Shown piece after piece: positions 1-64,000 of a DNA stretch of 64,000 nt (positions are counted from its first letter, which is position 1; each line of letters opens with the position of its first letter). The position numbers and the translations under genes are program-made. Source of the DNA: Draconibacterium aestuarii (GTDB lineage Bacteria; Bacteroidota; Bacteroidia; Bacteroidales; Prolixibacteraceae); NCBI GenBank assembly GCA_026671195.1, contig JAPOHD010000013.1:1-64000 (forward strand), read 5' to 3'. The notes under the pieces are model-generated. The model was not told the DNA's origin, did not search any database, and saw only the letters and a program-made list of their open reading frames with translations.

Positions 1-2
1 GC

Positions 3-95
3 AATGAAGACACTATCTCCAAATATGTCAGAGAACAAGGGATCGAAAAGGAATATAAGACTTTGCACAAAGCTCAGCAGTTGGCACTCTTCTGA
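3..95 (+). CDS. C-terminal fragment of an unidentified protein
   Basis: An open frame runs in from the left edge and stops at a TGA, giving the last 30 residues of a protein. The tail is charged (EQGIEKEYKTLHK) and ends QQLALF. Tails of this kind occur on some transposases, but 30 residues are too few to assign a family. A hairpin follows immediately. The rest of the gene lies outside the window. Confidence 0.45.
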   Translation, partial: NEDTISKYVREQGIEKEYKTLHKAQQLALF

Positions 96-120
96 TACCC
101 CGTCTGCTTGCAGCGGGGTA
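96..120. terminator. Hairpin between convergent genes
   Basis: TACCCCG and CGGGGTA form a perfect 7-bp stem, extended by CTG/CAG past a bulged T around a CTTG loop. It starts right after the stop codon of the left-edge gene and ends 3 bases before the end of the converging gene. There is no clear T run, so it may be an imperfect bidirectional terminator or the end of a mobile element. Confidence 0.5.
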
Positions 121-122
121 GT

Positions 123-860
123 TCATTTATCATTCGCTGAGTTGCCGCCTGATTTTTTATGTTTGTTTTTATAAATATTGCGGTAGCCTTTTAGTCGGGC
201 TTCGTTTTTCCAGAAAACATAGCGGCCACAGTTTTTAATTTCGTTGGCAGCCTGTTGCATGTAGTTGTAGGCACGGTCGCGGATAATTTTTACCTGGTGG
301 TCGATTTCTTTTTCGCCATTGGCTTGTGCCAGCACTATTGCCAGTTCGTCGGCAGTAGTAGCTGCCAACGGAAGTAAAGTAGCATCAAAATTAATTAATG
401 CCAATGGTTCGGGGTTGGCTTCGCCCAGGGCAACCGCGTTGCTCAAATCCTGTATCATATCGGCATCGCCCGTTCCGTTGGCTATGTCACTCACTTTTTT
501 TAACAGGCGCTCGTCGTTACGGAAGGCATACCGGAAGGTGTGCAGCAACTGGTCGCGTAGTTCGTAAGCTGCCGGAGCACGCTCTTCCCATTCTTTTTGA
601 GCATCCTGCGGCGTATGCTGTTCGCGTTTCCACATGGCCTCGGCTGTGCGGCAGGCACCGTTGCGCACCGTTAACGAATCGATAGTGGTTTCGGGCAGGC
701 CTGCGCCCGTTAGCCCGGCTTTGTCGTTGAGGCTCCATAAATAAAGGTTCTCACTTTCCTGAATGGCTACGTTAACGGGCATATCAGGTGTTTTCACTTC
801 CTCGGCCGGAATGGCCATAAATGCATCGTAACATGCATCGTAATCTTGTCGGTCTGACAT
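123..860 (-). CDS. Hypothetical helical protein, 245 aa
   Basis: I do not recognise this gene. The product is acidic to neutral, rich in Ala, Glu, Asp and Asn, has no signal peptide or membrane segment, and reads as mostly alpha-helical. A distinctive patch near the C-terminus (about residues 215-230, YVFWKNEARLKGY) is followed by a Lys-rich tail. The gene is visibly GC-richer than its AT-rich surroundings, which may point to separate ancestry. It is transcribed alone, facing the left-edge fragment. A small hairpin (877-893) lies just upstream of the ATG in the leader. Its start has no good alternatives nearby. Confidence 0.7.
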   Translation of the reverse strand: MSDRQDYDACYDAFMAIPAEEVKTPDMPVNVAIQESENLYLWSLNDKAGLTGAGLPETTIDSLTVRNGACRTAEAMWKREQHTPQDAQKEWEERAPAAYELRDQLLHTFRYAFRNDERLLKKVSDIANGTGDADMIQDLSNAVALGEANPEPLALINFDATLLPLAATTADELAIVLAQANGEKEIDHQVKIIRDRAYNYMQQAANEIKNCGRYVFWKNEARLKGYRNIYKNKHKKSGGNSANDK

Positions 861-1020
861 GGTTTTTTGAATTTTGTTCGTATCGGGGATACGAGGTTAA
901 ACATAAGAATAATGTACAATTTATGGCATATAATAAACTTATGCCAATTTGTATTTATGTTTTGTAGCATGTAAACCTGTAGTGGTTTAGGGAGTTATCG
1001 TCTTATTTTATGTGAGGTTG

Positions 1021-1764
1021 TTACTTTGGCAGTTTTTCATCGCTATTATCGATATCCCGAGTAAAAGTTGCTTCGGTGAAAGAAATTGCTCCGGTATTGT
1101 CGGTAAAATCATCTTCTTCGTCATCGTCTTCTTCCTCTTCCCAGTCAAATTTATCGCGGCGGATCATGTATTTCCGGTAATAAAACGCCAGAACCACTCC
1201 CGATATGGCCCCCCACAAATGTCCTTCCCACGAAATTTCGGGTCTTATGGGTAACAATCCCCAAACCATTCCGCCGTAAAGAAATACTACAATTGCCGAA
1301 AGTGTTAAAAGCCGCACGTCGTTACGGATAATTCCGCTTACAAAATGAAAGGCTGCCAAGGCATAAACAACACCACTGGCACCAATGTGCCAGGCTTCCC
1401 TTCCACCCAGCCACACACAAAGTCCCGCCATAATATACATTTGAAAGAATATGCGGTAAGAAATATGCCGGTAGAAATAAACGAGCATGAAAAGCAGTAT
1501 AAAAAACGGAACCGAGTTTGAAACAAGGTGGTTAAAGTCGGAATGAATAAAAGGGGAGAAGAGTACGCCTTGTAAACCATCTAAGTGTAGTGGGAAAACA
1601 CCGAATTCGACAAAACTTAACCCGGAAGTTTGTTCAACGATTTCTACGATCCAAAATACCAAAACAAAAGCCAGTGGAAACAGAAGACTGTGGATAAAGA
1701 TCCGCTTTTCCATTTTGGGATCCAGCTTTTTCGGGTTGCTCGGATAGTATCGGAATAGTCCCAT
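1021..1764 (-). CDS. Rhomboid family intramembrane serine protease
   Basis: This is an integral membrane protease that cuts transmembrane segments of substrates within the inner membrane. Visible family marks are HSDFNHL (residues 74-80, the conserved His/Asn region), GASG with the nucleophile Ser130, and GHLWG with the partner His182, spread over about six hydrophobic segments between residues 25 and 195. Unusual for the family is a long cytoplasmic C-terminal tail (about residues 205-247) with a strongly acidic Glu/Asp run. It lies 13 bases downstream of the threonine aldolase gene on the same strand and may be cotranscribed, though no functional link is evident. Confidence 0.93.
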   Translation of the reverse strand: MGLFRYYPSNPKKLDPKMEKRIFIHSLLFPLAFVLVFWIVEIVEQTSGLSFVEFGVFPLHLDGLQGVLFSPFIHSDFNHLVSNSVPFFILLFMLVYFYRHISYRIFFQMYIMAGLCVWLGGREAWHIGASGVVYALAAFHFVSGIIRNDVRLLTLSAIVVFLYGGMVWGLLPIRPEISWEGHLWGAISGVVLAFYYRKYMIRRDKFDWEEEEDDDEEDDFTDNTGAISFTEATFTRDIDNSDEKLPK

Positions 1765-1777
1765 AATTATTACTTCG

Positions 1778-2896
1778 TTATTTCGATGTCAGAGAAAGAG
1801 GAACCTTGCGCAAAGCATCCGGTTTCTCTTCCTTATTTGAACAGTGAAATGGCAATTCGGTTTTTATTAATTCTTTTATCAATTCAACAAACTCAGTTAT
1901 TTCTTCTTCGGTTGTATCAAACGAAGTCATCCAGCGAACTTCCGATTTAATGTCATCCCACACGTAAAAGAAGAATTTTTTTTGCAGCGGCTCAATAATT
2001 TTTTTCGGAACAATGGCAAAAATGCCATTGGCATTTACCGGTTGCGTAATCTTTATTTCAGGGACTTCAGAAATTTTTTGCTCCAGCAGTTTTGCCATTT
2101 TATTGGAATGATTTGCAGTTTCTTTCCACAAATCGTTTTCAAAGTAGGCTAAAAACTGGGCTCCCACAAAGCGCATTTTCGAGTACAATTGCATGCTTTG
2201 TTTCCTGATGTATTTGGTCATTCCGGTAAGTTCCGGGTTAAAAAACAAAACAGCTTCGCCCAGCATCATCCCGTTTTTTGTGCCGCCAAACGACAGAATA
2301 TCAACGCCACAGTCAACCGTAAATTCGCGGAAATCCATATCGAGTGCAACGGCTGCATTCGAAATCCGTGCACCGTCCATGTGTAAAAACATGTTGTTTT
2401 TATGGGCGAGTTCGGCAAGCGCTTTAATTTCATCAGGTTGGTAAATCGTGCCCATTTCGGTTACCTGCGAAATAGAGATTACTTTGGGTTGCGAGTGGTG
2501 TTCAAAATCGAAACCTTTTAAATGTGGTCGTATCAGTTCCGGGGTTATTTTTCCATTTACCGGTTCGATGGGTAAAAGTTTACAACCCGTAAATTTTTCA
2601 GGCGCACCACATTCGTCTTCCTGGATATGCGCGGTTTCGGCACAAATTATCGAATGGAAACTTTGCGTAACGGTCGACAAACTTAATACGTTTGCTCCGG
2701 TTCCGTTAAAAACAAAAAACACTGCGGTGTTTTCTCCAAATTTTTCTTTAAAAACCGAAATCGCTTTTTGCGTATACGGATCGTTGCCATATCCAACAAC
2801 ATGCCCCTGGTTTGCAGCTTCCATCGCTTTAAAAACCAATGGATGAACACCGGAATTGTTATCGCTGGCGAATCCTTTTCTTGTATTTGTTATCAT
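1778..2896 (-). CDS. ltaE: Low-specificity L-threonine aldolase
   Basis: A PLP-dependent fold-type I enzyme that splits threonine/allo-threonine into glycine and acetaldehyde. The sequence has NGTGAN (64-69) for cofactor phosphate binding, HMDGAR (172-177) with the PLP-contacting Asp, and SFGGTKNG with the Schiff-base lysine Lys207. The length of 372 residues is slightly long for the family because of a Glu/Lys-rich C-terminal tail. It is the first gene of a possible two-gene unit with the downstream rhomboid protease. The assignment to the beta-eliminating lyase/threonine aldolase family is firm; exact substrate stereospecificity is not visible. Confidence 0.92.
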   Translation of the reverse strand: MITNTRKGFASDNNSGVHPLVFKAMEAANQGHVVGYGNDPYTQKAISVFKEKFGENTAVFFVFNGTGANVLSLSTVTQSFHSIICAETAHIQEDECGAPEKFTGCKLLPIEPVNGKITPELIRPHLKGFDFEHHSQPKVISISQVTEMGTIYQPDEIKALAELAHKNNMFLHMDGARISNAAVALDMDFREFTVDCGVDILSFGGTKNGMMLGEAVLFFNPELTGMTKYIRKQSMQLYSKMRFVGAQFLAYFENDLWKETANHSNKMAKLLEQKISEVPEIKITQPVNANGIFAIVPKKIIEPLQKKFFFYVWDDIKSEVRWMTSFDTTEEEITEFVELIKELIKTELPFHCSNKEEKPDALRKVPLSLTSK

Positions 2897-2980
2897 AAAA
2901 ATATAGTTGATTTATTTATTCTTTTGTAACTTCAAAGGGAAATTCTGAATAAAGAAATAAAAATTCAAATTCAATAAAAA

Positions 2981-3652
2981 ATGGAAAACACAATTCCTTT
3001 GTCGCAGAAACTTTATTTATTGGGAATTCATCCTGAAAAGGGCGGTTTGACTTACAGATCGTACACCGCAATGGATTATATTATTATGGGAAGTTTGTTA
3101 ATGGAACTTTACCGCGACAAAAAGATTCGGTTTGAAGCTAAAAGGATAGTGGTTTTAACAACGAAGGCCGATACTGAATTGCACCGCTTTATTTTGGAGA
3201 AAATGAATAAATACAGATCGCCCAGGAAAATCTCGTATTGGATTAACAAATTTAATTCTTCGATGCGTTATATACGGGGGGAGGTGCAAAGCGGACTGAT
3301 TGAAAAGCGCTTGATTCGGGTGTTGTCGAAACGGTTTTTGTTCTTCCGATGGAGAAAGCCGGAACTTGTGAATAAACAGGCGCTTATCCGTTTGAAAACT
3401 GAAATTGAAAGACAGATTTTTTATGGTACAACAAACGAGGATGAACTGATATTTTTATCGTTTCTTGAACCGGGCGGATTTCTTTTCAGAATGTTTCCGG
3501 ACAAGCACAAAAGGAAACAGGCCAAATTGAAATTGAAAGAAATGATGGTTGAAAATCGTGTTTCGTCAGCAGTTGCCGATGCCATTTCGGCGGCACAGGC
3601 TGTGGCAGCATCGGTGGCCGTTAGTGCTGCAGTAAGTTCTTCAGCAAGCTAA
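2981..3652 (+). CDS. GPP34 (Golgi phosphoprotein 3-like) domain protein
   Basis: The N-terminus (SQKLYLLGIHPEKGG, then a helix with MGSLLMELYRDKKI) matches the bacterial GPP34 fold, homologous to eukaryotic GOLPH3/Vps74, which binds phosphoinositides and glycosyltransferases. The function of bacterial members is not established. The domain covers about residues 5-190. It ends in an Ala/Ser/Val-rich tail (193-223) that looks flexible or amphipathic. Only 2 bases separate its stop from the photolyase ATG, so the two are almost certainly translationally coupled. There is no signal peptide; it is expected to be a cytosolic or membrane-peripheral protein. Confidence 0.82.
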   Translation: MENTIPLSQKLYLLGIHPEKGGLTYRSYTAMDYIIMGSLLMELYRDKKIRFEAKRIVVLTTKADTELHRFILEKMNKYRSPRKISYWINKFNSSMRYIRGEVQSGLIEKRLIRVLSKRFLFFRWRKPELVNKQALIRLKTEIERQIFYGTTNEDELIFLSFLEPGGFLFRMFPDKHKRKQAKLKLKEMMVENRVSSAVADAISAAQAVAASVAVSAAVSSSAS

Positions 3653-3654
3653 AA

Positions 3655-4956
3655 ATGAATAAAAAAGTTAATGTATTTTGGTTTCGACGCGATTTACGAT
3701 TAACCGACAACCATGGATTGTTCAGAGCACTTAAAGCAGATTTGCCGGTTCTTCCAATTTTTATTTTCGACACAAAAATTCTTGATAAACTGTACCGGAA
3801 AGCGGATGCACGGGTTGATTTCATTTATAAAAAAGTGAAAGAACTAAAGGAAAAGCTTGAGCTGCAGGGATCGTCGTTAAAAGTTTTTTATTCAACACCC
3901 GAAGAAACGTTTTCGGAGTTATTGAAAGGCTTTGACATTGACACAGTTTACACCAACAAGGACTACGAACCATACGGAATTGATCGGGACAAAAAAGTAG
4001 GAGAACTCTTGGAAAGAGCGGGAGTGGGGTTCCAGTGTTTTAACGACCATGTAATTTTTGAACCCGGTACTATAACCAAAAACAACAACGAACCCTACAC
4101 GGTTTATACGCCCTATTCAAAAAAGTGGCTTGCTGTTTACCAGGATAGTTCAAAGGAATCATACCCTTCCGAGAACTTCGCGGAAGCCTTTTTTAAAACC
4201 CCTCCATTCCAACTGCCGGAACTTGCGGATCTGGGCTTTTCTCCATCCAATGTTGTTTTTCCTGAATTAAAGAAAGATGAACAGTTAATTGAAAATTACG
4301 AGAAATTCAGGGATATTCCGTCAATAAACGGAACTTCAAAACTGGGAGTACATTTACGATTTGGAACCATCAGTATTCGTGAATTAACCGCATTGGCGCA
4401 TCGCTTATCCGAAACTTTTTTAAAGGAATTAATCTGGCGAAATTTCTTTATCGATATTTTATGGCATTTCCCTTATGTAGTTGAAAAGGCATTTAAGAAC
4501 CGTTATGATTTTATCGAATGGCGGAACGATGAAAGGGATTTTGAGTGCTGGTGCGAAGGGAAAACGGGCTATCCGATGGTTGATGCCGGAATGCGGGAAC
4601 TGAATGCCACAGGTTTTATGCACAACCGTGTGCGAATGGTTGTTGCGAGTTTTCTTACAAAACATTTATTAATCGACTGGCGTTGGGGCGAAGCTTATTT
4701 TGCCGAAAAATTACTTGATTATGAGTTGGCATCCAACAATGGTAACTGGCAATGGGCAGCGGGGTGTGGTTGCGACGCAGCACCTTATTTTCGGGTTTTT
4801 AATCCCGAAACCCAACAGAAAAAGTTTGATCCGGAAGGTAAATATATTCATAAATGGATACCCGAGCTGGGTACAGTTGCTTATCCTTCGGCAATAGTCG
4901 ATCATAAAACAGCGCGGGAACGAGCACTTTCTACGTATAAAAAGGCACTAAAATAA
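3655..4956 (+). CDS. phrB: Deoxyribodipyrimidine photo-lyase (cryptochrome/photolyase family)
   Basis: A FAD-dependent enzyme that uses blue light to split cyclobutane pyrimidine dimers. The N-terminal antenna domain begins with WFRRDLRLTDNH (9-20). The C-terminal FAD domain contains KLGVHLRFG, MVDAGMREL, and GNWQWAAG...DAAPYFR (363 onward), where Trp365 matches the inner Trp of the electron-transfer chain. The 433-residue length is normal for class I CPD photolyases. A (6-4) or cryptochrome role cannot be excluded by eye, but the motif set favours CPD repair. It sits directly behind the GPP34 gene and 5 bases before a small membrane protein gene, forming a three-gene unit. Confidence 0.95.
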   Translation: MNKKVNVFWFRRDLRLTDNHGLFRALKADLPVLPIFIFDTKILDKLYRKADARVDFIYKKVKELKEKLELQGSSLKVFYSTPEETFSELLKGFDIDTVYTNKDYEPYGIDRDKKVGELLERAGVGFQCFNDHVIFEPGTITKNNNEPYTVYTPYSKKWLAVYQDSSKESYPSENFAEAFFKTPPFQLPELADLGFSPSNVVFPELKKDEQLIENYEKFRDIPSINGTSKLGVHLRFGTISIRELTALAHRLSETFLKELIWRNFFIDILWHFPYVVEKAFKNRYDFIEWRNDERDFECWCEGKTGYPMVDAGMRELNATGFMHNRVRMVVASFLTKHLLIDWRWGEAYFAEKLLDYELASNNGNWQWAAGCGCDAAPYFRVFNPETQQKKFDPEGKYIHKWIPELGTVAYPSAIVDHKTARERALSTYKKALK

Positions 4957-4961
4957 ATAGT

Positions 4962-5273
4962 ATGAAAAGGCTAAAAAAGATAGTACTAATGATTGCAGGA
5001 CCCGGCGTAATTGTGGTTGAAGCCGTGGCTTTGTTTGTGCATCTTTTTACTACAACAAATGCTAAACCATGGATAATTGGAGGATTGTTTGTTTTCTTTT
5101 TGGTTTTTGTTCCACTCTATTCCGTTGAGTATTTTAAACAGGAATTTAAAAACGAAAGTAAAAAGGCTGTTCAGTTTAAAAAGAAAAAAACACGCACCGA
5201 ATGGCGCGGCGGCAACATTCATGGGAAAGTTCCAACGCAGGAAAAACGACCGGGAAAAATCTTTAATAAGTAG
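4962..5273 (+). CDS. Small membrane protein, 103 aa
   Basis: Not recognised. It has two hydrophobic segments (about residues 7-28 and 36-55) followed by a strongly basic cytosolic tail (about 60-103) rich in Lys and Arg. It starts 5 bases after the photolyase stop and is probably cotranscribed with it. It converges with the glutathione peroxidase gene, with 2 bases between the two ends. The basic tail suggests contact with nucleic acid or acidic lipid heads, but this is inference only. Confidence 0.7.
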   Translation: MKRLKKIVLMIAGPGVIVVEAVALFVHLFTTTNAKPWIIGGLFVFFLVFVPLYSVEYFKQEFKNESKKAVQFKKKKTRTEWRGGNIHGKVPTQEKRPGKIFNK

Positions 5274-5275
5274 TT

Positions 5276-5818
5276 TTACTCTTCTTCATTAAGCCATTCG
5301 ATTATCCGGTTGCTTTTAGGACCTTTAAATGGCGACACAAAATCAATTACTTCGCCATTTTTATTAATTAAGAATTTTTGAAAGTTCCAGGTTACATTGG
5401 CATCCAAAACGCCGTTTTCTTCACTACTTGTCAGCCACTTGTATATTGGTGCTACATTCTCTCCTTCTATTTCGATTTTGGCCATCATTGGGAAAGTAAC
5501 TCCGTATTTTTTTGTGCAGAAGTCATAAATAACATCGTTCCCGGCCGGATCCTGTTTGCCAAAATCGTTACAGGGGAAACCAATAATTTCAAAATCATCA
5601 CCTCCGTATTCTTCGTATAGTTCCTGCAGCTTTTTAAACTGCGGAGTCAACATACATTCCGAGGCCGTATTTACAATCAATACTTTTTTACCTTTTAAAG
5701 TTGAGAAATCGAAGGTTTCTCCCGTAATTGTTTCGGCCGAGAAATCGTACAGTGTTTTGTTTTGTCCCAAAACCTGTGATGCTAAAAACAGTATAAACAG
5801 AAAGATGAATATTCTCAT
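5276..5818 (-). CDS. Glutathione peroxidase-family thiol peroxidase, exported
   Basis: The product reduces peroxides with a cysteine-based active site; bacterial members generally use thioredoxin rather than glutathione. Visible catalytic residues are Cys55 in TASECMLTPQ, Gln89 in FGKQDP, and Trp144-Asn145 in VTWNF, the family tetrad. Residues 1-18 form a signal peptide ending around VLGQ, so it should act in the periplasm. The 180-residue length is normal. It is a single gene facing the photolyase unit. Confidence 0.93.
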   Translation of the reverse strand: MRIFIFLFILFLASQVLGQNKTLYDFSAETITGETFDFSTLKGKKVLIVNTASECMLTPQFKKLQELYEEYGGDDFEIIGFPCNDFGKQDPAGNDVIYDFCTKKYGVTFPMMAKIEIEGENVAPIYKWLTSSEENGVLDANVTWNFQKFLINKNGEVIDFVSPFKGPKSNRIIEWLNEEE

Positions 5819-5904
5819 TATAGTAAGCGTTTAACCATCAATAGTTTTTAAAAATACCATTATTGTTGTTAATAAAAAATACTGGGTATCGTGGCTTATT
5901 TAAT

Positions 5905-5912
5905 TATCTTTG
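5905..5912 (+). promoter_or_regulatory. Candidate -7 box for dnaX
   Basis: TATCTTTG matches the Bacteroidota -7 consensus TAnnTTTG and lies 26 bases before the dnaX ATG. No good TTTG box is visible 19-20 bases upstream, so support is partial. Confidence 0.4.
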
Positions 5913-5937
5913 GCGCACCGAAAGGTGAGAGAAGATT

Positions 5938-7041
5938 ATGGAAAATTTTATTGTATCAGCACGAAAATACAGACCCGATTCGTTTGAGACGGTGGTTGCC
6001 CAGGCATCGATTACAGGAACCCTGAAAAATGCGATTAAAAGCAGCCAGTTAGCTCATGCTTATTTGTTTTGTGGTCCGCGTGGGGTTGGGAAAACCACAT
6101 GCGCCCGTATTTTTGCGAAAACAATAAATTGCACCAATCTAACCAGTGAAACTGAAGCTTGTAACGAATGCGAATCGTGTACTTCGTTCAATACCAACCG
6201 CTCGTTTAATATTCATGAATTGGATGCCGCTTCGAACAACTCGGTTGATGATATTCGAAATCTTACCGACCAGGTTCGTGTTCCCCCGCAAATGGGGAAA
6301 TACAGTGTGTACATCATCGATGAGGTTCACATGTTATCGTCGCAGGCATTTAATGCTTTTCTGAAAACGTTGGAAGAACCGCCGAAGCACGCCATTTTTA
6401 TATTGGCTACCACTGAAAAGCATAAAATCATCCCAACCATTTTATCGCGTTGCCAGATTTTTGATTTTAACCGAATTGGCGTTTCCGATATTTCGGAGCA
6501 CCTGGAATATGTGGCCAAAAGTGAACAAGTGGAAGTTGAAAGCGAAGGTTTGAATGTGATTGCGCAAAAAGCAGACGGTGCTATGCGTGATGCTCTTTCA
6601 ATTTTCGACCAGATTGTAAGTTTTTCGGGTAAGAAAATTACCTACCAGGATGTAATTACCAACCTGAATGTGTTGGACTACGATTATTATTTTAGGCTGG
6701 TTGACGAATTTTTGAAAAACAATGTTACCGAAGTACTGGTTATTTTTAACGATATCCTGAATCATGGTTTCGACGGGCATCATTTTATAAACGGTTTAAG
6801 CAGTCATTTTCGCGATATTTTAGTTTGTAAGGATCCGGTAACCGTTCAGTTACTTGAGGTGGGTGGTGATATTAAAGAGCGTTATAAAACACAGGCGGCT
6901 TCGTGTGAGAGTGCATTTTTACTGGACGCGTTGCAAATTGGCAACGATTGCGATTTAAAATACAAAACAAGTCAGAATAAACGCTTGCTTATTGAGCTGG
7001 CATTGATTCGGATAGCGCAGCTAACCTTAAAAAAAAAATAG
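5938..7041 (+). CDS. dnaX: DNA polymerase III subunit gamma (short dnaX product)
   Basis: Clamp-loader ATPase of the replicative polymerase. The AAA+ module has the Walker A motif GPRGVGKT (47-53 region), a zinc site formed by Cys65, Cys75, Cys78 and Cys81, Walker B IIDE (126-129) and the sensor SRC (170-172). The frame ends TTA AAA AAA AAA TAG at a run of ten A, after 367 residues, which is just past clamp-loader domain III. The same locus continues open in the -1 frame to 7673 and supplies the expected tau-specific region. So this product corresponds to gamma, and a -1 slip on the A run would yield a tau of about 578 residues. A sequencing error or a true frameshift mutation is the alternative. 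Confidence 0.93.
   Translation: MENFIVSARKYRPDSFETVVAQASITGTLKNAIKSSQLAHAYLFCGPRGVGKTTCARIFAKTINCTNLTSETEACNECESCTSFNTNRSFNIHELDAASNNSVDDIRNLTDQVRVPPQMGKYSVYIIDEVHMLSSQAFNAFLKTLEEPPKHAIFILATTEKHKIIPTILSRCQIFDFNRIGVSDISEHLEYVAKSEQVEVESEGLNVIAQKADGAMRDALSIFDQIVSFSGKKITYQDVITNLNVLDYDYYFRLVDEFLKNNVTEVLVIFNDILNHGFDGHHFINGLSSHFRDILVCKDPVTVQLLEVGGDIKERYKTQAASCESAFLLDALQIGNDCDLKYKTSQNKRLLIELALIRIAQLTLKKK
7029..7038 (+). promoter_or_regulatory. A10 slippery run for dnaX frameshifting or slippage
   Basis: Ten consecutive A bases precede the in-frame TAG of the gamma frame. The arrangement contains A AAA AAA in the right register for a -1 ribosomal slip, and a run this long also permits transcriptional slippage, as known for Thermus dnaX. 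One extra A would join the two frames precisely. A weak 8-bp stem with two G-U pairs can be drawn between 7046-7053 and 7072-7079. Confidence 0.6.
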
Positions 7042-7673
7042 CTGAAGAAGAGGATGATATTCTAGAACCAATCTTTTCTGGTATCGATATTCCAACTCAG
7101 TCTGCTACACAAACTTCTGCACCTACCCCACAGGCACCTCCCAAAGAACATGCAGTTTTAAAAACTCCAAAAACAGAGCCGGGAGCAAAACCCAAAAGAA
7201 CTGTACGTAAAGTAGGAACTCATTCTGTTAGAATGGCTTTAAAGGGCGAGTTTAAAGAGGATGAGAAACAACTTTCGGCAATAGAACAGCACAAAATATT
7301 CTCGCAGGCTGATGAAATAGAACCATTTACTGAAGATCAGCTTATCGAAAAATGGAAAGAGTATTTACCACGTCTTGATGATCGTCCGAGCCTAAAAGCA
7401 ACATTGGGTGCGCTTCCAAAACTTGAGGAAGATTATACCCTGATTCTTGAAATTGACAGCCGGATTCAGGACGAATTATTGACAAGTATAAAACCTGAAC
7501 TTGTTTCGTGGTTGCGTAAAGAATTGCATAACGCGAAGATTAATTTAAAAACGGTAATTACTGAGACGGTTCGCGAAAAAGTGGCGTATTCCGATATCGA
7601 GAGATACCAGGAAATGGCTAACAAAAATCCAAATCTGGCATTGCTTAAGCGTAATTTAAATCTGGATTTTTAA
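7041..7673 (+). CDS. dnaX: tau-specific C-terminal part of DnaX (-1 frame)
   Basis: Reading in the -1 frame from the A run gives an uninterrupted 210-residue extension: an acidic start (AEEEDDILEP), a Pro/Thr/Ala/Lys-rich linker over about 60 residues, then a compact folded region (from about 7270) resembling the C-terminal domain of tau that contacts the polymerase core. The first internal ATG is at 7233, inside the linker-to-domain junction, and lacks a convincing ribosome binding site. An independent gene is therefore less likely than a frameshifted continuation. The frame ends in LALLKRNLNLDF, a typical Bacteroidota DnaX tail by my recollection. If the locus is a pseudogene, this would be its distal fragment. 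Confidence 0.75.
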   Translation, partial: AEEEDDILEPIFSGIDIPTQSATQTSAPTPQAPPKEHAVLKTPKTEPGAKPKRTVRKVGTHSVRMALKGEFKEDEKQLSAIEQHKIFSQADEIEPFTEDQLIEKWKEYLPRLDDRPSLKATLGALPKLEEDYTLILEIDSRIQDELLTSIKPELVSWLRKELHNAKINLKTVITETVREKVAYSDIERYQEMANKNPNLALLKRNLNLDF

Positions 7674-7730
7674 GTACGAAACTTACAACAAAGATTTTTT
7701 TGTGTTTGTAATTGTCTCTGTAAATTTTAT

Positions 7731-8366
7731 TTAAGGTGCCAATCTTTTAATTTTCCATTCGTCGTCTGTTTTTTCATAAACAATCCGATCGTGCAAACGA
7801 TTTTCGCGACCTTGCCAAAATTCGAATTTTACAGGTTCTACCAGGTAGCCTCCCCAGTTTTCAGGATAGTCAGGATTTTTACCATTTAATTCTTCAGCAT
7901 ATTCTGCAAACTTATTTTCAAGAAATTCACGCGATTGGACCACCGAACTTTGCTCTGATATTGATGCGGCAATCTGACTTTTTTGAGGCCGCGAATGAAA
8001 GTACTTTTTCGAAATCACCAAACTGGTTTTACAGGCTATACCCGAAATTCTGATCTGGCGTTCCAATTCAGGCCAGAAAAAATGTAAACTGATTTTTGGA
8101 TTGGCTTCTATTGCCATTCCTTTCTCACTCCGATAGTTGGTAAAGAAAGTAAAACCTTCCTGTTCAAAATCTTTTAGCAGAACAATACGCGACTGTGGAA
8201 ATCCATCTTTCCCAACCGTTACCAACGACATGGCGGTAGCATCGCGAATATTTGCTTCCAAAGCCTGATTCATCCAATCCTGGAATTGTTGCACAGGGTT
8301 AGGGGAAATGTTGTGTTCATTTAATTTGGCCTGACTATAGTCGCGTCTGATGTCCTTTAATTTCAT
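7731..8366 (-). CDS. pdxH: Pyridoxamine 5'-phosphate oxidase
   Basis: An FMN enzyme that oxidises pyridoxine or pyridoxamine 5'-phosphate to PLP, the last step of vitamin B6 synthesis and salvage. The FMN-binding stretch RIVLLKDFEQEGFTFFTNY followed by SEKG, the ELERQIRISG strand, and the C-terminal ENRLHDR...W.IKRLAP end are all diagnostic. The 211-residue length is standard. pdxJ lies elsewhere in this window (49089-49802), so two PLP pathway genes are present but unlinked. It is transcribed alone, facing dnaX. Confidence 0.95.
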   Translation of the reverse strand: MKLKDIRRDYSQAKLNEHNISPNPVQQFQDWMNQALEANIRDATAMSLVTVGKDGFPQSRIVLLKDFEQEGFTFFTNYRSEKGMAIEANPKISLHFFWPELERQIRISGIACKTSLVISKKYFHSRPQKSQIAASISEQSSVVQSREFLENKFAEYAEELNGKNPDYPENWGGYLVEPVKFEFWQGRENRLHDRIVYEKTDDEWKIKRLAP

Positions 8367-8483
8367 GTTTTAAATTTTGTCTTTGAATAACCCATGCATG
8401 TTGCATTTGTTTAAGTTGAGCGAACCTTTTTAAAGATTTGATGTTAAAAAAAAAGACTATGAAGTATTTAAATTGAGGGAGAT

Positions 8484-9092
8484 ATGAAAAAGTTAGTATT
8501 TGTTTTATCGGTTTTATTATCGGTTGCAGTGTATGGAAGCGATAATAATAAAAAGCTTGAAACAGGCGATAAGGCAGTTTTAACAGATGTAAAAATGACC
8601 TGTGTTTCGGGTGAAAGTGTTTCGTTAAGGGAGGCGAAAAAGGAGAATGGTTTGTTGGTGCTGTTTTCGTGCAATCAGTGTCCGTTTGTTTTGCGCTGGG
8701 AAGGTCGTTACAACGACATAAAAGCCTGGGCCGATAATAATGATGTTGGAATGATTGTATTGAATTCGAATTACCAAAAGAGAGACGGTGATGATTCGTT
8801 TGAAGCCATGAAGGCGAAAGCAAAAGTTATGGGATACAAATTTAATTACGTGGTAGATAAAGAAAGCCAAATTGCAAATGAATTTGGCGGGCAAACTACA
8901 CCACATGCTTTTCTGTTCGACGCAGATTTTAGGTTAGTTTATAAAGGAGCTATCGACGATAGTTATAAAAGTGCCAATGAAGTTAAGGAGGCGTATCTAA
9001 AGGATGCAATTAAGAGTTTGGGCACAGGCCAAAAAGTTGCTGTTGCCGAAACAAAACCTGTTGGATGCGGTATTAAGAGAAAAATCGATTAG
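8484..9092 (+). CDS. Exported thioredoxin-like redoxin
   Basis: Residues 1-19 are a signal peptide (MKKLVFVLSV... ending near YGS). The mature part is an AhpC/TSA-type thioredoxin fold with SCNQCPFV, a CxxC pair at Cys63 and Cys66, and a cis-proline region QTTPHAFLFD. Proteins with NxCPFV belong to the redoxin family often annotated as thioredoxin family or peroxiredoxin-like. The likely role is periplasmic thiol redox or peroxide handling. The C-terminus carries one more cysteine in VGCGIKRK. It is a single gene with an AT-rich leader. Confidence 0.88.
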   Translation: MKKLVFVLSVLLSVAVYGSDNNKKLETGDKAVLTDVKMTCVSGESVSLREAKKENGLLVLFSCNQCPFVLRWEGRYNDIKAWADNNDVGMIVLNSNYQKRDGDDSFEAMKAKAKVMGYKFNYVVDKESQIANEFGGQTTPHAFLFDADFRLVYKGAIDDSYKSANEVKEAYLKDAIKSLGTGQKVAVAETKPVGCGIKRKID

Positions 9093-9150
9093 TGATTGTT
9101 TTAATTTGATTTTCAAAAAACTTTTGCCTGTATATTAAGCAGATGCTTTT

Positions 9151-9684
9151 CTATTTTTCAAAAAAGCTAAAGTTTACTTTTCCGTATTTTCTGACTTCTT
9201 TAAAATTGGGGTGCTCTGTAAACTGAACTTCTTTGGCATGTTCAACAATGAGTAAACCGTTGGGAGCTAAAATATCAGCATCCAGAATTGCATCAGGTAC
9301 TTCCATAAATCGTGGTAAGTCAAATGGCGGATCGGCAAAAATGATGTTGAACTTTTCGGGTGTTTTTTTTACGTACTTAAAAACGTCGGCTTTAAAAACG
9401 GTAGCATTTTCTACTTTTAATGTTTCAAGTACATCAAGAATAAATTTATAATGGCTAAAGTTGTTTTCTACCTGGGTTAGTTTTTCACACCCTCGGCTTA
9501 AGAATTCATACCCCATGCTGCCTGTCCCCGAAAACAGGTCGAGCACATTTTTATTCGAAAATTCGTATCGGTTTTCAAGAATATTAAAAAGTCCTTCTTT
9601 GGCAATGTCGGTTGTTGGTCGGGCCTTAAACGTTTTGTTTGGCCTGAAAATCCGTCCTTTATATTTTCCTCCTACAATTCTCAT
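9151..9684 (-). CDS. rsmD: 16S rRNA (guanine(966)-N(2))-methyltransferase
   Basis: Methylates G966 of 16S rRNA using SAM. Class I methyltransferase motifs are visible: MRIVGGKYKGR at the N-terminus, SAM-binding DLFSGTGSMG (49-58), and the catalytic ADPPF (117-121). The 177-residue length is typical. It begins 3 bases after the DUF3822 gene ends, so the pair is translationally linked, an arrangement common in Bacteroidota. Confidence 0.94.
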   Translation of the reverse strand: MRIVGGKYKGRIFRPNKTFKARPTTDIAKEGLFNILENRYEFSNKNVLDLFSGTGSMGYEFLSRGCEKLTQVENNFSHYKFILDVLETLKVENATVFKADVFKYVKKTPEKFNIIFADPPFDLPRFMEVPDAILDADILAPNGLLIVEHAKEVQFTEHPNFKEVRKYGKVNFSFFEK

Positions 9685-9687
9685 AAT

Positions 9688-10503
9688 TTAAATATATAAC
9701 GCAATATTTTCAGCAATTAGTTCTTCCGACAATTTTGATTCGTGCTCAAATTTATTTGGTAAAAACAGGCTAGTCGATGCAAAGTATTTCTGAAGGTTTT
9801 TGTGAGTATCGTTTGCGTAAACTGATTTTCCCGCGTAAAATAGTTTTGTATTTAGTGTTGGTACTTCCAGCTGTTTTAAGGCCGTTAGCACATAATACAC
9901 CACATCGTTAGAATGGTTTATTGTAAAACTGTTTGCCAACAGCAGTTGCTTATTTTTTCCAAGTGCAAGAAATAAAGTATTGTTGTTAAAAAGTAATACC
10001 AGGGTATTTTTTTCGTTGCTTTCAGGGAAGTTGTTAATTATCGATTTAACGGGATGCATTATTTCGCACTCGCCAATGGTTTGAGAAATGATTTTGTTAA
10101 TGCCATCAGGTAGAGTAAATAATAACTTGGCATTAATCTTTTCTACCAGGTTCTCAGCAAACTGCAGCTTACTTCCTTCTTTAAATAAAAGGTGGGCAAG
10201 CTCTTCATTTAAATTATTCCTATGAAGCGATTTAGGTATAAGGGTAAATTTATCGCTCAAAATTATTACCCTTGTTTTTTTATACGTTTTTTGTAAAAGT
10301 TCTTCCGAATTCATCCATTCGGAAAAGCGTCTTGCAATTAATTTATCGCTACTAATCTTTAACGTCGTGGACTTAAATACCAGTATCGTATTATCAACTG
10401 GACGAAGTACTGAAAAAGAAAATCCATTCAGGCTAACCTGAATGGATAATATATATTCAAATGTATCTTCTATTTTAAAAGACTCTGCTACAAAATCAGG
10501 CAT
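9688..10503 (-). CDS. DUF3822 family protein
   Basis: A 271-residue cytosolic protein that matches the Bacteroidota DUF3822 family in N-terminal pattern (an ILSIQVSLNGFSFSVL stretch) and in context, lying immediately upstream of rsmD. The family looks like an actin/ASKHA-type fold without a known biochemical role. No signal peptide or membrane segment is seen. The gene is sandwiched between a membrane-anchored protein gene (5-base gap) and rsmD (3-base gap), indicating an operon. Confidence 0.8.
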   Translation of the reverse strand: MPDFVAESFKIEDTFEYILSIQVSLNGFSFSVLRPVDNTILVFKSTTLKISSDKLIARRFSEWMNSEELLQKTYKKTRVIILSDKFTLIPKSLHRNNLNEELAHLLFKEGSKLQFAENLVEKINAKLLFTLPDGINKIISQTIGECEIMHPVKSIINNFPESNEKNTLVLLFNNNTLFLALGKNKQLLLANSFTINHSNDVVYYVLTALKQLEVPTLNTKLFYAGKSVYANDTHKNLQKYFASTSLFLPNKFEHESKLSEELIAENIALYI

Positions 10504-10508
10504 GTGGT

Positions 10509-11141
10509 TTACTCCCAGTTACCAGCATTGTTTGTTGTTTCAGTTAACGATCCCACTCGTAATCCTGGGTATTTGTCGTTGGTGCGGCGTTGGTCATTTA
10601 AGTTAATTACCAACTGTTCGTCAAGACCTCTCAGAATTACATTGTTGTGTGCCTTTGCTTCAAATACGGGAACTTTAATGCCAGAACCTGTGGTTATAAT
10701 TGTTTGGCCTAAATGAAACTCAGTAGGTTCGCCCGGAACCGGAACATAACGTAAGCTGTTGGCGTCGTAATTTCCTCCAAAAAGAGCATCAATAACACTT
10801 TCTCTAACCGTATCACGAATAATTAAGCCAAGTTCAATTGCTTTTTTCTCAGAGATTTTTGCTTCAATCATACTATCAGTTAATTCTCCAATAGCTTTTA
10901 CGTTTCTTACAGAGTCATGGGCTACAAAAGCAATAAGTGTATCCCAGCTACCGGTAAATTGTCCATGAATATCTTTATAGGCCAATTGGGCTTTTCTTAT
11001 ATCCTTTAGTTTCGCAACTGTAGCTTCATAGCGAGCATCTTTTGCTTTACCAAACTCAATTGGTCGTTGAATACTTTGATAAATAAAGTAAGTAAGTGCA
11101 ACAGCAGCGATGAATAGTAAAATTTGAATTACGGTTCTCAT
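10509..11141 (-). CDS. Membrane-anchored protein of unknown function, 210 aa
   Basis: The protein starts MRTVIQILLFIAAVALTYFIY, an N-terminal transmembrane anchor, followed by a soluble domain of about 185 residues (DARYEATVAKLKDIRKAQLAYKD onward), which resembles pseudopilin-like or Bacteroidota-specific periplasmic proteins but was not identified. A longer frame starting at 11180 exists; I prefer the ATG at 11141 because it places the hydrophobic anchor at the very N-terminus. It is the first gene of the DUF3822-rsmD operon. Confidence 0.75.
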   Translation of the reverse strand: MRTVIQILLFIAAVALTYFIYQSIQRPIEFGKAKDARYEATVAKLKDIRKAQLAYKDIHGQFTGSWDTLIAFVAHDSVRNVKAIGELTDSMIEAKISEKKAIELGLIIRDTVRESVIDALFGGNYDANSLRYVPVPGEPTEFHLGQTIITTGSGIKVPVFEAKAHNNVILRGLDEQLVINLNDQRRTNDKYPGLRVGSLTETTNNAGNWE

Positions 11142-11233
11142 TTTTATTTTTTTATAAGTTTTTTTTTCGTTTGCCTGCAAATTTAAAAAAAAAAATAAAT
11201 TAGCTTCCTTTACAGAAAGTTATTTTACCCAGT

Positions 11234-12679
11234 ATGATCAAAAATCATTTAAAAGTCGTATTAACTGAGAAACTGCCCTTTTCTCCAACCAAATGCCAGG
11301 TAGGTTTAATCGATGTTTTGTCCGAATATATAACATCTCAAGAACCTGACGAAATCATGTTAATTAAAGGCTATGCAGGTACTGGTAAAACTACTATGAT
11401 TTTTTCTCTTACACAAACGCTTCTATCATTAAAAATTCGCTCTGTTTTAATGGCGCCCACAGGAAGGGCTGCCAAAGTAATGTCGGGTTACTCTGGAATG
11501 CCTGCGTTTACTATTCATAAAAAAATTTACCGGCAAAAAGCCTCAGCAGATGGAACTGGGAAATTTGTTTTGAACAAGAACTTATACAAGAATACCTATT
11601 TTATTGTTGACGAGGCTTCTATGATTTCGAATGAATTAAGTGACAACTCCATTTTTGGTAGTGGCAGGGTACTCGATGATCTGTTGGAGTTTGTTTATTC
11701 GGGCGAAAACTGCCGTTTGGTACTAGTTGGAGATACGGCCCAGTTACCACCGGTTGGTTTAAGTATTAGTCCTGCTCTTGAAGCATATACATTGGAAAGT
11801 TATGGTTTTAGTGTAAAAGAAGTGGAACTGACTGAGGTGGTGCGGCAGGCAAAAGGCTCGGGAATTTTGAGTAATGCAACAGAAATACGAAATTTAATTG
11901 CAGATGATAAGGGAAGTCGCGGATTTTTCCCGATTGAGTTGGACAACTTTGACGATATTGAAAGGATTTCGGGTGCCGACCTGATTGAAAATATTTCGTC
12001 GTGTTACGATAAGCATGGTTTTTTTGAAACAACAGTTGTTACCCGATCGAACAAAAGGGCAAATATTTATAATAAAGGAATTCGTGGTTCAATACTATAT
12101 AAAGAAAATGAGATTGAGCGAGGCGATTTGTTAATGGTGGTGAAAAATAACTATTTCTGGGCTGAAGGAGAAACCGAATTAGAGCTTGATTTTATTGCCA
12201 ATGGTGATATTGCTGAAATCATCTCGATTTATGGTTACGAAGAATTGTATGGCTTTCGGTTTGCCAATGTGAGCCTGCGTTTTGTTGATTATGAAAATGT
12301 GGAACTGGATTGTAAAATATTTCTTGAAACGTTGAGCATTGAAACTGCATCGTTTCCCTACGAAAAGAACCGGGAACTATTTACTGCAGTTTCAGAAGAT
12401 TATGCCGATATCAGAAACAAAAAGAAACGTTGGGAGAAGATCAAGGAAAATCCATATTTTAATGCCTTGCAGGTAAAATATGCGTATGCTTTAACATGTC
12501 ATAAAGCGCAGGGAGGGCAATGGAAAGCTGTGTTTGTCGATCATGGGTATTTAACGGAAGACATGCTTGATACCGAATATTACCGTTGGCTGTACACCGC
12601 CTTTACCCGACCAACCGAAAAATTATATCTGGTGAATTTTGACAAAGGCTTTTTTGGCGAGAGTGAGGAAAGTTTTTAA
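11234..12679 (+). CDS. RecD-like superfamily 1B DNA helicase
   Basis: An ATP-dependent helicase. Motif I is GYAGTGKT (46-53), Ia is APTGRAAK, motif II is VDEAS, motif III is LVGDTAQLPPVG, and the UvrD_C_2 region near the C-terminus has LTCHKAQGGQW (motif V). The length of 481 residues and the lack of an N-terminal extension fit short RecD2/Dda-like helicases of Bacteroidota rather than RecD of RecBCD. The probable role is DNA repair or replication restart. The last 4 bases overlap the end of the convergent RNase Z gene. Confidence 0.9.
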   Translation: MIKNHLKVVLTEKLPFSPTKCQVGLIDVLSEYITSQEPDEIMLIKGYAGTGKTTMIFSLTQTLLSLKIRSVLMAPTGRAAKVMSGYSGMPAFTIHKKIYRQKASADGTGKFVLNKNLYKNTYFIVDEASMISNELSDNSIFGSGRVLDDLLEFVYSGENCRLVLVGDTAQLPPVGLSISPALEAYTLESYGFSVKEVELTEVVRQAKGSGILSNATEIRNLIADDKGSRGFFPIELDNFDDIERISGADLIENISSCYDKHGFFETTVVTRSNKRANIYNKGIRGSILYKENEIERGDLLMVVKNNYFWAEGETELELDFIANGDIAEIISIYGYEELYGFRFANVSLRFVDYENVELDCKIFLETLSIETASFPYEKNRELFTAVSEDYADIRNKKKRWEKIKENPYFNALQVKYAYALTCHKAQGGQWKAVFVDHGYLTEDMLDTEYYRWLYTAFTRPTEKLYLVNFDKGFFGESEESF

Positions 12680-13587
12680 ATGGTGTACTTATTTCCGTCC
12701 CGGGCTGCTTCCGTGTTTTTAAAAACTGTTCGGGCTTCTTTCTCAAAATCCTCAATATTTTTAAAACGGGCAGAATAATGTCCGATCAGCAGTTTTTTTG
12801 CACCGCAAAGTTTTGCCATTTGTGCTGCTTCTTTTGTGGTAGAATGTAGGGTTTTGCCTGCCAAATCTTTCATTTTGTCTAAAAAGGTTGCTTCGTGATA
12901 TAGAAGATCTGCACCTTTTATTATTTCTGCAATTGGTGGATGAAATGCCGTATCGGTACAAAAGGCATATGATTTTGGTGGTGGTGGTGAAGTTGTTAGT
13001 TTGTTGTTTGAGATGGTGTGTCCATCTTCAGTTAAAAAATCAGCGCCGGCCTTAATATCCTTAATTTTTGCAATCGGGATATTAAACGCTTTTATCATGT
13101 CTTTTTTTATATTGGCCGGTTTGGTTTTTTCTTTAAATAAAAATCCTGATGTTGGAATGCTGTGTTTTACCGGAAAAGAAAAAACTTCAACATTTTTATC
13201 TTCGAATATTTGCTGTGGTTTTTTAAAATTGAGTGGGTGAAAAATGGGTTTGACTGTCATTTCTCCTCTAATGTAATCAAGTTGGGGTTGAATTAAATCT
13301 TTTAATTCGGAAGGAGAATAAATGTGCAGGTCGGATTTTATTCCCATCAGGTTCATGGTTGAAATTAACCCGATTAAGCCATAAAAGTGATCGCCGTGCA
13401 GGTGGGAAATAAATATGTGGCGGATCTTGCTAAAACTAATTTTATTGCGGCGGATTTGTATTTGGGTTCCTTCGCCGCAATCAATTAAAAAACAACGCCC
13501 AGGTACTTCAAGTACCTGGGCGGTTGGATATCTATTCGAAGTTGGTAATGCTGAATTACTACCTAGTATGGTTAATTCGAAAGACAT
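12676..13587 (-). CDS. rnz: Ribonuclease Z
   Basis: A metallo-beta-lactamase-fold endonuclease that trims tRNA 3' ends. The metal-binding motif HLHGDH (62-67) and the N-terminal FELTILGSNSALPT are diagnostic, with FCTDTAF and a later LLIGHYSARF providing further ligands. The 303-residue length is normal. It overlaps the 3' end of the convergent helicase gene by 4 bases and lies 8 bases downstream of the STAS-domain gene, likely in one transcript. Confidence 0.95.
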   Translation of the reverse strand: MSFELTILGSNSALPTSNRYPTAQVLEVPGRCFLIDCGEGTQIQIRRNKISFSKIRHIFISHLHGDHFYGLIGLISTMNLMGIKSDLHIYSPSELKDLIQPQLDYIRGEMTVKPIFHPLNFKKPQQIFEDKNVEVFSFPVKHSIPTSGFLFKEKTKPANIKKDMIKAFNIPIAKIKDIKAGADFLTEDGHTISNNKLTTSPPPPKSYAFCTDTAFHPPIAEIIKGADLLYHEATFLDKMKDLAGKTLHSTTKEAAQMAKLCGAKKLLIGHYSARFKNIEDFEKEARTVFKNTEAARDGNKYTI

Positions 13588-13595
13588 TTCTGATT

Positions 13596-13949
13596 TTACA
13601 GATTATCTTTCTTTTTCAACAATTCCTTTGCTTCTTCTTCTGTTTTAGTAATTAACAAAACAGTGTGAAGCATTGAAATTTGTACCAGGTTTTCCACATC
13701 AGGCTGCAAACCGCAAAGGATGAATGTTCCTATTGCATCTTCACAGATCCTGTTGGCTACTAAAACAGCCCTCAATCCCGACGAGTCGCAGTAAGTAACC
13801 TTACTTAAATCAAGGACAATGTTTTTCTCACCTTCGTTGTTTACAACTACCAGTTCCGATTTCAGATCAGGTGCGTTGTTTGTATCTAATCTATCGGCGT
13901 TTACTTTAACTAAAGTATACGATCCGTTTTTTCGAATTTCGAATGCCAT
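13596..13949 (-). CDS. STAS-domain anti-sigma factor antagonist-like protein
   Basis: A 117-residue single STAS domain of the SpoIIAA type. The phosphorylatable serine region is CDSSGLRAV (Ser56/Ser57), preceded by the strand NIVLDLSKVTY. Such proteins control a partner through reversible phosphorylation by an RsbW-like kinase; no such kinase is present nearby. It sits between rpsA (40 bases upstream) and rnz (8 bases downstream), a neighbourhood that recurs in Bacteroidota and suggests a link to growth or translation control, which is inference. Confidence 0.88.
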   Translation of the reverse strand: MAFEIRKNGSYTLVKVNADRLDTNNAPDLKSELVVVNNEGEKNIVLDLSKVTYCDSSGLRAVLVANRICEDAIGTFILCGLQPDVENLVQISMLHTVLLITKTEEEAKELLKKKDNL

Positions 13950-13989
13950 GCTTCAATTTACGAAATTCAGTTTAAATACACCAACTGAA

Positions 13990-15978
13990 TTATTTATCTT
14001 TTTTTTCGTCCTTCTCCATTTTCGATTTCAATGCAGCCAATTCGCTGATATCTCCAAGAGTAGTTTTCTCGATGTTATCGCTAACTGATTTCATTGTCCG
14101 CTGATTTGAACGCGTTTGTGTTTTGCGTTTTGCGCTATCTTCAGCTCTTTTTACATCTTCGAAAATACGTGAGTGAGAAACGATAATTCGTTTAGCTGAC
14201 TTGTTAAACTCGATAACTTTAAAGTCCAGTTTTTCGTCTTGCTTCACCGAAGTACCATCTTCTTTCACTAAATGACGAGGTGTTGCGAAACCTTCAACTC
14301 CGTATGGAAGCGCAATTACAGCACCTTTGTCCATCAACTCAACCACAGTTCCTTCGTGGATTGAATCGGCAGTGAAGATTGTTTCAAATACATCCCAAGG
14401 ATTTTCTTCCAATTGTTTGTGTCCTAAACTTAAACGACGGTTTTCTTTATCGATGTCAAGAACTACAACTTCGATTGGCTCACCAATTGCAGTAAATTCT
14501 GATGGGTGTTTGATTTTTTTCGTCCAGCTCAAGTCTGAAATGTGAATTAAACCATCAACTCCTTCAGCAATTTCTACAAATACTCCGAAGTTGGTGAAGT
14601 TACGAACTTTTGCAGTGTGCTTAGTTCCAACACCAAATTCAGTATCGATGTTTGCCCATGGGTCTTCTTTCAGTTGTTTAATACCCAACGACATTTTGCG
14701 TTCGTCGCGGTCTAAAGTAAGGATTGAAGCTTCAACTTCGTCGCCTACGCTCAAGAAATCCTGCGCGCTGCGTAAGTGCTGGCTCCAGCTCATTTCAGAA
14801 ACGTGGATTAAACCTTCAACTCCGGTTGCGATTTCTACGAATGCACCGTAGTCGGCAATTACAACAACTTTACCTTTCACTTTATCACCAACTTTCAACT
14901 CAGCATCAAGGTTATCCCATGGGTGAGGAGTCAATTGTTTCAAGCCAAGAGCAATACGTTTTTTGTCATCATCGAAATCAAGAATTACAACATTCAGTTT
15001 CTGATCTAATTCTACAATTTCGCTTGGGTGAGAAATACGTCCCCATGAAAGGTCGGTAATGTGGATCAATCCGTCAACACCACCAAGGTCCATGAATACA
15101 CCGTAAGAAGTAACGTTCTTAACAGTTCCTTCAAGAACTTGTCCTTTTTCAAGTTTACCAATAATTTCTTTTTTCTGTTGTTCCAGTTCTGCCTCAATAA
15201 GTGCTTTGTGCGAAACAACAACGTTACGGTATTCGTGGTTAATTTTAACAACTTTGAATTCCATTGTTTTACCAACAAATACATCGTAATCGCGAATAGG
15301 CTTAACATCAATTTGCGAACCTGGCAAGAATGCTTCAATACCAAATACGTCTACAATCATACCACCTTTAGTACGACATTTGATGTAACCTTTGATGATT
15401 TCGTCGTTTTCAAGCGATTCGTTAACACGCTCCCAAGAACGCGTAGCACGTGCTTTTTTGTGCGAAAGGATCATCTGTCCCTTTTTATCTTCAAGACTTT
15501 CGATGTAAACATCTACTGCGTCGCCTACTTTCAATTCAGGATTGTAACGAAATTCGTTTAAGCTAACGATACCGTCTGATTTGTAACCGATGTCAACAAC
15601 TACTTCGCGTTTGTTTAACGAAATAACTTTACCTTCCAATACTTCTTTTTCCGATACAGTATTTAAAGTGCCGTTGTACAGGTCTTCCAAATTGCCTCTT
15701 TCTTTTTCTGAATAAATATCAGTCCCGGTTTCAAGGCTTGCCCAGTCAAATTCAGCTTCTTCAGCTTTTGTTTCAACTGCTTTTTCTTCTTTTGCTTCAG
15801 CTACAGGAGCCTCTGTTTTTTCTTCTGCTACAACTTCTTCAGCTGGAGCTTCTGTAGCTTCTGCAACTACTTCTTTAGCCGGAGCTTCTGTAGTTTCTGC
15901 AACTACTTCTTGTTTTTCATCTTGAACAGGTGTTTCAACTACCTCTTTTTCAAGATTTTCTTTTTTTTCTTCTGTCAT
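13990..15978 (-). CDS. rpsA: 30S ribosomal protein S1
   Basis: An RNA-binding ribosomal protein that helps recruit mRNA, important in Bacteroidota where Shine-Dalgarno pairing is weak. Six tandem S1/OB-fold repeats can be followed from about residue 125, with repeated patterns such as YGVFMDLGGVDGLIHITDLSW. The first 115 residues are an acidic, low-complexity extension with repeated TEAPAEEVVAE-like units. I chose ATG 15978 (MTEEKKEN), three codons inside the longest frame, as the standard start. A consensus promoter lies 54-84 bases upstream. A Lys/Glu-rich tail closes the protein. Confidence 0.95.
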   Translation of the reverse strand: MTEEKKENLEKEVVETPVQDEKQEVVAETTEAPAKEVVAEATEAPAEEVVAEEKTEAPVAEAKEEKAVETKAEEAEFDWASLETGTDIYSEKERGNLEDLYNGTLNTVSEKEVLEGKVISLNKREVVVDIGYKSDGIVSLNEFRYNPELKVGDAVDVYIESLEDKKGQMILSHKKARATRSWERVNESLENDEIIKGYIKCRTKGGMIVDVFGIEAFLPGSQIDVKPIRDYDVFVGKTMEFKVVKINHEYRNVVVSHKALIEAELEQQKKEIIGKLEKGQVLEGTVKNVTSYGVFMDLGGVDGLIHITDLSWGRISHPSEIVELDQKLNVVILDFDDDKKRIALGLKQLTPHPWDNLDAELKVGDKVKGKVVVIADYGAFVEIATGVEGLIHVSEMSWSQHLRSAQDFLSVGDEVEASILTLDRDERKMSLGIKQLKEDPWANIDTEFGVGTKHTAKVRNFTNFGVFVEIAEGVDGLIHISDLSWTKKIKHPSEFTAIGEPIEVVVLDIDKENRRLSLGHKQLEENPWDVFETIFTADSIHEGTVVELMDKGAVIALPYGVEGFATPRHLVKEDGTSVKQDEKLDFKVIEFNKSAKRIIVSHSRIFEDVKRAEDSAKRKTQTRSNQRTMKSVSDNIEKTTLGDISELAALKSKMEKDEKKDK

Positions 15979-16031
15979 GTAATTCAATTTAAATTAATGA
16001 GTTAGACTTTATATTTGTTTAAAATGCGGCG

Positions 16032-16062
16032 CAAAATTATAACTAAATTCAATTAAAACAAA
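16032..16062 (-). promoter_or_regulatory. Consensus Bacteroidota promoter of rpsA
   Basis: On the minus strand TTTG (16062-16059), a 19-base spacer and TAATTTTG (16039-16032) match the Bacteroidota -33/-7 consensus exactly. The predicted start site is about 45-50 bases before the S1 start codon. This is the clearest promoter in the window. Confidence 0.75.
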
Positions 16063-16159
16063 GTATTTAGTGTATTTTGTTGGGTATTAGAGGAATTGAA
16101 ACAATTTGGTAACAAAAATAATCGAACAACTTATTAGTATGTTTTAGTTGAAGTAGTTA

Positions 16160-16190
16160 ATTGCAGGCTCTATTTGTTTTATTAATTTTG
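16160..16190 (+). promoter_or_regulatory. Candidate promoter of the rfb operon
   Basis: ATTG, a 19-base spacer and TAATTTTG fit the Bacteroidota promoter with one mismatch in the -33 box. It would give a leader of roughly 85 bases before rfbA. Confidence 0.5.
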
Positions 16191-16284
16191 ATGCCTGATT
16201 TTAAAATGTGACCAGACAGTAACATAAATCAAAACAAAAAGTTAATTTACATCCAATATTTTGCCAAATAAATAATACTAACTT

Positions 16285-17166
16285 ATGAAGGGAATAATTT
16301 TAGCCGGAGGTTCCGGTACGCGTCTTTATCCAATTACCCGTTCAATTTCAAAACAAATCATTCCGGTGTACGATAAACCCATGATTTATTATCCGCTTTC
16401 GGTTTTAATGCTGGCCGGCATTCGCGAAATTCTGATTATTTCTACTCCGACTGACATCGGACTGTACGAAAAATTATTTGGCGACGGCTCGCAGCTGGGA
16501 TTAAAACTATCGTATAAAGTACAACCCTCGCCCGATGGTTTGGCGCAGGCATTTATTTTAGGCGAAGAATTTATTGGCGACGATAATGTTTGTATGATTT
16601 TGGGTGATAATATTTTTTATGGCTACAATTTCAGAAGTGTACTTGAAGAAGCTGCTCAGTTGGAAGACGGTTCGATTGTTTTTGGATATTACGTTAACGA
16701 TCCCGAACGATATGGTGTAGTTGAGTTTGATGAAACCGGAAAAGTAATCAGTATTGAAGAAAAACCGGATGAGCCAAAATCGAATTATGCAGTTACAGGC
16801 TTGTATTTTTATTCGAATGATGTGGTACAGAAAGCCAAAAGCCTGAAACCATCGAAAAGGGGAGAGCTGGAGATTACAGATTTGAATCGTTTGTATCTTG
16901 AGGAAGAACGACTGAATGTAAAACTACTTGGACGCGGTTTTGCCTGGCTCGACACAGGAACCCACGAAAGTTTGTTACAGGCCTCAAATTTTATTTCAAC
17001 AATAGAGCAACGGCAGGGACTTAAAATTTCCTGTATCGAAGAAATCGCGTTTAAAAAGGGATTTATATCAAAAGAACAGTTGCTGAAACTGGCGGAACCG
17101 CTTAGTAAAAATCAATATGGCCAATACCTTATTAATATGGCCAATAAAAAAATAATTTCTTTTTAA
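16285..17166 (+). CDS. rfbA: Glucose-1-phosphate thymidylyltransferase
   Basis: Makes dTDP-glucose from dTTP and glucose-1-phosphate, the entry step to dTDP-rhamnose. The nucleotide-binding loop [11 protein letters not shown] (6-16), the catalytic region [10 protein letters not shown] and [19 protein letters not shown] are all canonical. The 293-residue length is standard. It is first in a tight set with rfbC and rfbD (gaps of 3 and 1 bases); the second enzyme of the pathway, rfbB, is not in this window. Confidence 0.96.
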
Positions 17167-17169
17167 TTC

Positions 17170-17724
17170 ATGAAGATTATTGAAACAGGATTACCTGGTT
17201 TGCTTGTAATTGAGCCCCGGGTTTTTGAGGATGATCGGGGATATTTTTTTGAATCGTATCAGAATCGGAGATATTTAGACGCAGGAATTGCTAATCCATT
17301 CATTCAGGACAATGAATCGAAATCGGTTGCTGGAGTAGTGCGCGGATTACATTATCAACTTGGCGAATTTGCGCAGGCAAAACTGGTACGTGTTGTGCAG
17401 GGCAAAGTGTATGATGTGGCTGTTGATTTGCGAAAAGGATCGCCAACCTTTAAACAATGGTTTGGACTGGAATTGGATGAGAATAATAAGAAACAGTTAT
17501 TTGTTCCGCGAGGATTTGCTCATGGCTTTTCGGTGTTGAGTGAAACAGCTATTTTTACATACAAATGCGACAATCTTTATAACCGCGAATCAGAACGATC
17601 TATAAATCCTTTTGATCCTTCTCTGGGAATTGATTGGAAATTAGGCGATTTTAAACAGATTGTATCGGATAAAGATGTTGCTGCTCCGCTATTTGATAAT
17701 GCGGATATGAATTTTAATTTTTAA
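17170..17724 (+). CDS. rfbC: dTDP-4-dehydrorhamnose 3,5-epimerase
   Basis: A cupin-fold epimerase acting on dTDP-4-keto-6-deoxyglucose. Visible active-site sequences are RGLHYQ (with the catalytic His), KLVRVVQGKVYDVAVDLR, and PRGFAHGFSVLSE. The length of 184 residues is normal. It sits between rfbA and rfbD, 3 bases after the former and 1 base before the latter, so it is in the same operon. The product feeds rhamnose into surface polysaccharide or glycoprotein glycans. Confidence 0.96.
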   Translation: MKIIETGLPGLLVIEPRVFEDDRGYFFESYQNRRYLDAGIANPFIQDNESKSVAGVVRGLHYQLGEFAQAKLVRVVQGKVYDVAVDLRKGSPTFKQWFGLELDENNKKQLFVPRGFAHGFSVLSETAIFTYKCDNLYNRESERSINPFDPSLGIDWKLGDFKQIVSDKDVAAPLFDNADMNFNF

Positions 17725-17725
17725 T

Positions 17726-18595
17726 ATGCTGATTTTAGTTACAGGCGCTTACGGACAATTGGGAAATGAAATTAAAGAACTTCAGGTAAATTACCCGGAG
17801 TGGAATTTTCATTTTACCGACGTAGATACTTTAGATATTACAAACGAAAATGCTGTTGAAAACTGCTTTACTAAAAATAAGTTTGATTTTGTAATTAATT
17901 GTGCAGCCTACACTGCGGTTGATAAAGCTGAAACGGACCAGGAAACGGCTGCAAAAGTAAATGTACTGGCTCCCGAATTGCTGGGACGTTATTCAAAACA
18001 AACAGGTGCAAAAGTAATTCAGGTATCAACCGATTATGTTTTTGCAGGCAATTCATATCTTCCTTATTCCGAAGATCACCCGGTAAGTCCTCAAGGGATT
18101 TACGGCAAAACAAAATTAGATGGCGAACTCCGGTGTATTCAGGAAAATCCGCAAGCTATAATTATTCGAACTTCATGGTTGTATTCAACCTTTGGAAATA
18201 ATTTTGTTAAAACCATGTTGCGTCTCGCAAAAGAACGTGGTGAACTTGGTGTTGTTTACGATCAGGTTGGTACTCCAACTTATGCAGCCGATCTTGCACA
18301 AACGATTTTAAGAATCATTGAGCTTACCGAAATGTCTGAAGACAAATTTGTTCCGGGGGTGTATCACTTTTCCAACGAAGGAGTGGCAAGTTGGTACGAT
18401 TTTGCACAGGCAATTTTCGAAATTTCCGGAGTGAGCTGCAAAGTAAATCCGGTTTTATCCGATCAGTTTCCAACACCAGCCAAACGTCCGCATTTTAGTG
18501 TGTTGAATAAATCAAAAATTCGAAATACATTTGGTATTGAAATTCCTTATTGGAAAGAGAGTTTAAAAATTTGTTTAGATAGATTAGAAAAATAA
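17726..18595 (+). CDS. rfbD: dTDP-4-dehydrorhamnose reductase
   Basis: An SDR-type reductase completing dTDP-L-rhamnose. The cofactor loop GAYGQLG (7-13), STDYVFAG, and the catalytic pair Tyr126/Lys130 in YGKTK are visible. The 289-residue length is normal. It follows rfbC by one base and precedes the phosphohexomutase by 6 bases, so the hexose-phosphate interconversion and dTDP-rhamnose steps appear to be cotranscribed. Confidence 0.96.
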   Translation: MLILVTGAYGQLGNEIKELQVNYPEWNFHFTDVDTLDITNENAVENCFTKNKFDFVINCAAYTAVDKAETDQETAAKVNVLAPELLGRYSKQTGAKVIQVSTDYVFAGNSYLPYSEDHPVSPQGIYGKTKLDGELRCIQENPQAIIIRTSWLYSTFGNNFVKTMLRLAKERGELGVVYDQVGTPTYAADLAQTILRIIELTEMSEDKFVPGVYHFSNEGVASWYDFAQAIFEISGVSCKVNPVLSDQFPTPAKRPHFSVLNKSKIRNTFGIEIPYWKESLKICLDRLEK

Positions 18596-18601
18596 ATAAA
18601 G

Positions 18602-20344
18602 ATGGAAAATCAAGAATTGTTAGAAGTAAGAGCGAAAGCCCAGGAATGGCTTTCGGAAACATATGATGAACAAACAAGAGCCCAGGTGCAGGCACTTTTG
18701 GATAGCGAAGATACAACAGAGTTGGTTGACTCTTTTTACAGAAGCCTGGAATTTGGTACCGGCGGACTTCGTGGAATTATGGGAGTTGGAACCAATCGAA
18801 TGAACATATATACAGTGGGGGCAGCTACCCAGGGATTAAGTAATTATTTAAAAAAGAATTTTGCTGATCTGGATGAAATTAAAGTAGCAATTGGTCACGA
18901 TTGCCGTAATAACAGCCGCTTGTTTTCAGAAACCAGTGCCAAAATTTTTGCAGCAAATGGAATTAAAGCCTATTTGTTCGACGACCTGCGTCCAACTCCG
19001 GAGCTTTCGTATGCCATTCGCGAATTGGGCTGCCAGAGTGGTATTATCCTTACTGCTTCACACAATCCAAAAGAATACAATGGTTACAAGGCATATTGGG
19101 ACGATGGATCGCAAATTGTTGGTCCGCATGATGTGAACATTGTGAATGAAGTGGCTAAAATCAAACCAGAGGATATTAAGTTTGATGGCCCCGACGAATT
19201 GATCGAAATCTTAGGGGAAGAAATGGACAACAAATTTTTAGCCGAGGTTAAAAAGGTTTCAATTTCGCCCGATGTGGTTGAACGTCACAAAGACATTAAA
19301 ATCGTTTATACTCCAATTCATGGAACAGGTGTGAAATTAATTCCTGCTGCGTTGCGCGAATTTGGTTTTACAAACATTATTAATATTCCCGAACAGGATG
19401 TGGTAAGCGGCGATTTTCCAACCGTTGTTTCTCCAAACCCTGAAGAAACTGCGGCAATGGAAATGGCTACAAAAAAAGCTGCTGAAATTGATGCTGATGT
19501 TGTTATGGCTTCCGATCCCGATGCCGATAGGATTGGTGTTGCTGTAAAAAATGATAAAGGCGAATATGTAATTGTAAATGGTAATCAAACTGCCTTGCTT
19601 TTTATTTATTACATCATTGTAAAAATGAAGGAAGCGGGCAAATTGAAAGGCAACGAGTTTATCGTAAAAACCATTGTTTCAACAGAAATGATTGCTGAAA
19701 TTGCCCGTAAAAACAACATTGAATATTTTGATGTTTACACCGGATTTAAATTTATTGCTGAAATTATTCGTGATTTGGAAGGCAAGAAAAAATACATTGG
19801 TGGCGGTGAAGAAAGTTTTGGATTTATGCCATCGGATTTTGTTCGCGATAAAGATGCCGTTTCTTCATGTGCATTAATGGCCGAAATTACTGCCTGGGCC
19901 ATCGACCAGGGAAAAACTTTGTACGAATTGTTGCAGGATATTTATTTGGAGTACGGTTTTTCGCGCGAGAAAATGAAATACGTGCTTCGTAAAGGAAAAA
20001 CCGGCGCCGAAGAAATCCAGCAAATTATGGCCGATTTCCGCCAAACTCCACCAAGCGAACTGGGTGGCTCTAAAATGGAGTGGGTAAAAGATTACTCAAC
20101 ATTAATTGCTAAAAACCTGATTACCGGAGAAGAGAAAAAAATCGACCAGAAAATAACTTCAAATGTGCTTCAGTTTTTTACCCAGGACGGAACAAAAATT
20201 TCTGTTCGTCCATCGGGAACCGAACCAAAAATTAAATTTTATTTTGAAGTGGCAGGCGAACTAAAATCGCGTGACGATTTTGATGTTGCAGAGCAAACCG
20301 CTGATGCAAAAATCGATGCCATAATGGAAGAACTTGGATTGTAG
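18602..20344 (+). CDS. Phospho-sugar mutase (phosphoglucomutase/phosphomannomutase)
   Basis: Interconverts hexose 1- and 6-phosphates, which would supply glucose-1-phosphate to rfbA. The phosphoserine loop TASHNPKEYNG has Ser153, the metal loop is DPDADR (Asp305, Asp307, Asp309), the sugar-binding loop is GGGEESFG, and the phosphate-binding loop is RPSGTEPKIKFY. The 580-residue length matches the PgcA-like long subfamily found in Bacteroidota and Firmicutes. The position 6 bases after rfbD supports a role in rhamnose precursor supply; substrate preference (Glc or Man) is not readable. Confidence 0.93.
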   Translation: MENQELLEVRAKAQEWLSETYDEQTRAQVQALLDSEDTTELVDSFYRSLEFGTGGLRGIMGVGTNRMNIYTVGAATQGLSNYLKKNFADLDEIKVAIGHDCRNNSRLFSETSAKIFAANGIKAYLFDDLRPTPELSYAIRELGCQSGIILTASHNPKEYNGYKAYWDDGSQIVGPHDVNIVNEVAKIKPEDIKFDGPDELIEILGEEMDNKFLAEVKKVSISPDVVERHKDIKIVYTPIHGTGVKLIPAALREFGFTNIINIPEQDVVSGDFPTVVSPNPEETAAMEMATKKAAEIDADVVMASDPDADRIGVAVKNDKGEYVIVNGNQTALLFIYYIIVKMKEAGKLKGNEFIVKTIVSTEMIAEIARKNNIEYFDVYTGFKFIAEIIRDLEGKKKYIGGGEESFGFMPSDFVRDKDAVSSCALMAEITAWAIDQGKTLYELLQDIYLEYGFSREKMKYVLRKGKTGAEEIQQIMADFRQTPPSELGGSKMEWVKDYSTLIAKNLITGEEKKIDQKITSNVLQFFTQDGTKISVRPSGTEPKIKFYFEVAGELKSRDDFDVAEQTADAKIDAIMEELGL

Positions 20345-20356
20345 ACTTATTATATA

Positions 20357-20400
20357 TTCAGCAGGTGACTACCAATTTTGTCGAACTGTTACCTGCTGAA
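20357..20400 (+). terminator. Long hairpin after the mutase gene
   Basis: TTCAGCAGGT (20357-20366) pairs perfectly with ACCTGCTGAA (20391-20400), extendable by three pairs including one G-U, around a loop of about 18-24 bases. It is followed only by TTTG, so it is a weak terminator or a processing/attenuation element between the mutase and the DUF1080 gene. Confidence 0.5.
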
Positions 20401-20424
20401 TTTGTTACCTAAATCAATAAAAAA

Positions 20425-21183
20425 ATGAAGATTAAATTTTTGACCCTTGCACTGCTCTTGGCAGCAGTAACCGTTCTGGCTCAGCAACAAGACGAGTCAA
20501 TGAGAATGAAACCGGGAATGACCGAAATCTGGGATCCGGAAGTACCAATTATAACACCAGGAACAACGCCAACAGATGCTCCTTCCGACGCGATTGTATT
20601 GTTTGATGGGGTAGACATAGGGCGCGAATGGACAAATGCCGATGGTGGCGAACCCGGATGGTTGGTTGAAGATGGATGTGTTACCGTAAAAAAAGGGACC
20701 GGTATTATTAAAACGAAACGCGTTTTCGAAGATTTTCAATTGCACATTGAGTGGAGAAGCCCCACCGAAGTAGTTGGCGAAAGCCAGGGACGTGGAAACA
20801 GCGGAGTGTTTCTGCAGGGACGTTACGAGTTACAGGTATTGGACAACTATAACAATCGTACCTATCGCAACGGACAGGCCGGTAGCTTGTACAAACAACA
20901 TCCACCACTTGTGAATGCCTGTAAAGGACCGGGTGAGTGGCAGGTGTACGATATTATTTATACAGCGCCACGTTTTAACGACGATGGTACCTTCTTTACG
21001 CCTCCAACCGTAACTGTTTTGCATAACGGAGTTCTGGTACAAAACAACTCTAAATTGCGTGGACCAACAGAATACATTGGTATTCCGGAGTATACCGTTA
21101 AAAAGCATGGAGCCGATGGTATTCAGTTACAGGATCATGGCAATCCCGTGAGTTTCCGTAATATTTGGATTCGCGAATTATAG
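20425..21183 (+). CDS. Secreted DUF1080 (3-keto-disaccharide hydrolase-like) protein
   Basis: Residues 1-19 form a signal peptide ending LAQQ. The mature protein is a concanavalin/LamG-like beta-sandwich of the DUF1080 family, with IVLFDGVDIGREW, FEDFQLHIEWRSP, and the conserved GNSGVFLQGRYELQVLD. Some family members hydrolyse 3-keto-glycosides; others are binding modules. The 252-residue length indicates a single domain. It is separated from the rfb/mutase operon by a hairpin and ends at a strong terminator. The cellular location should be periplasm or outer surface. Confidence 0.9.
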   Translation: MKIKFLTLALLLAAVTVLAQQQDESMRMKPGMTEIWDPEVPIITPGTTPTDAPSDAIVLFDGVDIGREWTNADGGEPGWLVEDGCVTVKKGTGIIKTKRVFEDFQLHIEWRSPTEVVGESQGRGNSGVFLQGRYELQVLDNYNNRTYRNGQAGSLYKQHPPLVNACKGPGEWQVYDIIYTAPRFNDDGTFFTPPTVTVLHNGVLVQNNSKLRGPTEYIGIPEYTVKKHGADGIQLQDHGNPVSFRNIWIREL

Positions 21184-21206
21184 TTAATGAAGACAAAGAT
21201 AGATTT

Positions 21207-21237
21207 AAGGCCTGAAGTTTTACTTCAGGCCTTTTTT
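21207..21237 (+). terminator. Strong intrinsic terminator
   Basis: AAGGCCTGAAG and CTTCAGGCCTT make a perfect 11-bp stem with a 5-base loop followed by a T run. It closes the DUF1080 gene. Confidence 0.9.
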
Positions 21238-21293
21238 GTAGAAGATACCTGGAATTATGAATATTTTATAGAATAAATTAATGAACAGAAGTT

Positions 21294-22610
21294 TTATGAA
21301 ACTGATTTTTTCTCAAATTCTTCATCGAAGATTAACTCTTTTTCAGAATCATACAACCTTATGTAATCAACCGACCCACTCCCGGCAAACCGGTAGAAAA
21401 TGCCTTTAATATCTCCGTTCGAGTTTCCGTACGAGGTTTTGTATATCTCTTTTCCATTTAGGAAAACCGAAACCATTTTATTTTTGAACTCCATTTTAAC
21501 ATCGTTCCACTCGTTCAAATCAGTTCCAAAAACCGATAGATCGTTATTCTTCCCAGAGGTGTATTCGTCACCAAATTTTAAATACAAACTTCCGATACAA
21601 CCCGGATCGCAAAATTGTAGAAAGTGCCTTCCGAATTCACAAAAAATAGAAATTTCGCAAAACTGGCAGGTACGGGCGCCTTCTTTCAAACTGTTTTTTA
21701 TTCTGGTTTCAAAAGTAAAATTATCGCTGTCGCCATTAAAATCATCGTTTACATAGTAGAATGAAGTATAATGATTGTTATCTGCCAGATTTATATTGTA
21801 ATTTTTAACGGTTTCAGGAGAAATATACAAACGTCCTTCTGAGTTTTCATTTTCCTGTACATAGATGGGGATTAAATCGTTCATCGGATTCTGAATAAGC
21901 TGCAACCAGCCCGAAGTAGTAATATAAACCGGAATTTCTTTAACCAACTGATCGTTTATTAGCAGTTTTGCATGATGGTATCCAGGGAAATAATACACCG
22001 AAGTAGAATATTTTTCGCCTTTTTCTATTTCTGCCCGCCGGCGCATATCCCACGATTGTTGAATAAATGCACTGTCAACATCGTACATCGAAATATCGTA
22101 GTCAAAAATTACGGTGTTTGGCACACCTTCGCTTACATTTTTTCTGCTCGAAAACCGGGCTTCAGAGTAACTCTGCGCGGTCTCACTATTTAAAATCAGA
22201 ATTACAATTAACAATGCAACCGTTCCGAAAATTGGTAAATACACGAATCTTTTAACCAGTTTAAGTTCCTTTTTAACTCGTTTCGTACGAACTTCCTTAA
22301 CCTCCGGAAGCGGATTCTGTAATTTAAAATCGTACCAGTCTTTGTAGTCAATAAGTTGTGCCAGTGCATTTAAAGTGTTTTTTTGAGGAATGTGTTGGAA
22401 CTGTATTTTGGAGATCCTTTTTAAAGTTGACACGCTCAAACTAATCCCTGATTTTTCTTCAATCTGATTACTCAGATTTTCAAAATCGCGTTGCTGCCAA
22501 TGCTTTGGATTTTTCAATTGTAACTTGGAAGAAATTTGTTCGAGAATGACTCCAATGTACTCTTTTTCCTGGCCGGTTTCGTTTTGCATAGTTTTTATTT
22601 TCTGAACCAT
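21294..22610 (-). CDS. Membrane-spanning protein with N-terminal HTH-like and extracytoplasmic LamG-like domains
   Basis: Not a recognised named family. Residues 1-115 are cytosolic and contain a helix-turn-helix-like stretch (ISLSVSTLKRISKIQ, about 55-70). A single membrane segment follows basic residues at about 125-147 (FVYLPIFGTVALLIVILIL). Residues 150-438 are extracytoplasmic and end in a concanavalin-like fold (LNEWNDVKMEFKNKMVSVFLNGKEIYK). A cysteine cluster (CQFCEISIFC...CDPGC, about 325-345) may form disulfides. The architecture suggests a one-component sensor that reads an external glycan. It is divergent from a secreted LamG-like gene 127 bases away, a likely target. An alternative start is ATG 22589. 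Confidence 0.72.
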   Translation of the reverse strand: MVQKIKTMQNETGQEKEYIGVILEQISSKLQLKNPKHWQQRDFENLSNQIEEKSGISLSVSTLKRISKIQFQHIPQKNTLNALAQLIDYKDWYDFKLQNPLPEVKEVRTKRVKKELKLVKRFVYLPIFGTVALLIVILILNSETAQSYSEARFSSRKNVSEGVPNTVIFDYDISMYDVDSAFIQQSWDMRRRAEIEKGEKYSTSVYYFPGYHHAKLLINDQLVKEIPVYITTSGWLQLIQNPMNDLIPIYVQENENSEGRLYISPETVKNYNINLADNNHYTSFYYVNDDFNGDSDNFTFETRIKNSLKEGARTCQFCEISIFCEFGRHFLQFCDPGCIGSLYLKFGDEYTSGKNNDLSVFGTDLNEWNDVKMEFKNKMVSVFLNGKEIYKTSYGNSNGDIKGIFYRFAGSGSVDYIRLYDSEKELIFDEEFEKKSVS

Positions 22611-22737
22611 AAAAATAGTAAGATCAATTGAATTTTATAGCCTGAATGTATTTTGACTTCATTTTGAATGGGTTTTGATCGCTGATTTTCAGTAATATTC
22701 CGGAAATTTGATGGAGAAAATCAAAAATCTAAAAATC

Positions 22738-23826
22738 ATGAAAACAATATTCTTGCTACTATTTTTTTGCCTTGGTTCATCAGTTTTAGCACAACCAACA
22801 GTTCATGTGGCGGGTATTGACTGGCTGGTGCAGGTGAAAGTTCAAAAAGAAGTGTACAAAGGCAAGGAATGTCTGAAAACCGATGAAGGTGTTGCCATTG
22901 CAAAAGATCTGAATTTTAAAAACGGTATTATTCAGTTTAATATGTGCATCCAGCCCGGTCGCGGTTTTGCCGGAGTGCGTTTTCGTGGCGATGGAATGGG
23001 AAACACCGAAGAGTTTTACATTCGCAAACATCAAAGCGGAAATCCCGACGCCATACAATACACCCCGGTTTACAACGGAAATGCAGGCTGGCAGCTGTAT
23101 TACGGCGAAGGTTACGGCGCAGTTAAAAAACATGTTTTCGATGAGTGGTTTGTTGTAAAATTGGTGATTTCGGGTAGTAAAGGCGAGGTTTATATTTCCG
23201 ACATGGAAAAACCGGTGCTGGTTATTCACGAGTTGAAACTGGGTGAACGTGAAGGCAAAATTGCTTTTTACGGGCCAGCCCGCTTTGCCGATATAAAGGT
23301 TACTCCAATGGATTCTCCTGTTTTGAAGGGAGAGTTCAAAGAGATTGTAAAAGCAGGCGATGAGGTGATAAAAAGTTATCCGGTTTCTGAAGTGTTTGAC
23401 GCAGAAAAGCTGATATATGAAAACTTGCTGCCGGCAAATTTTACCAAAAAACTGCAATTTAATAATTGGGAAACAGAAGCCGATGGGCTTTTAAATATCT
23501 CGAAAACCGGGGCGCTTGCCGAGAAAAAGAATGCGGTGTTATTGAAAATCATCATCGATTCAGAAACTAATTTGCTTAAACGAATGGATTTTGGATTTAG
23601 CGATGGGGCTAAAATATTTGTGAATGGTAAATCTGTTTGGCAGGGAAACGATGTTTACCGGAGCCGCGATTACCGTTTTTTGGGAACCATCGGTTATTTC
23701 GATTCGGTTTACCTCGATCTGCAAAGCGGTAAAAACGAGATAGTTGTGATGGTTGCTGAGAATTTTGGAGGTTGGGGATTTAAAGCACGGTTTGAAAACC
23801 TGAATGGCATTAAGTTAATTAAATAG
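22738..23826 (+). CDS. Secreted LamG/beta-sandwich protein of unknown function
   Basis: The chosen ATG gives an ideal signal peptide (MKTIFLLLFFCLGSSVLAQ); in-frame starts upstream (TTG 22708, ATG 22711) would add ten residues before it. The mature part has a concanavalin-like domain (about residues 30-200; FKNGIIQFNMCIQPG, FAGVRFRG, EWFVVKLVISG) and a C-terminal beta domain (about 230-362) with GAKIFVNGKSVW and LQSGKNEIVVMVAE, like sugar-binding modules of glycosidases. No catalytic residues could be pointed out. It is divergent from the membrane HTH protein and followed by a nitroreductase 25 bases later. Confidence 0.75.
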   Translation: MKTIFLLLFFCLGSSVLAQPTVHVAGIDWLVQVKVQKEVYKGKECLKTDEGVAIAKDLNFKNGIIQFNMCIQPGRGFAGVRFRGDGMGNTEEFYIRKHQSGNPDAIQYTPVYNGNAGWQLYYGEGYGAVKKHVFDEWFVVKLVISGSKGEVYISDMEKPVLVIHELKLGEREGKIAFYGPARFADIKVTPMDSPVLKGEFKEIVKAGDEVIKSYPVSEVFDAEKLIYENLLPANFTKKLQFNNWETEADGLLNISKTGALAEKKNAVLLKIIIDSETNLLKRMDFGFSDGAKIFVNGKSVWQGNDVYRSRDYRFLGTIGYFDSVYLDLQSGKNEIVVMVAENFGGWGFKARFENLNGIKLIK

Positions 23827-23851
23827 AATCTAATTCAATAAAATTACAACA

Positions 23852-24538
23852 ATGAACAGAAGAAACAGTTTGAAAACCGGCGCCGCTTTAGTTACCGGAT
23901 TAACGCTCATGCCGGTTGTAAAATCGGCCGGTACAAGTTTAACCGAAAAACCCGTAGACGGATTTTGGGAAGTAATTAAAAATCGCCGTTCAGTGAGAGC
24001 CTTTCAACCCGATCCGGTTCCGGAGGAAGACATTCGGAAAATGATAGATGCGGCCCGAATGGCTCCAACCTCCGGGAATCAGCAGCCCTGGAAATTTCTC
24101 GTTATTACCGATCCCAAAAAAATTGAGGCATTAAAAACCGAAAAACTAAAAGAAACAGAAGCTTACTTTCGGGATTCTAAAAAACTTTCGGGAGATACAC
24201 TAAAGGAGAAACTGGCACAAACCGAAGAAATGTTAAGTAAGGGATATTTATCGGCACCTGCATTAATTGTGGTTTTAACTGATAATAAAAGTACTTATCC
24301 CGGCTACAATCATTGGGATGGTCCATTGGCAGCAGGTTACCTGATGCTAGCGGCACGAGCTTTAGGATACGGAACTGTTTTTATTACCGATTCATTTTCA
24401 GAAGAACTTACAAAACGTGTATTTCAAATTCCTGATCAATACACGCGGGTTTGTATAACGCCGGTTGGAGTGCCAAAAGAGTGGCCAGAAAAAGAGAAAA
24501 AATCACTTGACGAATTTATTGTAAACGAAAAATTTTAA
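23852..24538 (+). CDS. Nitroreductase family protein, exported
   Basis: An FMN flavoprotein of the nitroreductase fold. NRRSVRAFQPDPV and AARMAPTSGNQQPW are the typical FMN-binding stretches, and a Gly/Ala-rich GPLAAGYLMLAARALGYGT helix follows. The N-terminus is MNRRNSLKTGAALVTG, which resembles a twin-arginine-like or lipoprotein-type export signal (RRNS rather than RRxFLK), so export of a folded flavoprotein is likely but not certain. It is 25 bases after the LamG-like gene and 18 bases before the remnant signal peptide of the DsrE gene. Confidence 0.9.
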   Translation: MNRRNSLKTGAALVTGLTLMPVVKSAGTSLTEKPVDGFWEVIKNRRSVRAFQPDPVPEEDIRKMIDAARMAPTSGNQQPWKFLVITDPKKIEALKTEKLKETEAYFRDSKKLSGDTLKEKLAQTEEMLSKGYLSAPALIVVLTDNKSTYPGYNHWDGPLAAGYLMLAARALGYGTVFITDSFSEELTKRVFQIPDQYTRVCITPVGVPKEWPEKEKKSLDEFIVNEKF

Positions 24539-24556
24539 CCTTAATAATATGACAGA

Positions 24557-24637
24557 ATGAAATCTCGAATTATTATTGTAATGCTCATTTTAGTTGGATT
24601 AACAACGAACGTAAAAGCAACCGAACCTGTTCCTTAA
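24557..24637 (+). pseudogene. Detached signal peptide of a DsrE-family gene, ending in TAA
   Basis: ATG 24557 opens a 26-residue frame, MKSRIIIVMLILVGLTTNVK followed by ATEPVP, which is an obvious signal peptide. It stops at TAA 24635-24637 and continues in the same frame, without any other stop, into the DsrE domain (24653-25000). This is the pattern of a single nonsense change between the signal peptide and the mature protein. Confidence 0.7.
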
Positions 24638-24652
24638 ACGGAGGGTGAACAA

Positions 24653-25000
24653 ATGGAAATCCCGGCCTCGGAAAAGTTGGTGGTACTTTGGACCAGTGGT
24701 GACAAGGAAGTGGCCGAAAAGATGGTTTTGATGTATACGATGAACTCAAAACGATTTGAATGGTGGAAAGATATTACCCTTGTTGTTTGGGGGCCATCGC
24801 AAAAAGTATTGGTCGAAAACAAAGATATTCAGGACTATGTAAAGAAAATTCAGGAACAGGGAACCGCCGTAAAAGCCTGCAAAGGCTGTTCCGATATGTA
24901 TAATATTTCAGGTCAGTTGGAAGACCAGGGGGTTGAAGTAAAATACATGGGAGAACTGACCGATTATATAAAGGAAGGGCGACACATTCTGACATTATAG
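24653..25000 (+). CDS. DsrE-family protein (mature domain, reinitiated or pseudogene)
   Basis: A 115-residue DsrE-like alpha/beta domain: EKLVVLWTSGDKEVAEKMV, LVVWGPSQKVL, and a cysteine pair region KACKGCSDM (the DsrE cysteine position). The family binds or transfers sulfur. The upstream signal peptide lies in the same frame but is cut off by TAA at 24635. A purine-rich GGAGGG (24640-24645) sits 7 bases before ATG 24653, so a cytosolic product could be made by reinitiation. Otherwise the locus is a pseudogene. It is downstream of the nitroreductase in the same direction. Confidence 0.75.
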   Translation: MEIPASEKLVVLWTSGDKEVAEKMVLMYTMNSKRFEWWKDITLVVWGPSQKVLVENKDIQDYVKKIQEQGTAVKACKGCSDMYNISGQLEDQGVEVKYMGELTDYIKEGRHILTL

Positions 25001-25068
25001 AAAAGCCACAATAATTCAATTCAGTTCAAGTTTAAGTTTCATGCACTGTTACTATGTGTATACTAAAT

Positions 25069-25105
25069 GAAAAGACCGCTACGGTTATATCATAGCAGTC
25101 TTTTC
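25069..25105. terminator. Bidirectional terminator hairpin
   Basis: GAAAAGAC pairs with GTCTTTTC, with an additional GCT/AGC after one mismatch. The A/T flanks allow termination on both strands between the converging DsrE and nitroreductase genes. Confidence 0.75.
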
Positions 25106-25126
25106 TTATTTCGTATCAATTTGTAA

Positions 25127-25756
25127 TTAATATTCCAATACAAATTCTTCTTTCGGATTCCGAACTTTTTTCATTGGAGCTAACCAATCGCTTTTTTCGC
25201 GATAGCCCAAAGGAAGCATGGTAACGCTTTTAAGTCCTTTCGATTTTAAATTAAGCAATTCGTCCAAATCATCAGTAGAGAAGCCTTCCATTGGAGTACA
25301 ATCGACTTTTTGTTCGGCTGCCTGTGCAATTGCTAATCCAAAACCAATATAGGCCTGGCGGGCAGTGTGAACAAAATTTTGCTCTGCTGTTTGTGGCAAA
25401 TACATGGCTTTTAGTTTATCGGTATATGAACCAAAACGGCCACGTGGTAATCCACGTTCGTCGGTAGTCAAATTATATATCTGATCTATTTGTTCTTCTG
25501 TGTAACGATCCCAGGCCGCAAAAACCAGCAGGTGCGAGCATTCGGCAACTATTTCCTGGCCCCATGCAATCGGCACAATCTTATTTTTTAATTCCTGGTT
25601 GGTTATCACTATTACCCGAAACTGCTGTAAGCCTGAAGAGGTAGGTGCCAGCCTTGCCGCTTCAACAATTTTATCAACATCTTTCTGTGCTACTTTTCTG
25701 GCAGGATCGTACTTTTTTGTGGCATACCGCCACTGTAAATTTTCTAGTAATGACAT
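25127..25756 (-). CDS. NAD(P)H-dependent nitroreductase (NfsB-like)
   Basis: FMN oxidoreductase of 209 residues. The N-terminal LLENLQWRYATKKYDPARKV and EAARLAPTSSGLQQF bind FMN; RQAYIGFGLAIAQAAEQKVDCTPMEGF is characteristic of the NfsB/dihydropteridine-reductase-like branch. It is cytosolic with no signal peptide. It lies 34 bases downstream of an OhrR/MarR regulator on the same strand, so redox-sensitive derepression is likely. Its substrate (quinones, nitroaromatics) is unknown. Confidence 0.93.
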   Translation of the reverse strand: MSLLENLQWRYATKKYDPARKVAQKDVDKIVEAARLAPTSSGLQQFRVIVITNQELKNKIVPIAWGQEIVAECSHLLVFAAWDRYTEEQIDQIYNLTTDERGLPRGRFGSYTDKLKAMYLPQTAEQNFVHTARQAYIGFGLAIAQAAEQKVDCTPMEGFSTDDLDELLNLKSKGLKSVTMLPLGYREKSDWLAPMKKVRNPKEEFVLEY

Positions 25757-25790
25757 TGTATCTAATTTTATGACTTAAATATTTTGAGCC

Positions 25791-26216
25791 TTATTTGGCT
25801 CGGTCTAATATTTTTAAAACTATTGCTTTTAGTTGCATTAGGTCTTCTGGAGTAACTCCCATTGACTCCACAACTTTTTGGGGAACTTTTTCTGCCTTGC
25901 TTTTTAGTTGTTTTCCACTTTCAGTTAATGAGATTTCCACTACGCGTTCATCGCAACTTTTTCGTTTACGGGAAATAAAACCCTTGGCTGCCAAACGCTT
26001 TAACAAGGGAGTAATCGTTCCGTTATCCAAATTTAATTTATCACCAATTTGATTTACCGTTTGTGGTTCATTTTCCCATAAAACCATCATGGCCAGGTAT
26101 TGCGGATAGGTAATGTCAATTTCATCAAGAAAAGGTCGGTAATGTTTTACAATCTCGCGTGATAAAGCATAGATTGGAAAGCATACCTGACTTTTTAATT
26201 TTAACTTATCATCCAT
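25791..26216 (-). CDS. MarR-family regulator, OhrR-like
   Basis: A winged-helix repressor. The N-terminal SQVCFPIYALSREIVKHYRPFLDEIDITYPQYL follows the OhrR pattern, including the peroxide-sensing cysteine in VCF. The recognition helix region is NLDNGTITPLLKRLAAKGF and the wing is RKSCDERVVEISLT, with a second cysteine. I chose ATG 26216 (MDDKLKLKS), nine codons inside the longest frame, because it matches usual OhrR length (141 residues). A 22-bp palindrome lies directly upstream, the probable operator. The downstream nitroreductase is the likely cotranscribed target. Confidence 0.9.
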   Translation of the reverse strand: MDDKLKLKSQVCFPIYALSREIVKHYRPFLDEIDITYPQYLAMMVLWENEPQTVNQIGDKLNLDNGTITPLLKRLAAKGFISRKRKSCDERVVEISLTESGKQLKSKAEKVPQKVVESMGVTPEDLMQLKAIVLKILDRAK

Positions 26217-26251
26217 ATTTTGCAATTTAGCAGGCACAAACATAGTGTGAA

Positions 26252-26273
26252 ATTATATTGTGCACGATATAAT
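26252..26273. promoter_or_regulatory. Palindromic operator of the OhrR/MarR gene
   Basis: ATTATAT-TGTGCACG-ATATAAT is a 22-bp inverted repeat with a single mismatched pair. Its position about 36 bases before the regulator start codon fits autoregulation. Confidence 0.75.
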
Positions 26274-26280
26274 AGTGTAA

Positions 26281-26586
26281 AACATGAAAAATTTAATAAA
26301 GGATTAACTTTTGAGTACGGGAACGTGGTTAAAAATCAGTGATTTGGATATATTTTGTGTAGCAGAAAGATTTATTTTATGATTGTTCCCTTAGTTCCCA
26401 CCAATTTAAAGGCCTCCATTTGTATGGCTGACCACCGATCACTTTTCTCATTTTCAACACAGAAAGCACGGATTTACAAATATTTGATGATTTGAATTTT
26501 GTCTTCGTATCTGAGTTGTTTGAAACTGCGACTGTGACTGTCAACAGGGACTTCTTCTTCAACTTCCAACTGGAACTGACCACTGA
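26281..26586. other. Gene-free stretch with short imperfect repeats
   Basis: No coding region or RNA gene is supported here. CTGACCAC(C/T)GATCACTT occurs at 26428-26444 and again at 26576-26592, differing at one base. Between 26520 and 26580 the sequence is built of ACTG- and AACTTCC-like words. It resembles a decayed intergenic repeat. Confidence 0.4.
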
Positions 26587-27183
26587 TCACTTCTTCAAAT
26601 CATCTTTAAATATTTTTCTGAACTTTTCCACTTTTGGAGCCACCACAAACTGGCAATATCCTTGCGATTTATTTCGCGCAAAATAGTTGATGTGGTAATC
26701 TTCGGCAATGTAGAATTTATCGAATGCTGTTATTTCGGTAACAATTGGATTTTCATAAACCTTTTCTTCACCAAAAAGTCTGATTACGTTTTCTGCCACT
26801 TCTTTTTGTTTTGCTGAATGATAGAAGATTGCTGAACGATACTGAGGTCCCACATCATTTCCCTGACGATTAAGTGTTGTGGGGTCGTGCGTCATAAAAA
26901 ACACTTCCAGAATTTTTGAAAAGCTCACACGTTCAGGATCGAAAGTGATCTGTACCACTTCGGCATGCCCCGTTGTTCCGGCACAAACCTCTTTGTAGTT
27001 TGGATTTGTAACATGTCCGCCGCTGTACCCGGGTTTGACATCAATTACACCTTTTAGCTCTAAATACACGGCTTCGGTACACCAAAAGCATCCGCCGCCC
27101 AGTGTTGCTTTTTCCAAATCTTTACTCATAATTACGGTTGAATAAATTAAAAATATAAATAATGCCAGTGTTTTTGTTTTCAT
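26587..27183 (-). CDS. msrA: Peptide-methionine (S)-S-oxide reductase, exported
   Basis: Repairs S-methionine sulfoxide in proteins. The active site GCFWC (31-35, catalytic Cys32) follows KATLGGG; GYSGG and [11 protein letters not shown] are also typical. Residues 1-19 are a hydrophobic signal peptide, suggesting periplasmic action. The 198-residue length is normal. The start overlaps the last 4 bases of the upstream DUF6787-like gene, so they are translationally coupled. The resolving cysteine of classical MsrA is not obvious in the C-terminal tail. Confidence 0.95.
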
Positions 27184-27476
27184 GATTTTTTGAATTTAAA
27201 CCTGCTCAACATTTTTTTTTCGAACGCTAAAGCAAATTTGTACTGACCAAACAAGGTGCCTACAATCATAAAAAGGATTTGGTAAGCAGGAACTACGATT
27301 AAAATGTATAAGGGAACTTTTATCCAATAACTTGTATCGGCATTTATTCCCAGTAGATAAAATACGCCTTTCCGAACATATAAGGCAGTTCTGCCGGTTA
27401 CAGAAAAAACGATGAGAATAATTACCAGCTGAAAATTACTTTTTATGTCCCATTTTTGTTTAAAACGCTCAAGCAT
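27180..27476 (-). CDS. DUF6787-like small membrane protein
   Basis: A 98-residue protein with two membrane segments (about 16-36 and 52-75) and a Lys-rich end. The pattern [18 protein letters not shown] and the [19 protein letters not shown] helix fit the Bacteroidota DUF6787 family, whose function is unknown. It overlaps msrA by 4 bases and follows the VTT-like gene by 55 bases. Confidence 0.75.
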
Positions 27477-27531
27477 ATTATTCGATTTTTATCTAAGTAA
27501 CAAAAGAGCGTAAAGTATGTTTGCAGGAAGA

Positions 27532-28107
27532 CTAAAAGACGTGTGTTTGATAAATAATATACCCGTAAATTGCGAACCGAAGCAAGCGGAACAAAGCGTA
27601 TTTTAGAAACCGCTTTGAAGGGTAACCTGCCGAACCCACCAGCAAACAAACTGCCGACCATGGAACAGGTGTTAATGCGGCTACAATAATCAGAAACAGA
27701 CCGTATTTTTTTAGCTGTGGCCATACCTCCTTTAGCATGTTTTTCTTAAAATACTTAAGCGAAGCATGTGTGTTAAAATAACGACCTATCAAAAACGTAA
27801 GGTAGCCCATTGTATACGAAACAACCGCAAAAAATGTCAGGTTCATAAAGTAATGCGGTATCGTATCTTTATTAATGGCCCAAATCATAAACAACTCGGG
27901 CGGGAAAATTCCAAAGAAAAATTCAGAAAAACAATAAACCAGGTATACCAATAGCGGACGGGCATAAATTTGGTCGACCCACGCATCGGGAGTACGCGAC
28001 AGCACAACTTCCTTAAAAAGAAAATAGGCCGCCAATATAAGCAAAAGCCAGGCCATGCCTTTTAGCCCATTCTTTACCAAAAATTGCATGCGTTTACTTA
28101 GTTTCAT
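27532..28107 (-). CDS. VTT/DedA-like membrane protein
   Basis: A 191-residue integral membrane protein with about five hydrophobic segments. The segment EFFFGIFPPELFMIWAIN and the amphipathic ALTPVPWSAVCLLVGSAGYPSKRF resemble the conserved FPPE/re-entrant and G-x-x-GY regions of VTT/DedA proteins, which move phospholipids between leaflets or act as transporters. I prefer ATG 28107 (MKLSKRM), eleven codons inside the longest frame, which leaves a positive N-terminus before the first membrane span. It is first in a unit with DUF6787-like and msrA. Confidence 0.75.
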   Translation of the reverse strand: MKLSKRMQFLVKNGLKGMAWLLLILAAYFLFKEVVLSRTPDAWVDQIYARPLLVYLVYCFSEFFFGIFPPELFMIWAINKDTIPHYFMNLTFFAVVSYTMGYLTFLIGRYFNTHASLKYFKKNMLKEVWPQLKKYGLFLIIVAALTPVPWSAVCLLVGSAGYPSKRFLKYALFRLLRFAIYGYIIYQTHVF

Positions 28108-28140
28108 CGTTGTTTTCTGTTTCAAAAATTGAAAGTACAA

Positions 28141-28440
28141 TAATTTTTTACATTCGGATGGTGTATAGATTTAAAAACTCTTTTGTGCTTTTTACCTAAC
28201 CCTTCTGGTCATTTTATTTCACTCTGTTTGTTCCATGCGAAACGAAATATTTTAACAGCAATTGTTTGAACCTGGTAGGTTGGATATACATTTCTGTTAA
28301 ACCTTTGTTCTTATAATAGAAAACAAACAAAACCACAAATTTAATGTTGCTTCTAAATAAGCGAAAATTAGCAGTTGTTTAAACTGAACTTTTATTTTTA
28401 CCGGCTGTTTTGGAGATTTATTTACTTAATCAATTAAATA
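28141..28440. other. 300-base gene-free leader region
   Basis: AT-rich intergenic sequence between the divergent VTT-like and outer-membrane receptor genes. I see no ORF, RNA gene or full promoter consensus in it; it presumably holds promoters of both flanking genes. Confidence 0.4.
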
Positions 28441-30987
28441 ATGTTTTTAAAGAAGATCATTTTTTCCGGAATTTTCCTCCTCTTTTTATTGAATGCATTT
28501 GCGCAGTTTGGAAGTGTTTCCGGAGTTGTATTAGATAAGGAATCGGGAGATAAAATTCCGTTTGCAAGTGTATCCGTTTTTAGTGCCGCAACCGGAGATT
28601 TGGTTGGTGGTTCGGTTTCGAGTGCTAAAGGAAAGTTTAAAGTTGAAAAACTGGATGCAGGAGAATACAAAGTTGTAGTTTCGTTTATCGGCTACGGGGC
28701 AGAAACCATGCCCTCAATTTCCATATCTGACAATAAACAGAACGTGAATTTGGGTGAAGTTGCGATTGTAGCATCATCGGTTGAGTTGGACGACATAGAA
28801 GTGAAAGGAATAACCGGTACCACATCAAAAAAAATAGACAGGCAAACCTATCGCGCCAGCGACTTTGAAACGGCAAGCGGAGGAACTGCGGTTGATGTTT
28901 TGAATAAATTACCATCGGTTTCGGTCGATCCCGATGGAACAGTGTCGTTGCGCGGTACAAGCGATTTTATGGTCTACCTGAACGGAAAACCAACCCAAAT
29001 GGAAGCTTCGGTTTTGTTGAACCAAATAGCGGCCAGTAATATTGAAAATATTGATGTAATTACCGTTCCAACTGCGCGTTTCGATGCACAGGGCAAGGGT
29101 GGTATCATAAATATTTCGACTAAAAAGAATGGTGCCGACGGATTATCAATTTCGGCCAACGGTTTGCTCGGTGGCGCTCCATGGGGAAATGTTACCGACA
29201 AATACAGTGGCTACAATTTAACCGATAATCGGTATGGAGGTGGTTTAAATCTGGTTTATCGAAAAGAAGATGTAACGCTTTACGGTGGGGCCAACTACAA
29301 TTACCGAAATGTGAATGGTAAACGCGTTGGCGATGCCCGCTTATTGCAGGAAAATGGTTCGTATTACCACATGGTGGCCGATGGCGAGCGTCCTGAATGG
29401 TACGAAAATTATTCGGCCAACTTTGGTCTGGATTACGCTGTTACGGAAATGAGCAATGTGTCGGCCTCGTACTACTATGGCAACCGCACCGAAGGCCGCT
29501 CGGCATTTTATGTGTACAATAATTTTTATGGCGACGTTGATAAAAATCCAATCCCCGGAATCGATCCGGAAAATCACTGGATTTATAATCCGAATACCGA
29601 TAATCGTTATGGAAAATTCCACACGGCAAATATCGATTTAACGCAAAAATTTGATAATAAATCGCAGGTAAAACTTTCGTTGCTTTACGAACATTCAGAA
29701 TTAAGCCGCGAATTGGACAACCAGAATTTTAGTTTTGATAAACCTGCCGATAAGGTGGAAGATCTTCTGCTTCATTTTAATCAAACCGACAATACACCAC
29801 TGGATGGTTTCCGTACTTCGGTGGAATATGAAAAGGAATTTGAAAATGAGAGCAAGCTGGGAATTGGGTTTCAACCGCAGTTTGTGCACCAAAAAGGTGG
29901 TTACAATTACGACACGTTAGATGTGAATTCAGGCAATTGGGGAACCAGCGACAAATTTAATAACGACATTGAATTATCGAGGGCAATTTATGCCGGTTAT
30001 GTGGATTATTCAGGAACTTTTGGCGATTTAAGTGTAATTGCAGGTTTGCGTTTGGAGTACACCGACCAGTTGCTGGAAATTGGGAATCCTGATTACGTGG
30101 ATATTTTCGACCGACCAAAACAAACAGAGTATAAGGTGCAGCAATTAGATTGGTTTCCAACCTTGCACATGCAATTCCAAATGAATGAGAAAAATGCGTT
30201 GACTTTTGCTGCCAGCCGAAGAATTAACCGACCGCCAACCAAAAATATGGCACCGTTTTTATATCGTAGACACTACGAAGTTTACCTTGTTGGAGATCCG
30301 GAATTGGAGCCGGAAAGTCTGACTAATTTTGAGCTGTCTCTGGATAAAAAAGCAGGGAATCAGAGTTTAACCCTAACCGGCTTTTACCGCGGAACCGACA
30401 ATGCAATTTTTCGTGTAAATACGGTTTACGAAGAGGAAAATGTATTAATCCGCAGTTATACCAACTCGGGCAATGTACAAGCTTTGGGGGCTGAGCTAAA
30501 TGCCAACCTAAGCATTGGTAAATTGGCTAAATTCTTTGTTGGTGGTTCGCTTTATAATTTTAACACACAAGGCGAAGTATTTGGCTATAAAGAAGACAAC
30601 TCGAGCACGAATTGGAGCCTGAAAGGAAACATGAATTTGTTTTTGACCCAAGGGTTGAAGTTGACACTCGATTTTGATGCCAGATCGGCAACGGTTACCA
30701 CACAAGGAGAAAATTACAATTTTTACATGAGTAATGCCGCCGTTAACTATACGCCTAAAAAACTGGCAGGTTGGGATTTCTCACTTAAAGTACTTGATTT
30801 GTTCAGCTCCAATCTGGAAGGATTGAATACCCGCGCGTACAATGCCCGGCAGCAGCAAATTTTCTACCAGGAGGTGGAATACGACCGCTACGGACCCATT
30901 GTGGAGCTTGGGGTAACATACTCGCTTAACCTTAACGGCAAGTCGAACAAAAAGGCCGGCAGCGTATTTGGGAAGGAACAGTTTTAA
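28441..30987 (+). CDS. Outer membrane beta-barrel (TonB-dependent receptor-like) protein
   Basis: The order is: signal peptide (1-20), a carboxypeptidase-regulatory-like domain (about 23-105, FGSVSGVVLDKESGDKIPFASV), a plug domain (about 120-225, TAVDVLNKLPSVSVDPDGTV, DFMVYLNGKPT, GGIINISTKK), then a large beta-barrel of the OMP_b-brl_3 family to residue 848. It is shorter than SusC proteins and has no SusD partner nearby, so it is more likely a peptide, metal or unknown-ligand receptor than a polysaccharide SusC. It converges with the GH43-like gene, 10 bases apart. Confidence 0.9.
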   Translation: MFLKKIIFSGIFLLFLLNAFAQFGSVSGVVLDKESGDKIPFASVSVFSAATGDLVGGSVSSAKGKFKVEKLDAGEYKVVVSFIGYGAETMPSISISDNKQNVNLGEVAIVASSVELDDIEVKGITGTTSKKIDRQTYRASDFETASGGTAVDVLNKLPSVSVDPDGTVSLRGTSDFMVYLNGKPTQMEASVLLNQIAASNIENIDVITVPTARFDAQGKGGIINISTKKNGADGLSISANGLLGGAPWGNVTDKYSGYNLTDNRYGGGLNLVYRKEDVTLYGGANYNYRNVNGKRVGDARLLQENGSYYHMVADGERPEWYENYSANFGLDYAVTEMSNVSASYYYGNRTEGRSAFYVYNNFYGDVDKNPIPGIDPENHWIYNPNTDNRYGKFHTANIDLTQKFDNKSQVKLSLLYEHSELSRELDNQNFSFDKPADKVEDLLLHFNQTDNTPLDGFRTSVEYEKEFENESKLGIGFQPQFVHQKGGYNYDTLDVNSGNWGTSDKFNNDIELSRAIYAGYVDYSGTFGDLSVIAGLRLEYTDQLLEIGNPDYVDIFDRPKQTEYKVQQLDWFPTLHMQFQMNEKNALTFAASRRINRPPTKNMAPFLYRRHYEVYLVGDPELEPESLTNFELSLDKKAGNQSLTLTGFYRGTDNAIFRVNTVYEEENVLIRSYTNSGNVQALGAELNANLSIGKLAKFFVGGSLYNFNTQGEVFGYKEDNSSTNWSLKGNMNLFLTQGLKLTLDFDARSATVTTQGENYNFYMSNAAVNYTPKKLAGWDFSLKVLDLFSSNLEGLNTRAYNARQQQIFYQEVEYDRYGPIVELGVTYSLNLNGKSNKKAGSVFGKEQF

Positions 30988-30997
30988 CTGTCTTTAA

Positions 30998-32563
30998 TCA
31001 ATCATTCCCGTGGTACAGGTAAAGGGCGCCATATGTCCAGTGTGGTCCCTGAATGCCGGGATAATTAAACCGGTCCATCATTAGCGCAACGTATTTAAAC
31101 GGAAAACCATCGGGGAGTTGAACAACATTTGGCCACACCCGTGTTCCGGATGTTTCATCCCATGGTGGAAGATCCATTTTTAAAGTACCTGCTTCCTGAA
31201 GGTCGGGATAGGTGTATATATGTATTTTTCTGTCAGAACTGCCCGAGAAACAATACCGGGTATTGCCGATTTTTTGAATGGAAGTTCCTGTTGAATTATG
31301 CTGTACCGGCCCTGCAATTCGTTTGTAAGCTCTGTCCCATTGGTCCGATTCCAGTATAACGGCTTTGTACCCATTGGTGTTTTCGCAGGTTAGCATCCGC
31401 CATTTATTTGCATCCTCATCAAACAAAATGTGCGGATCTTCTATATCGCCAACCATGCCAAAGGGCACGGCATTCATGATCGAAAAACCCCGTCGTGGAT
31501 CGTTTTTGCTTTCAATGGCAAGCAGTTGCTTTTTTTCTTTTTCCGGGTTTGCATAAGCGCTAAAACCGGTGGTTAATCCACACCAAAGCTTTTGTTTTCT
31601 GTCGTAAAAAATATGTGAGGCAATCTCATTTCGTAGCAGTCCGTCATTACGGTCGAAAACGATTATTCCCTCAAACGTCAGGTCAAAAATGGTTGGATTC
31701 ATGCTGAAAACACCCTGGATATGGTGTGGCAAGGCCCTTCCGCGAATCGACATGGTATACCAAAGGCGGCCATCATCAAACATTGGATCTCCGTTTTCGT
31801 AAGTTATGGCTCTTATGTCAGCCAGTCCAATCCCTGTGTTAAACGCCATTTCAACATTACTGAGTATAACCTCGCCTCCTGCCAATTGAACAAACAGGTG
31901 AGATTGAAAAGTAGTTATGCAGTTTTTGTTTCGCAGGTCGATAAATGTATTAAAATCGCTTTGCCCAATGACTTGGGGCAGACCCTGATCGAGTATATAC
32001 AGTGAAAAACCACTTCCCAGCATTTGGAGAATAATTTTTCCTTTCATTTTAATGGCCTTGCCGGTATTTACCGCAATCGAACCATCTGTAACCACGTTGG
32101 ATTTATGAAGCACTTTTAGTTTTACATCAGAAAGAACGGAATCGTTGAATCCGACCTGAACAAAAACCTGTTCTGTTTTGGTTGCATCTGAGAACTCGAA
32201 ACCAATTTCTCCGTTTCCTGAACATGAAGTAAGATTGATGGTGTAAGTTGCAAATGGATTAAAACCTCCAATCCAGATTCCTGTTTGTGTTTTTTGTTCC
32301 GACCGGATTTTGAGTTGGTCATCATCGATTTCAATGTGGGAATGTGGTTTCAGAAAATGGGTGACAGGATACATTGCCGAAAAACCAATAATCTTTTCAG
32401 GTTCCAGTTTTGCCAGCGGAATGGATTGATCTTCGTCAAAAATCATTCTTTGAACACCTTGTCGCACAAAGTTTATATTGTCAGGAGAAGTTTGACCAAA
32501 GGCAATGTGATTTATTATTGTAAACAGAATTAGCGGAAGAACTAGGTTTTTTAAGGTTTTCAT
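30998..32563 (-). CDS. Secreted protein with GH43-like beta-propeller region
   Basis: The chosen ATG 32563 gives a clean signal peptide (MKTLKNLVLPLILFTIINH...AFGQ). The longest frame, beginning 46 codons earlier, overlaps rluF and is rejected. Residues 25-260 look like a beta-sandwich; residues 270-521 contain propeller-like repeats (GDPMFDDGRLWYTMS, IEDPHILFDEDANKWRMLT, SGTRVWPNVVQLPDG) reminiscent of glycoside hydrolase family 43/DUF377 proteins. No catalytic triad was confirmed, so the enzymatic activity is uncertain. The probable role is in processing an external glycan. Confidence 0.68.
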   Translation of the reverse strand: MKTLKNLVLPLILFTIINHIAFGQTSPDNINFVRQGVQRMIFDEDQSIPLAKLEPEKIIGFSAMYPVTHFLKPHSHIEIDDDQLKIRSEQKTQTGIWIGGFNPFATYTINLTSCSGNGEIGFEFSDATKTEQVFVQVGFNDSVLSDVKLKVLHKSNVVTDGSIAVNTGKAIKMKGKIILQMLGSGFSLYILDQGLPQVIGQSDFNTFIDLRNKNCITTFQSHLFVQLAGGEVILSNVEMAFNTGIGLADIRAITYENGDPMFDDGRLWYTMSIRGRALPHHIQGVFSMNPTIFDLTFEGIIVFDRNDGLLRNEIASHIFYDRKQKLWCGLTTGFSAYANPEKEKKQLLAIESKNDPRRGFSIMNAVPFGMVGDIEDPHILFDEDANKWRMLTCENTNGYKAVILESDQWDRAYKRIAGPVQHNSTGTSIQKIGNTRYCFSGSSDRKIHIYTYPDLQEAGTLKMDLPPWDETSGTRVWPNVVQLPDGFPFKYVALMMDRFNYPGIQGPHWTYGALYLYHGND

Positions 32564-32669
32564 AGGTTCCAGGTTTAAAAGTCGATGCAAATTAAAAGAA
32601 ATGTTTAGTGAAAAGAAATAAATAAAAGGATTTTGGCACTTGTTTGGAGGGCAAGCTTTATTAATCCTG

Positions 32670-33392
32670 CTAAGCCTCCATTGTTTTGCTGGAGCCGGCA
32701 ACCAGCCGATTTATCTCATCGAGTTCTTTGGGAGTGAAATGGCGGTATTCTCCTTTTTTTAGGTTACCCAGTTTTATATTCATAATCCGAACCCGTTTCA
32801 GGCGTAAAACTTCGTAGCCCAGATGCGAACACATTCTTCGAATCTGTCGGTTTAATCCCTGAGTCAAGATGATTTTAAACGTATAGTCGTCGAGTTTTTC
32901 AACTTTGCATTTTTGGGTAACCGTATCCAGTATGGGAACTCCGTTGCTCATTTGGCGGATAAAAGCCTGGGTGATTTTCCGGTTAACCGAAACAATGTAT
33001 TCTTTTTCGTGGTTGTTTTGCGAGCGCAAAATTTTATTTACAATATCGCCATCGTTGGTCATAAAAATCAATCCCTCGCTGGGTTTGTCGAGGCGTCCGA
33101 TGGGGAAAATCCGCTCAGGGTAATTAATATAATCAATAATATTTCCTTTAATGGCGGTGTCGGTGGTGCAGGTAATTCCAATCGGTTTATGAAAAGCCAG
33201 GTACACATCCTTTACCTCTTTGGTAATGCGTTTGCCTTCCACCTCGATTGTGTCGCTGGGCGTAACCTGAACGCCAAGTCCCGCAGTTTCTCCGTTTACT
33301 TTTACTTTTCCGGCTTCAATCAGCCGATCGGCTTCGCGCCGCGAGCAAAAGCCGGTTTCCGAAATGGCTTTGTTTAATCTTTTGCTTTCCAT
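32670..33392 (-). CDS. rluF: 23S rRNA pseudouridine(2604) synthase, RluF-type
   Basis: An S4 RNA-binding domain occupies residues 3-60 (LNKAISETGFCSRREADRLI), followed by an RsuA/RluB-like catalytic domain with the active Asp102 in IGRLDKPSEGL. EKEYIVSV and GLNRQIRRMCSHLGYEVLRLKR complete the family signature. The 240-residue length fits RluF. Site specificity is assigned by family resemblance. It is the upstream neighbour of the GH43-like gene, about 105 bases apart. Confidence 0.9.
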   Translation of the reverse strand: MESKRLNKAISETGFCSRREADRLIEAGKVKVNGETAGLGVQVTPSDTIEVEGKRITKEVKDVYLAFHKPIGITCTTDTAIKGNIIDYINYPERIFPIGRLDKPSEGLIFMTNDGDIVNKILRSQNNHEKEYIVSVNRKITQAFIRQMSNGVPILDTVTQKCKVEKLDDYTFKIILTQGLNRQIRRMCSHLGYEVLRLKRVRIMNIKLGNLKKGEYRHFTPKELDEINRLVAGSSKTMEA

Positions 33393-33413
33393 TGGGATGC
33401 AAAGTTAGAAAAT

Positions 33414-34847
33414 CTATAACCACCATTCTGCTTTTACTCCCAAATAATGGCCCCAGTGTTGTTTGCCCACTAGTTGCAGGTAGGGCGAATAAAGGTTTCC
33501 CGATGCCGCTTTATTGTAATGCGATACCGAAAATATAAACCGGAAATGCGGTCTTACTCCGGTCGAACGTTCTCCGGTGGGGGCAAAAGTGGGTGCCAAA
33601 CTTACTTTCTGATAGCGATACATCGGTTCTTCTCCTTCTTTCCGTTGAGAATAGTGAAGTTCTCCTAACAGGTGAAATTTGTCGCTAACATAGCGTACAT
33701 TTCGTAATCCAAGTGTCAGGTCTTGTTTGTAGTTATATATTTCGCGCCCCAGGTAGGTTTTGGCCATCGCTTTTGTATTTGCGGCACCTTTACTCTGGGT
33801 AAAAACCAGGTAGGCATTAAAATTGTTCTTTTCGTTGATATCGAATTTAATTTCATCGACTACCGACAGGGAATAGGCTCCTTTAAAATTAAGTTTCTCC
33901 AAATCGGGCGCACCATAAGTTACCCATGTTTTTGAATGGCCGCCGTCGCCACCGTTTGCAAGCCTCGTTCCGTAGCGCACAGCCAGGTTATTGTAGGCTC
34001 CTGTTCCTAATTTGGGTAGTTTTGAGTTTAGTTTTACTCCAAACACAAACCCGTGGTCGGCCGGATAATTCAGTATGATATCGTCGCTATCAGCAGGAGT
34101 TGGTTCCGGTAAATTATTCTGGGTGTTGCCCATGTGGTGAAACTCAAACATTCCCGTTAGCAGGATTCCTTTCGAGAGTTGAAAAGCCTGGTCTAAAACC
34201 ATGACTGTACGTTGCCGTAATGACAGATTGGCAATTCCATCTCCAATATTTAAAAAGAAGTAGGGAGGAACATCGGAAGTCGTATCGGTAGATGAAATAA
34301 AAATGGTACTGAACCGTGTATTTTTATATTGAATTCCGGCTCCCTGTCCCGTGTGGTCGTCAAAATAAAAGTGGTCGGCAATATGTACCTCCTCGGTTCT
34401 GTAGAGCCGGGCACCGACCCATACGCTAAAATCCTTTCCGTTAATATTGCTGGCCTCGGCATAAATTTCGGGCAATGCAATTGTTAAACCACCAAGGCTG
34501 CTGGTTGATGAATTGCCAAACAGTGAGAGGCTGCGTGAATATACTGCAAAACGGGTTTGAACTTTTATAACGGTTTGATCATTTTCGTTAAAAGGTTGAA
34601 AATGAAATGCGGGAACCAGTTCCAGGTAATCCTGCTCCTCAAGCCGGCCACCAATGCTTCCCATGTTATTCAGGTTTAATCGCCGACCGATCGAGCCTCC
34701 ATTGTCGTAGTTCCAGTCCACTCCAACGCGGCCATATGTGTCAAAACTAAAGCCGGGGGTAGCGTTCGGCGAGTAGGTCATTTGTGCCGATGAAACAAGG
34801 TGCGAAACGAGAAACAGGATTATAAAAAGAGTCAGGTGTTTTTTCAT
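33414..34847 (-). CDS. Carbohydrate porin, maltoporin (LamB)-like
   Basis: An outer membrane barrel protein with a signal peptide (1-21, ending SSAQ). GFSFDTYGRVGVDWN (33-47), with the YGR pattern, and the C-terminal HYLGVKAEWWL, ending in an aromatic-rich strand, are characteristic of LamB-type sugar porins. The 477-residue length is usual for Bacteroidota members. It would admit oligosaccharides such as maltodextrins; malQ in the same window (46.6 kb) is a possible downstream step but is not linked to it. Confidence 0.88.
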   Translation of the reverse strand: MKKHLTLFIILFLVSHLVSSAQMTYSPNATPGFSFDTYGRVGVDWNYDNGGSIGRRLNLNNMGSIGGRLEEQDYLELVPAFHFQPFNENDQTVIKVQTRFAVYSRSLSLFGNSSTSSLGGLTIALPEIYAEASNINGKDFSVWVGARLYRTEEVHIADHFYFDDHTGQGAGIQYKNTRFSTIFISSTDTTSDVPPYFFLNIGDGIANLSLRQRTVMVLDQAFQLSKGILLTGMFEFHHMGNTQNNLPEPTPADSDDIILNYPADHGFVFGVKLNSKLPKLGTGAYNNLAVRYGTRLANGGDGGHSKTWVTYGAPDLEKLNFKGAYSLSVVDEIKFDINEKNNFNAYLVFTQSKGAANTKAMAKTYLGREIYNYKQDLTLGLRNVRYVSDKFHLLGELHYSQRKEGEEPMYRYQKVSLAPTFAPTGERSTGVRPHFRFIFSVSHYNKAASGNLYSPYLQLVGKQHWGHYLGVKAEWWL

Positions 34848-34914
34848 TATTTATTTTTTGTAGGTAGAGGTTTCAGAATAACCGTAGCGAGCATAATTTT
34901 ATAAAAGTACCAAG

Positions 34915-36039
34915 CTAATTATCAATATTCAAGAATAATTTTAGTTTTTTATTTACATATTCAGCCTGTTCCACGGCAATTAAATGCCCCGATTCCAATA
35001 TTTCGATCTCAATATTCGGATATTTTTTTGCCTTTTGCCGGGCCATTTCAGCATCTCCAACAATGGCATCTTTTGTTCCCAGAAACAGTAAAACCGGCAG
35101 ATTCATTTTTTCTTTTTGCTCTTGCGTCATCGGAACAGGTGTGGCCAGCGATGGAATGGTTCCCCGTAAAATACAATTGAACCAGTCGCCATATTTTTTA
35201 TTTACATATTCATTTTCGCCCAGAGCCCATTTTGTTACGTAATCGCGTATACTATCAAAAGGGTATATGGTGGCAACAGCGAGCATGAAAATACTTTTGC
35301 CCGTAAGTTGAGTCAATCCCATCGGTCCGAAAAGTGCCAGCTTTTCCACTTTGTCGGGGTAATAATACGCAAAATTCTGTGCTGCAAATCCCCCGTTGGA
35401 CGCTCCAAGTACCGGGCAGCTTTTTATCCCCAGCTCATTTGCCATCGATGCATATAAATCGGCAAGTTCTTTTCCGTTTTGCGGATATACAAGGGCGTTC
35501 CTGAGTTCACTTTTATTTCCTTCACCAATATTGTCGAACGAATAAATGCGAAAATGGCCAAGCAACGGTTCCAGGTTTTCTGCCCACGAATGTGCACCCA
35601 TTGATGCAGCGTGGATCATGATTAAAGGAGGCTTCTCTGTTGAACCACAGACCAAAATATGAACTTTACCGTATTGGGTTTCCAGAAAAATATCTTCTGT
35701 GTCCGCTGGCCATTCTTTTACTTTGTTATCGTAGATTTTGTGCAGTTCGTTTTTATACTCTTCTGTAAGATATATGCTGGTTTTTGGTTCCGGGTTAAAA
35801 CAAAAAATATTCGGCAAAATCAGGATTAGAATGATTCCGATTCTTGAAAAAAGGGAAATCTTTTTACTCCATTTCGCTTTTGTTAGATTCGGCCACCAAG
35901 CCAGAAAAACTGCGATTAGCAGAAGTACTATTGTTTGCAGGTACGATTTACCCATAAAAGTGGCAAGGGCAAAAAGAAGAATCAGTACAATCAAAATCCA
36001 TTTCAGGAAATTGCCGGCAAGTTTCAGGAAGTTGGTCAT
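34915..36039 (-). CDS. Alpha/beta hydrolase with N-terminal membrane segments
   Basis: Residues 1-85 carry about three hydrophobic segments, and the rest is an alpha/beta hydrolase domain. Visible marks are the oxyanion region MIHAASMGAHSW, the nucleophile elbow GASNGG, GTKDAIVGDAE (acid region), and SGHLIAVEQ with the catalytic His. Starts at 36081 and 36039 are both possible; I prefer the latter (MTNFLKLAG), close to the first membrane segment. The substrate is unknown. It lies 49 bases downstream of the DUF2721 gene on the same strand. Confidence 0.82.
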   Translation of the reverse strand: MTNFLKLAGNFLKWILIVLILLFALATFMGKSYLQTIVLLLIAVFLAWWPNLTKAKWSKKISLFSRIGIILILILPNIFCFNPEPKTSIYLTEEYKNELHKIYDNKVKEWPADTEDIFLETQYGKVHILVCGSTEKPPLIMIHAASMGAHSWAENLEPLLGHFRIYSFDNIGEGNKSELRNALVYPQNGKELADLYASMANELGIKSCPVLGASNGGFAAQNFAYYYPDKVEKLALFGPMGLTQLTGKSIFMLAVATIYPFDSIRDYVTKWALGENEYVNKKYGDWFNCILRGTIPSLATPVPMTQEQKEKMNLPVLLFLGTKDAIVGDAEMARQKAKKYPNIEIEILESGHLIAVEQAEYVNKKLKLFLNIDN

Positions 36040-36088
36040 CTTTTTGTACCGAAAGTTACGATACAAAAGTCTAATGGTCAAGATGTGT

Positions 36089-36484
36089 TTATTCTTCCAT
36101 ATTACTTAAATGCAATTCAAGTGCTTTTACCGAAATTTGTATTTCCCAAATCGACATGGCCAGCGATGCACAAAGTAAAATAAGTGCTGCTCCAAAAATA
36201 TAAGCTCCAATAAGTTGTTGCCCAATAAAAATCAGAAACATGGTAATAACGCACAAAAACAAACTGCCAACTCCAAGTATTTGCATGGTACGTATCAGGT
36301 AAAGTCGTTTACGCAGGTTGTCAATTTGTCCTTTAATCACGGTGGTGGGACTCTCGATGTACTGTTTATGTAAATTTCTGACTACACCGGTATAGGCTAC
36401 AAAACGGTTGGTAAAGGCCAGTAGAATCAAGGAGATTGCCGAGAATAACAGGGCAGGAGTGGTTAGTGTAAAAGCTTCGTGCAT
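36089..36484 (-). CDS. DUF2721 membrane protein
   Basis: A 131-residue protein with an N-terminal membrane span (LTTPALLFSAISLILLAFTNRF), a cytosolic basic helix, and a pair of membrane spans at about 70-115. This is the layout of DUF2721, a conserved bacterial family of unknown function. It sits between the fRMsr gene (45 bases upstream) and the hydrolase gene in one direction. Confidence 0.82.
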   Translation of the reverse strand: MHEAFTLTTPALLFSAISLILLAFTNRFVAYTGVVRNLHKQYIESPTTVIKGQIDNLRKRLYLIRTMQILGVGSLFLCVITMFLIFIGQQLIGAYIFGAALILLCASLAMSIWEIQISVKALELHLSNMEE

Positions 36485-36529
36485 GATTATTTGTTTTTTA
36501 CTAAAGTTACAGATTCATTTTTGGAATTC

Positions 36530-36991
36530 TTATACCCAGATTAACTCCAGAATTTTTTCAAGCCAACTGGCATCAACATCCGAGAATGAAGCTTTTTGAG
36601 AACTGTCTACATCCAGAACACCAATAATTTCACCATTTTTATTTTTAAGTGGAACCACAATTTCAGAGTTGGAACGCGAGTCGCAGGCAATGTGGTCGGG
36701 AAAAGCATGAACATCTTCAACCACAATGGTTTCTTTTTTATTAAAAGCGGCCCAGCAAACCCCTGTGTCTTTTGCCAGAATCTGGCAGGCAACCGGTCCC
36801 TGGTACGAATGCACGGTCATTTCTCCATTTTCAATCAAATAATAACCGGTCCAAAAAAAGTAATCCATTTTGTGATGCAACACTGCAATGATTGTCGCCA
36901 TTCGCGCCTGAGGATTGTTACTTTTTTGAATCAACTCGCTTAATTGTTTATAGATTCTTCCATAGCGTCCATCTTTTTTGTGCTCTTCCAT
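36530..36991 (-). CDS. msrC: Free methionine-(R)-sulfoxide reductase (GAF domain)
   Basis: Reduces free R-methionine sulfoxide in the cytosol. The GAF domain carries the three functional cysteines Cys69 (PVACQIL), Cys79 (GVCWAA) and Cys103 (HIACDS), with spacing of 10 and 24 residues exactly as in E. coli fRMsr. VVEDVHAFPDHIACDSRSNS is the family signature. The 153-residue length is standard. Together with the MsrA at 26.6 kb, both stereoisomers of sulfoxide can be repaired. Confidence 0.95.
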   Translation of the reverse strand: MEEHKKDGRYGRIYKQLSELIQKSNNPQARMATIIAVLHHKMDYFFWTGYYLIENGEMTVHSYQGPVACQILAKDTGVCWAAFNKKETIVVEDVHAFPDHIACDSRSNSEIVVPLKNKNGEIIGVLDVDSSQKASFSDVDASWLEKILELIWV

Positions 36992-37061
36992 CTTTTTATA
37001 TCTTTTCTAAAACACGAATAAACAAAAAATCATTAGTTTAGTTGAGGAAAAATTTAAAATT

Positions 37062-37418
37062 ATGGAACGTATTGTAAACGACCCGCAGGAAAAACAATGG
37101 GGAATGTTCACCCATCTTTCCGCTTTCGCAACTTTTGTTCTTCCGGTTGCAGGAAATATTATAGGCCCTCTTATTATCTATTTAATTAAAAAAGATGAAT
37201 ACGAATTTGTAAATGATCAGGGCAAAGAGGTGCTGAATTTTCAGATTACCTGGTCCATTATTTTCGCTATCTCAATTATTTTAATTTTTGCGGGAATAGG
37301 TATCTTGATGCTGATTGGTTTTGGAATTGCCTGGTTGGTTCTGGTAATTGTTGGCTCAGTTGCTGCCAGTAACGGACAGTATTATCGGTATCCGTTTACC
37401 ATCAAATTTTTCCAGTAA
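37062..37418 (+). CDS. DUF4870 domain membrane protein
   Basis: A 118-residue protein with three hydrophobic segments (about 20-42, 60-88, 88-108). The N-terminal KQWGMFTHLSAFATFVLP, followed by GPLIIYLIKKDEYEFVNDQGKEVLNFQ, is the DUF4870 signature (YtxD/TIC20-like small membrane proteins). Function is unknown. It is divergent from the fRMsr gene, 70 bases apart, and stands alone. Confidence 0.9.
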   Translation: MERIVNDPQEKQWGMFTHLSAFATFVLPVAGNIIGPLIIYLIKKDEYEFVNDQGKEVLNFQITWSIIFAISIILIFAGIGILMLIGFGIAWLVLVIVGSVAASNGQYYRYPFTIKFFQ

Positions 37419-37630
37419 AAGGGTCCAAGTTAGGTTCTGAAATAAAAGACTGGCCGGTTTTTTTGCTGACCTCAGAAATTTGTACCATTGAGTCCCAAAG
37501 AAGTGGATGAAAACCGTTCGACATATTTGAATTGATTCATTACGAAACCGGATTTGTTATCCTGATCCTAATATATTTTAACCTTTTTCTATTCCGAACT
37601 CTTCCTCTCTCAATTCTAATTATAAATTTA

Positions 37631-37638
37631 TACTTTTG
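37631..37638 (+). promoter_or_regulatory. Candidate -7 box for hisS
   Basis: TACTTTTG matches TAnnTTTG and lies 22 bases before the hisS ATG. No convincing TTTG box is seen at the right distance upstream. Confidence 0.4.
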
Positions 37639-37660
37639 CAGCCTGATAAAATTTTAGATA

Positions 37661-39022
37661 ATGGCACAAAAACCTTCGATACCAAAAGGTACCCGCGATT
37701 TTTCACCTGCAGAAATGGTGAGAAGAAATTATATTTTCGATACAATAAAAGAAGTTTTTCGCTTGTACGGATTTCAACCGATTGAAACACCTGCAATGGA
37801 GAATCTTTCTACGTTAATGGGAAAATATGGTGAAGAAGGTGATAAATTGTTGTTTAAAATTCTGAATTCCGGTGATTTTATATCGAAGGTTCCGCAGCAA
37901 ATGCTGGACGATAAGAACTCCAATAAACTTACCACAAAACTTTCAGAAAAAGGATTACGTTACGATCTTACTGTTCCTTTTGCACGTTACGTTGTGCAAA
38001 ACCGAAGCGAAATTAGTTTCCCGTTTAAACGCTACCAGATTCAACCGGTATGGCGTGCCGATCGTCCGCAGAAAGGACGCTACCGCGAGTTTTACCAGTG
38101 CGATGTGGATGTAATTGGAAGTAACAGCCTGTTAAACGAAGTGGAGTTAGTTCAGATTATCGACGATGTGTTTAAACGCCTTCAAATTAATACTGTTGTT
38201 AAAATTAATAACCGTAAAATTCTGGCAGGAATTGCCGAAGCCATTGGTGAGGCAGAGCGCATGATCGATATTACGGTTGCCATCGACAAACTGGATAAAA
38301 TTGGTTTGGAAAAAGTAAATGCCGAAATGGTTGCCAAAGGGATTTCTGAAACTGCTGTTGAAAAACTACAGCCTATTTTAGAGTTGGAAGGAAGCACACA
38401 GGAAAAATTGGATCAGATTGAACAGGTGATTGGCGAAACAGAAGTGGGTGCCAAAGGAATTGCTGAAATGCGCACGATGTTTGGCTACCTTGAAAACCTG
38501 GAGCTTGATACTGAAGTTGAACTGGATTTGACTTTGGCCCGTGGACTGAATTATTACACAGGTGCCATTTTCGAAGTAAAATCGAAAGATGTACAAATTG
38601 GCAGTATTTGTGGTGGCGGCCGTTACGATGATTTGACCGGAATTTTTGGAATGCCGGATGTTTCAGGAGTTGGCGTTTCGTTTGGTGCCGAGCGTATTTA
38701 CGATGTATTGGTTCAGCAAGATGCATTCCCGTCGGAATCGCTTGAAACCACAAGAGCCTTGTTTGTTAACTTTGGTGAAAAAGAAGAAGCATATTGTTTG
38801 CCGGTTTTGGCGAAGTTAAGAAAAGCAGGTATAAACGCTGAGATTTTTCCGGAAAGTGCAAAAATGAAAAAACAAATGACTTACGCCAATCGTAAACAAA
38901 TTCCGTTTGTAATTTTAGCCGGCGACAACGAAATTGAGGCTCAAAAATTCACCGTAAAAAATATGGAATCGGGCGAACAACAATTGTTAAATGCCGAGGA
39001 ACTGATAAAAATCCTGTCTTAG
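37661..39022 (+). CDS. hisS: Histidyl-tRNA synthetase
   Basis: Class II synthetase charging tRNA-His. The N-terminal [13 protein letters not shown], motif 2 region [12 protein letters not shown] and [19 protein letters not shown], the histidine-binding [14 protein letters not shown] and CGGGRYDDL, and the motif 3 region [15 protein letters not shown] are all present, followed by an anticodon-binding domain (about residues 365-453). The 453-residue length is typical of Bacteroidota HisRS. Confidence 0.97.
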
Positions 39023-39279
39023 CACATTGATTTGTCCGATATTGTCCGAAAATTGAGTGACAATGATAAATGCAATTCCAAATCGCCCCATTAAAACTCT
39101 TGGTGGAGATGTACGTTTTCCATGAAATGCTGTTTGTTTCACGCTCGTCATTCCGAACCTGGTTCGAAAGCTGATGCAGAAGTTGGAGGTGCTGATTCCG
39201 GAGCTTACGGGAGGATTGACGTTCCAGTAAATTTATGGTAGTACCGTTTCTTAATTTATCATTTTAACCAATTAGATTC
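39023..39279. other. Gene-free stretch with possible gene remnant
   Basis: No complete gene is supported. On the plus strand, an open frame from 39126 to the stop at 39230 encodes about 34 codon-like residues (VIPNLVRKLMQKLEVLIPEL...) without a start codon at its beginning. The stretch is GC-richer than usual for an intergenic region here, which suggests the tail of a degraded gene. No promoter or terminator was identified. Confidence 0.3.
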
Positions 39280-40788
39280 ATGGCCAAACGAATATTTGAA
39301 ATATCACCCAACCACCTTTCATTTGAGATTATACAAGAGATTCTGGAAAACGATATAAAGCTTCAGCTTTCCGAAATATCCGTTCAACTCATACATAAAA
39401 GCAAAAGATATTTAGATCAGAAACTTGCACATGCAGAAAAACCACTTTACGGAATTAATACCGGTTTTGGTGCGCTGTGCGATATTGAAATTTCGAAGGA
39501 TGACTTAAGTAAATTACAGGAAAACCTGGTAATATCGCATGCTTGTAATCTTGGTCCGGAAATTCCTGCTGATGTGGTTAAACTGATGCTTTTATTAAAG
39601 GCTCATGCATTGTCAAAAGGAAATTCGGCAGTTCAGTTACTTACCGTTCAACGAATTATCGATCTTTTTAATAATAATGTTTTGCCGGTGGTTTGCGAGC
39701 AGGGTTCGCTTGGTGCCAGCGGCGATTTGGCTCCGTTAGCTAAGTTGTTTTTACCGCTTCTTGGTTTAGGTGAGGTTAATTTTGAAGGGAAAAAAGTAGC
39801 CTCTGCCGAAGTACTTGAAAAGTTTGGTTGGGAACCCGTAAAACTGGAGGCAAAAGAAGGTTTGGCCCTTTTAAACGGGACACAGTTTATGAGTGCTCAC
39901 GGAGTTTATACCCTGTTAAAGACATTTCGCATAATCGACCAGGGGGATATTATTGGTGCGCTTTCATTAGATGCTTTCGATGGATTGTTGGAACCTTTCT
40001 CAGAAAATATACAACGTATCCGGCCGCACAAAGGACAGGCCGAAACGGCAAAGAATTTCAGAAATGTATTGGCCGGAAGCGAAATGCAGGAAAAACCAAA
40101 AGAACATATTCAGGATCCGTATTCATTTCGTTGTATTCCGCAGGTGCATGGAGCTGTAAAAGATGCTGTAAAATATGTGGCGGGTGTATTTGAAGTTGAA
40201 ATTAATTCGGTAACTGATAACCCGACGGTTTTTCCTGATGAGGATTTAATTATTTCGGGCGGTAATTTTCATGGTGAGCCGCTGGCTTTAGCACTCGATT
40301 TTTTAGCGATGGCATTGAGCGAATTAGGAAGTATTTCGGAACGAAGAACCTATCGTTTAATTGCGGGCGAAAGAGGTTTGCCGGAATTTCTGGTTGCAAA
40401 TCCCGGATTGAATTCGGGTTTTATGATTCCACAGTATGCGGCTGCGTCAATTGTTAGTCAAAACAAACAGCTTTGTACACCTTCGTCGGTTGATTCCATT
40501 CCCTCGTCGAACGAACAGGAAGACCATGTAAGCATGGGAGGAAACGGTGCAACCAAAGCGTTAAAGGTAGCTTTAAATACCGAGAAGATTTTAGCCATTG
40601 AACTGTACAATGCTGCACAGGCAATGGATTTTCGCAGACCGATAAAATCTTCACCTTTTATAGAGAATTTTTTAAAAGATTATCGTAAAAAAGTAGAGTT
40701 TGTGCAACAGGATGTAGTAATGTACAAGGGTATTAATAAAACTGTTGAGTTTTTAAATGCAACCAAAACAAAACGTTTGAACAGATAA
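39280..40788 (+). CDS. hutH: Histidine ammonia-lyase
   Basis: Deaminates histidine to urocanate using the self-formed MIO cofactor. The MIO triad Ala-Ser-Gly is at 146-148 in GSLGASGDLAPLA; the catalytic Tyr57 is in YGINTGFG; SHACNLG, QDPYSFRCIPQVHGA and GNFHGEP are family stretches. Other hut genes (hutU, hutI, hutG) are not adjacent. Because aromatic ammonia-lyases share this fold, tyrosine or phenylalanine activity cannot be fully excluded, but His86 and the QDPYSFRC motif favour histidine. The gene ends at a bidirectional-looking terminator. Confidence 0.88.
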   Translation: MAKRIFEISPNHLSFEIIQEILENDIKLQLSEISVQLIHKSKRYLDQKLAHAEKPLYGINTGFGALCDIEISKDDLSKLQENLVISHACNLGPEIPADVVKLMLLLKAHALSKGNSAVQLLTVQRIIDLFNNNVLPVVCEQGSLGASGDLAPLAKLFLPLLGLGEVNFEGKKVASAEVLEKFGWEPVKLEAKEGLALLNGTQFMSAHGVYTLLKTFRIIDQGDIIGALSLDAFDGLLEPFSENIQRIRPHKGQAETAKNFRNVLAGSEMQEKPKEHIQDPYSFRCIPQVHGAVKDAVKYVAGVFEVEINSVTDNPTVFPDEDLIISGGNFHGEPLALALDFLAMALSELGSISERRTYRLIAGERGLPEFLVANPGLNSGFMIPQYAAASIVSQNKQLCTPSSVDSIPSSNEQEDHVSMGGNGATKALKVALNTEKILAIELYNAAQAMDFRRPIKSSPFIENFLKDYRKKVEFVQQDVVMYKGINKTVEFLNATKTKRLNR

Positions 40789-40811
40789 AGAACTATTGAA
40801 AAACAATATAG

Positions 40812-40848
40812 AAAAAGGCTGAAAAAATAGATTTTCCAGCCTTTTTTT
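40812..40848. terminator. Bidirectional terminator after hutH
   Basis: AAAAAGGCTG pairs perfectly with CAGCCTTTTT (10 bp) and is followed by more T. It lies between hutH and the converging GroES-like gene and may serve both. Confidence 0.85.
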
Positions 40849-40901
40849 GTGTCAATAAAAAATAGAATGTCTTGGCAGAATGGTAAAATTCTGAATTCAG
40901 C

Positions 40902-41189
40902 TTAAATCGATTCGGTTTCTACAACTTTCGACAGGATCTCAGAATAAGGCAACAACAGGTATTTTTTTCCATCGAAGTCTATTTCTGTTCCTGCATACTT
41001 TTTGTAAAGAACCTCGTCACCAGGAGCTATTTCTGCATTTTCGATCGTGCTAACTGCAACAACTTTTGCAATTTCTTGTTTCTCTACTGCAGAATCGGGG
41101 ATAATAATGCCCGAAGCGGTTGTTTGCTGAGATTTGTCCTCGGTAATCTCCAACAATACATTTTGGTTAATAGGCTGTAATTCTTTCAT
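40902..41189 (-). CDS. Stand-alone GroES-like co-chaperonin
   Basis: The product is a 95-residue GroES fold: NQNVLLEITEDKS, the mobile loop with SGIIIPDSA, KVVAVS, PGDEVLYKKYAGTEIDFDGKKYLLL. No groEL follows. The usual hydrophobic IIIP of the mobile loop is present, so GroEL contact is plausible, but the sequence around it diverges from canonical Bacteroidota GroES. I chose ATG 41189, 34 codons inside the longest frame, which would otherwise overlap the thioredoxin gene. The two thioredoxin-fold genes upstream run in the same direction. Confidence 0.85.
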   Translation of the reverse strand: MKELQPINQNVLLEITEDKSQQTTASGIIIPDSAVEKQEIAKVVAVSTIENAEIAPGDEVLYKKYAGTEIDFDGKKYLLLPYSEILSKVVETESI

Positions 41190-41217
41190 TTTACATTCAA
41201 TTTTTAAATTTTTATAA

Positions 41218-41721
41218 TTAATTATTTGCCAAAAGTAATTTTTCAATATTTGTAATAAACATTTTTTTTGTGTCTTCTTTCGAACGTGCAATTCCCGATG
41301 TCATGGTTGGTTTTCCCTGCATTGGTATATACAAAAATGCGGGAATTCCCTGTACTCCAAAAATTGCTTTTAGTTCGGTTTCAACCATGGTGTCTACCTT
41401 ATAAATAACCACTTTTTCTTTAAATTCTCCGGCTATTTCTTCCAAAATTGGGGCAGCAGTGCGGCATGGTCCGCACCAATCGGCATAAAAATCAATTAAA
41501 GCTGGTTTGTCGCCTTTAAATTTCCATTCTTTTGGTGAGTTTTCGTAATCCCATACTTTTTCTAAAAACAGCGCCTTGGTTAGTTTTACCGTGGCATGAT
41601 CATTTGAAGAGACTGTTTCTGCAGGATTTGCAGATGAGTTGCCGTTTGTTTTAGCCTGGCTATAATTGAAGCTGAGCAACATTAAAGCAACAATTCCCAG
41701 TGTAAATAATGATTTTTGCAT
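41218..41721 (-). CDS. Exported thioredoxin
   Basis: Residues 1-23 form a signal peptide (ending SQAK), followed by a linker and a thioredoxin domain with the active site WCGPC (82-86) and cis-Pro loop GVQGIPAFLYIP. A long insertion is not seen; length is 167 residues. Predicted to act in the periplasm in disulfide reduction. It is 10 bases after the thioredoxin/glutaredoxin-like fusion gene and 28 bases before the GroES-like gene, so the three are probably one transcript. Confidence 0.92.
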   Translation of the reverse strand: MQKSLFTLGIVALMLLSFNYSQAKTNGNSSANPAETVSSNDHATVKLTKALFLEKVWDYENSPKEWKFKGDKPALIDFYADWCGPCRTAAPILEEIAGEFKEKVVIYKVDTMVETELKAIFGVQGIPAFLYIPMQGKPTMTSGIARSKEDTKKMFITNIEKLLLANN

Positions 41722-41731
41722 ATTATCAGTT

Positions 41732-42307
41732 TTAATTAATTCCTAATAAACTATTTATTCTCATTTTGTCGAATCCTACAACCATTTGTCCGTTAATCTC
41801 GGTTTGTGGCACACCTTGCTGTCCACTTCTTTTCATCATTGCTTCTGCCGCTTTTTGGTCGGCAGCCACATTTACTTCGCGGTATTGAATTCCGTTTTCC
41901 TGTAAATGCCTTTTTACCACTGTGCACCAACTACAGGTTGGTGTAGTATAAATAGTTACGCTCTTACGTGGCTTTTCATTTTCTGCACCTGATGTAACTG
42001 TCGCACTTTCAAAAATAGCATTAAACTGCTCAATTGTGTGGCATCCTTTAATAATATTTTTTACAGCCCCTTTTTCAAAATTTAAAAGCGTAGGTGCACT
42101 TGTAATTCCATATTCAGGATGAATGTCTTTCACTTTATTAACGTCAGCATAATAAAGAATCCGGCTTCCAGCAATATTATCAGCTTTTTTATAATTCTCA
42201 AAAGCACAATCGCTTTGCTCCGATCCTTTTTTAAACAACAACAACCATATGTTTTCGGTTGTTTTCAGTTCTTCTTTAAAGATGTTTAATGATAGAATTT
42301 CTTTCAT
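41732..42307 (-). CDS. Thioredoxin-like/glutaredoxin fusion protein
   Basis: Two thioredoxin-fold modules in one chain. The N-terminal module (about 1-105) has the cis-Pro motif SAPTLLNF but lacks CxxC, retaining only Cys34 in SEQSDC. The C-terminal module (about 115-191) is a glutaredoxin with CSWC (125-128) and GVPQTEINGQMVVGFD. No signal peptide is seen, so it is cytosolic. The upstream half may act as a docking or monothiol module. It is first in the thioredoxin-GroES-like unit. Confidence 0.88.
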   Translation of the reverse strand: MKEILSLNIFKEELKTTENIWLLLFKKGSEQSDCAFENYKKADNIAGSRILYYADVNKVKDIHPEYGITSAPTLLNFEKGAVKNIIKGCHTIEQFNAIFESATVTSGAENEKPRKSVTIYTTPTCSWCTVVKRHLQENGIQYREVNVAADQKAAEAMMKRSGQQGVPQTEINGQMVVGFDKMRINSLLGIN

Positions 42308-42473
42308 ATTTTAAGTATCTATAAATCTATATATGTGCATAGCAAAGCCTGTGCCAAGTTTTCAATACTCCATTTTGACACATTTTCAGAATTATTGACA
42401 TTTTTTAAGGATAGCACGCAACCCTTTTTAAACGAAATGTATCATTCTAATATATTTTAAAATTTAGTTTCTT

Positions 42474-43163
42474 ATGAAAAAAATAGTAGTTGGAATTGCA
42501 GCAGTAATGGCGTTTGTATTCACTGCATGTTTGGATGATGATGGTTATTCGTTGGGCGACATGTGGGTAGGATTTGGTGTACTAAAAGGAGAAGAGCCCG
42601 GTTCGTACCTCATATTTATGGATAGTAAAGATGTGCTGGTTCCTACAGCTTCAAACCAACCGGGGTGGCAGGAAGAATATGAAAGCGGCGATCGCGTTCT
42701 GGTAAATTATACCATTCTGGAAGAAGATGCCACCAGTAGTATTCCGCGTTATTATGTGAAGGTAAATCGTATTGAAAATGTATTGATGAAAGGTATAATG
42801 GACATCACTACAGAGAATGAAGACAGTATAGGGAATGATCCGATAATTGTGCAGGATTACTGGGTTGCCGACAGTTTGTTAAGCTTTAAACTGAAGTATT
42901 GGGGATATGATAGGATACATTTTCTAAATCTTGTAAAACAGCCCGGCGACATTACCGAAGAAGATCAACCTATTCAGCTGGAGTTGCGCCACAACGCAAA
43001 TCAAGATGCTGAATCTGTGCCGTATTCCGCTTTTGTTTCGTTCAGTCTGAATAGTTTAAGGATCGAGGGGCTTGACTCGGTACGATTTGAATTTACTTCT
43101 ACTGATTATGATGGAATAATACATACTGAAGAAGGAGTATTTAATTACAGCGATTTAGAGTAA
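42474..43163 (+). CDS. NigD-like lipoprotein
   Basis: A 229-residue outer membrane or periplasmic lipoprotein. The signal ends in FTAC with the lipidated Cys19, followed by LDDDGYSLGDMW, a pattern shared by NigD-like proteins of Bacteroidota. Two beta-rich domains follow (an OB-like N-terminal part and a C-terminal immunoglobulin-like part). The function of the family is not known; some are linked to bacteriocin-like loci. It stands alone with its own terminator. Confidence 0.85.
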   Translation: MKKIVVGIAAVMAFVFTACLDDDGYSLGDMWVGFGVLKGEEPGSYLIFMDSKDVLVPTASNQPGWQEEYESGDRVLVNYTILEEDATSSIPRYYVKVNRIENVLMKGIMDITTENEDSIGNDPIIVQDYWVADSLLSFKLKYWGYDRIHFLNLVKQPGDITEEDQPIQLELRHNANQDAESVPYSAFVSFSLNSLRIEGLDSVRFEFTSTDYDGIIHTEEGVFNYSDLE

Positions 43164-43192
43164 CCGGAGTCATAAAAAGTTAATCAATATTG

Positions 43193-43221
43193 AAAAGGTG
43201 TTCATTTCGGGCACCTTTTTC
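43193..43221 (+). terminator. Terminator after the NigD-like gene
   Basis: AAAAGGTG pairs with CACCTTTT over 8 bp, followed by T bases. It lies 30 bases after the stop codon. Confidence 0.75.
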
Positions 43222-43295
43222 TTATTGTGGTGAAAATCATTTTTAGACTCGCCGTATTTTGTTTAATTTGAGCCAAATAATCTTTCAAAAATTAG

Positions 43296-45383
43296 ATGAT
43301 GAAGAAATTTTTATTGGGTTTTGGGGCAGCTTTACTCTTTTTCGCATGCACCCAACAACAAACAATTCAGCCGACAAAAAACTATGTGCCTGAAACACCG
43401 CAGTTAAGTTCTGACATAATGACACCTGAAGTGCTGTGGTCGTTTGGTCGGTTAGGGGGCGCACAGGTTTCACCTGATGGAAAAAACGTTTTGTATACGG
43501 TAACTTATTACAATATTGAAGAAAATAAATCGTATCGCGATATTTATACAATACCGGTTTCGGGAGGAGAGCCGACAAATATAACCAATTCGGGAGAAAA
43601 GGAATTTAACGCAGTTTGGCGCCCCGATGGGAAGAAAATTGGCTATTTGTCGGGTGTCTCAGGAAGTGTTCAACTTTGGGAAATGAATCCTGATGGAAGC
43701 AGTGCAAAACAAGTGTCGGATATTGATGGTGGAATTTTGGGATTTAGTTATTCGCCCGATCAATCGAAAATTTACTATTTACAGACTGTAAAGCTCGATG
43801 ATGATGAGCACGATTTATTTCCCGATCTTCCGAAAGCCAATGCACGCATCGAAAACGATATAATGTATCGCCACTGGGATACCTGGCACGACTACACTTA
43901 CAATCATATTTTTGTAGCCGATTATAAAAACGGTAAAGTTTCGGCCGGAAAAGATATTATGGAAAACGAACGTTTTGATTCTCCGATGAAACCTTTTGGT
44001 GGAACTGAGCAGATCGTTTGGAGTCCTAATGGTAAAGCACTTGCATACACCTGTAAAAAGAAAGTGGGCATGGAATATTCGCTTTCAACAAACTCCGATA
44101 TTTACTTGTACCATGTTGAAACCGGAAAAACAGTCAATTTCACTTCAGGAATGATGGGCTATGATCAGAATCCGGTTTTTTCGCCTGATGGAAAACAGCT
44201 GGCCTGGGAAAGTATGGAGCGCGATGGTTACGAGGCCGACAAAAACCGTTTGTTTGTGGCTGATCTGGAAACGGGTGAAAAGAAAGATTATACAGAGAGA
44301 TTTGATCAGAATGCTGCCGGATTGGCCTGGAGTGCTGATGGAAAATCAATTTACTTTATCAGCGATATTCATGCTACCGATGAGATTTATCGTTTAGATC
44401 TGGCCGACAATTCAATTGTTCGGTTAACCGACGGGGTGCACAATTATCAAAGTGCAGTTCCGGTTGGCGATAAATTATTGGCGCAAAAAGTCTCCATGTC
44501 GCAGCCTGCCGATCTGTATTTGGTTGACCCGATCACTGGTAAAGATGAGGCACTTACTTCAATTAACAAAGGAATTCTTGATCAGCTAACAATGGGAAAA
44601 GTTGAAAAACGCTGGATGGAAACCACCGACGGAAAACAAATGGCAGTTTGGGTGATTTACCCGCCGCATTTCGATCCGAATAAAAAATACCCAACCCTGT
44701 TATACAACCAGGGCGGCCCGCAGGGAACCGTAAGCCAGTTCTGGTCGTACCGCTGGAATTTCCAGATGATGGCGGCCAACGATTATATTATTGTTGCGCC
44801 CAACCGAAGAGGATTACCCGGCTTTGGACAGGAATGGAACGAGCAAATTTCGAAAGATTACGGTGGGCAAAATATTAAAGACCTGCTGACTGCCATCGAC
44901 GAAATGGCCAAAGAACCTTTTGTTGACGAAACAAAACTAGGAGCCGTTGGAGCCAGCTATGGCGGATTTTCGGTGATGTACCTGGCCGGAAATCATGAAA
45001 AACGATTTAAAGCATTTATAGCACACGATGGTATTTTTAATTTCGAGCACATGTACACCTCAACCGAGGAAATGTGGTTTGTAAACTTCGATTACGGAGG
45101 TGCCTACTGGGATGAAACCAATGCAGCTGCGCAACGTTCGTATTCATTCTCGCCTCACAAGTATGTGCAAAACTGGGATACCCCAATTTTAATTGTACAG
45201 GGTGAAAAAGACTACCGTGTTCCACCAGAGCAGGGAATGGCAGCTTTTAATGCTGCTGTTTTAAGGGGAGTTCCTGCGCAAATGTTGTATTTACCTGAAG
45301 AAAACCACTGGGTGCTGCAACCTCAAAACGGAATTTTGTGGCAGCGCGTTTTCTTTAACTGGCTGGATAAGTACCTGAAATAA
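43296..45383 (+). CDS. S9 family serine peptidase (dipeptidyl/oligopeptidase), lipoprotein
   Basis: Signal peptide II with the lipobox FFAC (lipidated Cys18) predicts a membrane-anchored lipoprotein. Residues about 45-430 form a WD40-like beta-propeller (repeats such as SPDGKNVLY, SPDGKQLAWE, SADGKSIYFI), and the alpha/beta hydrolase domain follows with the triad Ser554 (GASYGGF), Asp639 (GEKDYRVP) and His671 (ENHWV). The 695-residue length fits the S9C/DPP family in Bacteroidota, used in peptide nutrition. ATG 43296 and 43299 are adjacent starts. A strong terminator follows. Confidence 0.94.
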   Translation: MMKKFLLGFGAALLFFACTQQQTIQPTKNYVPETPQLSSDIMTPEVLWSFGRLGGAQVSPDGKNVLYTVTYYNIEENKSYRDIYTIPVSGGEPTNITNSGEKEFNAVWRPDGKKIGYLSGVSGSVQLWEMNPDGSSAKQVSDIDGGILGFSYSPDQSKIYYLQTVKLDDDEHDLFPDLPKANARIENDIMYRHWDTWHDYTYNHIFVADYKNGKVSAGKDIMENERFDSPMKPFGGTEQIVWSPNGKALAYTCKKKVGMEYSLSTNSDIYLYHVETGKTVNFTSGMMGYDQNPVFSPDGKQLAWESMERDGYEADKNRLFVADLETGEKKDYTERFDQNAAGLAWSADGKSIYFISDIHATDEIYRLDLADNSIVRLTDGVHNYQSAVPVGDKLLAQKVSMSQPADLYLVDPITGKDEALTSINKGILDQLTMGKVEKRWMETTDGKQMAVWVIYPPHFDPNKKYPTLLYNQGGPQGTVSQFWSYRWNFQMMAANDYIIVAPNRRGLPGFGQEWNEQISKDYGGQNIKDLLTAIDEMAKEPFVDETKLGAVGASYGGFSVMYLAGNHEKRFKAFIAHDGIFNFEHMYTSTEEMWFVNFDYGGAYWDETNAAAQRSYSFSPHKYVQNWDTPILIVQGEKDYRVPPEQGMAAFNAAVLRGVPAQMLYLPEENHWVLQPQNGILWQRVFFNWLDKYLK

Positions 45384-45414
45384 TTCAGAGTTTGCAGAGC
45401 CACTTGTAAGGCAG

Positions 45415-45460
45415 GATTCCATCTGTGTTTATTTAATAAACAGGGATGGAATCTTTTTTT
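45415..45460 (+). terminator. Long intrinsic terminator
   Basis: GATTCCATC pairs with GATGGAATC, and the loop itself contains a GTTTATT/AATAAAC stem. A run of seven T follows. It closes the S9 peptidase gene. Confidence 0.88.
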
Positions 45461-45516
45461 ATGCCTTGTTGTGATTCATATTTAAGAATATAATCCTGCA
45501 AATTCAATCAAAACAT

Positions 45517-45524
45517 TATTTTTG
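45517..45524 (+). promoter_or_regulatory. Candidate -7 box for the oxidoreductase-malQ unit
   Basis: TATTTTTG matches TAnnTTTG and lies 24 bases before the oxidoreductase ATG. The -33 box is not evident. Confidence 0.4.
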
Positions 45525-45548
45525 GACATATTTTGAAAACACAAATTC

Positions 45549-46649
45549 ATGCAAAAAGTACATGTTGGTTTTTTAGGTGCCGGTGGAATTGCTCAGGCTC
45601 ACGTTTATTCCATACAGTCTTTAAAGTTTTACTACAAAGAGGTTCCTGAGATCATTTTGGAATCAGTTGCTTCGGCCCGCCTGGAAAGCAGAATGGCTTT
45701 TGCCGAAAAGTTTGGGTTTAACAATGCTCAATCTGTAGAAGAATTTGGAAACAATGAAAAAGTTGATGTCGTTTTTATTTTGGGGCCAAACAAAGTTCAT
45801 TTCCAGCATTTCGAACTGGCACTGAATATGCCCAACGTAAAATACATCTATCTGGAAAAACCGGTGTGTTCCTCGCTGGAAGAAGAAGAAAAAATGAAAG
45901 CTTTATTGAAACAGGCAGATTCTGAGGTAAAAATTCAGGTTGGGTTTCAATACCTGCAAACTTCTTCCATGCGCGAAGGTTTAAAATTCTGGAAATCGGG
46001 AAAACTCGGAAAACCAATTCATTTCGATTTAAAATATTACCACGGCGATTACCTGCAGGAATCATATCGTACCAGGCGGGTAACACGCCTTACTCCGGCT
46101 CCCGATGGCGGTGCAATGGCTGATTTGGGATCGCATGGCATAAGTTTGTTAATGGCCTTTATGGGCGAAGAACTGCAAATCACCAGCGCTTTGCAGGCTG
46201 GTAACTTTGAAGGAGTACCTGCAGGCTCCGATTTGTTTAGTTCGCTTTCGTTGCTTGAGCCGCAAACAGGAGCAGTTGGCAATATGTCGGCCAGCCGGAT
46301 TAGTTCAGGTACCGGCGATTTGGTGCATTTGGAAATTTATGCAGAAAACGGAGCTTTTAAGTATTCCTCAAAGAATCCGGATTATTTCGAATATTATATG
46401 GAAGGATCTAACCAGTGGATAAAACAAATGGTGGGCAGCAATTATAATCCGATAACCAGTTTCCCGTCGGGACATGTTCCTCCGGGCTGGTTGCGATCGA
46501 TGGTACATGCGCATTACCAGTTTTTTACCGGCGACGATTTCACATCTGCGGTTGCTGATTTGGAGCATGGATTGGCGGTGCAGCGAATTGTAAGAGAGAC
46601 GGCAGATCATTTGAAAACTTTTAGAACGAATTTCAGAAATGAGCAATAG
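45549..46649 (+). CDS. Gfo/Idh/MocA family oxidoreductase
   Basis: A 366-residue NAD(P)-dependent sugar oxidoreductase. The N-terminal Rossmann loop is GFLGAGGIAQAH (8-19); YLEKPVCSSLEE carries the conserved EKP lysine. DLGSHGISLL has the catalytic-region His. The substrate is unknown; family members act on inositol, glucose, sialic acid or keto-sugars. The 3' end overlaps the start of malQ by 11 bases, so it is translationally coupled to an alpha-glucan enzyme. Confidence 0.93.
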   Translation: MQKVHVGFLGAGGIAQAHVYSIQSLKFYYKEVPEIILESVASARLESRMAFAEKFGFNNAQSVEEFGNNEKVDVVFILGPNKVHFQHFELALNMPNVKYIYLEKPVCSSLEEEEKMKALLKQADSEVKIQVGFQYLQTSSMREGLKFWKSGKLGKPIHFDLKYYHGDYLQESYRTRRVTRLTPAPDGGAMADLGSHGISLLMAFMGEELQITSALQAGNFEGVPAGSDLFSSLSLLEPQTGAVGNMSASRISSGTGDLVHLEIYAENGAFKYSSKNPDYFEYYMEGSNQWIKQMVGSNYNPITSFPSGHVPPGWLRSMVHAHYQFFTGDDFTSAVADLEHGLAVQRIVRETADHLKTFRTNFRNEQ

Positions 46650-48123
46650 AAAAAGTGGAATTTTACTTCATATAACTTCACTTCCTGGTAGGGAAGGAAT
46701 TGGAACCTTGGGAAAAGAAGCCAAAAGGTTTGTCGATTTTCTGACTGAAACCGGTCAGAAACTATGGCAGATTTTGCCGCTTGGACCAGTTGGCTCCGGG
46801 AATTCACCTTATCAGTGTTTCTCTGCATTTGCCGGTAATCCCATGTTGATTGATTTGGAATTGTTGGTTGAACAAGGTTTACTTTCGGAAGGAAATCTGG
46901 AACAAATTGCAAAATTTTCAAAAAAACAGGTTGATTTTGAAAAAATAGCAGGATGGAAATACCCGGTTTTGAAAAAAGCGTTTAAAAGATTTCAAGAGGA
47001 GCTATTCGAAGGATTTCGAAACGAATATTACCATTTCCTGGATGAGCATGGCTGGTGGTTAAACGATTACGCTTTGTTTATGGCGGCAAAGGAAAAATAT
47101 GGCGACATAATTTGGAGTGATTGGGACGATGATTTAAAATACAGGCGTGAAACCGGTTTGCAACAGGTTGGTAAAGAACTGGCAAACGAAGTTGATTTTC
47201 AGAGATTTGTGCAGTTTTTGTTTTTTATGCAATGGCACAGTTTAAAACGATATGCAAACGAAAATAATGTAAAAATTGTTGGCGATGTGCCGCTTTATGT
47301 TTCAGGCGATAGTTCTGATATTTGGTCGAATACCGACATATTTCTGCTGGATGAGAAACTGGAGCCAACGCAAATTGGCGGAGTTCCTCCCGATTATTTC
47401 TCGGAGACCGGTCAGCTTTGGGGAAATCCGGTTTTTGACTGGCCCCGTTTAAAAGAACGCAACTACGACTGGTGGATGGCACGTCTTCATTTTAACCTGA
47501 ATATGTTCGACCTGGTTCGAATCGATCATTTTCGGGGTCTGGAATCGTATTGGTCGGTTCCTGTAGAGGAAGAAACGGCGATGAACGGGAAGTGGGTTCC
47601 GGCGTATGGCTATGAAATGTTAAGCCTGATAAAAAGTCAGATTGGATACTTGCCATTTATTGCCGAAGACCTGGGAATAATTACCACGGAAGTGGATCGA
47701 TTGCGCGAGCATTTTGATTTGCCGGGGATGAAAGTGTTGCAGTTTGCTTTTACAACCGACGCTGCTAACAAAGATTTACCGCACAATTACGAAAAAAAAT
47801 TTGTGGTTTATACGGGTACCCACGATAACAATACAACACTTGGCTGGATTGACGAGGTGGAAGAGGACGAGAAGGACCTGCTATGGAAATATGTTAGCGG
47901 GACCGATAAAAAAATGTTGGAACAGGTTGTTGAAATGGCGATTGCTTCCGTTGCAGAAACGGCCATTGTGCCCATGCAGGATATTTTGGAACTGGATACA
48001 AACTCGAGAATGAACACTCCGGGAACAGCAACCGGAAACTGGGGATGGCGTTTTGATTGGAAACAGTTGAAGATGGGGCAAAAAACGTTTTTGAAAGAGC
48101 TGACAGAAAAGTATAACAGGTGA
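46639..48123 (+). CDS. malQ: 4-alpha-glucanotransferase (amylomaltase)
   Basis: A GH77 enzyme that transfers alpha-1,4-glucan segments in maltodextrin and glycogen metabolism. The N-terminal RKSGILLHITSLPG, PLGPVGSGNSPYQCFSAFAGN, the nucleophile Asp in VRIDHFRGLESYW, the acid/base Glu in AEDLG, and the transition-state Asp in THDNNT are visible. The length of 494 residues is normal for the short bacterial form without extra carbohydrate-binding domains. It begins inside the oxidoreductase gene. A glycogen synthase is encoded at 57.7 kb. Confidence 0.96.
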   Translation: MSNRKSGILLHITSLPGREGIGTLGKEAKRFVDFLTETGQKLWQILPLGPVGSGNSPYQCFSAFAGNPMLIDLELLVEQGLLSEGNLEQIAKFSKKQVDFEKIAGWKYPVLKKAFKRFQEELFEGFRNEYYHFLDEHGWWLNDYALFMAAKEKYGDIIWSDWDDDLKYRRETGLQQVGKELANEVDFQRFVQFLFFMQWHSLKRYANENNVKIVGDVPLYVSGDSSDIWSNTDIFLLDEKLEPTQIGGVPPDYFSETGQLWGNPVFDWPRLKERNYDWWMARLHFNLNMFDLVRIDHFRGLESYWSVPVEEETAMNGKWVPAYGYEMLSLIKSQIGYLPFIAEDLGIITTEVDRLREHFDLPGMKVLQFAFTTDAANKDLPHNYEKKFVVYTGTHDNNTTLGWIDEVEEDEKDLLWKYVSGTDKKMLEQVVEMAIASVAETAIVPMQDILELDTNSRMNTPGTATGNWGWRFDWKQLKMGQKTFLKELTEKYNR

Positions 48124-48177
48124 AAGATCACCAGTCATAAGGCATTGACAGTTTGTTGGCACTGGTTGCCTGCTTTC

Positions 48178-48981
48178 TTAGCAGCACAGCATTACTGCTT
48201 CCATAAATTTTTTGGGTTGTTCGGCATGTAGCCAGTGTCCTGCATTTGGGATGTCTACAATTTTTGCATCCGGATATATCTGTTTTATAAGATCTTTATC
48301 TTCGTCTAAAATGTATTTTGAAAGTAATCCACGGATAAAAATTACAGGGTAAGTGTTAATAGGAATGCGGTCGTCGAGCCAGTTTGGGTTGACACCACTT
48401 ACAATTTCGTCGAGATGGTCATATAAAACTTCTGCATTTACCCGCCATTTGTACTGTTTGGTGTTTTTGTCTTTCTCCACATTCTTTAAAAGAAACTGTC
48501 GGATTCGGGCATCGTCCAGTTTTTCAGCCATAAAATCATCCACATCGTTTCGCGATTTTACCTGAGAAAAATCGATTTCCTGCATGGCCAGTAAAATGTT
48601 TCGGTGGAGGAAAAACTGACTGTCCTCCTTCTGCAATAAATAGTCTTTGGGAGCGATGTCGGCTATTACTAATTTTTCCACTTTTTCGGGAAAATCGGCC
48701 GCAAACCACATGGCAACTTTTCCGCCCATACTGTGTCCTAGTAAAATGGCTTTTTCAATTTGGTGCTTTTCAAAAAACTCTTCCAAATCATTTCGTAAAT
48801 CGTTGTAGGTATGCGAGTCGGCAAAAGGCGAGCGACCGTGATTTCGCTGATCAAGTAAATAAACAGTATGCTTTTTGGCCAAATGTTTACCAATATTAAT
48901 CCAATTATCTGAAGAGCCGTATAATCCGTGAATGACTACAATGGGTGTTCCCTTACCTTGTTTTCTGTAAAATAATTCCAT
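48178..48981 (-). CDS. Alpha/beta hydrolase, YbfF-like esterase
   Basis: A 267-residue cytosolic hydrolase. It has VVIHGLYGSSDNW (oxyanion region), DQRNHGRSP, the nucleophile elbow GHSMGG with Ser84, and NAGHWLHAEQP with the catalytic His. These resemble YbfF-type thioesterase/esterases that act on short acyl-CoA or esters. It converges with malQ and stands 107 bases downstream of the pdxJ gene on the same strand; a joint transcript is possible. Confidence 0.9.
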   Translation of the reverse strand: MELFYRKQGKGTPIVVIHGLYGSSDNWINIGKHLAKKHTVYLLDQRNHGRSPFADSHTYNDLRNDLEEFFEKHQIEKAILLGHSMGGKVAMWFAADFPEKVEKLVIADIAPKDYLLQKEDSQFFLHRNILLAMQEIDFSQVKSRNDVDDFMAEKLDDARIRQFLLKNVEKDKNTKQYKWRVNAEVLYDHLDEIVSGVNPNWLDDRIPINTYPVIFIRGLLSKYILDEDKDLIKQIYPDAKIVDIPNAGHWLHAEQPKKFMEAVMLCC

Positions 48982-49088
48982 AAACAGTCGCGTGTTTAGA
49001 GTTCAAAGTTCAATGATGTTTTATATTCAAGCGAATTTGCTTTTCATGTTCCAACTTCGAGCTTCCAACTTCCTTTTTCAGGTTTTTG

Positions 49089-49802
49089 TTACTTCAAACA
49101 ATCTAAGTATTTCTGAATGGTAGTTTCCAATCCTAAGTAAAGTGCGTCAGATATTAGGGCATGGCCAACTGATACCTCTTTTAAATTTGGAATTCGATGG
49201 TACATAAAATTGAGGTTTTCAAGACTTAAATCATGACCGGCATTTACATCAATCCCAAGGGTTTCGGCCATTTTTGCCGCTTTAATAAACGGCTCAATTG
49301 CTTTGTTTCTGTCAATAGGATAGAGTGTAGCATAAGGTTCGGTATACAATTCAATACGATCGGTTTTTATTTCTGCTGCACCTTCAACAGCTCTAATGTC
49401 CGGATCAACAAAAATCGATGTGCGTATGCCATGGTCTTGCAGGCGTGCAATTACTTCCTTTAAAAATCCCAGATGTTTCCATGTGTCCCACCCGTGATCG
49501 CTGGTGATCTGGTCGTTTGTGTCGGGCACAAGAGTTACCTGGTCGGCCTGCACTTCAATAACCATTTTCAAGAAATCTTCGTTTGGATACCCTTCAATAT
49601 TAAACTCTGTGGTAATGTGAGGTTTAATTTCGTAAACATCTTTTCGGGTTATGTGTCTTTCGTCGGGGCGAGGATGTATTGTAATCCCTTGTGCACCAAA
49701 TTTTTGGCAGTTAATTGCCGCGTCTTTTACACTGGGCATTTTACCCCCGCGTGAGTTTCGCAGTGTTGCTATTTTGTTTATATTTACACTTAGTCTTGTC
49801 AT
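49089..49802 (-). CDS. pdxJ: Pyridoxine 5'-phosphate synthase
   Basis: Condenses 1-deoxyxylulose-5-phosphate with an aminoacetone phosphate in the DXP-dependent vitamin B6 pathway. LSVNINKIATLRNSRGGK, GITIHPRPDERHI (phosphate-binding region), FNIEGYP, the QVTLVPD strand and DVNAGHDLSLENL are diagnostic. The 237-residue length is standard. It is divergent from the CBS-domain gene, 66 bases apart. Confidence 0.96.
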   Translation of the reverse strand: MTRLSVNINKIATLRNSRGGKMPSVKDAAINCQKFGAQGITIHPRPDERHITRKDVYEIKPHITTEFNIEGYPNEDFLKMVIEVQADQVTLVPDTNDQITSDHGWDTWKHLGFLKEVIARLQDHGIRTSIFVDPDIRAVEGAAEIKTDRIELYTEPYATLYPIDRNKAIEPFIKAAKMAETLGIDVNAGHDLSLENLNFMYHRIPNLKEVSVGHALISDALYLGLETTIQKYLDCLK

Positions 49803-49868
49803 ACTTGTATTATTTAAAGACGCAAGTTACAATTTTCAGACTTAACCATTAACGATAAATTAAAAGTT

Positions 49869-50534
49869 TTGCTTGCAGAAAGATTGATATCAGACATAAT
49901 TACCCCGGTAAGAAGTTCGGAGAATGGGAAAAAGGCATTGAGTAACATGGATGTTTACAGGGTATCGCATATTCCGGTGGTTGACGATTCAAAATATATG
50001 GGATTGGTTTCTGATAAGTTAATTTACGATTTGAATTTGGTGGACGAACCCATTTCAAAAGAGTTGGATAAACTGAATACCACGCATGTGCACAAAGATC
50101 AGCATATTTTTGAATTGGCGATTGTTATGTACAAACTCAAAATTAGTGTACTTCCGGTTTTAGATGACGACCACTATTATTTTGGGGCAATAACATTATA
50201 CGATTTAGCCCGCCGCTTTGCAAATCTGTTCTCGTTGCAGGAAATTGGCGGAGTGTTGGTGCTTGAGATGAATGTGAACGATTATTCCATTTCTCAAATT
50301 AGCCAGATAGTAGAAAGTAACGATGTTAAAATATTGAGTTTCTTTATAAACCGAAAACCGGGTACAAATAATATGGATGTAATTCTAAAATTAGATAGAG
50401 AAGAGTTGTCGGGTGTGGTGCAGGCTTTAATGCGGTACAACTATAATGTAAAGGCAGTGTATCAGGACCGATCGATGCTTACAGATTTATACCAGGACCG
50501 GTATGATCAATTTATGAGATTCATGAATATTTAA
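49869..50534 (+). CDS. CBS-domain protein
   Basis: A 221-residue protein with two CBS motifs (about residues 1-65 and 70-125), which bind adenosine nucleotides, followed by an ACT-like C-terminal part (about 140-210) with ISQIVESNDVKILSFFIN. There is no catalytic domain. The start is TTG at 49869; the frame has no ATG in a sensible position, and the TTG places MLAERLISDIITPV exactly where family members begin. It is followed by nadK 10 bases later, a pairing seen repeatedly in Bacteroidota. Confidence 0.85.
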   Translation: MLAERLISDIITPVRSSENGKKALSNMDVYRVSHIPVVDDSKYMGLVSDKLIYDLNLVDEPISKELDKLNTTHVHKDQHIFELAIVMYKLKISVLPVLDDDHYYFGAITLYDLARRFANLFSLQEIGGVLVLEMNVNDYSISQISQIVESNDVKILSFFINRKPGTNNMDVILKLDREELSGVVQALMRYNYNVKAVYQDRSMLTDLYQDRYDQFMRFMNI

Positions 50535-50544
50535 AGCCATTTAA

Positions 50545-51426
50545 ATGAAGGTTGCAGTTTTTGGTACCGCGGTATCCGACGAGTTTGTTCCGGTGTTACA
50601 GGAATTTTTCCAGTTTTTGCAGAACCATAATATAGAAGTTCAGCTTTATAAACCCTTTTACGATCATTTAATTGAAGATTTAAAAACCACTATTTTTTAT
50701 ACTTCCTTTTTTCATTCGTATTCCGACTTCGATCCTGCAAATAAATTCATTTTTAGTGTGGGAGGAGATGGTACGTTTTTACAGTCGGTATTAACCATTC
50801 GGAATTTTTCGATACCGGTAATTGGTGTTAACGGAGGGCGTCTTGGATTTCTGGCCGATATTTCGGAAGATCAGGTGCACGATGCGTTAAATAATATTTT
50901 TAATAACAGGTATAAAATAGTAGAACGTTCGATGTTGGAGGTGGAGTTTTCCGATCGGAACAACATCGATTTTAGTTACGCCTTAAATGAAATGACGGTT
51001 TTGAAAACCGATAATTCATCGATGATTAATATCACGGCCTATATAAACGGTGAGTTTTTAAATAATTATTGGGCCGATGGATTGATTATATCTACTCCGA
51101 CTGGTTCAACTGCCTACTCGTTAAGTGTTGGAGGACCAATTTTAACTCCAAATTCCGAAAATTTTGTAATTACGCCACTGGCACCGCATAACTTAACAAT
51201 ACGGCCAATAGTTGTGCCCGATAATTGTGAGATAAAACTGAAAGTTGAAGGACGCGGAACACATTATCTTACTTCGATAGATTCGCGTTCGGTAGCCGTT
51301 GAATTTTCAACTCATCTGAAAGTAAAAAAGGCAGGATTTAAATTAAAAACTCTGGAACTCCCGGAACAGCCCTTCTTTAATACACTCCGAACCAAATTAA
51401 TGTGGGGAATCGACCGTAGAAACTGA
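50545..51426 (+). CDS. nadK: NAD kinase
   Basis: Phosphorylates NAD to NADP. The glycine-rich GGDGT (73-77) with the catalytic Asp, NGGRLGFLAD, NE(M)TVLKTDNSSMI, and the TPTGSTAYSLSVGGP loop are canonical. The 293-residue length is normal. It stands between the CBS gene (10-base gap) and the DUF6089-uppS-bamA block after a 400-base leader. Confidence 0.95.
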   Translation: MKVAVFGTAVSDEFVPVLQEFFQFLQNHNIEVQLYKPFYDHLIEDLKTTIFYTSFFHSYSDFDPANKFIFSVGGDGTFLQSVLTIRNFSIPVIGVNGGRLGFLADISEDQVHDALNNIFNNRYKIVERSMLEVEFSDRNNIDFSYALNEMTVLKTDNSSMINITAYINGEFLNNYWADGLIISTPTGSTAYSLSVGGPILTPNSENFVITPLAPHNLTIRPIVVPDNCEIKLKVEGRGTHYLTSIDSRSVAVEFSTHLKVKKAGFKLKTLELPEQPFFNTLRTKLMWGIDRRN

Positions 51427-51829
51427 ATTTCGTTGACCTGCTTAACAATTTTTAATCTTTGTTTGGGTTTTATAGTAACAAACGGGTATGTTATTTTTAG
51501 AATTATATTACATTTGTAGCTTTTGAAAGCAAAAGTAGTGCCTTTGAAAAGGTGTTAAGTTCATTGATGTTCAGTTGTTTAAGATGGAGATATTCCTTCT
51601 TATTTTTAGTAGTTAAAAATTGTATATTTTATTGAAAGAATCATCTTAAAAAGATAGTTTTGCCAATACATAAAAAACTGAAATCAAAAAATAAAATGAG
51701 CACGTTACTTGTTGGTGGAAACACTGATAAATTAAATGTGAGTAGCATATGATAGTATTGAAAAGCAATTATTCATATGAAAATAACATATCTGAAACCG
51801 AAGTTAAATAAACGAATTTGAATACCAAG
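51427..51829. other. 400-base gene-free leader with promoters
   Basis: No ORF worth calling was found. TACATTTG at 51509-51516 and TAGTTTTG at 51655-51662 both match the Bacteroidota -7 box. The second is the better candidate because it also has an ATTG box 20 bases upstream. The long AT-rich leader before DUF6089 may carry untranslated regulatory sequence, but I could not identify a structure. Confidence 0.4.
51631..51662 (+). promoter_or_regulatory. Candidate promoter of the DUF6089-uppS-bamA operon
   Basis: ATTG (51631-51634), a 20-base spacer and TAGTTTTG (51655-51662) match the Bacteroidota consensus with one mismatch in the -33 box. The predicted leader is about 160 bases. Confidence 0.5.
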
Positions 51830-52603
51830 ATGAAAAAACTGCTATTGGTGTTTGTAACAGTTTTAATTACTGTTTCAGTATATGCACAAAAAACTGCTGA
51901 TATTGGGATTTGGGGAGGTTCATCAACGCTTTGGGGCGATATGGATGAAAATAAACCATTTCAAACGTTCAATTTAAATTATGGAGCCTATTTCAGGTAT
52001 AATATTAATGCTCGTGTTGGTGTAAGAGCCATGTTTTTAAATGGGACTTTTGCCAACGAGGATTTTGTTGAAAATGCACCCTGGAGTTTTGATAAGAATG
52101 TGTCAGAGTTTACGGTGCAGGCTGAAATAAATTACCTGAGATATATACTGGGAGAAAGGAAAATGAGGTTTAGCCCTTACGTTACTATCGGATTGGGAAT
52201 GGCCTATTTTAAATATAACTTTCGGCCGGTGGAAATTGCTGAATTTAATCCGGATTATCCGGTATTAAACAATCCGGATTTGGAAATAGATCCGGATACG
52301 GGATTACCGAAAGAATATGAAGAAAATGTGGTAACGCCAACCATCCCTTTCGGAATAGGAATAAAGTATACCATTGGCGAACGGTTGGGATTAGGTGTTG
52401 AATATCAGATGAGAAAATATATGAGTGATCAGCTCGATGATTTGGATGATCCGCTGGCCCACACAAATGGTATGAACGAAATTGTAACGTATAACGACGG
52501 AAGCCATAACAATGATTGGGGAGGGTACCTTGGGGTGCATCTCACTTATAAAATTTATATAGGCAAAAAAGCGTGTCCTGCCTACGACAGTAAAAATTGG
52601 TAA
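51830..52603 (+). CDS. DUF6089 family outer-membrane-like protein
   Basis: A 257-residue beta-barrel-like protein with a signal peptide (MKKLLLVFVTVLITVSVYAQ). The mature part starts with TADIGIWGGSSTLWGDM and shows alternating aromatic beta-strands (YGAYFRYNINARVGVRAMF, FSPYVTIGLGMAYFKYNF), fitting an outer membrane barrel of about 8 strands. DUF6089 genes precede uppS and bamA in Bacteroidota, suggesting a role in envelope assembly, which is inference. The stop TAA overlaps the uppS ATG (TAATG). ATG 51830 is preferred over an upstream TTG. Confidence 0.88.
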   Translation: MKKLLLVFVTVLITVSVYAQKTADIGIWGGSSTLWGDMDENKPFQTFNLNYGAYFRYNINARVGVRAMFLNGTFANEDFVENAPWSFDKNVSEFTVQAEINYLRYILGERKMRFSPYVTIGLGMAYFKYNFRPVEIAEFNPDYPVLNNPDLEIDPDTGLPKEYEENVVTPTIPFGIGIKYTIGERLGLGVEYQMRKYMSDQLDDLDDPLAHTNGMNEIVTYNDGSHNNDWGGYLGVHLTYKIYIGKKACPAYDSKNW

Positions 52604-53349
52604 TGAAATTGTTCAGAAACAAACTAAATACAAACAATATCCCAGAGCATGTTGCCATAATTATGGATGGTAACGGACGTTGGGCTGCTCGTCACGGGAA
52701 AGCCCGCATTATAGGTCACGAAAATGGTGTTGAATCGGTACGTGCTGTTGTTGAAGCAGCAGGTGAAATAGGTGTTAAACATCTTACTCTTTATGCTTTC
52801 TCAACCGAAAATTGGGATCGGCCCAGGCCAGAAGTCGAGGCTCTGATGGGATTGTTGGTTCATGCCATAGAAGCTGAAACTACGTCGTTAATGAAAAACA
52901 ACGTACGATTAAGTGTAATAGGCGATATGGATTCGATGCCCGAGGAAGTATGTGAAAAACTAAAGGGATGTATGCACCATTTACAAGCAAACACCGGGCT
53001 CAATCTTGTTTTAGCCTTGAGTTACAGCGGCCAATGGGAAATTGTTAGCGCCGTAAAAAAAATGGTGAACGATGTCGTAAACGAAAAATTACTACCTGAA
53101 AATATAAATACTAAACTGTTCAAAAGTTATTTGTCAACTACCAATATGCCTGATCCGGAACTGCTTATTCGTACAAGTGGTGAGTTTAGGGTGAGCAACT
53201 TTTTGCTATGGCAGATAGCGTATTCCGAGCTATATTTTACGGAGAAATTATGGCCCGATTTTAGAAAAGAAGACTTCTTTGAAGCAATTTTTGATTATCA
53301 GAACAGAGAGAGACGATTTGGAAAAACAAGTGAACAGTTAACGAGCTAA
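52603..53349 (+). CDS. uppS: Undecaprenyl diphosphate synthase (isoprenyl transferase)
   Basis: Extends farnesyl diphosphate with isopentenyl units to make the lipid carrier for peptidoglycan and O-antigen synthesis. Diagnostic stretches are HVAIIMDGNGRWA (16-28, catalytic Asp22), YAFSTENW, RLSVIGD, and the C-terminal DPELLIRTSGEFRVSNFLLWQ with YSELYFTEKLWPDF. The 248-residue length is standard. Start ATG 52603 overlaps the previous stop by one base, showing translational coupling, and bamA starts 4 bases after its stop. Confidence 0.96.
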   Translation: MKLFRNKLNTNNIPEHVAIIMDGNGRWAARHGKARIIGHENGVESVRAVVEAAGEIGVKHLTLYAFSTENWDRPRPEVEALMGLLVHAIEAETTSLMKNNVRLSVIGDMDSMPEEVCEKLKGCMHHLQANTGLNLVLALSYSGQWEIVSAVKKMVNDVVNEKLLPENINTKLFKSYLSTTNMPDPELLIRTSGEFRVSNFLLWQIAYSELYFTEKLWPDFRKEDFFEAIFDYQNRERRFGKTSEQLTS

Positions 53350-53353
53350 TTTT

Positions 53354-56047
53354 ATGAGCAGAATTCAGAAATCTATTATAGCCTTTTTATTTCTATTCGT
53401 TGCAATTATGCCGCGGGTATTTGCGCAAGAGGCTGATAGTACGAACTTTTCAATTTACTATTCAAGTGCAAGAAAGTATACCATTGCCGATGTGCAGGTT
53501 TCCGGTATCAGGTATCTAGACAAAACCGTATTGATTCAACTTTCGGGTTTAACGGTTGGCGACGAAATTATGGTGCCTGGCGATGCCATTACCACTGCAA
53601 TTAAGAAATTATGGCAGCAAGGTTTATTCTCCGATGTTAAAATAAACGCGACCAAATTAATTGACGATAAAATCTGGTTGGATATTTATCTTCAAGAACG
53701 ACCTCGTTTGGCCGATGTTAATTTCTATGGTATATCAAAATCGGAAAAGGATGATATTACCGAAAAAGTATTGTTATTGAAAGGGAGTCAGATTACTGAC
53801 CATCAGATAAACAGTGCCGAACGTACTATAAAGAATATTTTTCACGGGAAAGGATTTTTAAACACTGAAGTAAGTATTGTTCAGCGCGACGATACAACGC
53901 AAAATAACAGTGTTATTCTCGATATTAATGTCGATAAAAAGGAAAAGGTTAAGGTAAATAATATTGAAATTTACGGTAACGAAGCAGTTCCCGATGTTAC
54001 GTTGGAACGGGCAATGAAAAAAACCAACGAAAAATCGTTACGTAACTTCTTTAAAACAAAAAAATTCCTTGAAGAAGAATATGAGAAAGATAAAGGTCTT
54101 TTGATTGACAAATACAATGAAAAAGGATACCGTGATGCAATAATTACAGGAGATTCGTTGCTCCAGGTGAAAGTTGGGAAAAAGGAAAAAACGCGTGTTA
54201 ATATTGATTTGCAGGTTGAAGAAGGTAATAAATATTATTTTGGAGATATTCGCTGGGTTGGAAATACTGTTTATCCATCAGAATATCTGAATCAAATATT
54301 GGGAATTAAAAGAGGAGATGTTTTTAATCAGAAAATTCTCGACAAACGTTTGTTTGATAACGACGTGGGTATGAATAACGTGTATCTTGATAAAGGGTAT
54401 TTATTCTTTAATCTCGATCCGGTTGAAGTAAATATCGATAAAGATACCATTGATTATGAAATGCGTATTTACGAAGGGAAACAGGCAACTATTAACGAAG
54501 TGCGTATTGTAGGAAATACAAAAACGCATGAACATGTTGCCCGACGTGAGTTACGTACCTATCCGGGAGATTTGTTCAGTAAATCGTTGTTAATGCGTTC
54601 GTACCGTGAATTGGCACAGTTGGGGCACTTCGATCCTGAAGCTATAAACCCGGATGTTCAGCCTCACCCCGAAGAAGGAACGGTTGACATTGAATACCAG
54701 TTGCAGGAAAAAGCCAACGACCAGATTGAACTTTCCGGTGGTTGGGGAGCCGGTATGTTTGTTGGATCGGTAGGTCTAAAGTTCGCTAACTTTTCGGTAC
54801 GGAATATTTTTAATAAAGAAGCATGGAGACCATTACCAACCGGAGATGGACAAACCCTGAGTTTAAGGTACCAAACCAGTGGTAAGTACTATCGTACGGT
54901 TAGTATGTCGTTTATTGAACCCTGGCTCGGCGGTAAAAAACCGAATTCATTCTCGGTTTCTTTGTCACATTCGAGGATTAACTACAGTGCCAATAAATAT
55001 TATCAATCATATAATCCTTATGGAGGTTATGGTGGAGGTTATGGTGGAGGTTATGGTTATTCTCCTTATGGTTATGGCTCATCTTACGGTTATGGTGGTT
55101 ACGGTAGTAGTTATGGTTATCCGCAATATACTTACAATTACGACTCGGAAGATAGCAATGAAGCAAACGATCAGATATGGGAAACTACAGCACTTGCCTT
55201 GGGGTATGGTTATCGTTTGTCGTGGCCCGATGATTATTTTACAGTGTACCACGAGGTTTCATTTGAGCACTATAACCTAAGGAATATGCAAAGTTATTTC
55301 TATTTCCTTGTTGACGAAAACGGTGAAGTGAATGGTACTTTCGATAATTTCAGTTTTAAAACTGTATTCGGACGAAGTTCGGTCGATAATCCGCTGTATT
55401 CGCGTAGAGGTTCAAACATCTCTATGGCATTAAAAGTTACACCTCCATATTCATGGTTTAGCAATAAAGATTATTCCGATCCGGATATACCGAACAGTGA
55501 AAAATATAAATGGATTGAATATCACAAGTGGTTGTTTAAAGGACAGTTGTTTAGTCCGCTGACAAATCCAGGAGGAGAACATACTTTGGTGTTAAAAACT
55601 GCTTTTGAACTTGGATTCTTAGGATATTACAATAAAAATATTCAGTCGCCTTTCGAAGGATTTATTGTTGGTGGATCGGGTATGTCGGGATACAATATTT
55701 ATGGTACCGATTATGTAGCTTTGCGTGGTTATAAAGATTATGCGTTAAGTCCGAATAACGGATCAAACATGTATTCGAAATTCACTAGTGAAATACGTTT
55801 TCCGATAACCTTAAAACCAAGTGCTACAATCTATGCATTAGCATTTCTTGAGGCAGGTAATGCCGGAATGAGTTTTCAAAACTATACACCATTTAAATTG
55901 CATCGTTCAGCGGGAGTTGGTGTTCGTATCTTCTTGCCAATGTTTGGATTAATGGGTATCGACTGGGGGTATGGATTTGATGAAGTTCCCAATGTTAGTG
56001 GTGCAGCAGGAAGCCAGTTCCACTTCGTTATTGGACAGCAATTCTAA
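53354..56047 (+). CDS. bamA: Outer membrane protein assembly factor BamA
   Basis: Inserts beta-barrel proteins into the outer membrane. The order is: signal peptide (1-24), five POTRA domains (about 35-460; pattern YTIADVQVSGIRYLDKTV, later NEVRIVGNTKTHEHVARREL), then a 16-strand barrel (about 470-897) ending in an aromatic strand (FHFVIGQQF). A Gly/Tyr-rich insert covers residues 555-596, probably an extracellular loop. The 897-residue length is typical of Bacteroidota. It follows uppS by 4 bases and precedes two ompH genes. Confidence 0.95.
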   Translation: MSRIQKSIIAFLFLFVAIMPRVFAQEADSTNFSIYYSSARKYTIADVQVSGIRYLDKTVLIQLSGLTVGDEIMVPGDAITTAIKKLWQQGLFSDVKINATKLIDDKIWLDIYLQERPRLADVNFYGISKSEKDDITEKVLLLKGSQITDHQINSAERTIKNIFHGKGFLNTEVSIVQRDDTTQNNSVILDINVDKKEKVKVNNIEIYGNEAVPDVTLERAMKKTNEKSLRNFFKTKKFLEEEYEKDKGLLIDKYNEKGYRDAIITGDSLLQVKVGKKEKTRVNIDLQVEEGNKYYFGDIRWVGNTVYPSEYLNQILGIKRGDVFNQKILDKRLFDNDVGMNNVYLDKGYLFFNLDPVEVNIDKDTIDYEMRIYEGKQATINEVRIVGNTKTHEHVARRELRTYPGDLFSKSLLMRSYRELAQLGHFDPEAINPDVQPHPEEGTVDIEYQLQEKANDQIELSGGWGAGMFVGSVGLKFANFSVRNIFNKEAWRPLPTGDGQTLSLRYQTSGKYYRTVSMSFIEPWLGGKKPNSFSVSLSHSRINYSANKYYQSYNPYGGYGGGYGGGYGYSPYGYGSSYGYGGYGSSYGYPQYTYNYDSEDSNEANDQIWETTALALGYGYRLSWPDDYFTVYHEVSFEHYNLRNMQSYFYFLVDENGEVNGTFDNFSFKTVFGRSSVDNPLYSRRGSNISMALKVTPPYSWFSNKDYSDPDIPNSEKYKWIEYHKWLFKGQLFSPLTNPGGEHTLVLKTAFELGFLGYYNKNIQSPFEGFIVGGSGMSGYNIYGTDYVALRGYKDYALSPNNGSNMYSKFTSEIRFPITLKPSATIYALAFLEAGNAGMSFQNYTPFKLHRSAGVGVRIFLPMFGLMGIDWGYGFDEVPNVSGAAGSQFHFVIGQQF
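55017..55140 (+). repeat. Gly/Tyr-rich repeat segment within bamA
   Basis: The DNA is built from GGTTATGGTGGAGGT-like units that encode GGYGGGYGGGYGYSPYGYG-type repeats (residues 555-596). It lies in the barrel domain and likely forms a flexible surface loop. Low-complexity DNA of this kind can vary in copy number. Confidence 0.8.
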
Positions 56048-56112
56048 TAAGAAAATGGTTTTGGCATAAAATGTGATAGAGGTAAATCAAATTGACTAAA
56101 AAATAATTTGCC

Positions 56113-56625
56113 ATGAAGAAAATAATTTTATCTGTACTAGTACTATTTTCAGTAGCTGTAGTATCTAATGCACAGAAATACGGGTTTATTGATTCGGAGT
56201 ATATTATGGAAAATATACCAGCTTATACTGCCGCACAGGAACAATTAAATCAATTGTCGTCGCAGTACCAAAAAGAGCTGGAATCGATGCATGCCGAAGT
56301 GGAGCAAATGTACCAGGATTTTCAGGCTGAAAGTGTTTTACTTTCGGAAGATATGAAACGTAAACGTGAAGATGTAATAATTACCAAAGAGAAAGATTAC
56401 AAGCAACTGCAACGTAAATATTTTGGACCCAGCGGCGATTTATATAAAAAACGACAAGGATTGGTAAAGCCTATACAAGATGATATCTTTAATGCAGTAC
56501 AGGAAATCGCCACAGATGGTAGTTATGCCGTAATTTTCGATAAAGCGGGCGGAACCACCTTATTTTTTACGAATCCGCGCTACGATCTTAGCGATCAGGT
56601 TTTACAAAAACTAGGTTATAAATAA
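56113..56625 (+). CDS. OmpH/Skp-family periplasmic chaperone (first copy)
   Basis: A 170-residue protein with a signal peptide (1-20, ending SNAQ). The mature part is the Skp fold: KYGFIDSEYIMENIPAY, then long coiled-coil helices (about 45-130) rich in Glu, Gln and Lys, and a C-terminal FDKAGGTTLFFTNPRYDLSDQVLQKLG. Skp-like proteins escort unfolded outer membrane proteins to BamA. It lies 65 bases after bamA. Confidence 0.93.
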   Translation: MKKIILSVLVLFSVAVVSNAQKYGFIDSEYIMENIPAYTAAQEQLNQLSSQYQKELESMHAEVEQMYQDFQAESVLLSEDMKRKREDVIITKEKDYKQLQRKYFGPSGDLYKKRQGLVKPIQDDIFNAVQEIATDGSYAVIFDKAGGTTLFFTNPRYDLSDQVLQKLGYK

Positions 56626-56749
56626 TTAAAAATTAGAATACTAAGTAAATAGAACAGAATAAGAATTTGCAAATCAATAACCATATCGAAATAAAAGAGC
56701 TACGTGCTAATTCGTCACAACATTTTATTTCATAATTGGTATTAAATAT

Positions 56750-56757
56750 TATATTTG
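56750..56757 (+). promoter_or_regulatory. Candidate -7 box for the second ompH
   Basis: TATATTTG matches TAnnTTTG and sits about 29 bases before ATG 56786, in a 160-base gap between the two ompH genes. The second copy may therefore have its own promoter. Confidence 0.45.
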
Positions 56758-56785
56758 CAAGCAAAAATTTAAGACCACATTGATT

Positions 56786-57310
56786 ATGAGAAATTTAATG
56801 AGACTGATGGCTGTGCTTGTGTTCACAGTAACTACGATTACAGTTAGCAATGCGCAAACTTTAAAATTCGGACATATTGATTTGCAAGCTTTAGTGCAAG
56901 TAATGCCGGAAAGAACTAATGCAGAAACTGAGTTTAATAAATTCCAGGGAGAATTGGAAGAGATTTTAGGTGAGATGCAGAAGGATTACCAAACTAAATT
57001 AGGTGAGTTTGAAGCATTAGGAAATGAAGCATCAGAAATAAAAAAGAATGCAAAAATCGCAGAAATTCAGGATGTACAACAACGCATTCAGAATTATCAG
57101 CAGACTGCTTCAATGCAAATACAACAAAAACAAGCAGAACTTTTAGAGCCTGTTTTCGATAAAGCGGAATCAGCAATTGAGGAAGTTGCCAAAGAAAAAG
57201 GCTTGATTTACGTTTTTGATTCAGGTGCAGGAAACAGAACAATACTTTACAAATCAAACCAGAGTGTTGATTTGTTACCTTTGGTAAAAGCCAAATTGGG
57301 TATACAGTAA
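56786..57310 (+). CDS. OmpH/Skp-family periplasmic chaperone (second copy)
   Basis: A 174-residue paralogue of the preceding protein with its own signal peptide (ending VSNAQ). KFGHIDLQALVQVMPER leads into coiled-coil helices (about 40-135) rich in Gln and Glu, and FDSGAGNRTILYKSNQSVDL closes the domain. The two copies differ widely in sequence, so this is an old duplication and not a recent or artefactual one. ATG 56786 is used in preference to an upstream TTG. A terminator follows. Confidence 0.92.
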   Translation: MRNLMRLMAVLVFTVTTITVSNAQTLKFGHIDLQALVQVMPERTNAETEFNKFQGELEEILGEMQKDYQTKLGEFEALGNEASEIKKNAKIAEIQDVQQRIQNYQQTASMQIQQKQAELLEPVFDKAESAIEEVAKEKGLIYVFDSGAGNRTILYKSNQSVDLLPLVKAKLGIQ

Positions 57311-57335
57311 AAAAAAAACTATTCTATAAAAAAGA

Positions 57336-57367
57336 GGCCATTTGTGTATTGCAGATGGCTTTTTTTA
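57336..57367 (+). terminator. Terminator after ompH
   Basis: GCCATTTG pairs with CAGATGGC (8 bp with one G-U pair) around a 7-base loop, followed by seven T. It ends the bamA-ompH transcript before the glycogen synthase gene. Confidence 0.8.
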
Positions 57368-57599
57368 TGTCCGGTCTTGAGACCGGATGTCCCCGCTGTT
57401 TTCAAAAACATACACAATGGTCGGCAAAATCAGATCATTATTTGAGAAATACTATCAAAAAAAATAGTTTTTCGTTTCCTCCTTTCATAATCATTTGTTT
57501 TCTTCCATCTAATATTAACCTGGTTAAATAAAAACCACCTACCAGGTCTTGAAAGGCGCTATTTTATTGTAAAGGAATATCTTTTTTGTTTTAAAACAT

Positions 57600-57631
57600 T
57601 TTGTAATGATTATAGATTACACCTATATTTA
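57600..57631 (+). promoter_or_regulatory. Candidate promoter of the glycogen synthase gene
   Basis: TTTG (57600-57603), a 20-base spacer and TATATTTA (57624-57631) match the Bacteroidota consensus with one mismatch. The leader would be about 50 bases. The rest of the 57368-57688 gap shows no coding sequence. Confidence 0.55.
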
Positions 57632-57688
57632 GTGGCAACAAAGCACTCGGGCTTGAAAACTAAAAATTAATGAACTAAAAGTATACTT

Positions 57689-59527
57689 ATGAAGGCCGTA
57701 TTAAAGAATTTAAAATCGGAGAAAAGGGACGTTGAAAATAAAACAAAATTATTTGAAGTAGCATGGGAAGTGTGTAACCAGGTAGGAGGTATATATACGG
57801 TCATACGGTCAAAAGTTCCATCAGTAATTGAAAAATGGGGCGTGGATAATTATTTCCTGGTTGGCCCTTATTTCGAAGATCAGGCTGCCGCACATTTCGA
57901 TCCGGCTACGGATTATTCCACTCCAATAGGTAAGGCCGTTTTAGAAATGCAGGCACGTGGTTTTGATGTACATTACGGGCAGTGGATTGTTTCTGGTCGT
58001 CCCAACGTTGTATTGTTTAATCCTTATTCGGTTTACGATAAACTAAGCGAAATAAAACATTATTTGTACCAGGATTATAATATATCAATTCCCGATGGCG
58101 ATGATTTATTGGACAAAGTAGCTGCCTTTGGTTTTCAGGTAAAAGAATTTTTCCACTATTTATGCGCCAACGATTTTTGCGACAATAACACTATTGCACA
58201 TTTTCACGAATGGATGGCAGGCATTCCAATTCCCGGAATCCGTAAATCGAACTTAAAGATAAAAACCGTTTTTACAACGCATGCCACGTTATTGGGGCGA
58301 TATCTGGCAATGAACGATACCGGGTTCTACCAGAATCTGCCATTTTACAATTGGGAAGAAGAAGCCAATAAATTTAATGTACGTCCTATTGCTGAAATTG
58401 AAAGGGCATCGGCACATGGGGCCCATGTTTTTACCACGGTGAGTGACGTTACTGCCCAGGAATGTACCTATCTTTTGGGAAGAACGCCTGATATGCTTTT
58501 ACCCAATGGCCTTAATATTGAGCGTTTTGAGGCATTGCATCAAATTCAAAATCAGCATGTTCAGGTAAAGGATAAAATACATGAATTTGTGATGGGCCAT
58601 TTCTTTCAAAGTTATCCTTTTGATCTGGACAAAACCTTATACTTTTTTACTTCGGGAAGATACGAATATCAAAATAAAGGCTACGATCTCACACTGGAAG
58701 CTTTGGCACGTTTAAACTGGAAAATGCAACAGGCTGGCTCGGATATGACGGTAGTTTCCTTTTTTATTACCAAACGACCATTTTATTCTTTTAATCCTGA
58801 GGTATTGCAATCGAAAGCTCAAATTGAAGATGTGCGTGGGGTGGTTGACGAAATAACAGAACAGGTTGGAAAACGTTTGTACACTGAAATAACATCGAAA
58901 GAGGGAGCTTACGAATTCCCAAATCTGCGTGAGATGGTTGATGATTATTTGCGCTTAAAGTTACGCAGGAATGTACAAAGCTGGAAAACAAAGAACTTGC
59001 CGAAAGTGGTTACACATACTCTGGTTGACGATGCAAAGGATGAGATTTTAAATTTCTTGCGATCTTCCAACATGGTAAACAACCGTCACGACAGGGTTAA
59101 AATTGTATACCATCCCGATTTTATATCTACAACCAATCCCTTGTTTAAAATGGATTATACGCAATTTGTACGGGGTTGCCACCTGGGAATTTTTCCGAGT
59201 ATGTACGAACCCTGGGGGTACACCCCACTTGAATGTTTAGCCAGTGGATTGCCATCGGTTACCAGCAATCTGGCTGGTTTTGGCGATTACGTGGTGAAAA
59301 ATATTCCGGATCATGAAGACCGGGGAATGTATATAATTGATCGAACAGATGGTAATTTCCACCGGGCTGCCGAAGAACTGGCTAATATATTATTCAACTT
59401 TGTGCAGAAAACACGGCGCGACAGGATTTCGCTGCGTTACAAGTGTGAAGAGTCATCGTTGCATTTTGATTGGTCGAACCTGGGAAAATACTACGATAAA
59501 GCCTACGAAACAGCTTTAGAACGCTAA
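57689..59527 (+). CDS. Glycogen synthase, GT3-like
   Basis: A 612-residue glucosyltransferase. The N-terminal LFEVAWEVCNQVGGIYTVIRSK and the SMYEPWGYTPLECLASGLPSVTS region near residue 510 belong to the glycogen synthase GT3 family (eukaryotic-type), as opposed to the GT5 GlgA of most bacteria. NGLNIERF and HEWMAG are further family stretches. Nucleotide-sugar preference (UDP- or ADP-glucose) cannot be read. It has its own promoter and lies between ompH and murI, dividing the envelope block; murI follows after 11 bases. Confidence 0.92.
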   Translation: MKAVLKNLKSEKRDVENKTKLFEVAWEVCNQVGGIYTVIRSKVPSVIEKWGVDNYFLVGPYFEDQAAAHFDPATDYSTPIGKAVLEMQARGFDVHYGQWIVSGRPNVVLFNPYSVYDKLSEIKHYLYQDYNISIPDGDDLLDKVAAFGFQVKEFFHYLCANDFCDNNTIAHFHEWMAGIPIPGIRKSNLKIKTVFTTHATLLGRYLAMNDTGFYQNLPFYNWEEEANKFNVRPIAEIERASAHGAHVFTTVSDVTAQECTYLLGRTPDMLLPNGLNIERFEALHQIQNQHVQVKDKIHEFVMGHFFQSYPFDLDKTLYFFTSGRYEYQNKGYDLTLEALARLNWKMQQAGSDMTVVSFFITKRPFYSFNPEVLQSKAQIEDVRGVVDEITEQVGKRLYTEITSKEGAYEFPNLREMVDDYLRLKLRRNVQSWKTKNLPKVVTHTLVDDAKDEILNFLRSSNMVNNRHDRVKIVYHPDFISTTNPLFKMDYTQFVRGCHLGIFPSMYEPWGYTPLECLASGLPSVTSNLAGFGDYVVKNIPDHEDRGMYIIDRTDGNFHRAAEELANILFNFVQKTRRDRISLRYKCEESSLHFDWSNLGKYYDKAYETALER

Positions 59528-59538
59528 TTAATATTTCT

Positions 59539-60366
59539 ATGAAGAATGCCCCAATTGGAGTTTTTGACTCGGGATATGGAGGATTAACGGTTTTAAAAGA
59601 ACTGATAAAAAGTATGCCGGGTTACGATTTCCTCTATTTAGGAGATAATGCCCGCACACCTTATGGAACCCGCTCTTTCGATGTAGTGTATCAATATACT
59701 TTACAGGCTGTAAAATACCTTTTTGGACAAGGCTGTCCATTGGTTATTATTGCCTGTAATACGGCTTCGGCAAAAGCACTGCGCAATATACAAATGCTCG
59801 ATTTGCCAACCCTTGCCCCCGATAAAAGGGTATTGGGTGTTATTCGTCCGAGTGTCGAAAAGGTTGCTGAGATCACGTTAAATGGACACGTTGGGGTGTT
59901 GGGAACTGTTGGTACTGTAATTTCCGAATCGTATCCCATTGAACTTGAAAAATGGTCGGGAGGAAGGGTGAAATCAACGGTGCAGGAAGCTTGCCCAATG
60001 TGGGTACCACTGGTTGAAAATAACGAAATAGAATCAGAGGGGGCCGACTATTTCATTCGAAAAAACATACAGAATATATTGGCAAAAGACAAGGATTTGG
60101 ATACGCTGGTTTTAGGGTGTACGCATTATCCATTGCTTTCTGAAGTTATTCAAAAATATGTACCCAAACACATTACGATTTTAAAACAGGGGCATATTGT
60201 GGCCGAAAAACTGGTTGATTATCTGCAGCGTCATCCCGAAATAGATAAACGTTTATCAAAATCGGGAAATCTGGAGTTTCAGACTACCGAATCGGCTGAT
60301 AATTTTGAAAGTAAAGCGGCCTTGTTTATGGAGAATCATGTGAAGGCGAAAACAATTCATTTCTGA
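59539..60366 (+). CDS. murI: Glutamate racemase
   Basis: Provides D-glutamate for peptidoglycan. IGVFDSGYGGLTVL has the catalytic-region Asp10 and Ser11; the two catalytic cysteines are Cys73 (IACNTAS) and Cys194 (LGCTHYPLL); YLGDNARTPYG is also canonical. The length of 275 residues is normal. It follows the glycogen synthase by 11 bases and ends at an intrinsic terminator. Confidence 0.96.
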   Translation: MKNAPIGVFDSGYGGLTVLKELIKSMPGYDFLYLGDNARTPYGTRSFDVVYQYTLQAVKYLFGQGCPLVIIACNTASAKALRNIQMLDLPTLAPDKRVLGVIRPSVEKVAEITLNGHVGVLGTVGTVISESYPIELEKWSGGRVKSTVQEACPMWVPLVENNEIESEGADYFIRKNIQNILAKDKDLDTLVLGCTHYPLLSEVIQKYVPKHITILKQGHIVAEKLVDYLQRHPEIDKRLSKSGNLEFQTTESADNFESKAALFMENHVKAKTIHF

Positions 60367-60460
60367 AGAAGGTGTATCTTATTTATGTGCAGTATTAACC
60401 GGCCTTTCTGGTTTATGCTGTACAATCCGCGGTTTATGATTAACAATCCGGGTTAAGGCA

Positions 60461-60495
60461 AAAAAACGTCACCGTGTATCGGCGACGTTTTTTTT
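60461..60495 (+). terminator. Intrinsic terminator after murI
   Basis: AAAAAACGTC pairs with GACGTTTTTT (10 bp), with CCG/CGG pairing in the loop, followed by more T. The A and T flanks may allow use from both sides, since the next gene converges. Confidence 0.85.
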
Positions 60496-60526
60496 ATTTT
60501 ATACCCATTTTAATGTAACAGTGGTA

Positions 60527-61615
60527 TTATGCAGTAAATGCCTGTACTATCTTGTTCATTTCGTCAAACTGCTCTTCCATGCTTTGCAGTAATTTATATT
60601 GTGCACGTGTACGAACCAGGTTGTGCTCCGGCGATTTGGTTTTGTAGTAATTGTCTCCGTCAATATAGTCCATCAGGAAACGTAGCACTTGTTCGTATGT
60701 AATGTATTTTGCCGAAAAAGCCAGGTATTGCATTTCTTTTTCCGTTAAAAACGAAGCTGTTTCTTCCAAATAACCTTTTGCAAATGCTTTGTAAATTTCA
60801 ATATCCATCGAAACATTGTCAAGATTTGTGTCGTCTTCGGCCCCTGTATTGGTATAAAAACGCATGGCATCGCCAAAGTCGTTTAAAACCGTACTACTTA
60901 ATACCGTGTCTAAATCAATCACACAAAGAACATTGCCTTTTTTATCGAAAAGTATGTTGTTTATTTTTGTATCGTTATGACTTATTCGGGTTGGTATCGT
61001 TCCGTCTTCTACCAATTTCCAGAAGTTCAGCATTTCCTCACGCCGGCTTTCAATCCAGCTAATTTCCTCGGCAACTCCGGCTTTTCTGCTTACAGGATCT
61101 TTGGCCAGTATTTCGTCCCATTGTTTAAAACGGAAACGTATGTCGTGGAAGCCTGGTAAAATATTAACTAGGGGTTCATTTAAATCGGATACTAGCGACT
61201 GAAATTTACCAATTCCTTTTCCTCCGGCATAAGCCAGTTCCGGAGTTTCCGCTGCCTCGTAAGCAATGGTATCTTCAATAAACAAACAAACTGCCCAGTA
61301 TTCTTCCTCGTTATCGAGCCAGTAAAGTTTTCCGTCGATTGTCGGAATAATGGTCATGGCTTCCCGCATAGGATCGCCTCCAGTCAGTTCGACTTTCTTT
61401 TTAATATGCTGGCACACTTTTTCGATGTTATCCATCATCGCCGGAATAGGCGAAAAGATATTTTTATTTTTTCGCTGAAGGATGTATGTTGGCGCACCGT
61501 CTTTTGTGCTGATAATAAAGGTGTCGTTAATAAATCCCTCGCCAAGTGGTTTTACTTCATCAACTGTTCCGCTAAGTTGAAAGTTTTCGGCAATTTTGAT
61601 TAGGTTATTGTTCAT
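60527..61615 (-). CDS. Aminoglycoside phosphotransferase-family sugar kinase
   Basis: A 362-residue kinase of the APH/choline kinase fold. ISHNDTKINNILFD (catalytic loop with His-x-Asp) and VIDLDTVLSS (metal-binding Asp) are visible; the N-terminal part has the lobe GFINDTFIIST...YILQRKN. In Bacteroidota, genes of this type next to sugar nucleotidyltransferases are N-acetylhexosamine kinases (NahK-like); the downstream neighbour here is indeed a nucleotidyltransferase. The precise substrate is not established. Transcribed with the upstream nucleotidyltransferase, 98 bases apart. Confidence 0.85.
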   Translation of the reverse strand: MNNNLIKIAENFQLSGTVDEVKPLGEGFINDTFIISTKDGAPTYILQRKNKNIFSPIPAMMDNIEKVCQHIKKKVELTGGDPMREAMTIIPTIDGKLYWLDNEEEYWAVCLFIEDTIAYEAAETPELAYAGGKGIGKFQSLVSDLNEPLVNILPGFHDIRFRFKQWDEILAKDPVSRKAGVAEEISWIESRREEMLNFWKLVEDGTIPTRISHNDTKINNILFDKKGNVLCVIDLDTVLSSTVLNDFGDAMRFYTNTGAEDDTNLDNVSMDIEIYKAFAKGYLEETASFLTEKEMQYLAFSAKYITYEQVLRFLMDYIDGDNYYKTKSPEHNLVRTRAQYKLLQSMEEQFDEMNKIVQAFTA

Positions 61616-61713
61616 ATTGGTTTATTTGTATGTATGTTTTCGAATAAGCAGTTATTTGGTTTTAAAAAAGTGTACTTCTTAACTGTAAACTGTTCCTGAT
61701 TACTGTAACTTTT

Positions 61714-62616
61714 CTATCCCCACAAATTCTCGGGATATTCTCCCTGTTCAATTAAGGTTTTAATTTTATCTACTACAATGGGTTTATCTTCTTTGTAGGT
61801 AACCCCAAACCAGGGCGAATTAGCTTGTAGCACTTTCACGGTGGCTTTTTGTTCTTCAATCATTTCAAATACTACCGACGGAATGTACATCTCCGATTTG
61901 GGTAAATCTATTTCAGTTTTCAGGAAATCAATAAATTTCGTTTCCAGGGTTTCAAAAATCGAAGGCTTAAATCCCCACATGTTCATCGAGGCACTTTCGT
62001 TCCCTGTCATTGGTGTTTCAGTTCCATCTTCTTCAACCGAAATTGCAGCCTCACCTTTTTTGAAAATTTTTGTGGTTTCTACAATTTTTACAAGCTGTTG
62101 GTTGTTGTTCACATCACAAATACCACGCGATACTGAACCAAAATCAGAAAGCGTATTTTTAAGTTGGTAACCCACCATCGAAAATTCTGAGTCATCTTTT
62201 GAAGTGGTTAAAAAGTCAGCCAGAACCTGGTAACTGTTTTTCCCATAAAAATCATCGGCGTTTAATGCGCAAAAAGGTTCTTTTACAGCATCTTTTGCAA
62301 CCAGTATGGCATGTGCTGTACCCCAGGGTTTTTCGCGCCCTTCGGGAAGTGTAAATCCTTTGGGCAGATTATCCAGTTCCTGGTAAACGTATTCAATATC
62401 GATTTTACCAGCCAGTTTAGATTCAAACTTTTCCTTAAAGGCATCGGCAAAACTTTCGCGGATAATAAAAACAACCTTGCCAAATCCGGCGCGAATGGCA
62501 TCATATATGGTGTAATCGATAATAGCTTCCCCGCATGGACCAACGGGTTCAACTTGTTTAAGTCCTCCAAAACGGCTTCCCATTCCAGCCGCAAGAATTA
62601 AGAGTGTAGGTTTCAT
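61714..62616 (-). CDS. Sugar-phosphate nucleotidyltransferase family protein
   Basis: A 300-residue GT-A-like NTP transferase. LILAAGMGSRFGGLKQVEPVGP is the nucleotide-binding loop (residues 4-25), ALNADDFYG carries the metal-binding Asp pair, and NMWGFKPS follows. It joins NTP and a sugar-1-phosphate. Combined with the adjoining kinase it could form a two-step activation of a free hexose or hexosamine. Start ATG 62616 is chosen (MKPTLLILAAG); the longest frame adds 17 unlikely residues. Confidence 0.88.
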   Translation of the reverse strand: MKPTLLILAAGMGSRFGGLKQVEPVGPCGEAIIDYTIYDAIRAGFGKVVFIIRESFADAFKEKFESKLAGKIDIEYVYQELDNLPKGFTLPEGREKPWGTAHAILVAKDAVKEPFCALNADDFYGKNSYQVLADFLTTSKDDSEFSMVGYQLKNTLSDFGSVSRGICDVNNNQQLVKIVETTKIFKKGEAAISVEEDGTETPMTGNESASMNMWGFKPSIFETLETKFIDFLKTEIDLPKSEMYIPSVVFEMIEEQKATVKVLQANSPWFGVTYKEDKPIVVDKIKTLIEQGEYPENLWG

Positions 62617-62939
62617 TTTGTCTTTATTTTTCGTGATTGATAAGTGGCAAATGTAATCCATTAGCACGCCTTTGCCAATCTCATTGTTTGGTAATTCTAT
62701 TTTTTAACACTGAATTAAACCGTTTACGAAAGAATAAAAACTATTTCACAATAAAAAATAATTTCAACTAAAGTATTTAAAAAAATTAAAAAGAATTGAT
62801 CTTGATGAGAATAAAATTCAAATTTAAGCTACTTGAGGTACAAAATTTTACAGGCTTATATTAATTCTGCTCAAAAACTCCTCCCTGAATACATGAGCAG
62901 CCTTCTTTGTGTTGGGGGTAATTTTTCCGTAAAGAATAA
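62617..62939. other. AT-rich gene-free stretch
   Basis: I see no gene in this interval. It is strongly AT-rich with an imperfect inverted repeat, CTGCTCA (62867-62873) and TGAGCAG (62894-62900), which could act as a terminator for the small ORF that ends at 62940. Confidence 0.35.
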
Positions 62940-63098
62940 TTAATAAACAGTTGTTTTTTGAAGCTCATAAAAGGTAACTAAAGTATCCTTGTCAAGCGGA
63001 TCTTCGCGTTCAATTTCTCTAATGTAACGATCCATAATATAATGATGCATGATTCTGTTTTTTAAATCTGATCTTCTTTTGTATTTAGTTGATTTCAT
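62940..63098 (-). CDS. Small hypothetical protein, 52 aa
   Basis: ATG at 63098 opens a 52-codon frame ending TAA at 62940. The product is basic at the N-terminus (MKSTKYKRRSDLKNRIMHHY) and acidic later (REIEREDPLDKDTL), ending FYELQKTTVY, with a composition more protein-like than the AT-rich surroundings. It is too short to assign. It could be a small regulator or toxin/antitoxin-like peptide, or be spurious; only its length and codon-like pattern support it. Confidence 0.5.
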   Translation of the reverse strand: MKSTKYKRRSDLKNRIMHHYIMDRYIREIEREDPLDKDTLVTFYELQKTTVY

Positions 63099-63362
63099 AA
63101 TTGATCTGCTATATGGTTGATTTAATAATTGGTTTCCAAACTGTCCATTTTTTGTAATATATCAGTAACGCAGTAAGTATTTATTTATTACATAATTATA
63201 ATTTGTCACATTACAAGTTTATCAGTTTATTCTATTTAAATTAAAATACTACAGACAGGAGGAGGGTGTGTAAGTAATAGGTTTATAATGTGTTGTGTGT
63301 GTGTTGTTGATTAATTTACGCCCTGTTCAAAAAAATAATGACAGCTTGTTAAAAAATGTATT

Positions 63363-63370
63363 TATATTTG
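63363..63370 (+). promoter_or_regulatory. Candidate -7 box for the riboswitch-controlled gene
   Basis: TATATTTG matches TAnnTTTG and is located about 15-20 bases before the riboswitch begins, an appropriate place for its promoter. Confidence 0.5.
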
Positions 63371-63382
63371 TCGCTGAATTTT

Positions 63383-63573
63383 GGTTCAAACGTTCATCTT
63401 TCATGAACAGGATTAAAATGGGAATCCGGTGCAAAACCGGAGCTGTACCCGCAGCTGTAAGTTCCATCTGCCAATTGGCGGATCGTTTTTGTTGAACTAC
63501 AAAAGCCACTGTTTAGATAGTTTCTGAATGGGAAGGCATCAACAAACGGAGCGAGCCAGAAGACCTGCCACAA
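63383..63573 (+). ncRNA. Cobalamin riboswitch
   Basis: A coenzyme B12-sensing leader. The core GGGAATCCGGTGCAAAACCGG (63419-63439) followed by GAGCTGTACCCGCAGCTGTAA and the B12-box region GCGAGCCAGAAGACCTGCCA (63551-63570), with GCCACTG and GGGAAGGC in between, are the classic conserved blocks. Binding of cobalamin should lower expression of the TonB-dependent receptor 94 bases downstream. Confidence 0.95.
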
Positions 63574-63666
63574 ATTCATATTAATTAATTAAGCTTCGGG
63601 ATAAAAAGCTTGAGAAATATATTCATATTTTTCACCGATTATCCAAAGCTCCTTAAAAATGTTGTG

Positions 63667-64000
63667 ATGAGGAGGTTTGTTATTGTAGGTCTTTTAATGG
63701 TTGCCTTTGTTACCTGCGTATGGGCGCAGAAACCGTTTACTATTCTCGATACGGTTCATGTAGAGGAAGTGGTAAGTTATGGAAAATTAAATCGATACCA
63801 GTCGGGTGCAAAAATCGAGCAGATCAGTGCGAAACAGTTTTCGCTGGCACAGGACGGCAACCTCGAACAGTTGCTTTCGCGTACTTTGCCCATTCCGTTT
63901 AAAGCCAATGCCGGTGGTCTTGCAACCATTCGTATTCGTGGGTCGGCGCCCGATCATACCAGCTTAAACTTTGGCGGAATAAATATCAATTCACTAACGC
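63667..64000 (+). CDS. TonB-dependent receptor, BtuB-like (5' part, truncated by window)
   Basis: The first 111 codons of an outer membrane receptor. MRRFVIVGLLMVAFVTCVWAQ is a signal peptide; the plug domain begins around VEEVVSYGKLNRYQSG, with ISAKQFSLAQDGNLEQLLSR and the conserved IRIRGSAPDHTSL (TonB plug). It is immediately downstream of a cobalamin riboswitch, which strongly suggests vitamin B12 or a corrinoid as ligand. The barrel lies beyond the window. ATG 63667 is the only suitable start before the signal peptide. Confidence 0.9.
   Translation, partial: MRRFVIVGLLMVAFVTCVWAQKPFTILDTVHVEEVVSYGKLNRYQSGAKIEQISAKQFSLAQDGNLEQLLSRTLPIPFKANAGGLATIRIRGSAPDHTSLNFGGININSLT

Follow-up and report, generated by a model that had tools for sequence, protein, structure and literature searches.

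A conserved A10 run at the gamma/tau junction of a split dnaX gene: a programmed recoding site in Draconibacterium aestuarii, probably read by RNA polymerase slippage

Introduction

In Escherichia coli, a single gene, dnaX, yields two clamp-loader subunits, tau and gamma. According to the dnaX passages of PMC5009743 and PMC3711429, gamma results from a ribosomal shift at A_AAA_AAG that is accompanied by a Shine-Dalgarno-like element and a hairpin. The Thermus gene, as presented in the corresponding parts of PMC5009743 and of Baranov et al. 2005 (PMC1088944), has a template that encodes tau, and slippage gives gamma. A further arrangement, in which tau needs a -1 shift, is documented in the dnaX part of Antonov et al. 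2013 (PMC3711429) for 17 genes from 12 genera; nine of these carry an A10 run, and transcriptional realignment was proposed for them. The same part of that paper lists two-ORF dnaX genes of the same phylum as the gene studied here with runs of only A8 and A7, and another passage names A_AAA_AAA as a ribosomal shift site as well; section 10 of the paper holds that opposite shift directions in orthologues indicate transcriptional realignment. In the relevant passage of Atkins et al. 2016 (PMC5009743), in which the idea of a gamma/tau role reversal is already present, the reversed dnaX arrangement is considered seemingly ribosomal, and one Chlorobium candidate is credited with E. coli-like stimulatory signals. 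Among the matches listed in a literature search for dnaX slippage or recoding in Bacteroidota, there was no further paper on the site.

The dnaX gene analysed here is of the kind described by Antonov et al. (PMC3711429). As in the two-ORF genes covered by the dnaX part of that paper, the gamma ORF closes at a poly-A run, tau lies at -1 in the DNA, and the run at the transition is mostly A10 and is kept in relatives (here in 32 of 37 genomes of the genus). Those genes are of the -1 type; here tau is found at 0, -1 or +1, the comparison extends over 36 loci of the genus and a sample of the phylum, and closure of the other frames was tested. What is new is the extent of the phenomenon: a run of at least nine A's is present in 32 of the 33 genomes of the class that lie outside the order, and the frame behind it drifts.

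Organization of the locus

The window, that is, the whole stretch of DNA that was analysed, comprises 64,000 nucleotides of Draconibacterium aestuarii contig JAPOHD010000013.1. Its dnaX gene lies on the plus strand and is divided between two frames. The zero frame (5938..7041) opens with the ATG at 5938, runs for 367 codons and ends with TTA AAA AAA AAA TAG (7027-7041). The A10 run, the proposed slippage site, occupies 7029..7038 and adjoins the TAG (7039..7041) that closes gamma. The 367-aa gamma product contains the AAA+ domain, the lid and domain III (Pfam PF13177, PF22608 and PF12169), the last of which (DNA_pol3_gamma3) covers residues 243-362, and it ends just beyond that domain. This first piece matches positions 1-365 of the NCBIfam model PRK14971, lies above the cut-off of both PRK14971 and TIGR02397, and has E. 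coli gamma/tau as its closest solved sequences. From 7038 onward (ATA GCT GAA...), the -1 frame stays open through 211 codons until the TAA at 7671-7673; this tau-specific tail (7038..7673) matches PRK14971 positions 428-612 of 614 (E 5.9e-23) and no Pfam family at E 1. In the third frame, AAT AGC TGA, the TGA at 7043..7045 is met two codons past the run, and a gamma-length product is thus specified by two of the three frames. The original prediction had the DnaX frame ending at a TAG straight after ten A's and at clamp-loader domain III, with a -1 frame that stays open to 7673, carries a tau-type part and brings the joined product to about 578 residues; all of this holds, the joined length being 367 + 211 = 578. 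Among the best 80 matches listed, the nearest named record is a Sunxiuqinia MAG with 80% identity, which points to a Prolixibacteraceae-like member of the Bacteroidales.

Like E. coli dnaX, this would be one gene for two clamp-loader subunits, with its A-rich shift site close to where the shared part ends. As far as the dnaX passages of PMC5009743 and PMC3711429 go, three differences stand out. The shift gives gamma in E. coli and would give tau here, as had been predicted: the zero frame ends at the TAG and the tail is at -1. The heptamer A_AAA_AAG is absent and is replaced by A_AAA_AAA followed by TAG. Finally, E. coli has a hairpin, whereas the window run is without a downstream stem, the 60 and 90 nt that follow it folding no better than shuffles (z 0.33 and 0.83). 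With Thermus thermophilus dnaX (A9, transcriptional slippage), the locus shares a run of at least nine A's at the gamma/tau junction, its A10 being long enough for a site of this type, as well as nearby stops in the frames that do not lead to tau. The arrangement had also been likened outright to that of Thermus, and here the likeness turned out to be inverted: the pertinent parts of PMC5009743 and PMC1088944 describe a template that encodes tau and slippage that gives gamma, whereas the window template encodes gamma, its zero frame ending at codon 367. The Thermus layout is matched by tau-in-frame relatives (e.g. L168 and L194), and a tau-encoding zero frame of this sort is present in two members of the genus, L027 and L168.

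Neither the upstream 60 nt nor 100 nt spanning the run gave a notable fold (z -0.69 and -0.13), and no Shine-Dalgarno-like stretch was seen by eye upstream of the run in the window gene or in an alignment of 11 sequences from the genus. A 6-base inverted repeat, CAGCTA...TAGCTG, flanks A10 (7018-7044). At least five of its six pairs can form in 33 of 36 genus loci, the other three loci having three or four, and one double change (CAACTA/TAGTTG) preserves pairing. The TAG and TGA stops by themselves constrain the downstream half, so that the repeat may be incidental; a structural role is possible.

Conservation within the genus

The exact 15-mer TTAAAAAAAAAATAG (TTA-A10-TAG) occurs once each in 32 of the 37 genomes of the genus, while the same pattern reversed, used as a control, matches two of 37. 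Thirty-one of the 32 sites sit at the end of the dnaX match, and the last, on a separate contig of G170, proved to be dnaX on reading. The remaining five genomes have A10 followed by TAA (G010), A9 (G006), A11 with tau in frame (G015 and G171) or no dnaX match at E 1e-60 (G178). After one cut locus had been dropped, 36 loci were classed: A10 plus a stop is found in 33 of them, the direction needed for tau is -1 in 32, and the third frame is shut within eight codons in all 33 split genes. The tau tail was detected by tblastn in 18 of 19 genus loci, the other one being cut, and was read in 35.

Codon usage shows what is being kept. In a comparison of 34 genomes of the genus (G006 excluded), 231 gamma residues are invariant and belong to amino acids whose codon can vary synonymously; only seven of these residues are written with a single codon throughout. 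Four of the seven are residues 364-367, TTA AAA AAA AAA, identical in 34 of 34 genomes. Two codons before the TTA, a leucine is written with five different codons, and the TTA itself (residue 364) sits outside the last A_AAA_AAA heptamer. Since the codons of the run are fixed while synonymous sites vary, the run is kept as nucleotides. It is near certain that this is a programmed recoding site, gamma being read in frame and tau being produced via slippage.

Survey of the order, class and phylum

Junctions were read in four further sets of loci, a run-bearing gene being one whose longest A run in the junction zone is at least nine. For the order, dnaX was matched in 139 of 149 genomes and 138 loci were read, leaving out of the count the G155 match, the second piece of G031 and a second copy in G363. 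Among these 138, the genes with a run have tau in the zero frame in 39 cases, at -1 in 19 and at +1 in six; three are ambiguous, 70 are runless and one is cut. All 33 matched loci of the class outside the order were read, giving 19 genes with tau in the zero frame, 12 at -1, one at +1 and a single runless gene. For the phylum outside the class, 102 genomes matched and 55 of them, chosen by the author at about one per genus, were read; the corresponding figures are 24, 11 and none, with 20 runless. The best 80 matches listed among named records comprise 46 with tau in the zero frame, 14 at -1 and one at +1, plus 14 runless and five cut; those with a run include Pedobacter, Mucilaginibacter, Hymenobacter, Chitinophaga, Chryseobacterium, Flavobacterium and Aquimarina. 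Three Hymenobacter genes, with 64-66% G+C and mostly AAG at their other lysines, nevertheless have A10 at the junction. The original prediction attributed an A-run mechanism to this lineage; recoding at the run stands, but the feature is not confined to one lineage, since many of the phylum genomes sampled have runs with a changing frame.

The length of the run is sharply distributed in some groups and not in others. In the class outside the order, the longest run is of 9-11 A's in 32 of 33 loci and of seven in the other. In the phylum beyond the class, 35 of 55 loci have a longest run of 9-10, and the other 20 have one of at most five. In the order, 70 of 137 readable loci are without a run of at least nine, and the lengths below that grade into one another, which speaks against a sharp cut-off in this group.

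Switches between tau-in-frame and gamma-in-frame genes are frequent: at least 27 were counted on a rough FastTree tree (156 residues, 136 run-bearing genes) whose set includes six hand-chosen members of the genus, exceptions among them, from which a few of the 27 switches stem. The tree, like the synonymous nulls described below, takes the sampled genomes as roughly independent. The +1 cases were pursued in three genera, the third of which offered one genome only. In one genus, represented by nine loci, four carry A11 directly followed by a stop and have tau at +1; two others have tau in frame, one has it at -1 and two are cut. In the other, 23 of 25 loci have tau in frame, one at -1 and one at +1, and this lone +1 case differs from two neighbours set alongside by a 2-base gap beside an unchanged A10. 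The four A11-plus-stop loci and the 2-base gap indicate that assembly slips do not account for every +1 case.

Closure of the other frames

In run-bearing genes with tau in frame, both remaining frames stop within eight codons in 35 of 37 genes of the order, 16 of 19 of the class and 17 of 23 of the phylum, against means of 11.2, 4.3 and 4.9 when the downstream codons were resampled synonymously 1000 times; in each of the three samples, none of the 1000 resamplings attained the observed value. The +1 frame taken alone behaves in the same way (35 of 37 vs 17.8, 16 of 19 vs 7.9 and 18 of 23 vs 9.1). These counts, like those for the run below, omit two tau-in-frame genes of the order and one of the phylum that end beyond the stretch fetched. 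In runless genes, 11% of 1496 positions in the order and 14% of 440 in the phylum are shut in both frames within eight codons, and 20-60 codons past the run in the tau-in-frame genes themselves the proportion is 17% (order), 20% (class) and 17% (phylum). The runless control of the class consists of a single gene (A7), with 59% of 22 positions shut in both frames, and is unhelpful.

The presence of the run itself was also set against a synonymous null in tau-in-frame genes. As bare counts, the order has 37 of 104 vs 21.8 expected, a weak excess, while the class (19 of 20 vs 8.0) and the phylum (23 of 42 vs 6.3) are clearer. The weakness in the order is due to lysine-rich linkers and AT-rich codons, which make runs by themselves, and more weight is therefore given to codon identity and to frame closure.

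Level at which slippage would occur

The sequences show that the gene is split, that the split is conserved, that relatives differ in frame and that the non-tau frames are closed; from this I infer slippage itself, the making of two proteins and the transcriptional level of the event. In the scheme that I favour, RNA polymerase would stutter on the T10 template and produce mRNAs with A runs of varied length. Those with 10 (+3n) A's would stop at the TAG, yielding gamma (367 aa); those with one extra A (11+3n), or two fewer, would be read through to give tau (578 aa); and those with 9 or 12 A's would run into the TGA two codons later, again yielding a product of gamma length. For any length of the template, two frames would thus give gamma and one tau, and as a consequence the frame of the DNA could drift freely while both products persist.

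Ribosomal -1 frameshifting at A_AAA_AAA beside the TAG, with an mRNA of uniform length, is the one serious competitor. In the window gene both kinds of slippage join the same residues, so that its own sequence alone cannot decide between them; the relatives can. The heptamer is in phase and directly before the stop, tau lies at -1 in 32 of the 36 loci of the genus, E. coli dnaX shifts ribosomally at a similar heptamer, and the reversed arrangement appeared ribosomal to Atkins et al., in the passage cited above (PMC5009743). Nor is the length of the run decisive: in E. coli cassettes carrying another gene family, for which the part of PMC3711429 concerned gives frameshifting of 10% at A7, 40% at A9 and 63% at A11, frameshifting rises with run length, and long runs might therefore be favoured under either mechanism. 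A ribosomal -1 shift, however, cannot yield tau in the +1 relatives or in the A9 member of the genus, and neither a stable stem downstream of the window run nor, by eye, a Shine-Dalgarno-like stretch upstream was seen. Moreover, it does not require the +1 frame to be closed, and the enrichment of this closure favours transcriptional slippage. Tau at 0, -1 or +1 in orthologues, taken with the rule of Antonov et al., likewise indicates transcriptional realignment. On these comparisons, RNA polymerase slippage is probably the main route, and ribosomal frameshifting in its place is unlikely, albeit worth keeping in mind. Since A10 contains A_AAA_AAA, ribosomal -1 slippage could contribute in the window gene with an identical product, and it may add to the transcriptional route in the genus. 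The original prediction had left the choice between a programmed -1 frameshift and transcriptional slippage open; recoding at the run, with gamma in frame and tau needing a slip, is upheld, and the comparative evidence now favours the transcriptional version.

Three readings that dispense with slippage fare worse. The first is a true split of the gene, gamma being accompanied by a separately initiated tau tail. An ATG is available within the tail frame at 7233 and would give 146 aa, but over 35 genus loci (Met starts only) the first methionine of the tail frame falls anywhere from codon 8 to codon 199 and is missing in two. The tail frames are similar right from the run, with a LEPIF-like motif in about the first 16 residues of most, and the tail is fused in frame in two members of the genus. 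With its methionines so scattered and fused relatives at hand, a separately initiated tail was rejected as highly improbable. Equally improbable is phase variation at the DNA level between A10 and A11 alleles, which could account for the occurrence of A9, A10 and A11 within the genus. A cell without tau should not replicate normally, to judge from E. coli, and a non-slipping A10 allele should therefore be lost, whereas A10 plus a stop prevails in the genus (33 of 36 loci). As for a sequencing or assembly error in a continuous gene with 11 A's, homopolymers are prone to such errors and A9 or A11 does occur in three of the 36 loci of the genus, but the exact A10 plus TAG in 32 of 37 genomes, five of them listed as single-contig (G007, G012, G167, G168 and G184), and the recurrence of split dnaX in other genera make the chance negligible for the genus and settle the comparison of homologous loci that had been proposed as a check, although lone cases elsewhere could be errors.

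Should polymerase slippage prove genuine, numerous members of a large phylum would rely on RNA polymerase error for one of the two products of a core replication gene, and gene callers would be likely to annotate dnaX as truncated in every genome whose template encodes gamma. The frame switches would also constitute a natural experiment: if polymerase slippage sets the ratio, gamma:tau is expected to differ little between close relatives whose templates have A10 and A11.

A candidate +1 element in one family

One family of Bacteroidales, hereafter f2, has another kind of split. Of its 55 genomes with a match, 51 loci were read, and in 41 the zero frame closes after 368-383 codons while the +1 frame stays open beyond that point (L036, L162, L351-L357, L359-L376, L378-L381, L385, L387-L389 and L391-L396). 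A runs of nine or more are absent from the zone in all 41. Each of the three +1 tails scanned corresponds to the C-terminal portion of an NCBIfam gamma/tau model (E 7e-13, 5e-10 and 4e-4). At the junction, AGG CAA TC stands in zero phase in 40 of the 41 loci and AGG CAA CC in the last, and a G-rich stretch follows. Zero-phase AGGCAATC is found in none of the ten tau-in-frame loci of the family, three of which carry an A run of 9-10. Of 58 genomes of the family, 33 contain a longer form, AGGCAATCRCRGGAG; it occurs a single time in each of them, apart from one genome with two dnaX copies, and its reversed form is present in none. The named record L271 also carries the element and closely resembles L364 and L365 there.

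AGG-CAA-YC is put forward as a candidate +1 frameshift element. In L370 the A of AGG forms part of a stop in the +1 frame, and six loci have a zero-frame stop directly after TCR; if the site is common to all, the shift must take place within the AGG CAA TCR codons. AGG is the rarest arginine codon in the gamma part (21 of 432, in 28 loci with a full gamma). I know of no described element of this form. In yeast Ty elements, the +1 site CTT-AGG-C has a slow AGG codon and GGC is taken in the +1 frame; by analogy, a slow AGG with GGC taken in the +1 frame is one possible route in f2. A +1 element in one family would suggest that it is the two-product outcome that is conserved, not the mechanism. 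Joined to the preceding sections, this leads to a wider proposal that I regard as evenly poised between right and wrong: in Bacteroidota the frame at the gamma/tau junction would be near neutral, through slippage on 9-13 A's and repeated 1-2-base indels, and in one Bacteroidales family an undescribed AGG-CAA-YC +1 element would replace the run.

Other observations

A few loci of the survey have unusual junctions. L088, L099 and L135 have A10 at the junction, but their zero frame runs on for another 40-95 codons before it closes; L099 has a tau-like tail further on in another frame. Their tails are candidates for having diverged, been lost or been miscalled. L286 has an in-frame TAG at about codon 367, past which the tau tail goes on without a change of frame, and it has no A run; readthrough, an error or another device are candidate explanations. 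Genome G383 has two dnaX copies of differing frame type (L404 and L409); its listed contamination is 8%, and it is therefore probably mixed.

The window contains six A or T runs of at least nine. One of these, an A9 on the minus strand (27212-27220), is situated some 30 bases ahead of the stop codon of a 98-codon ORF, which overlaps by 4 bases an ORF that I take to be msrA-like.
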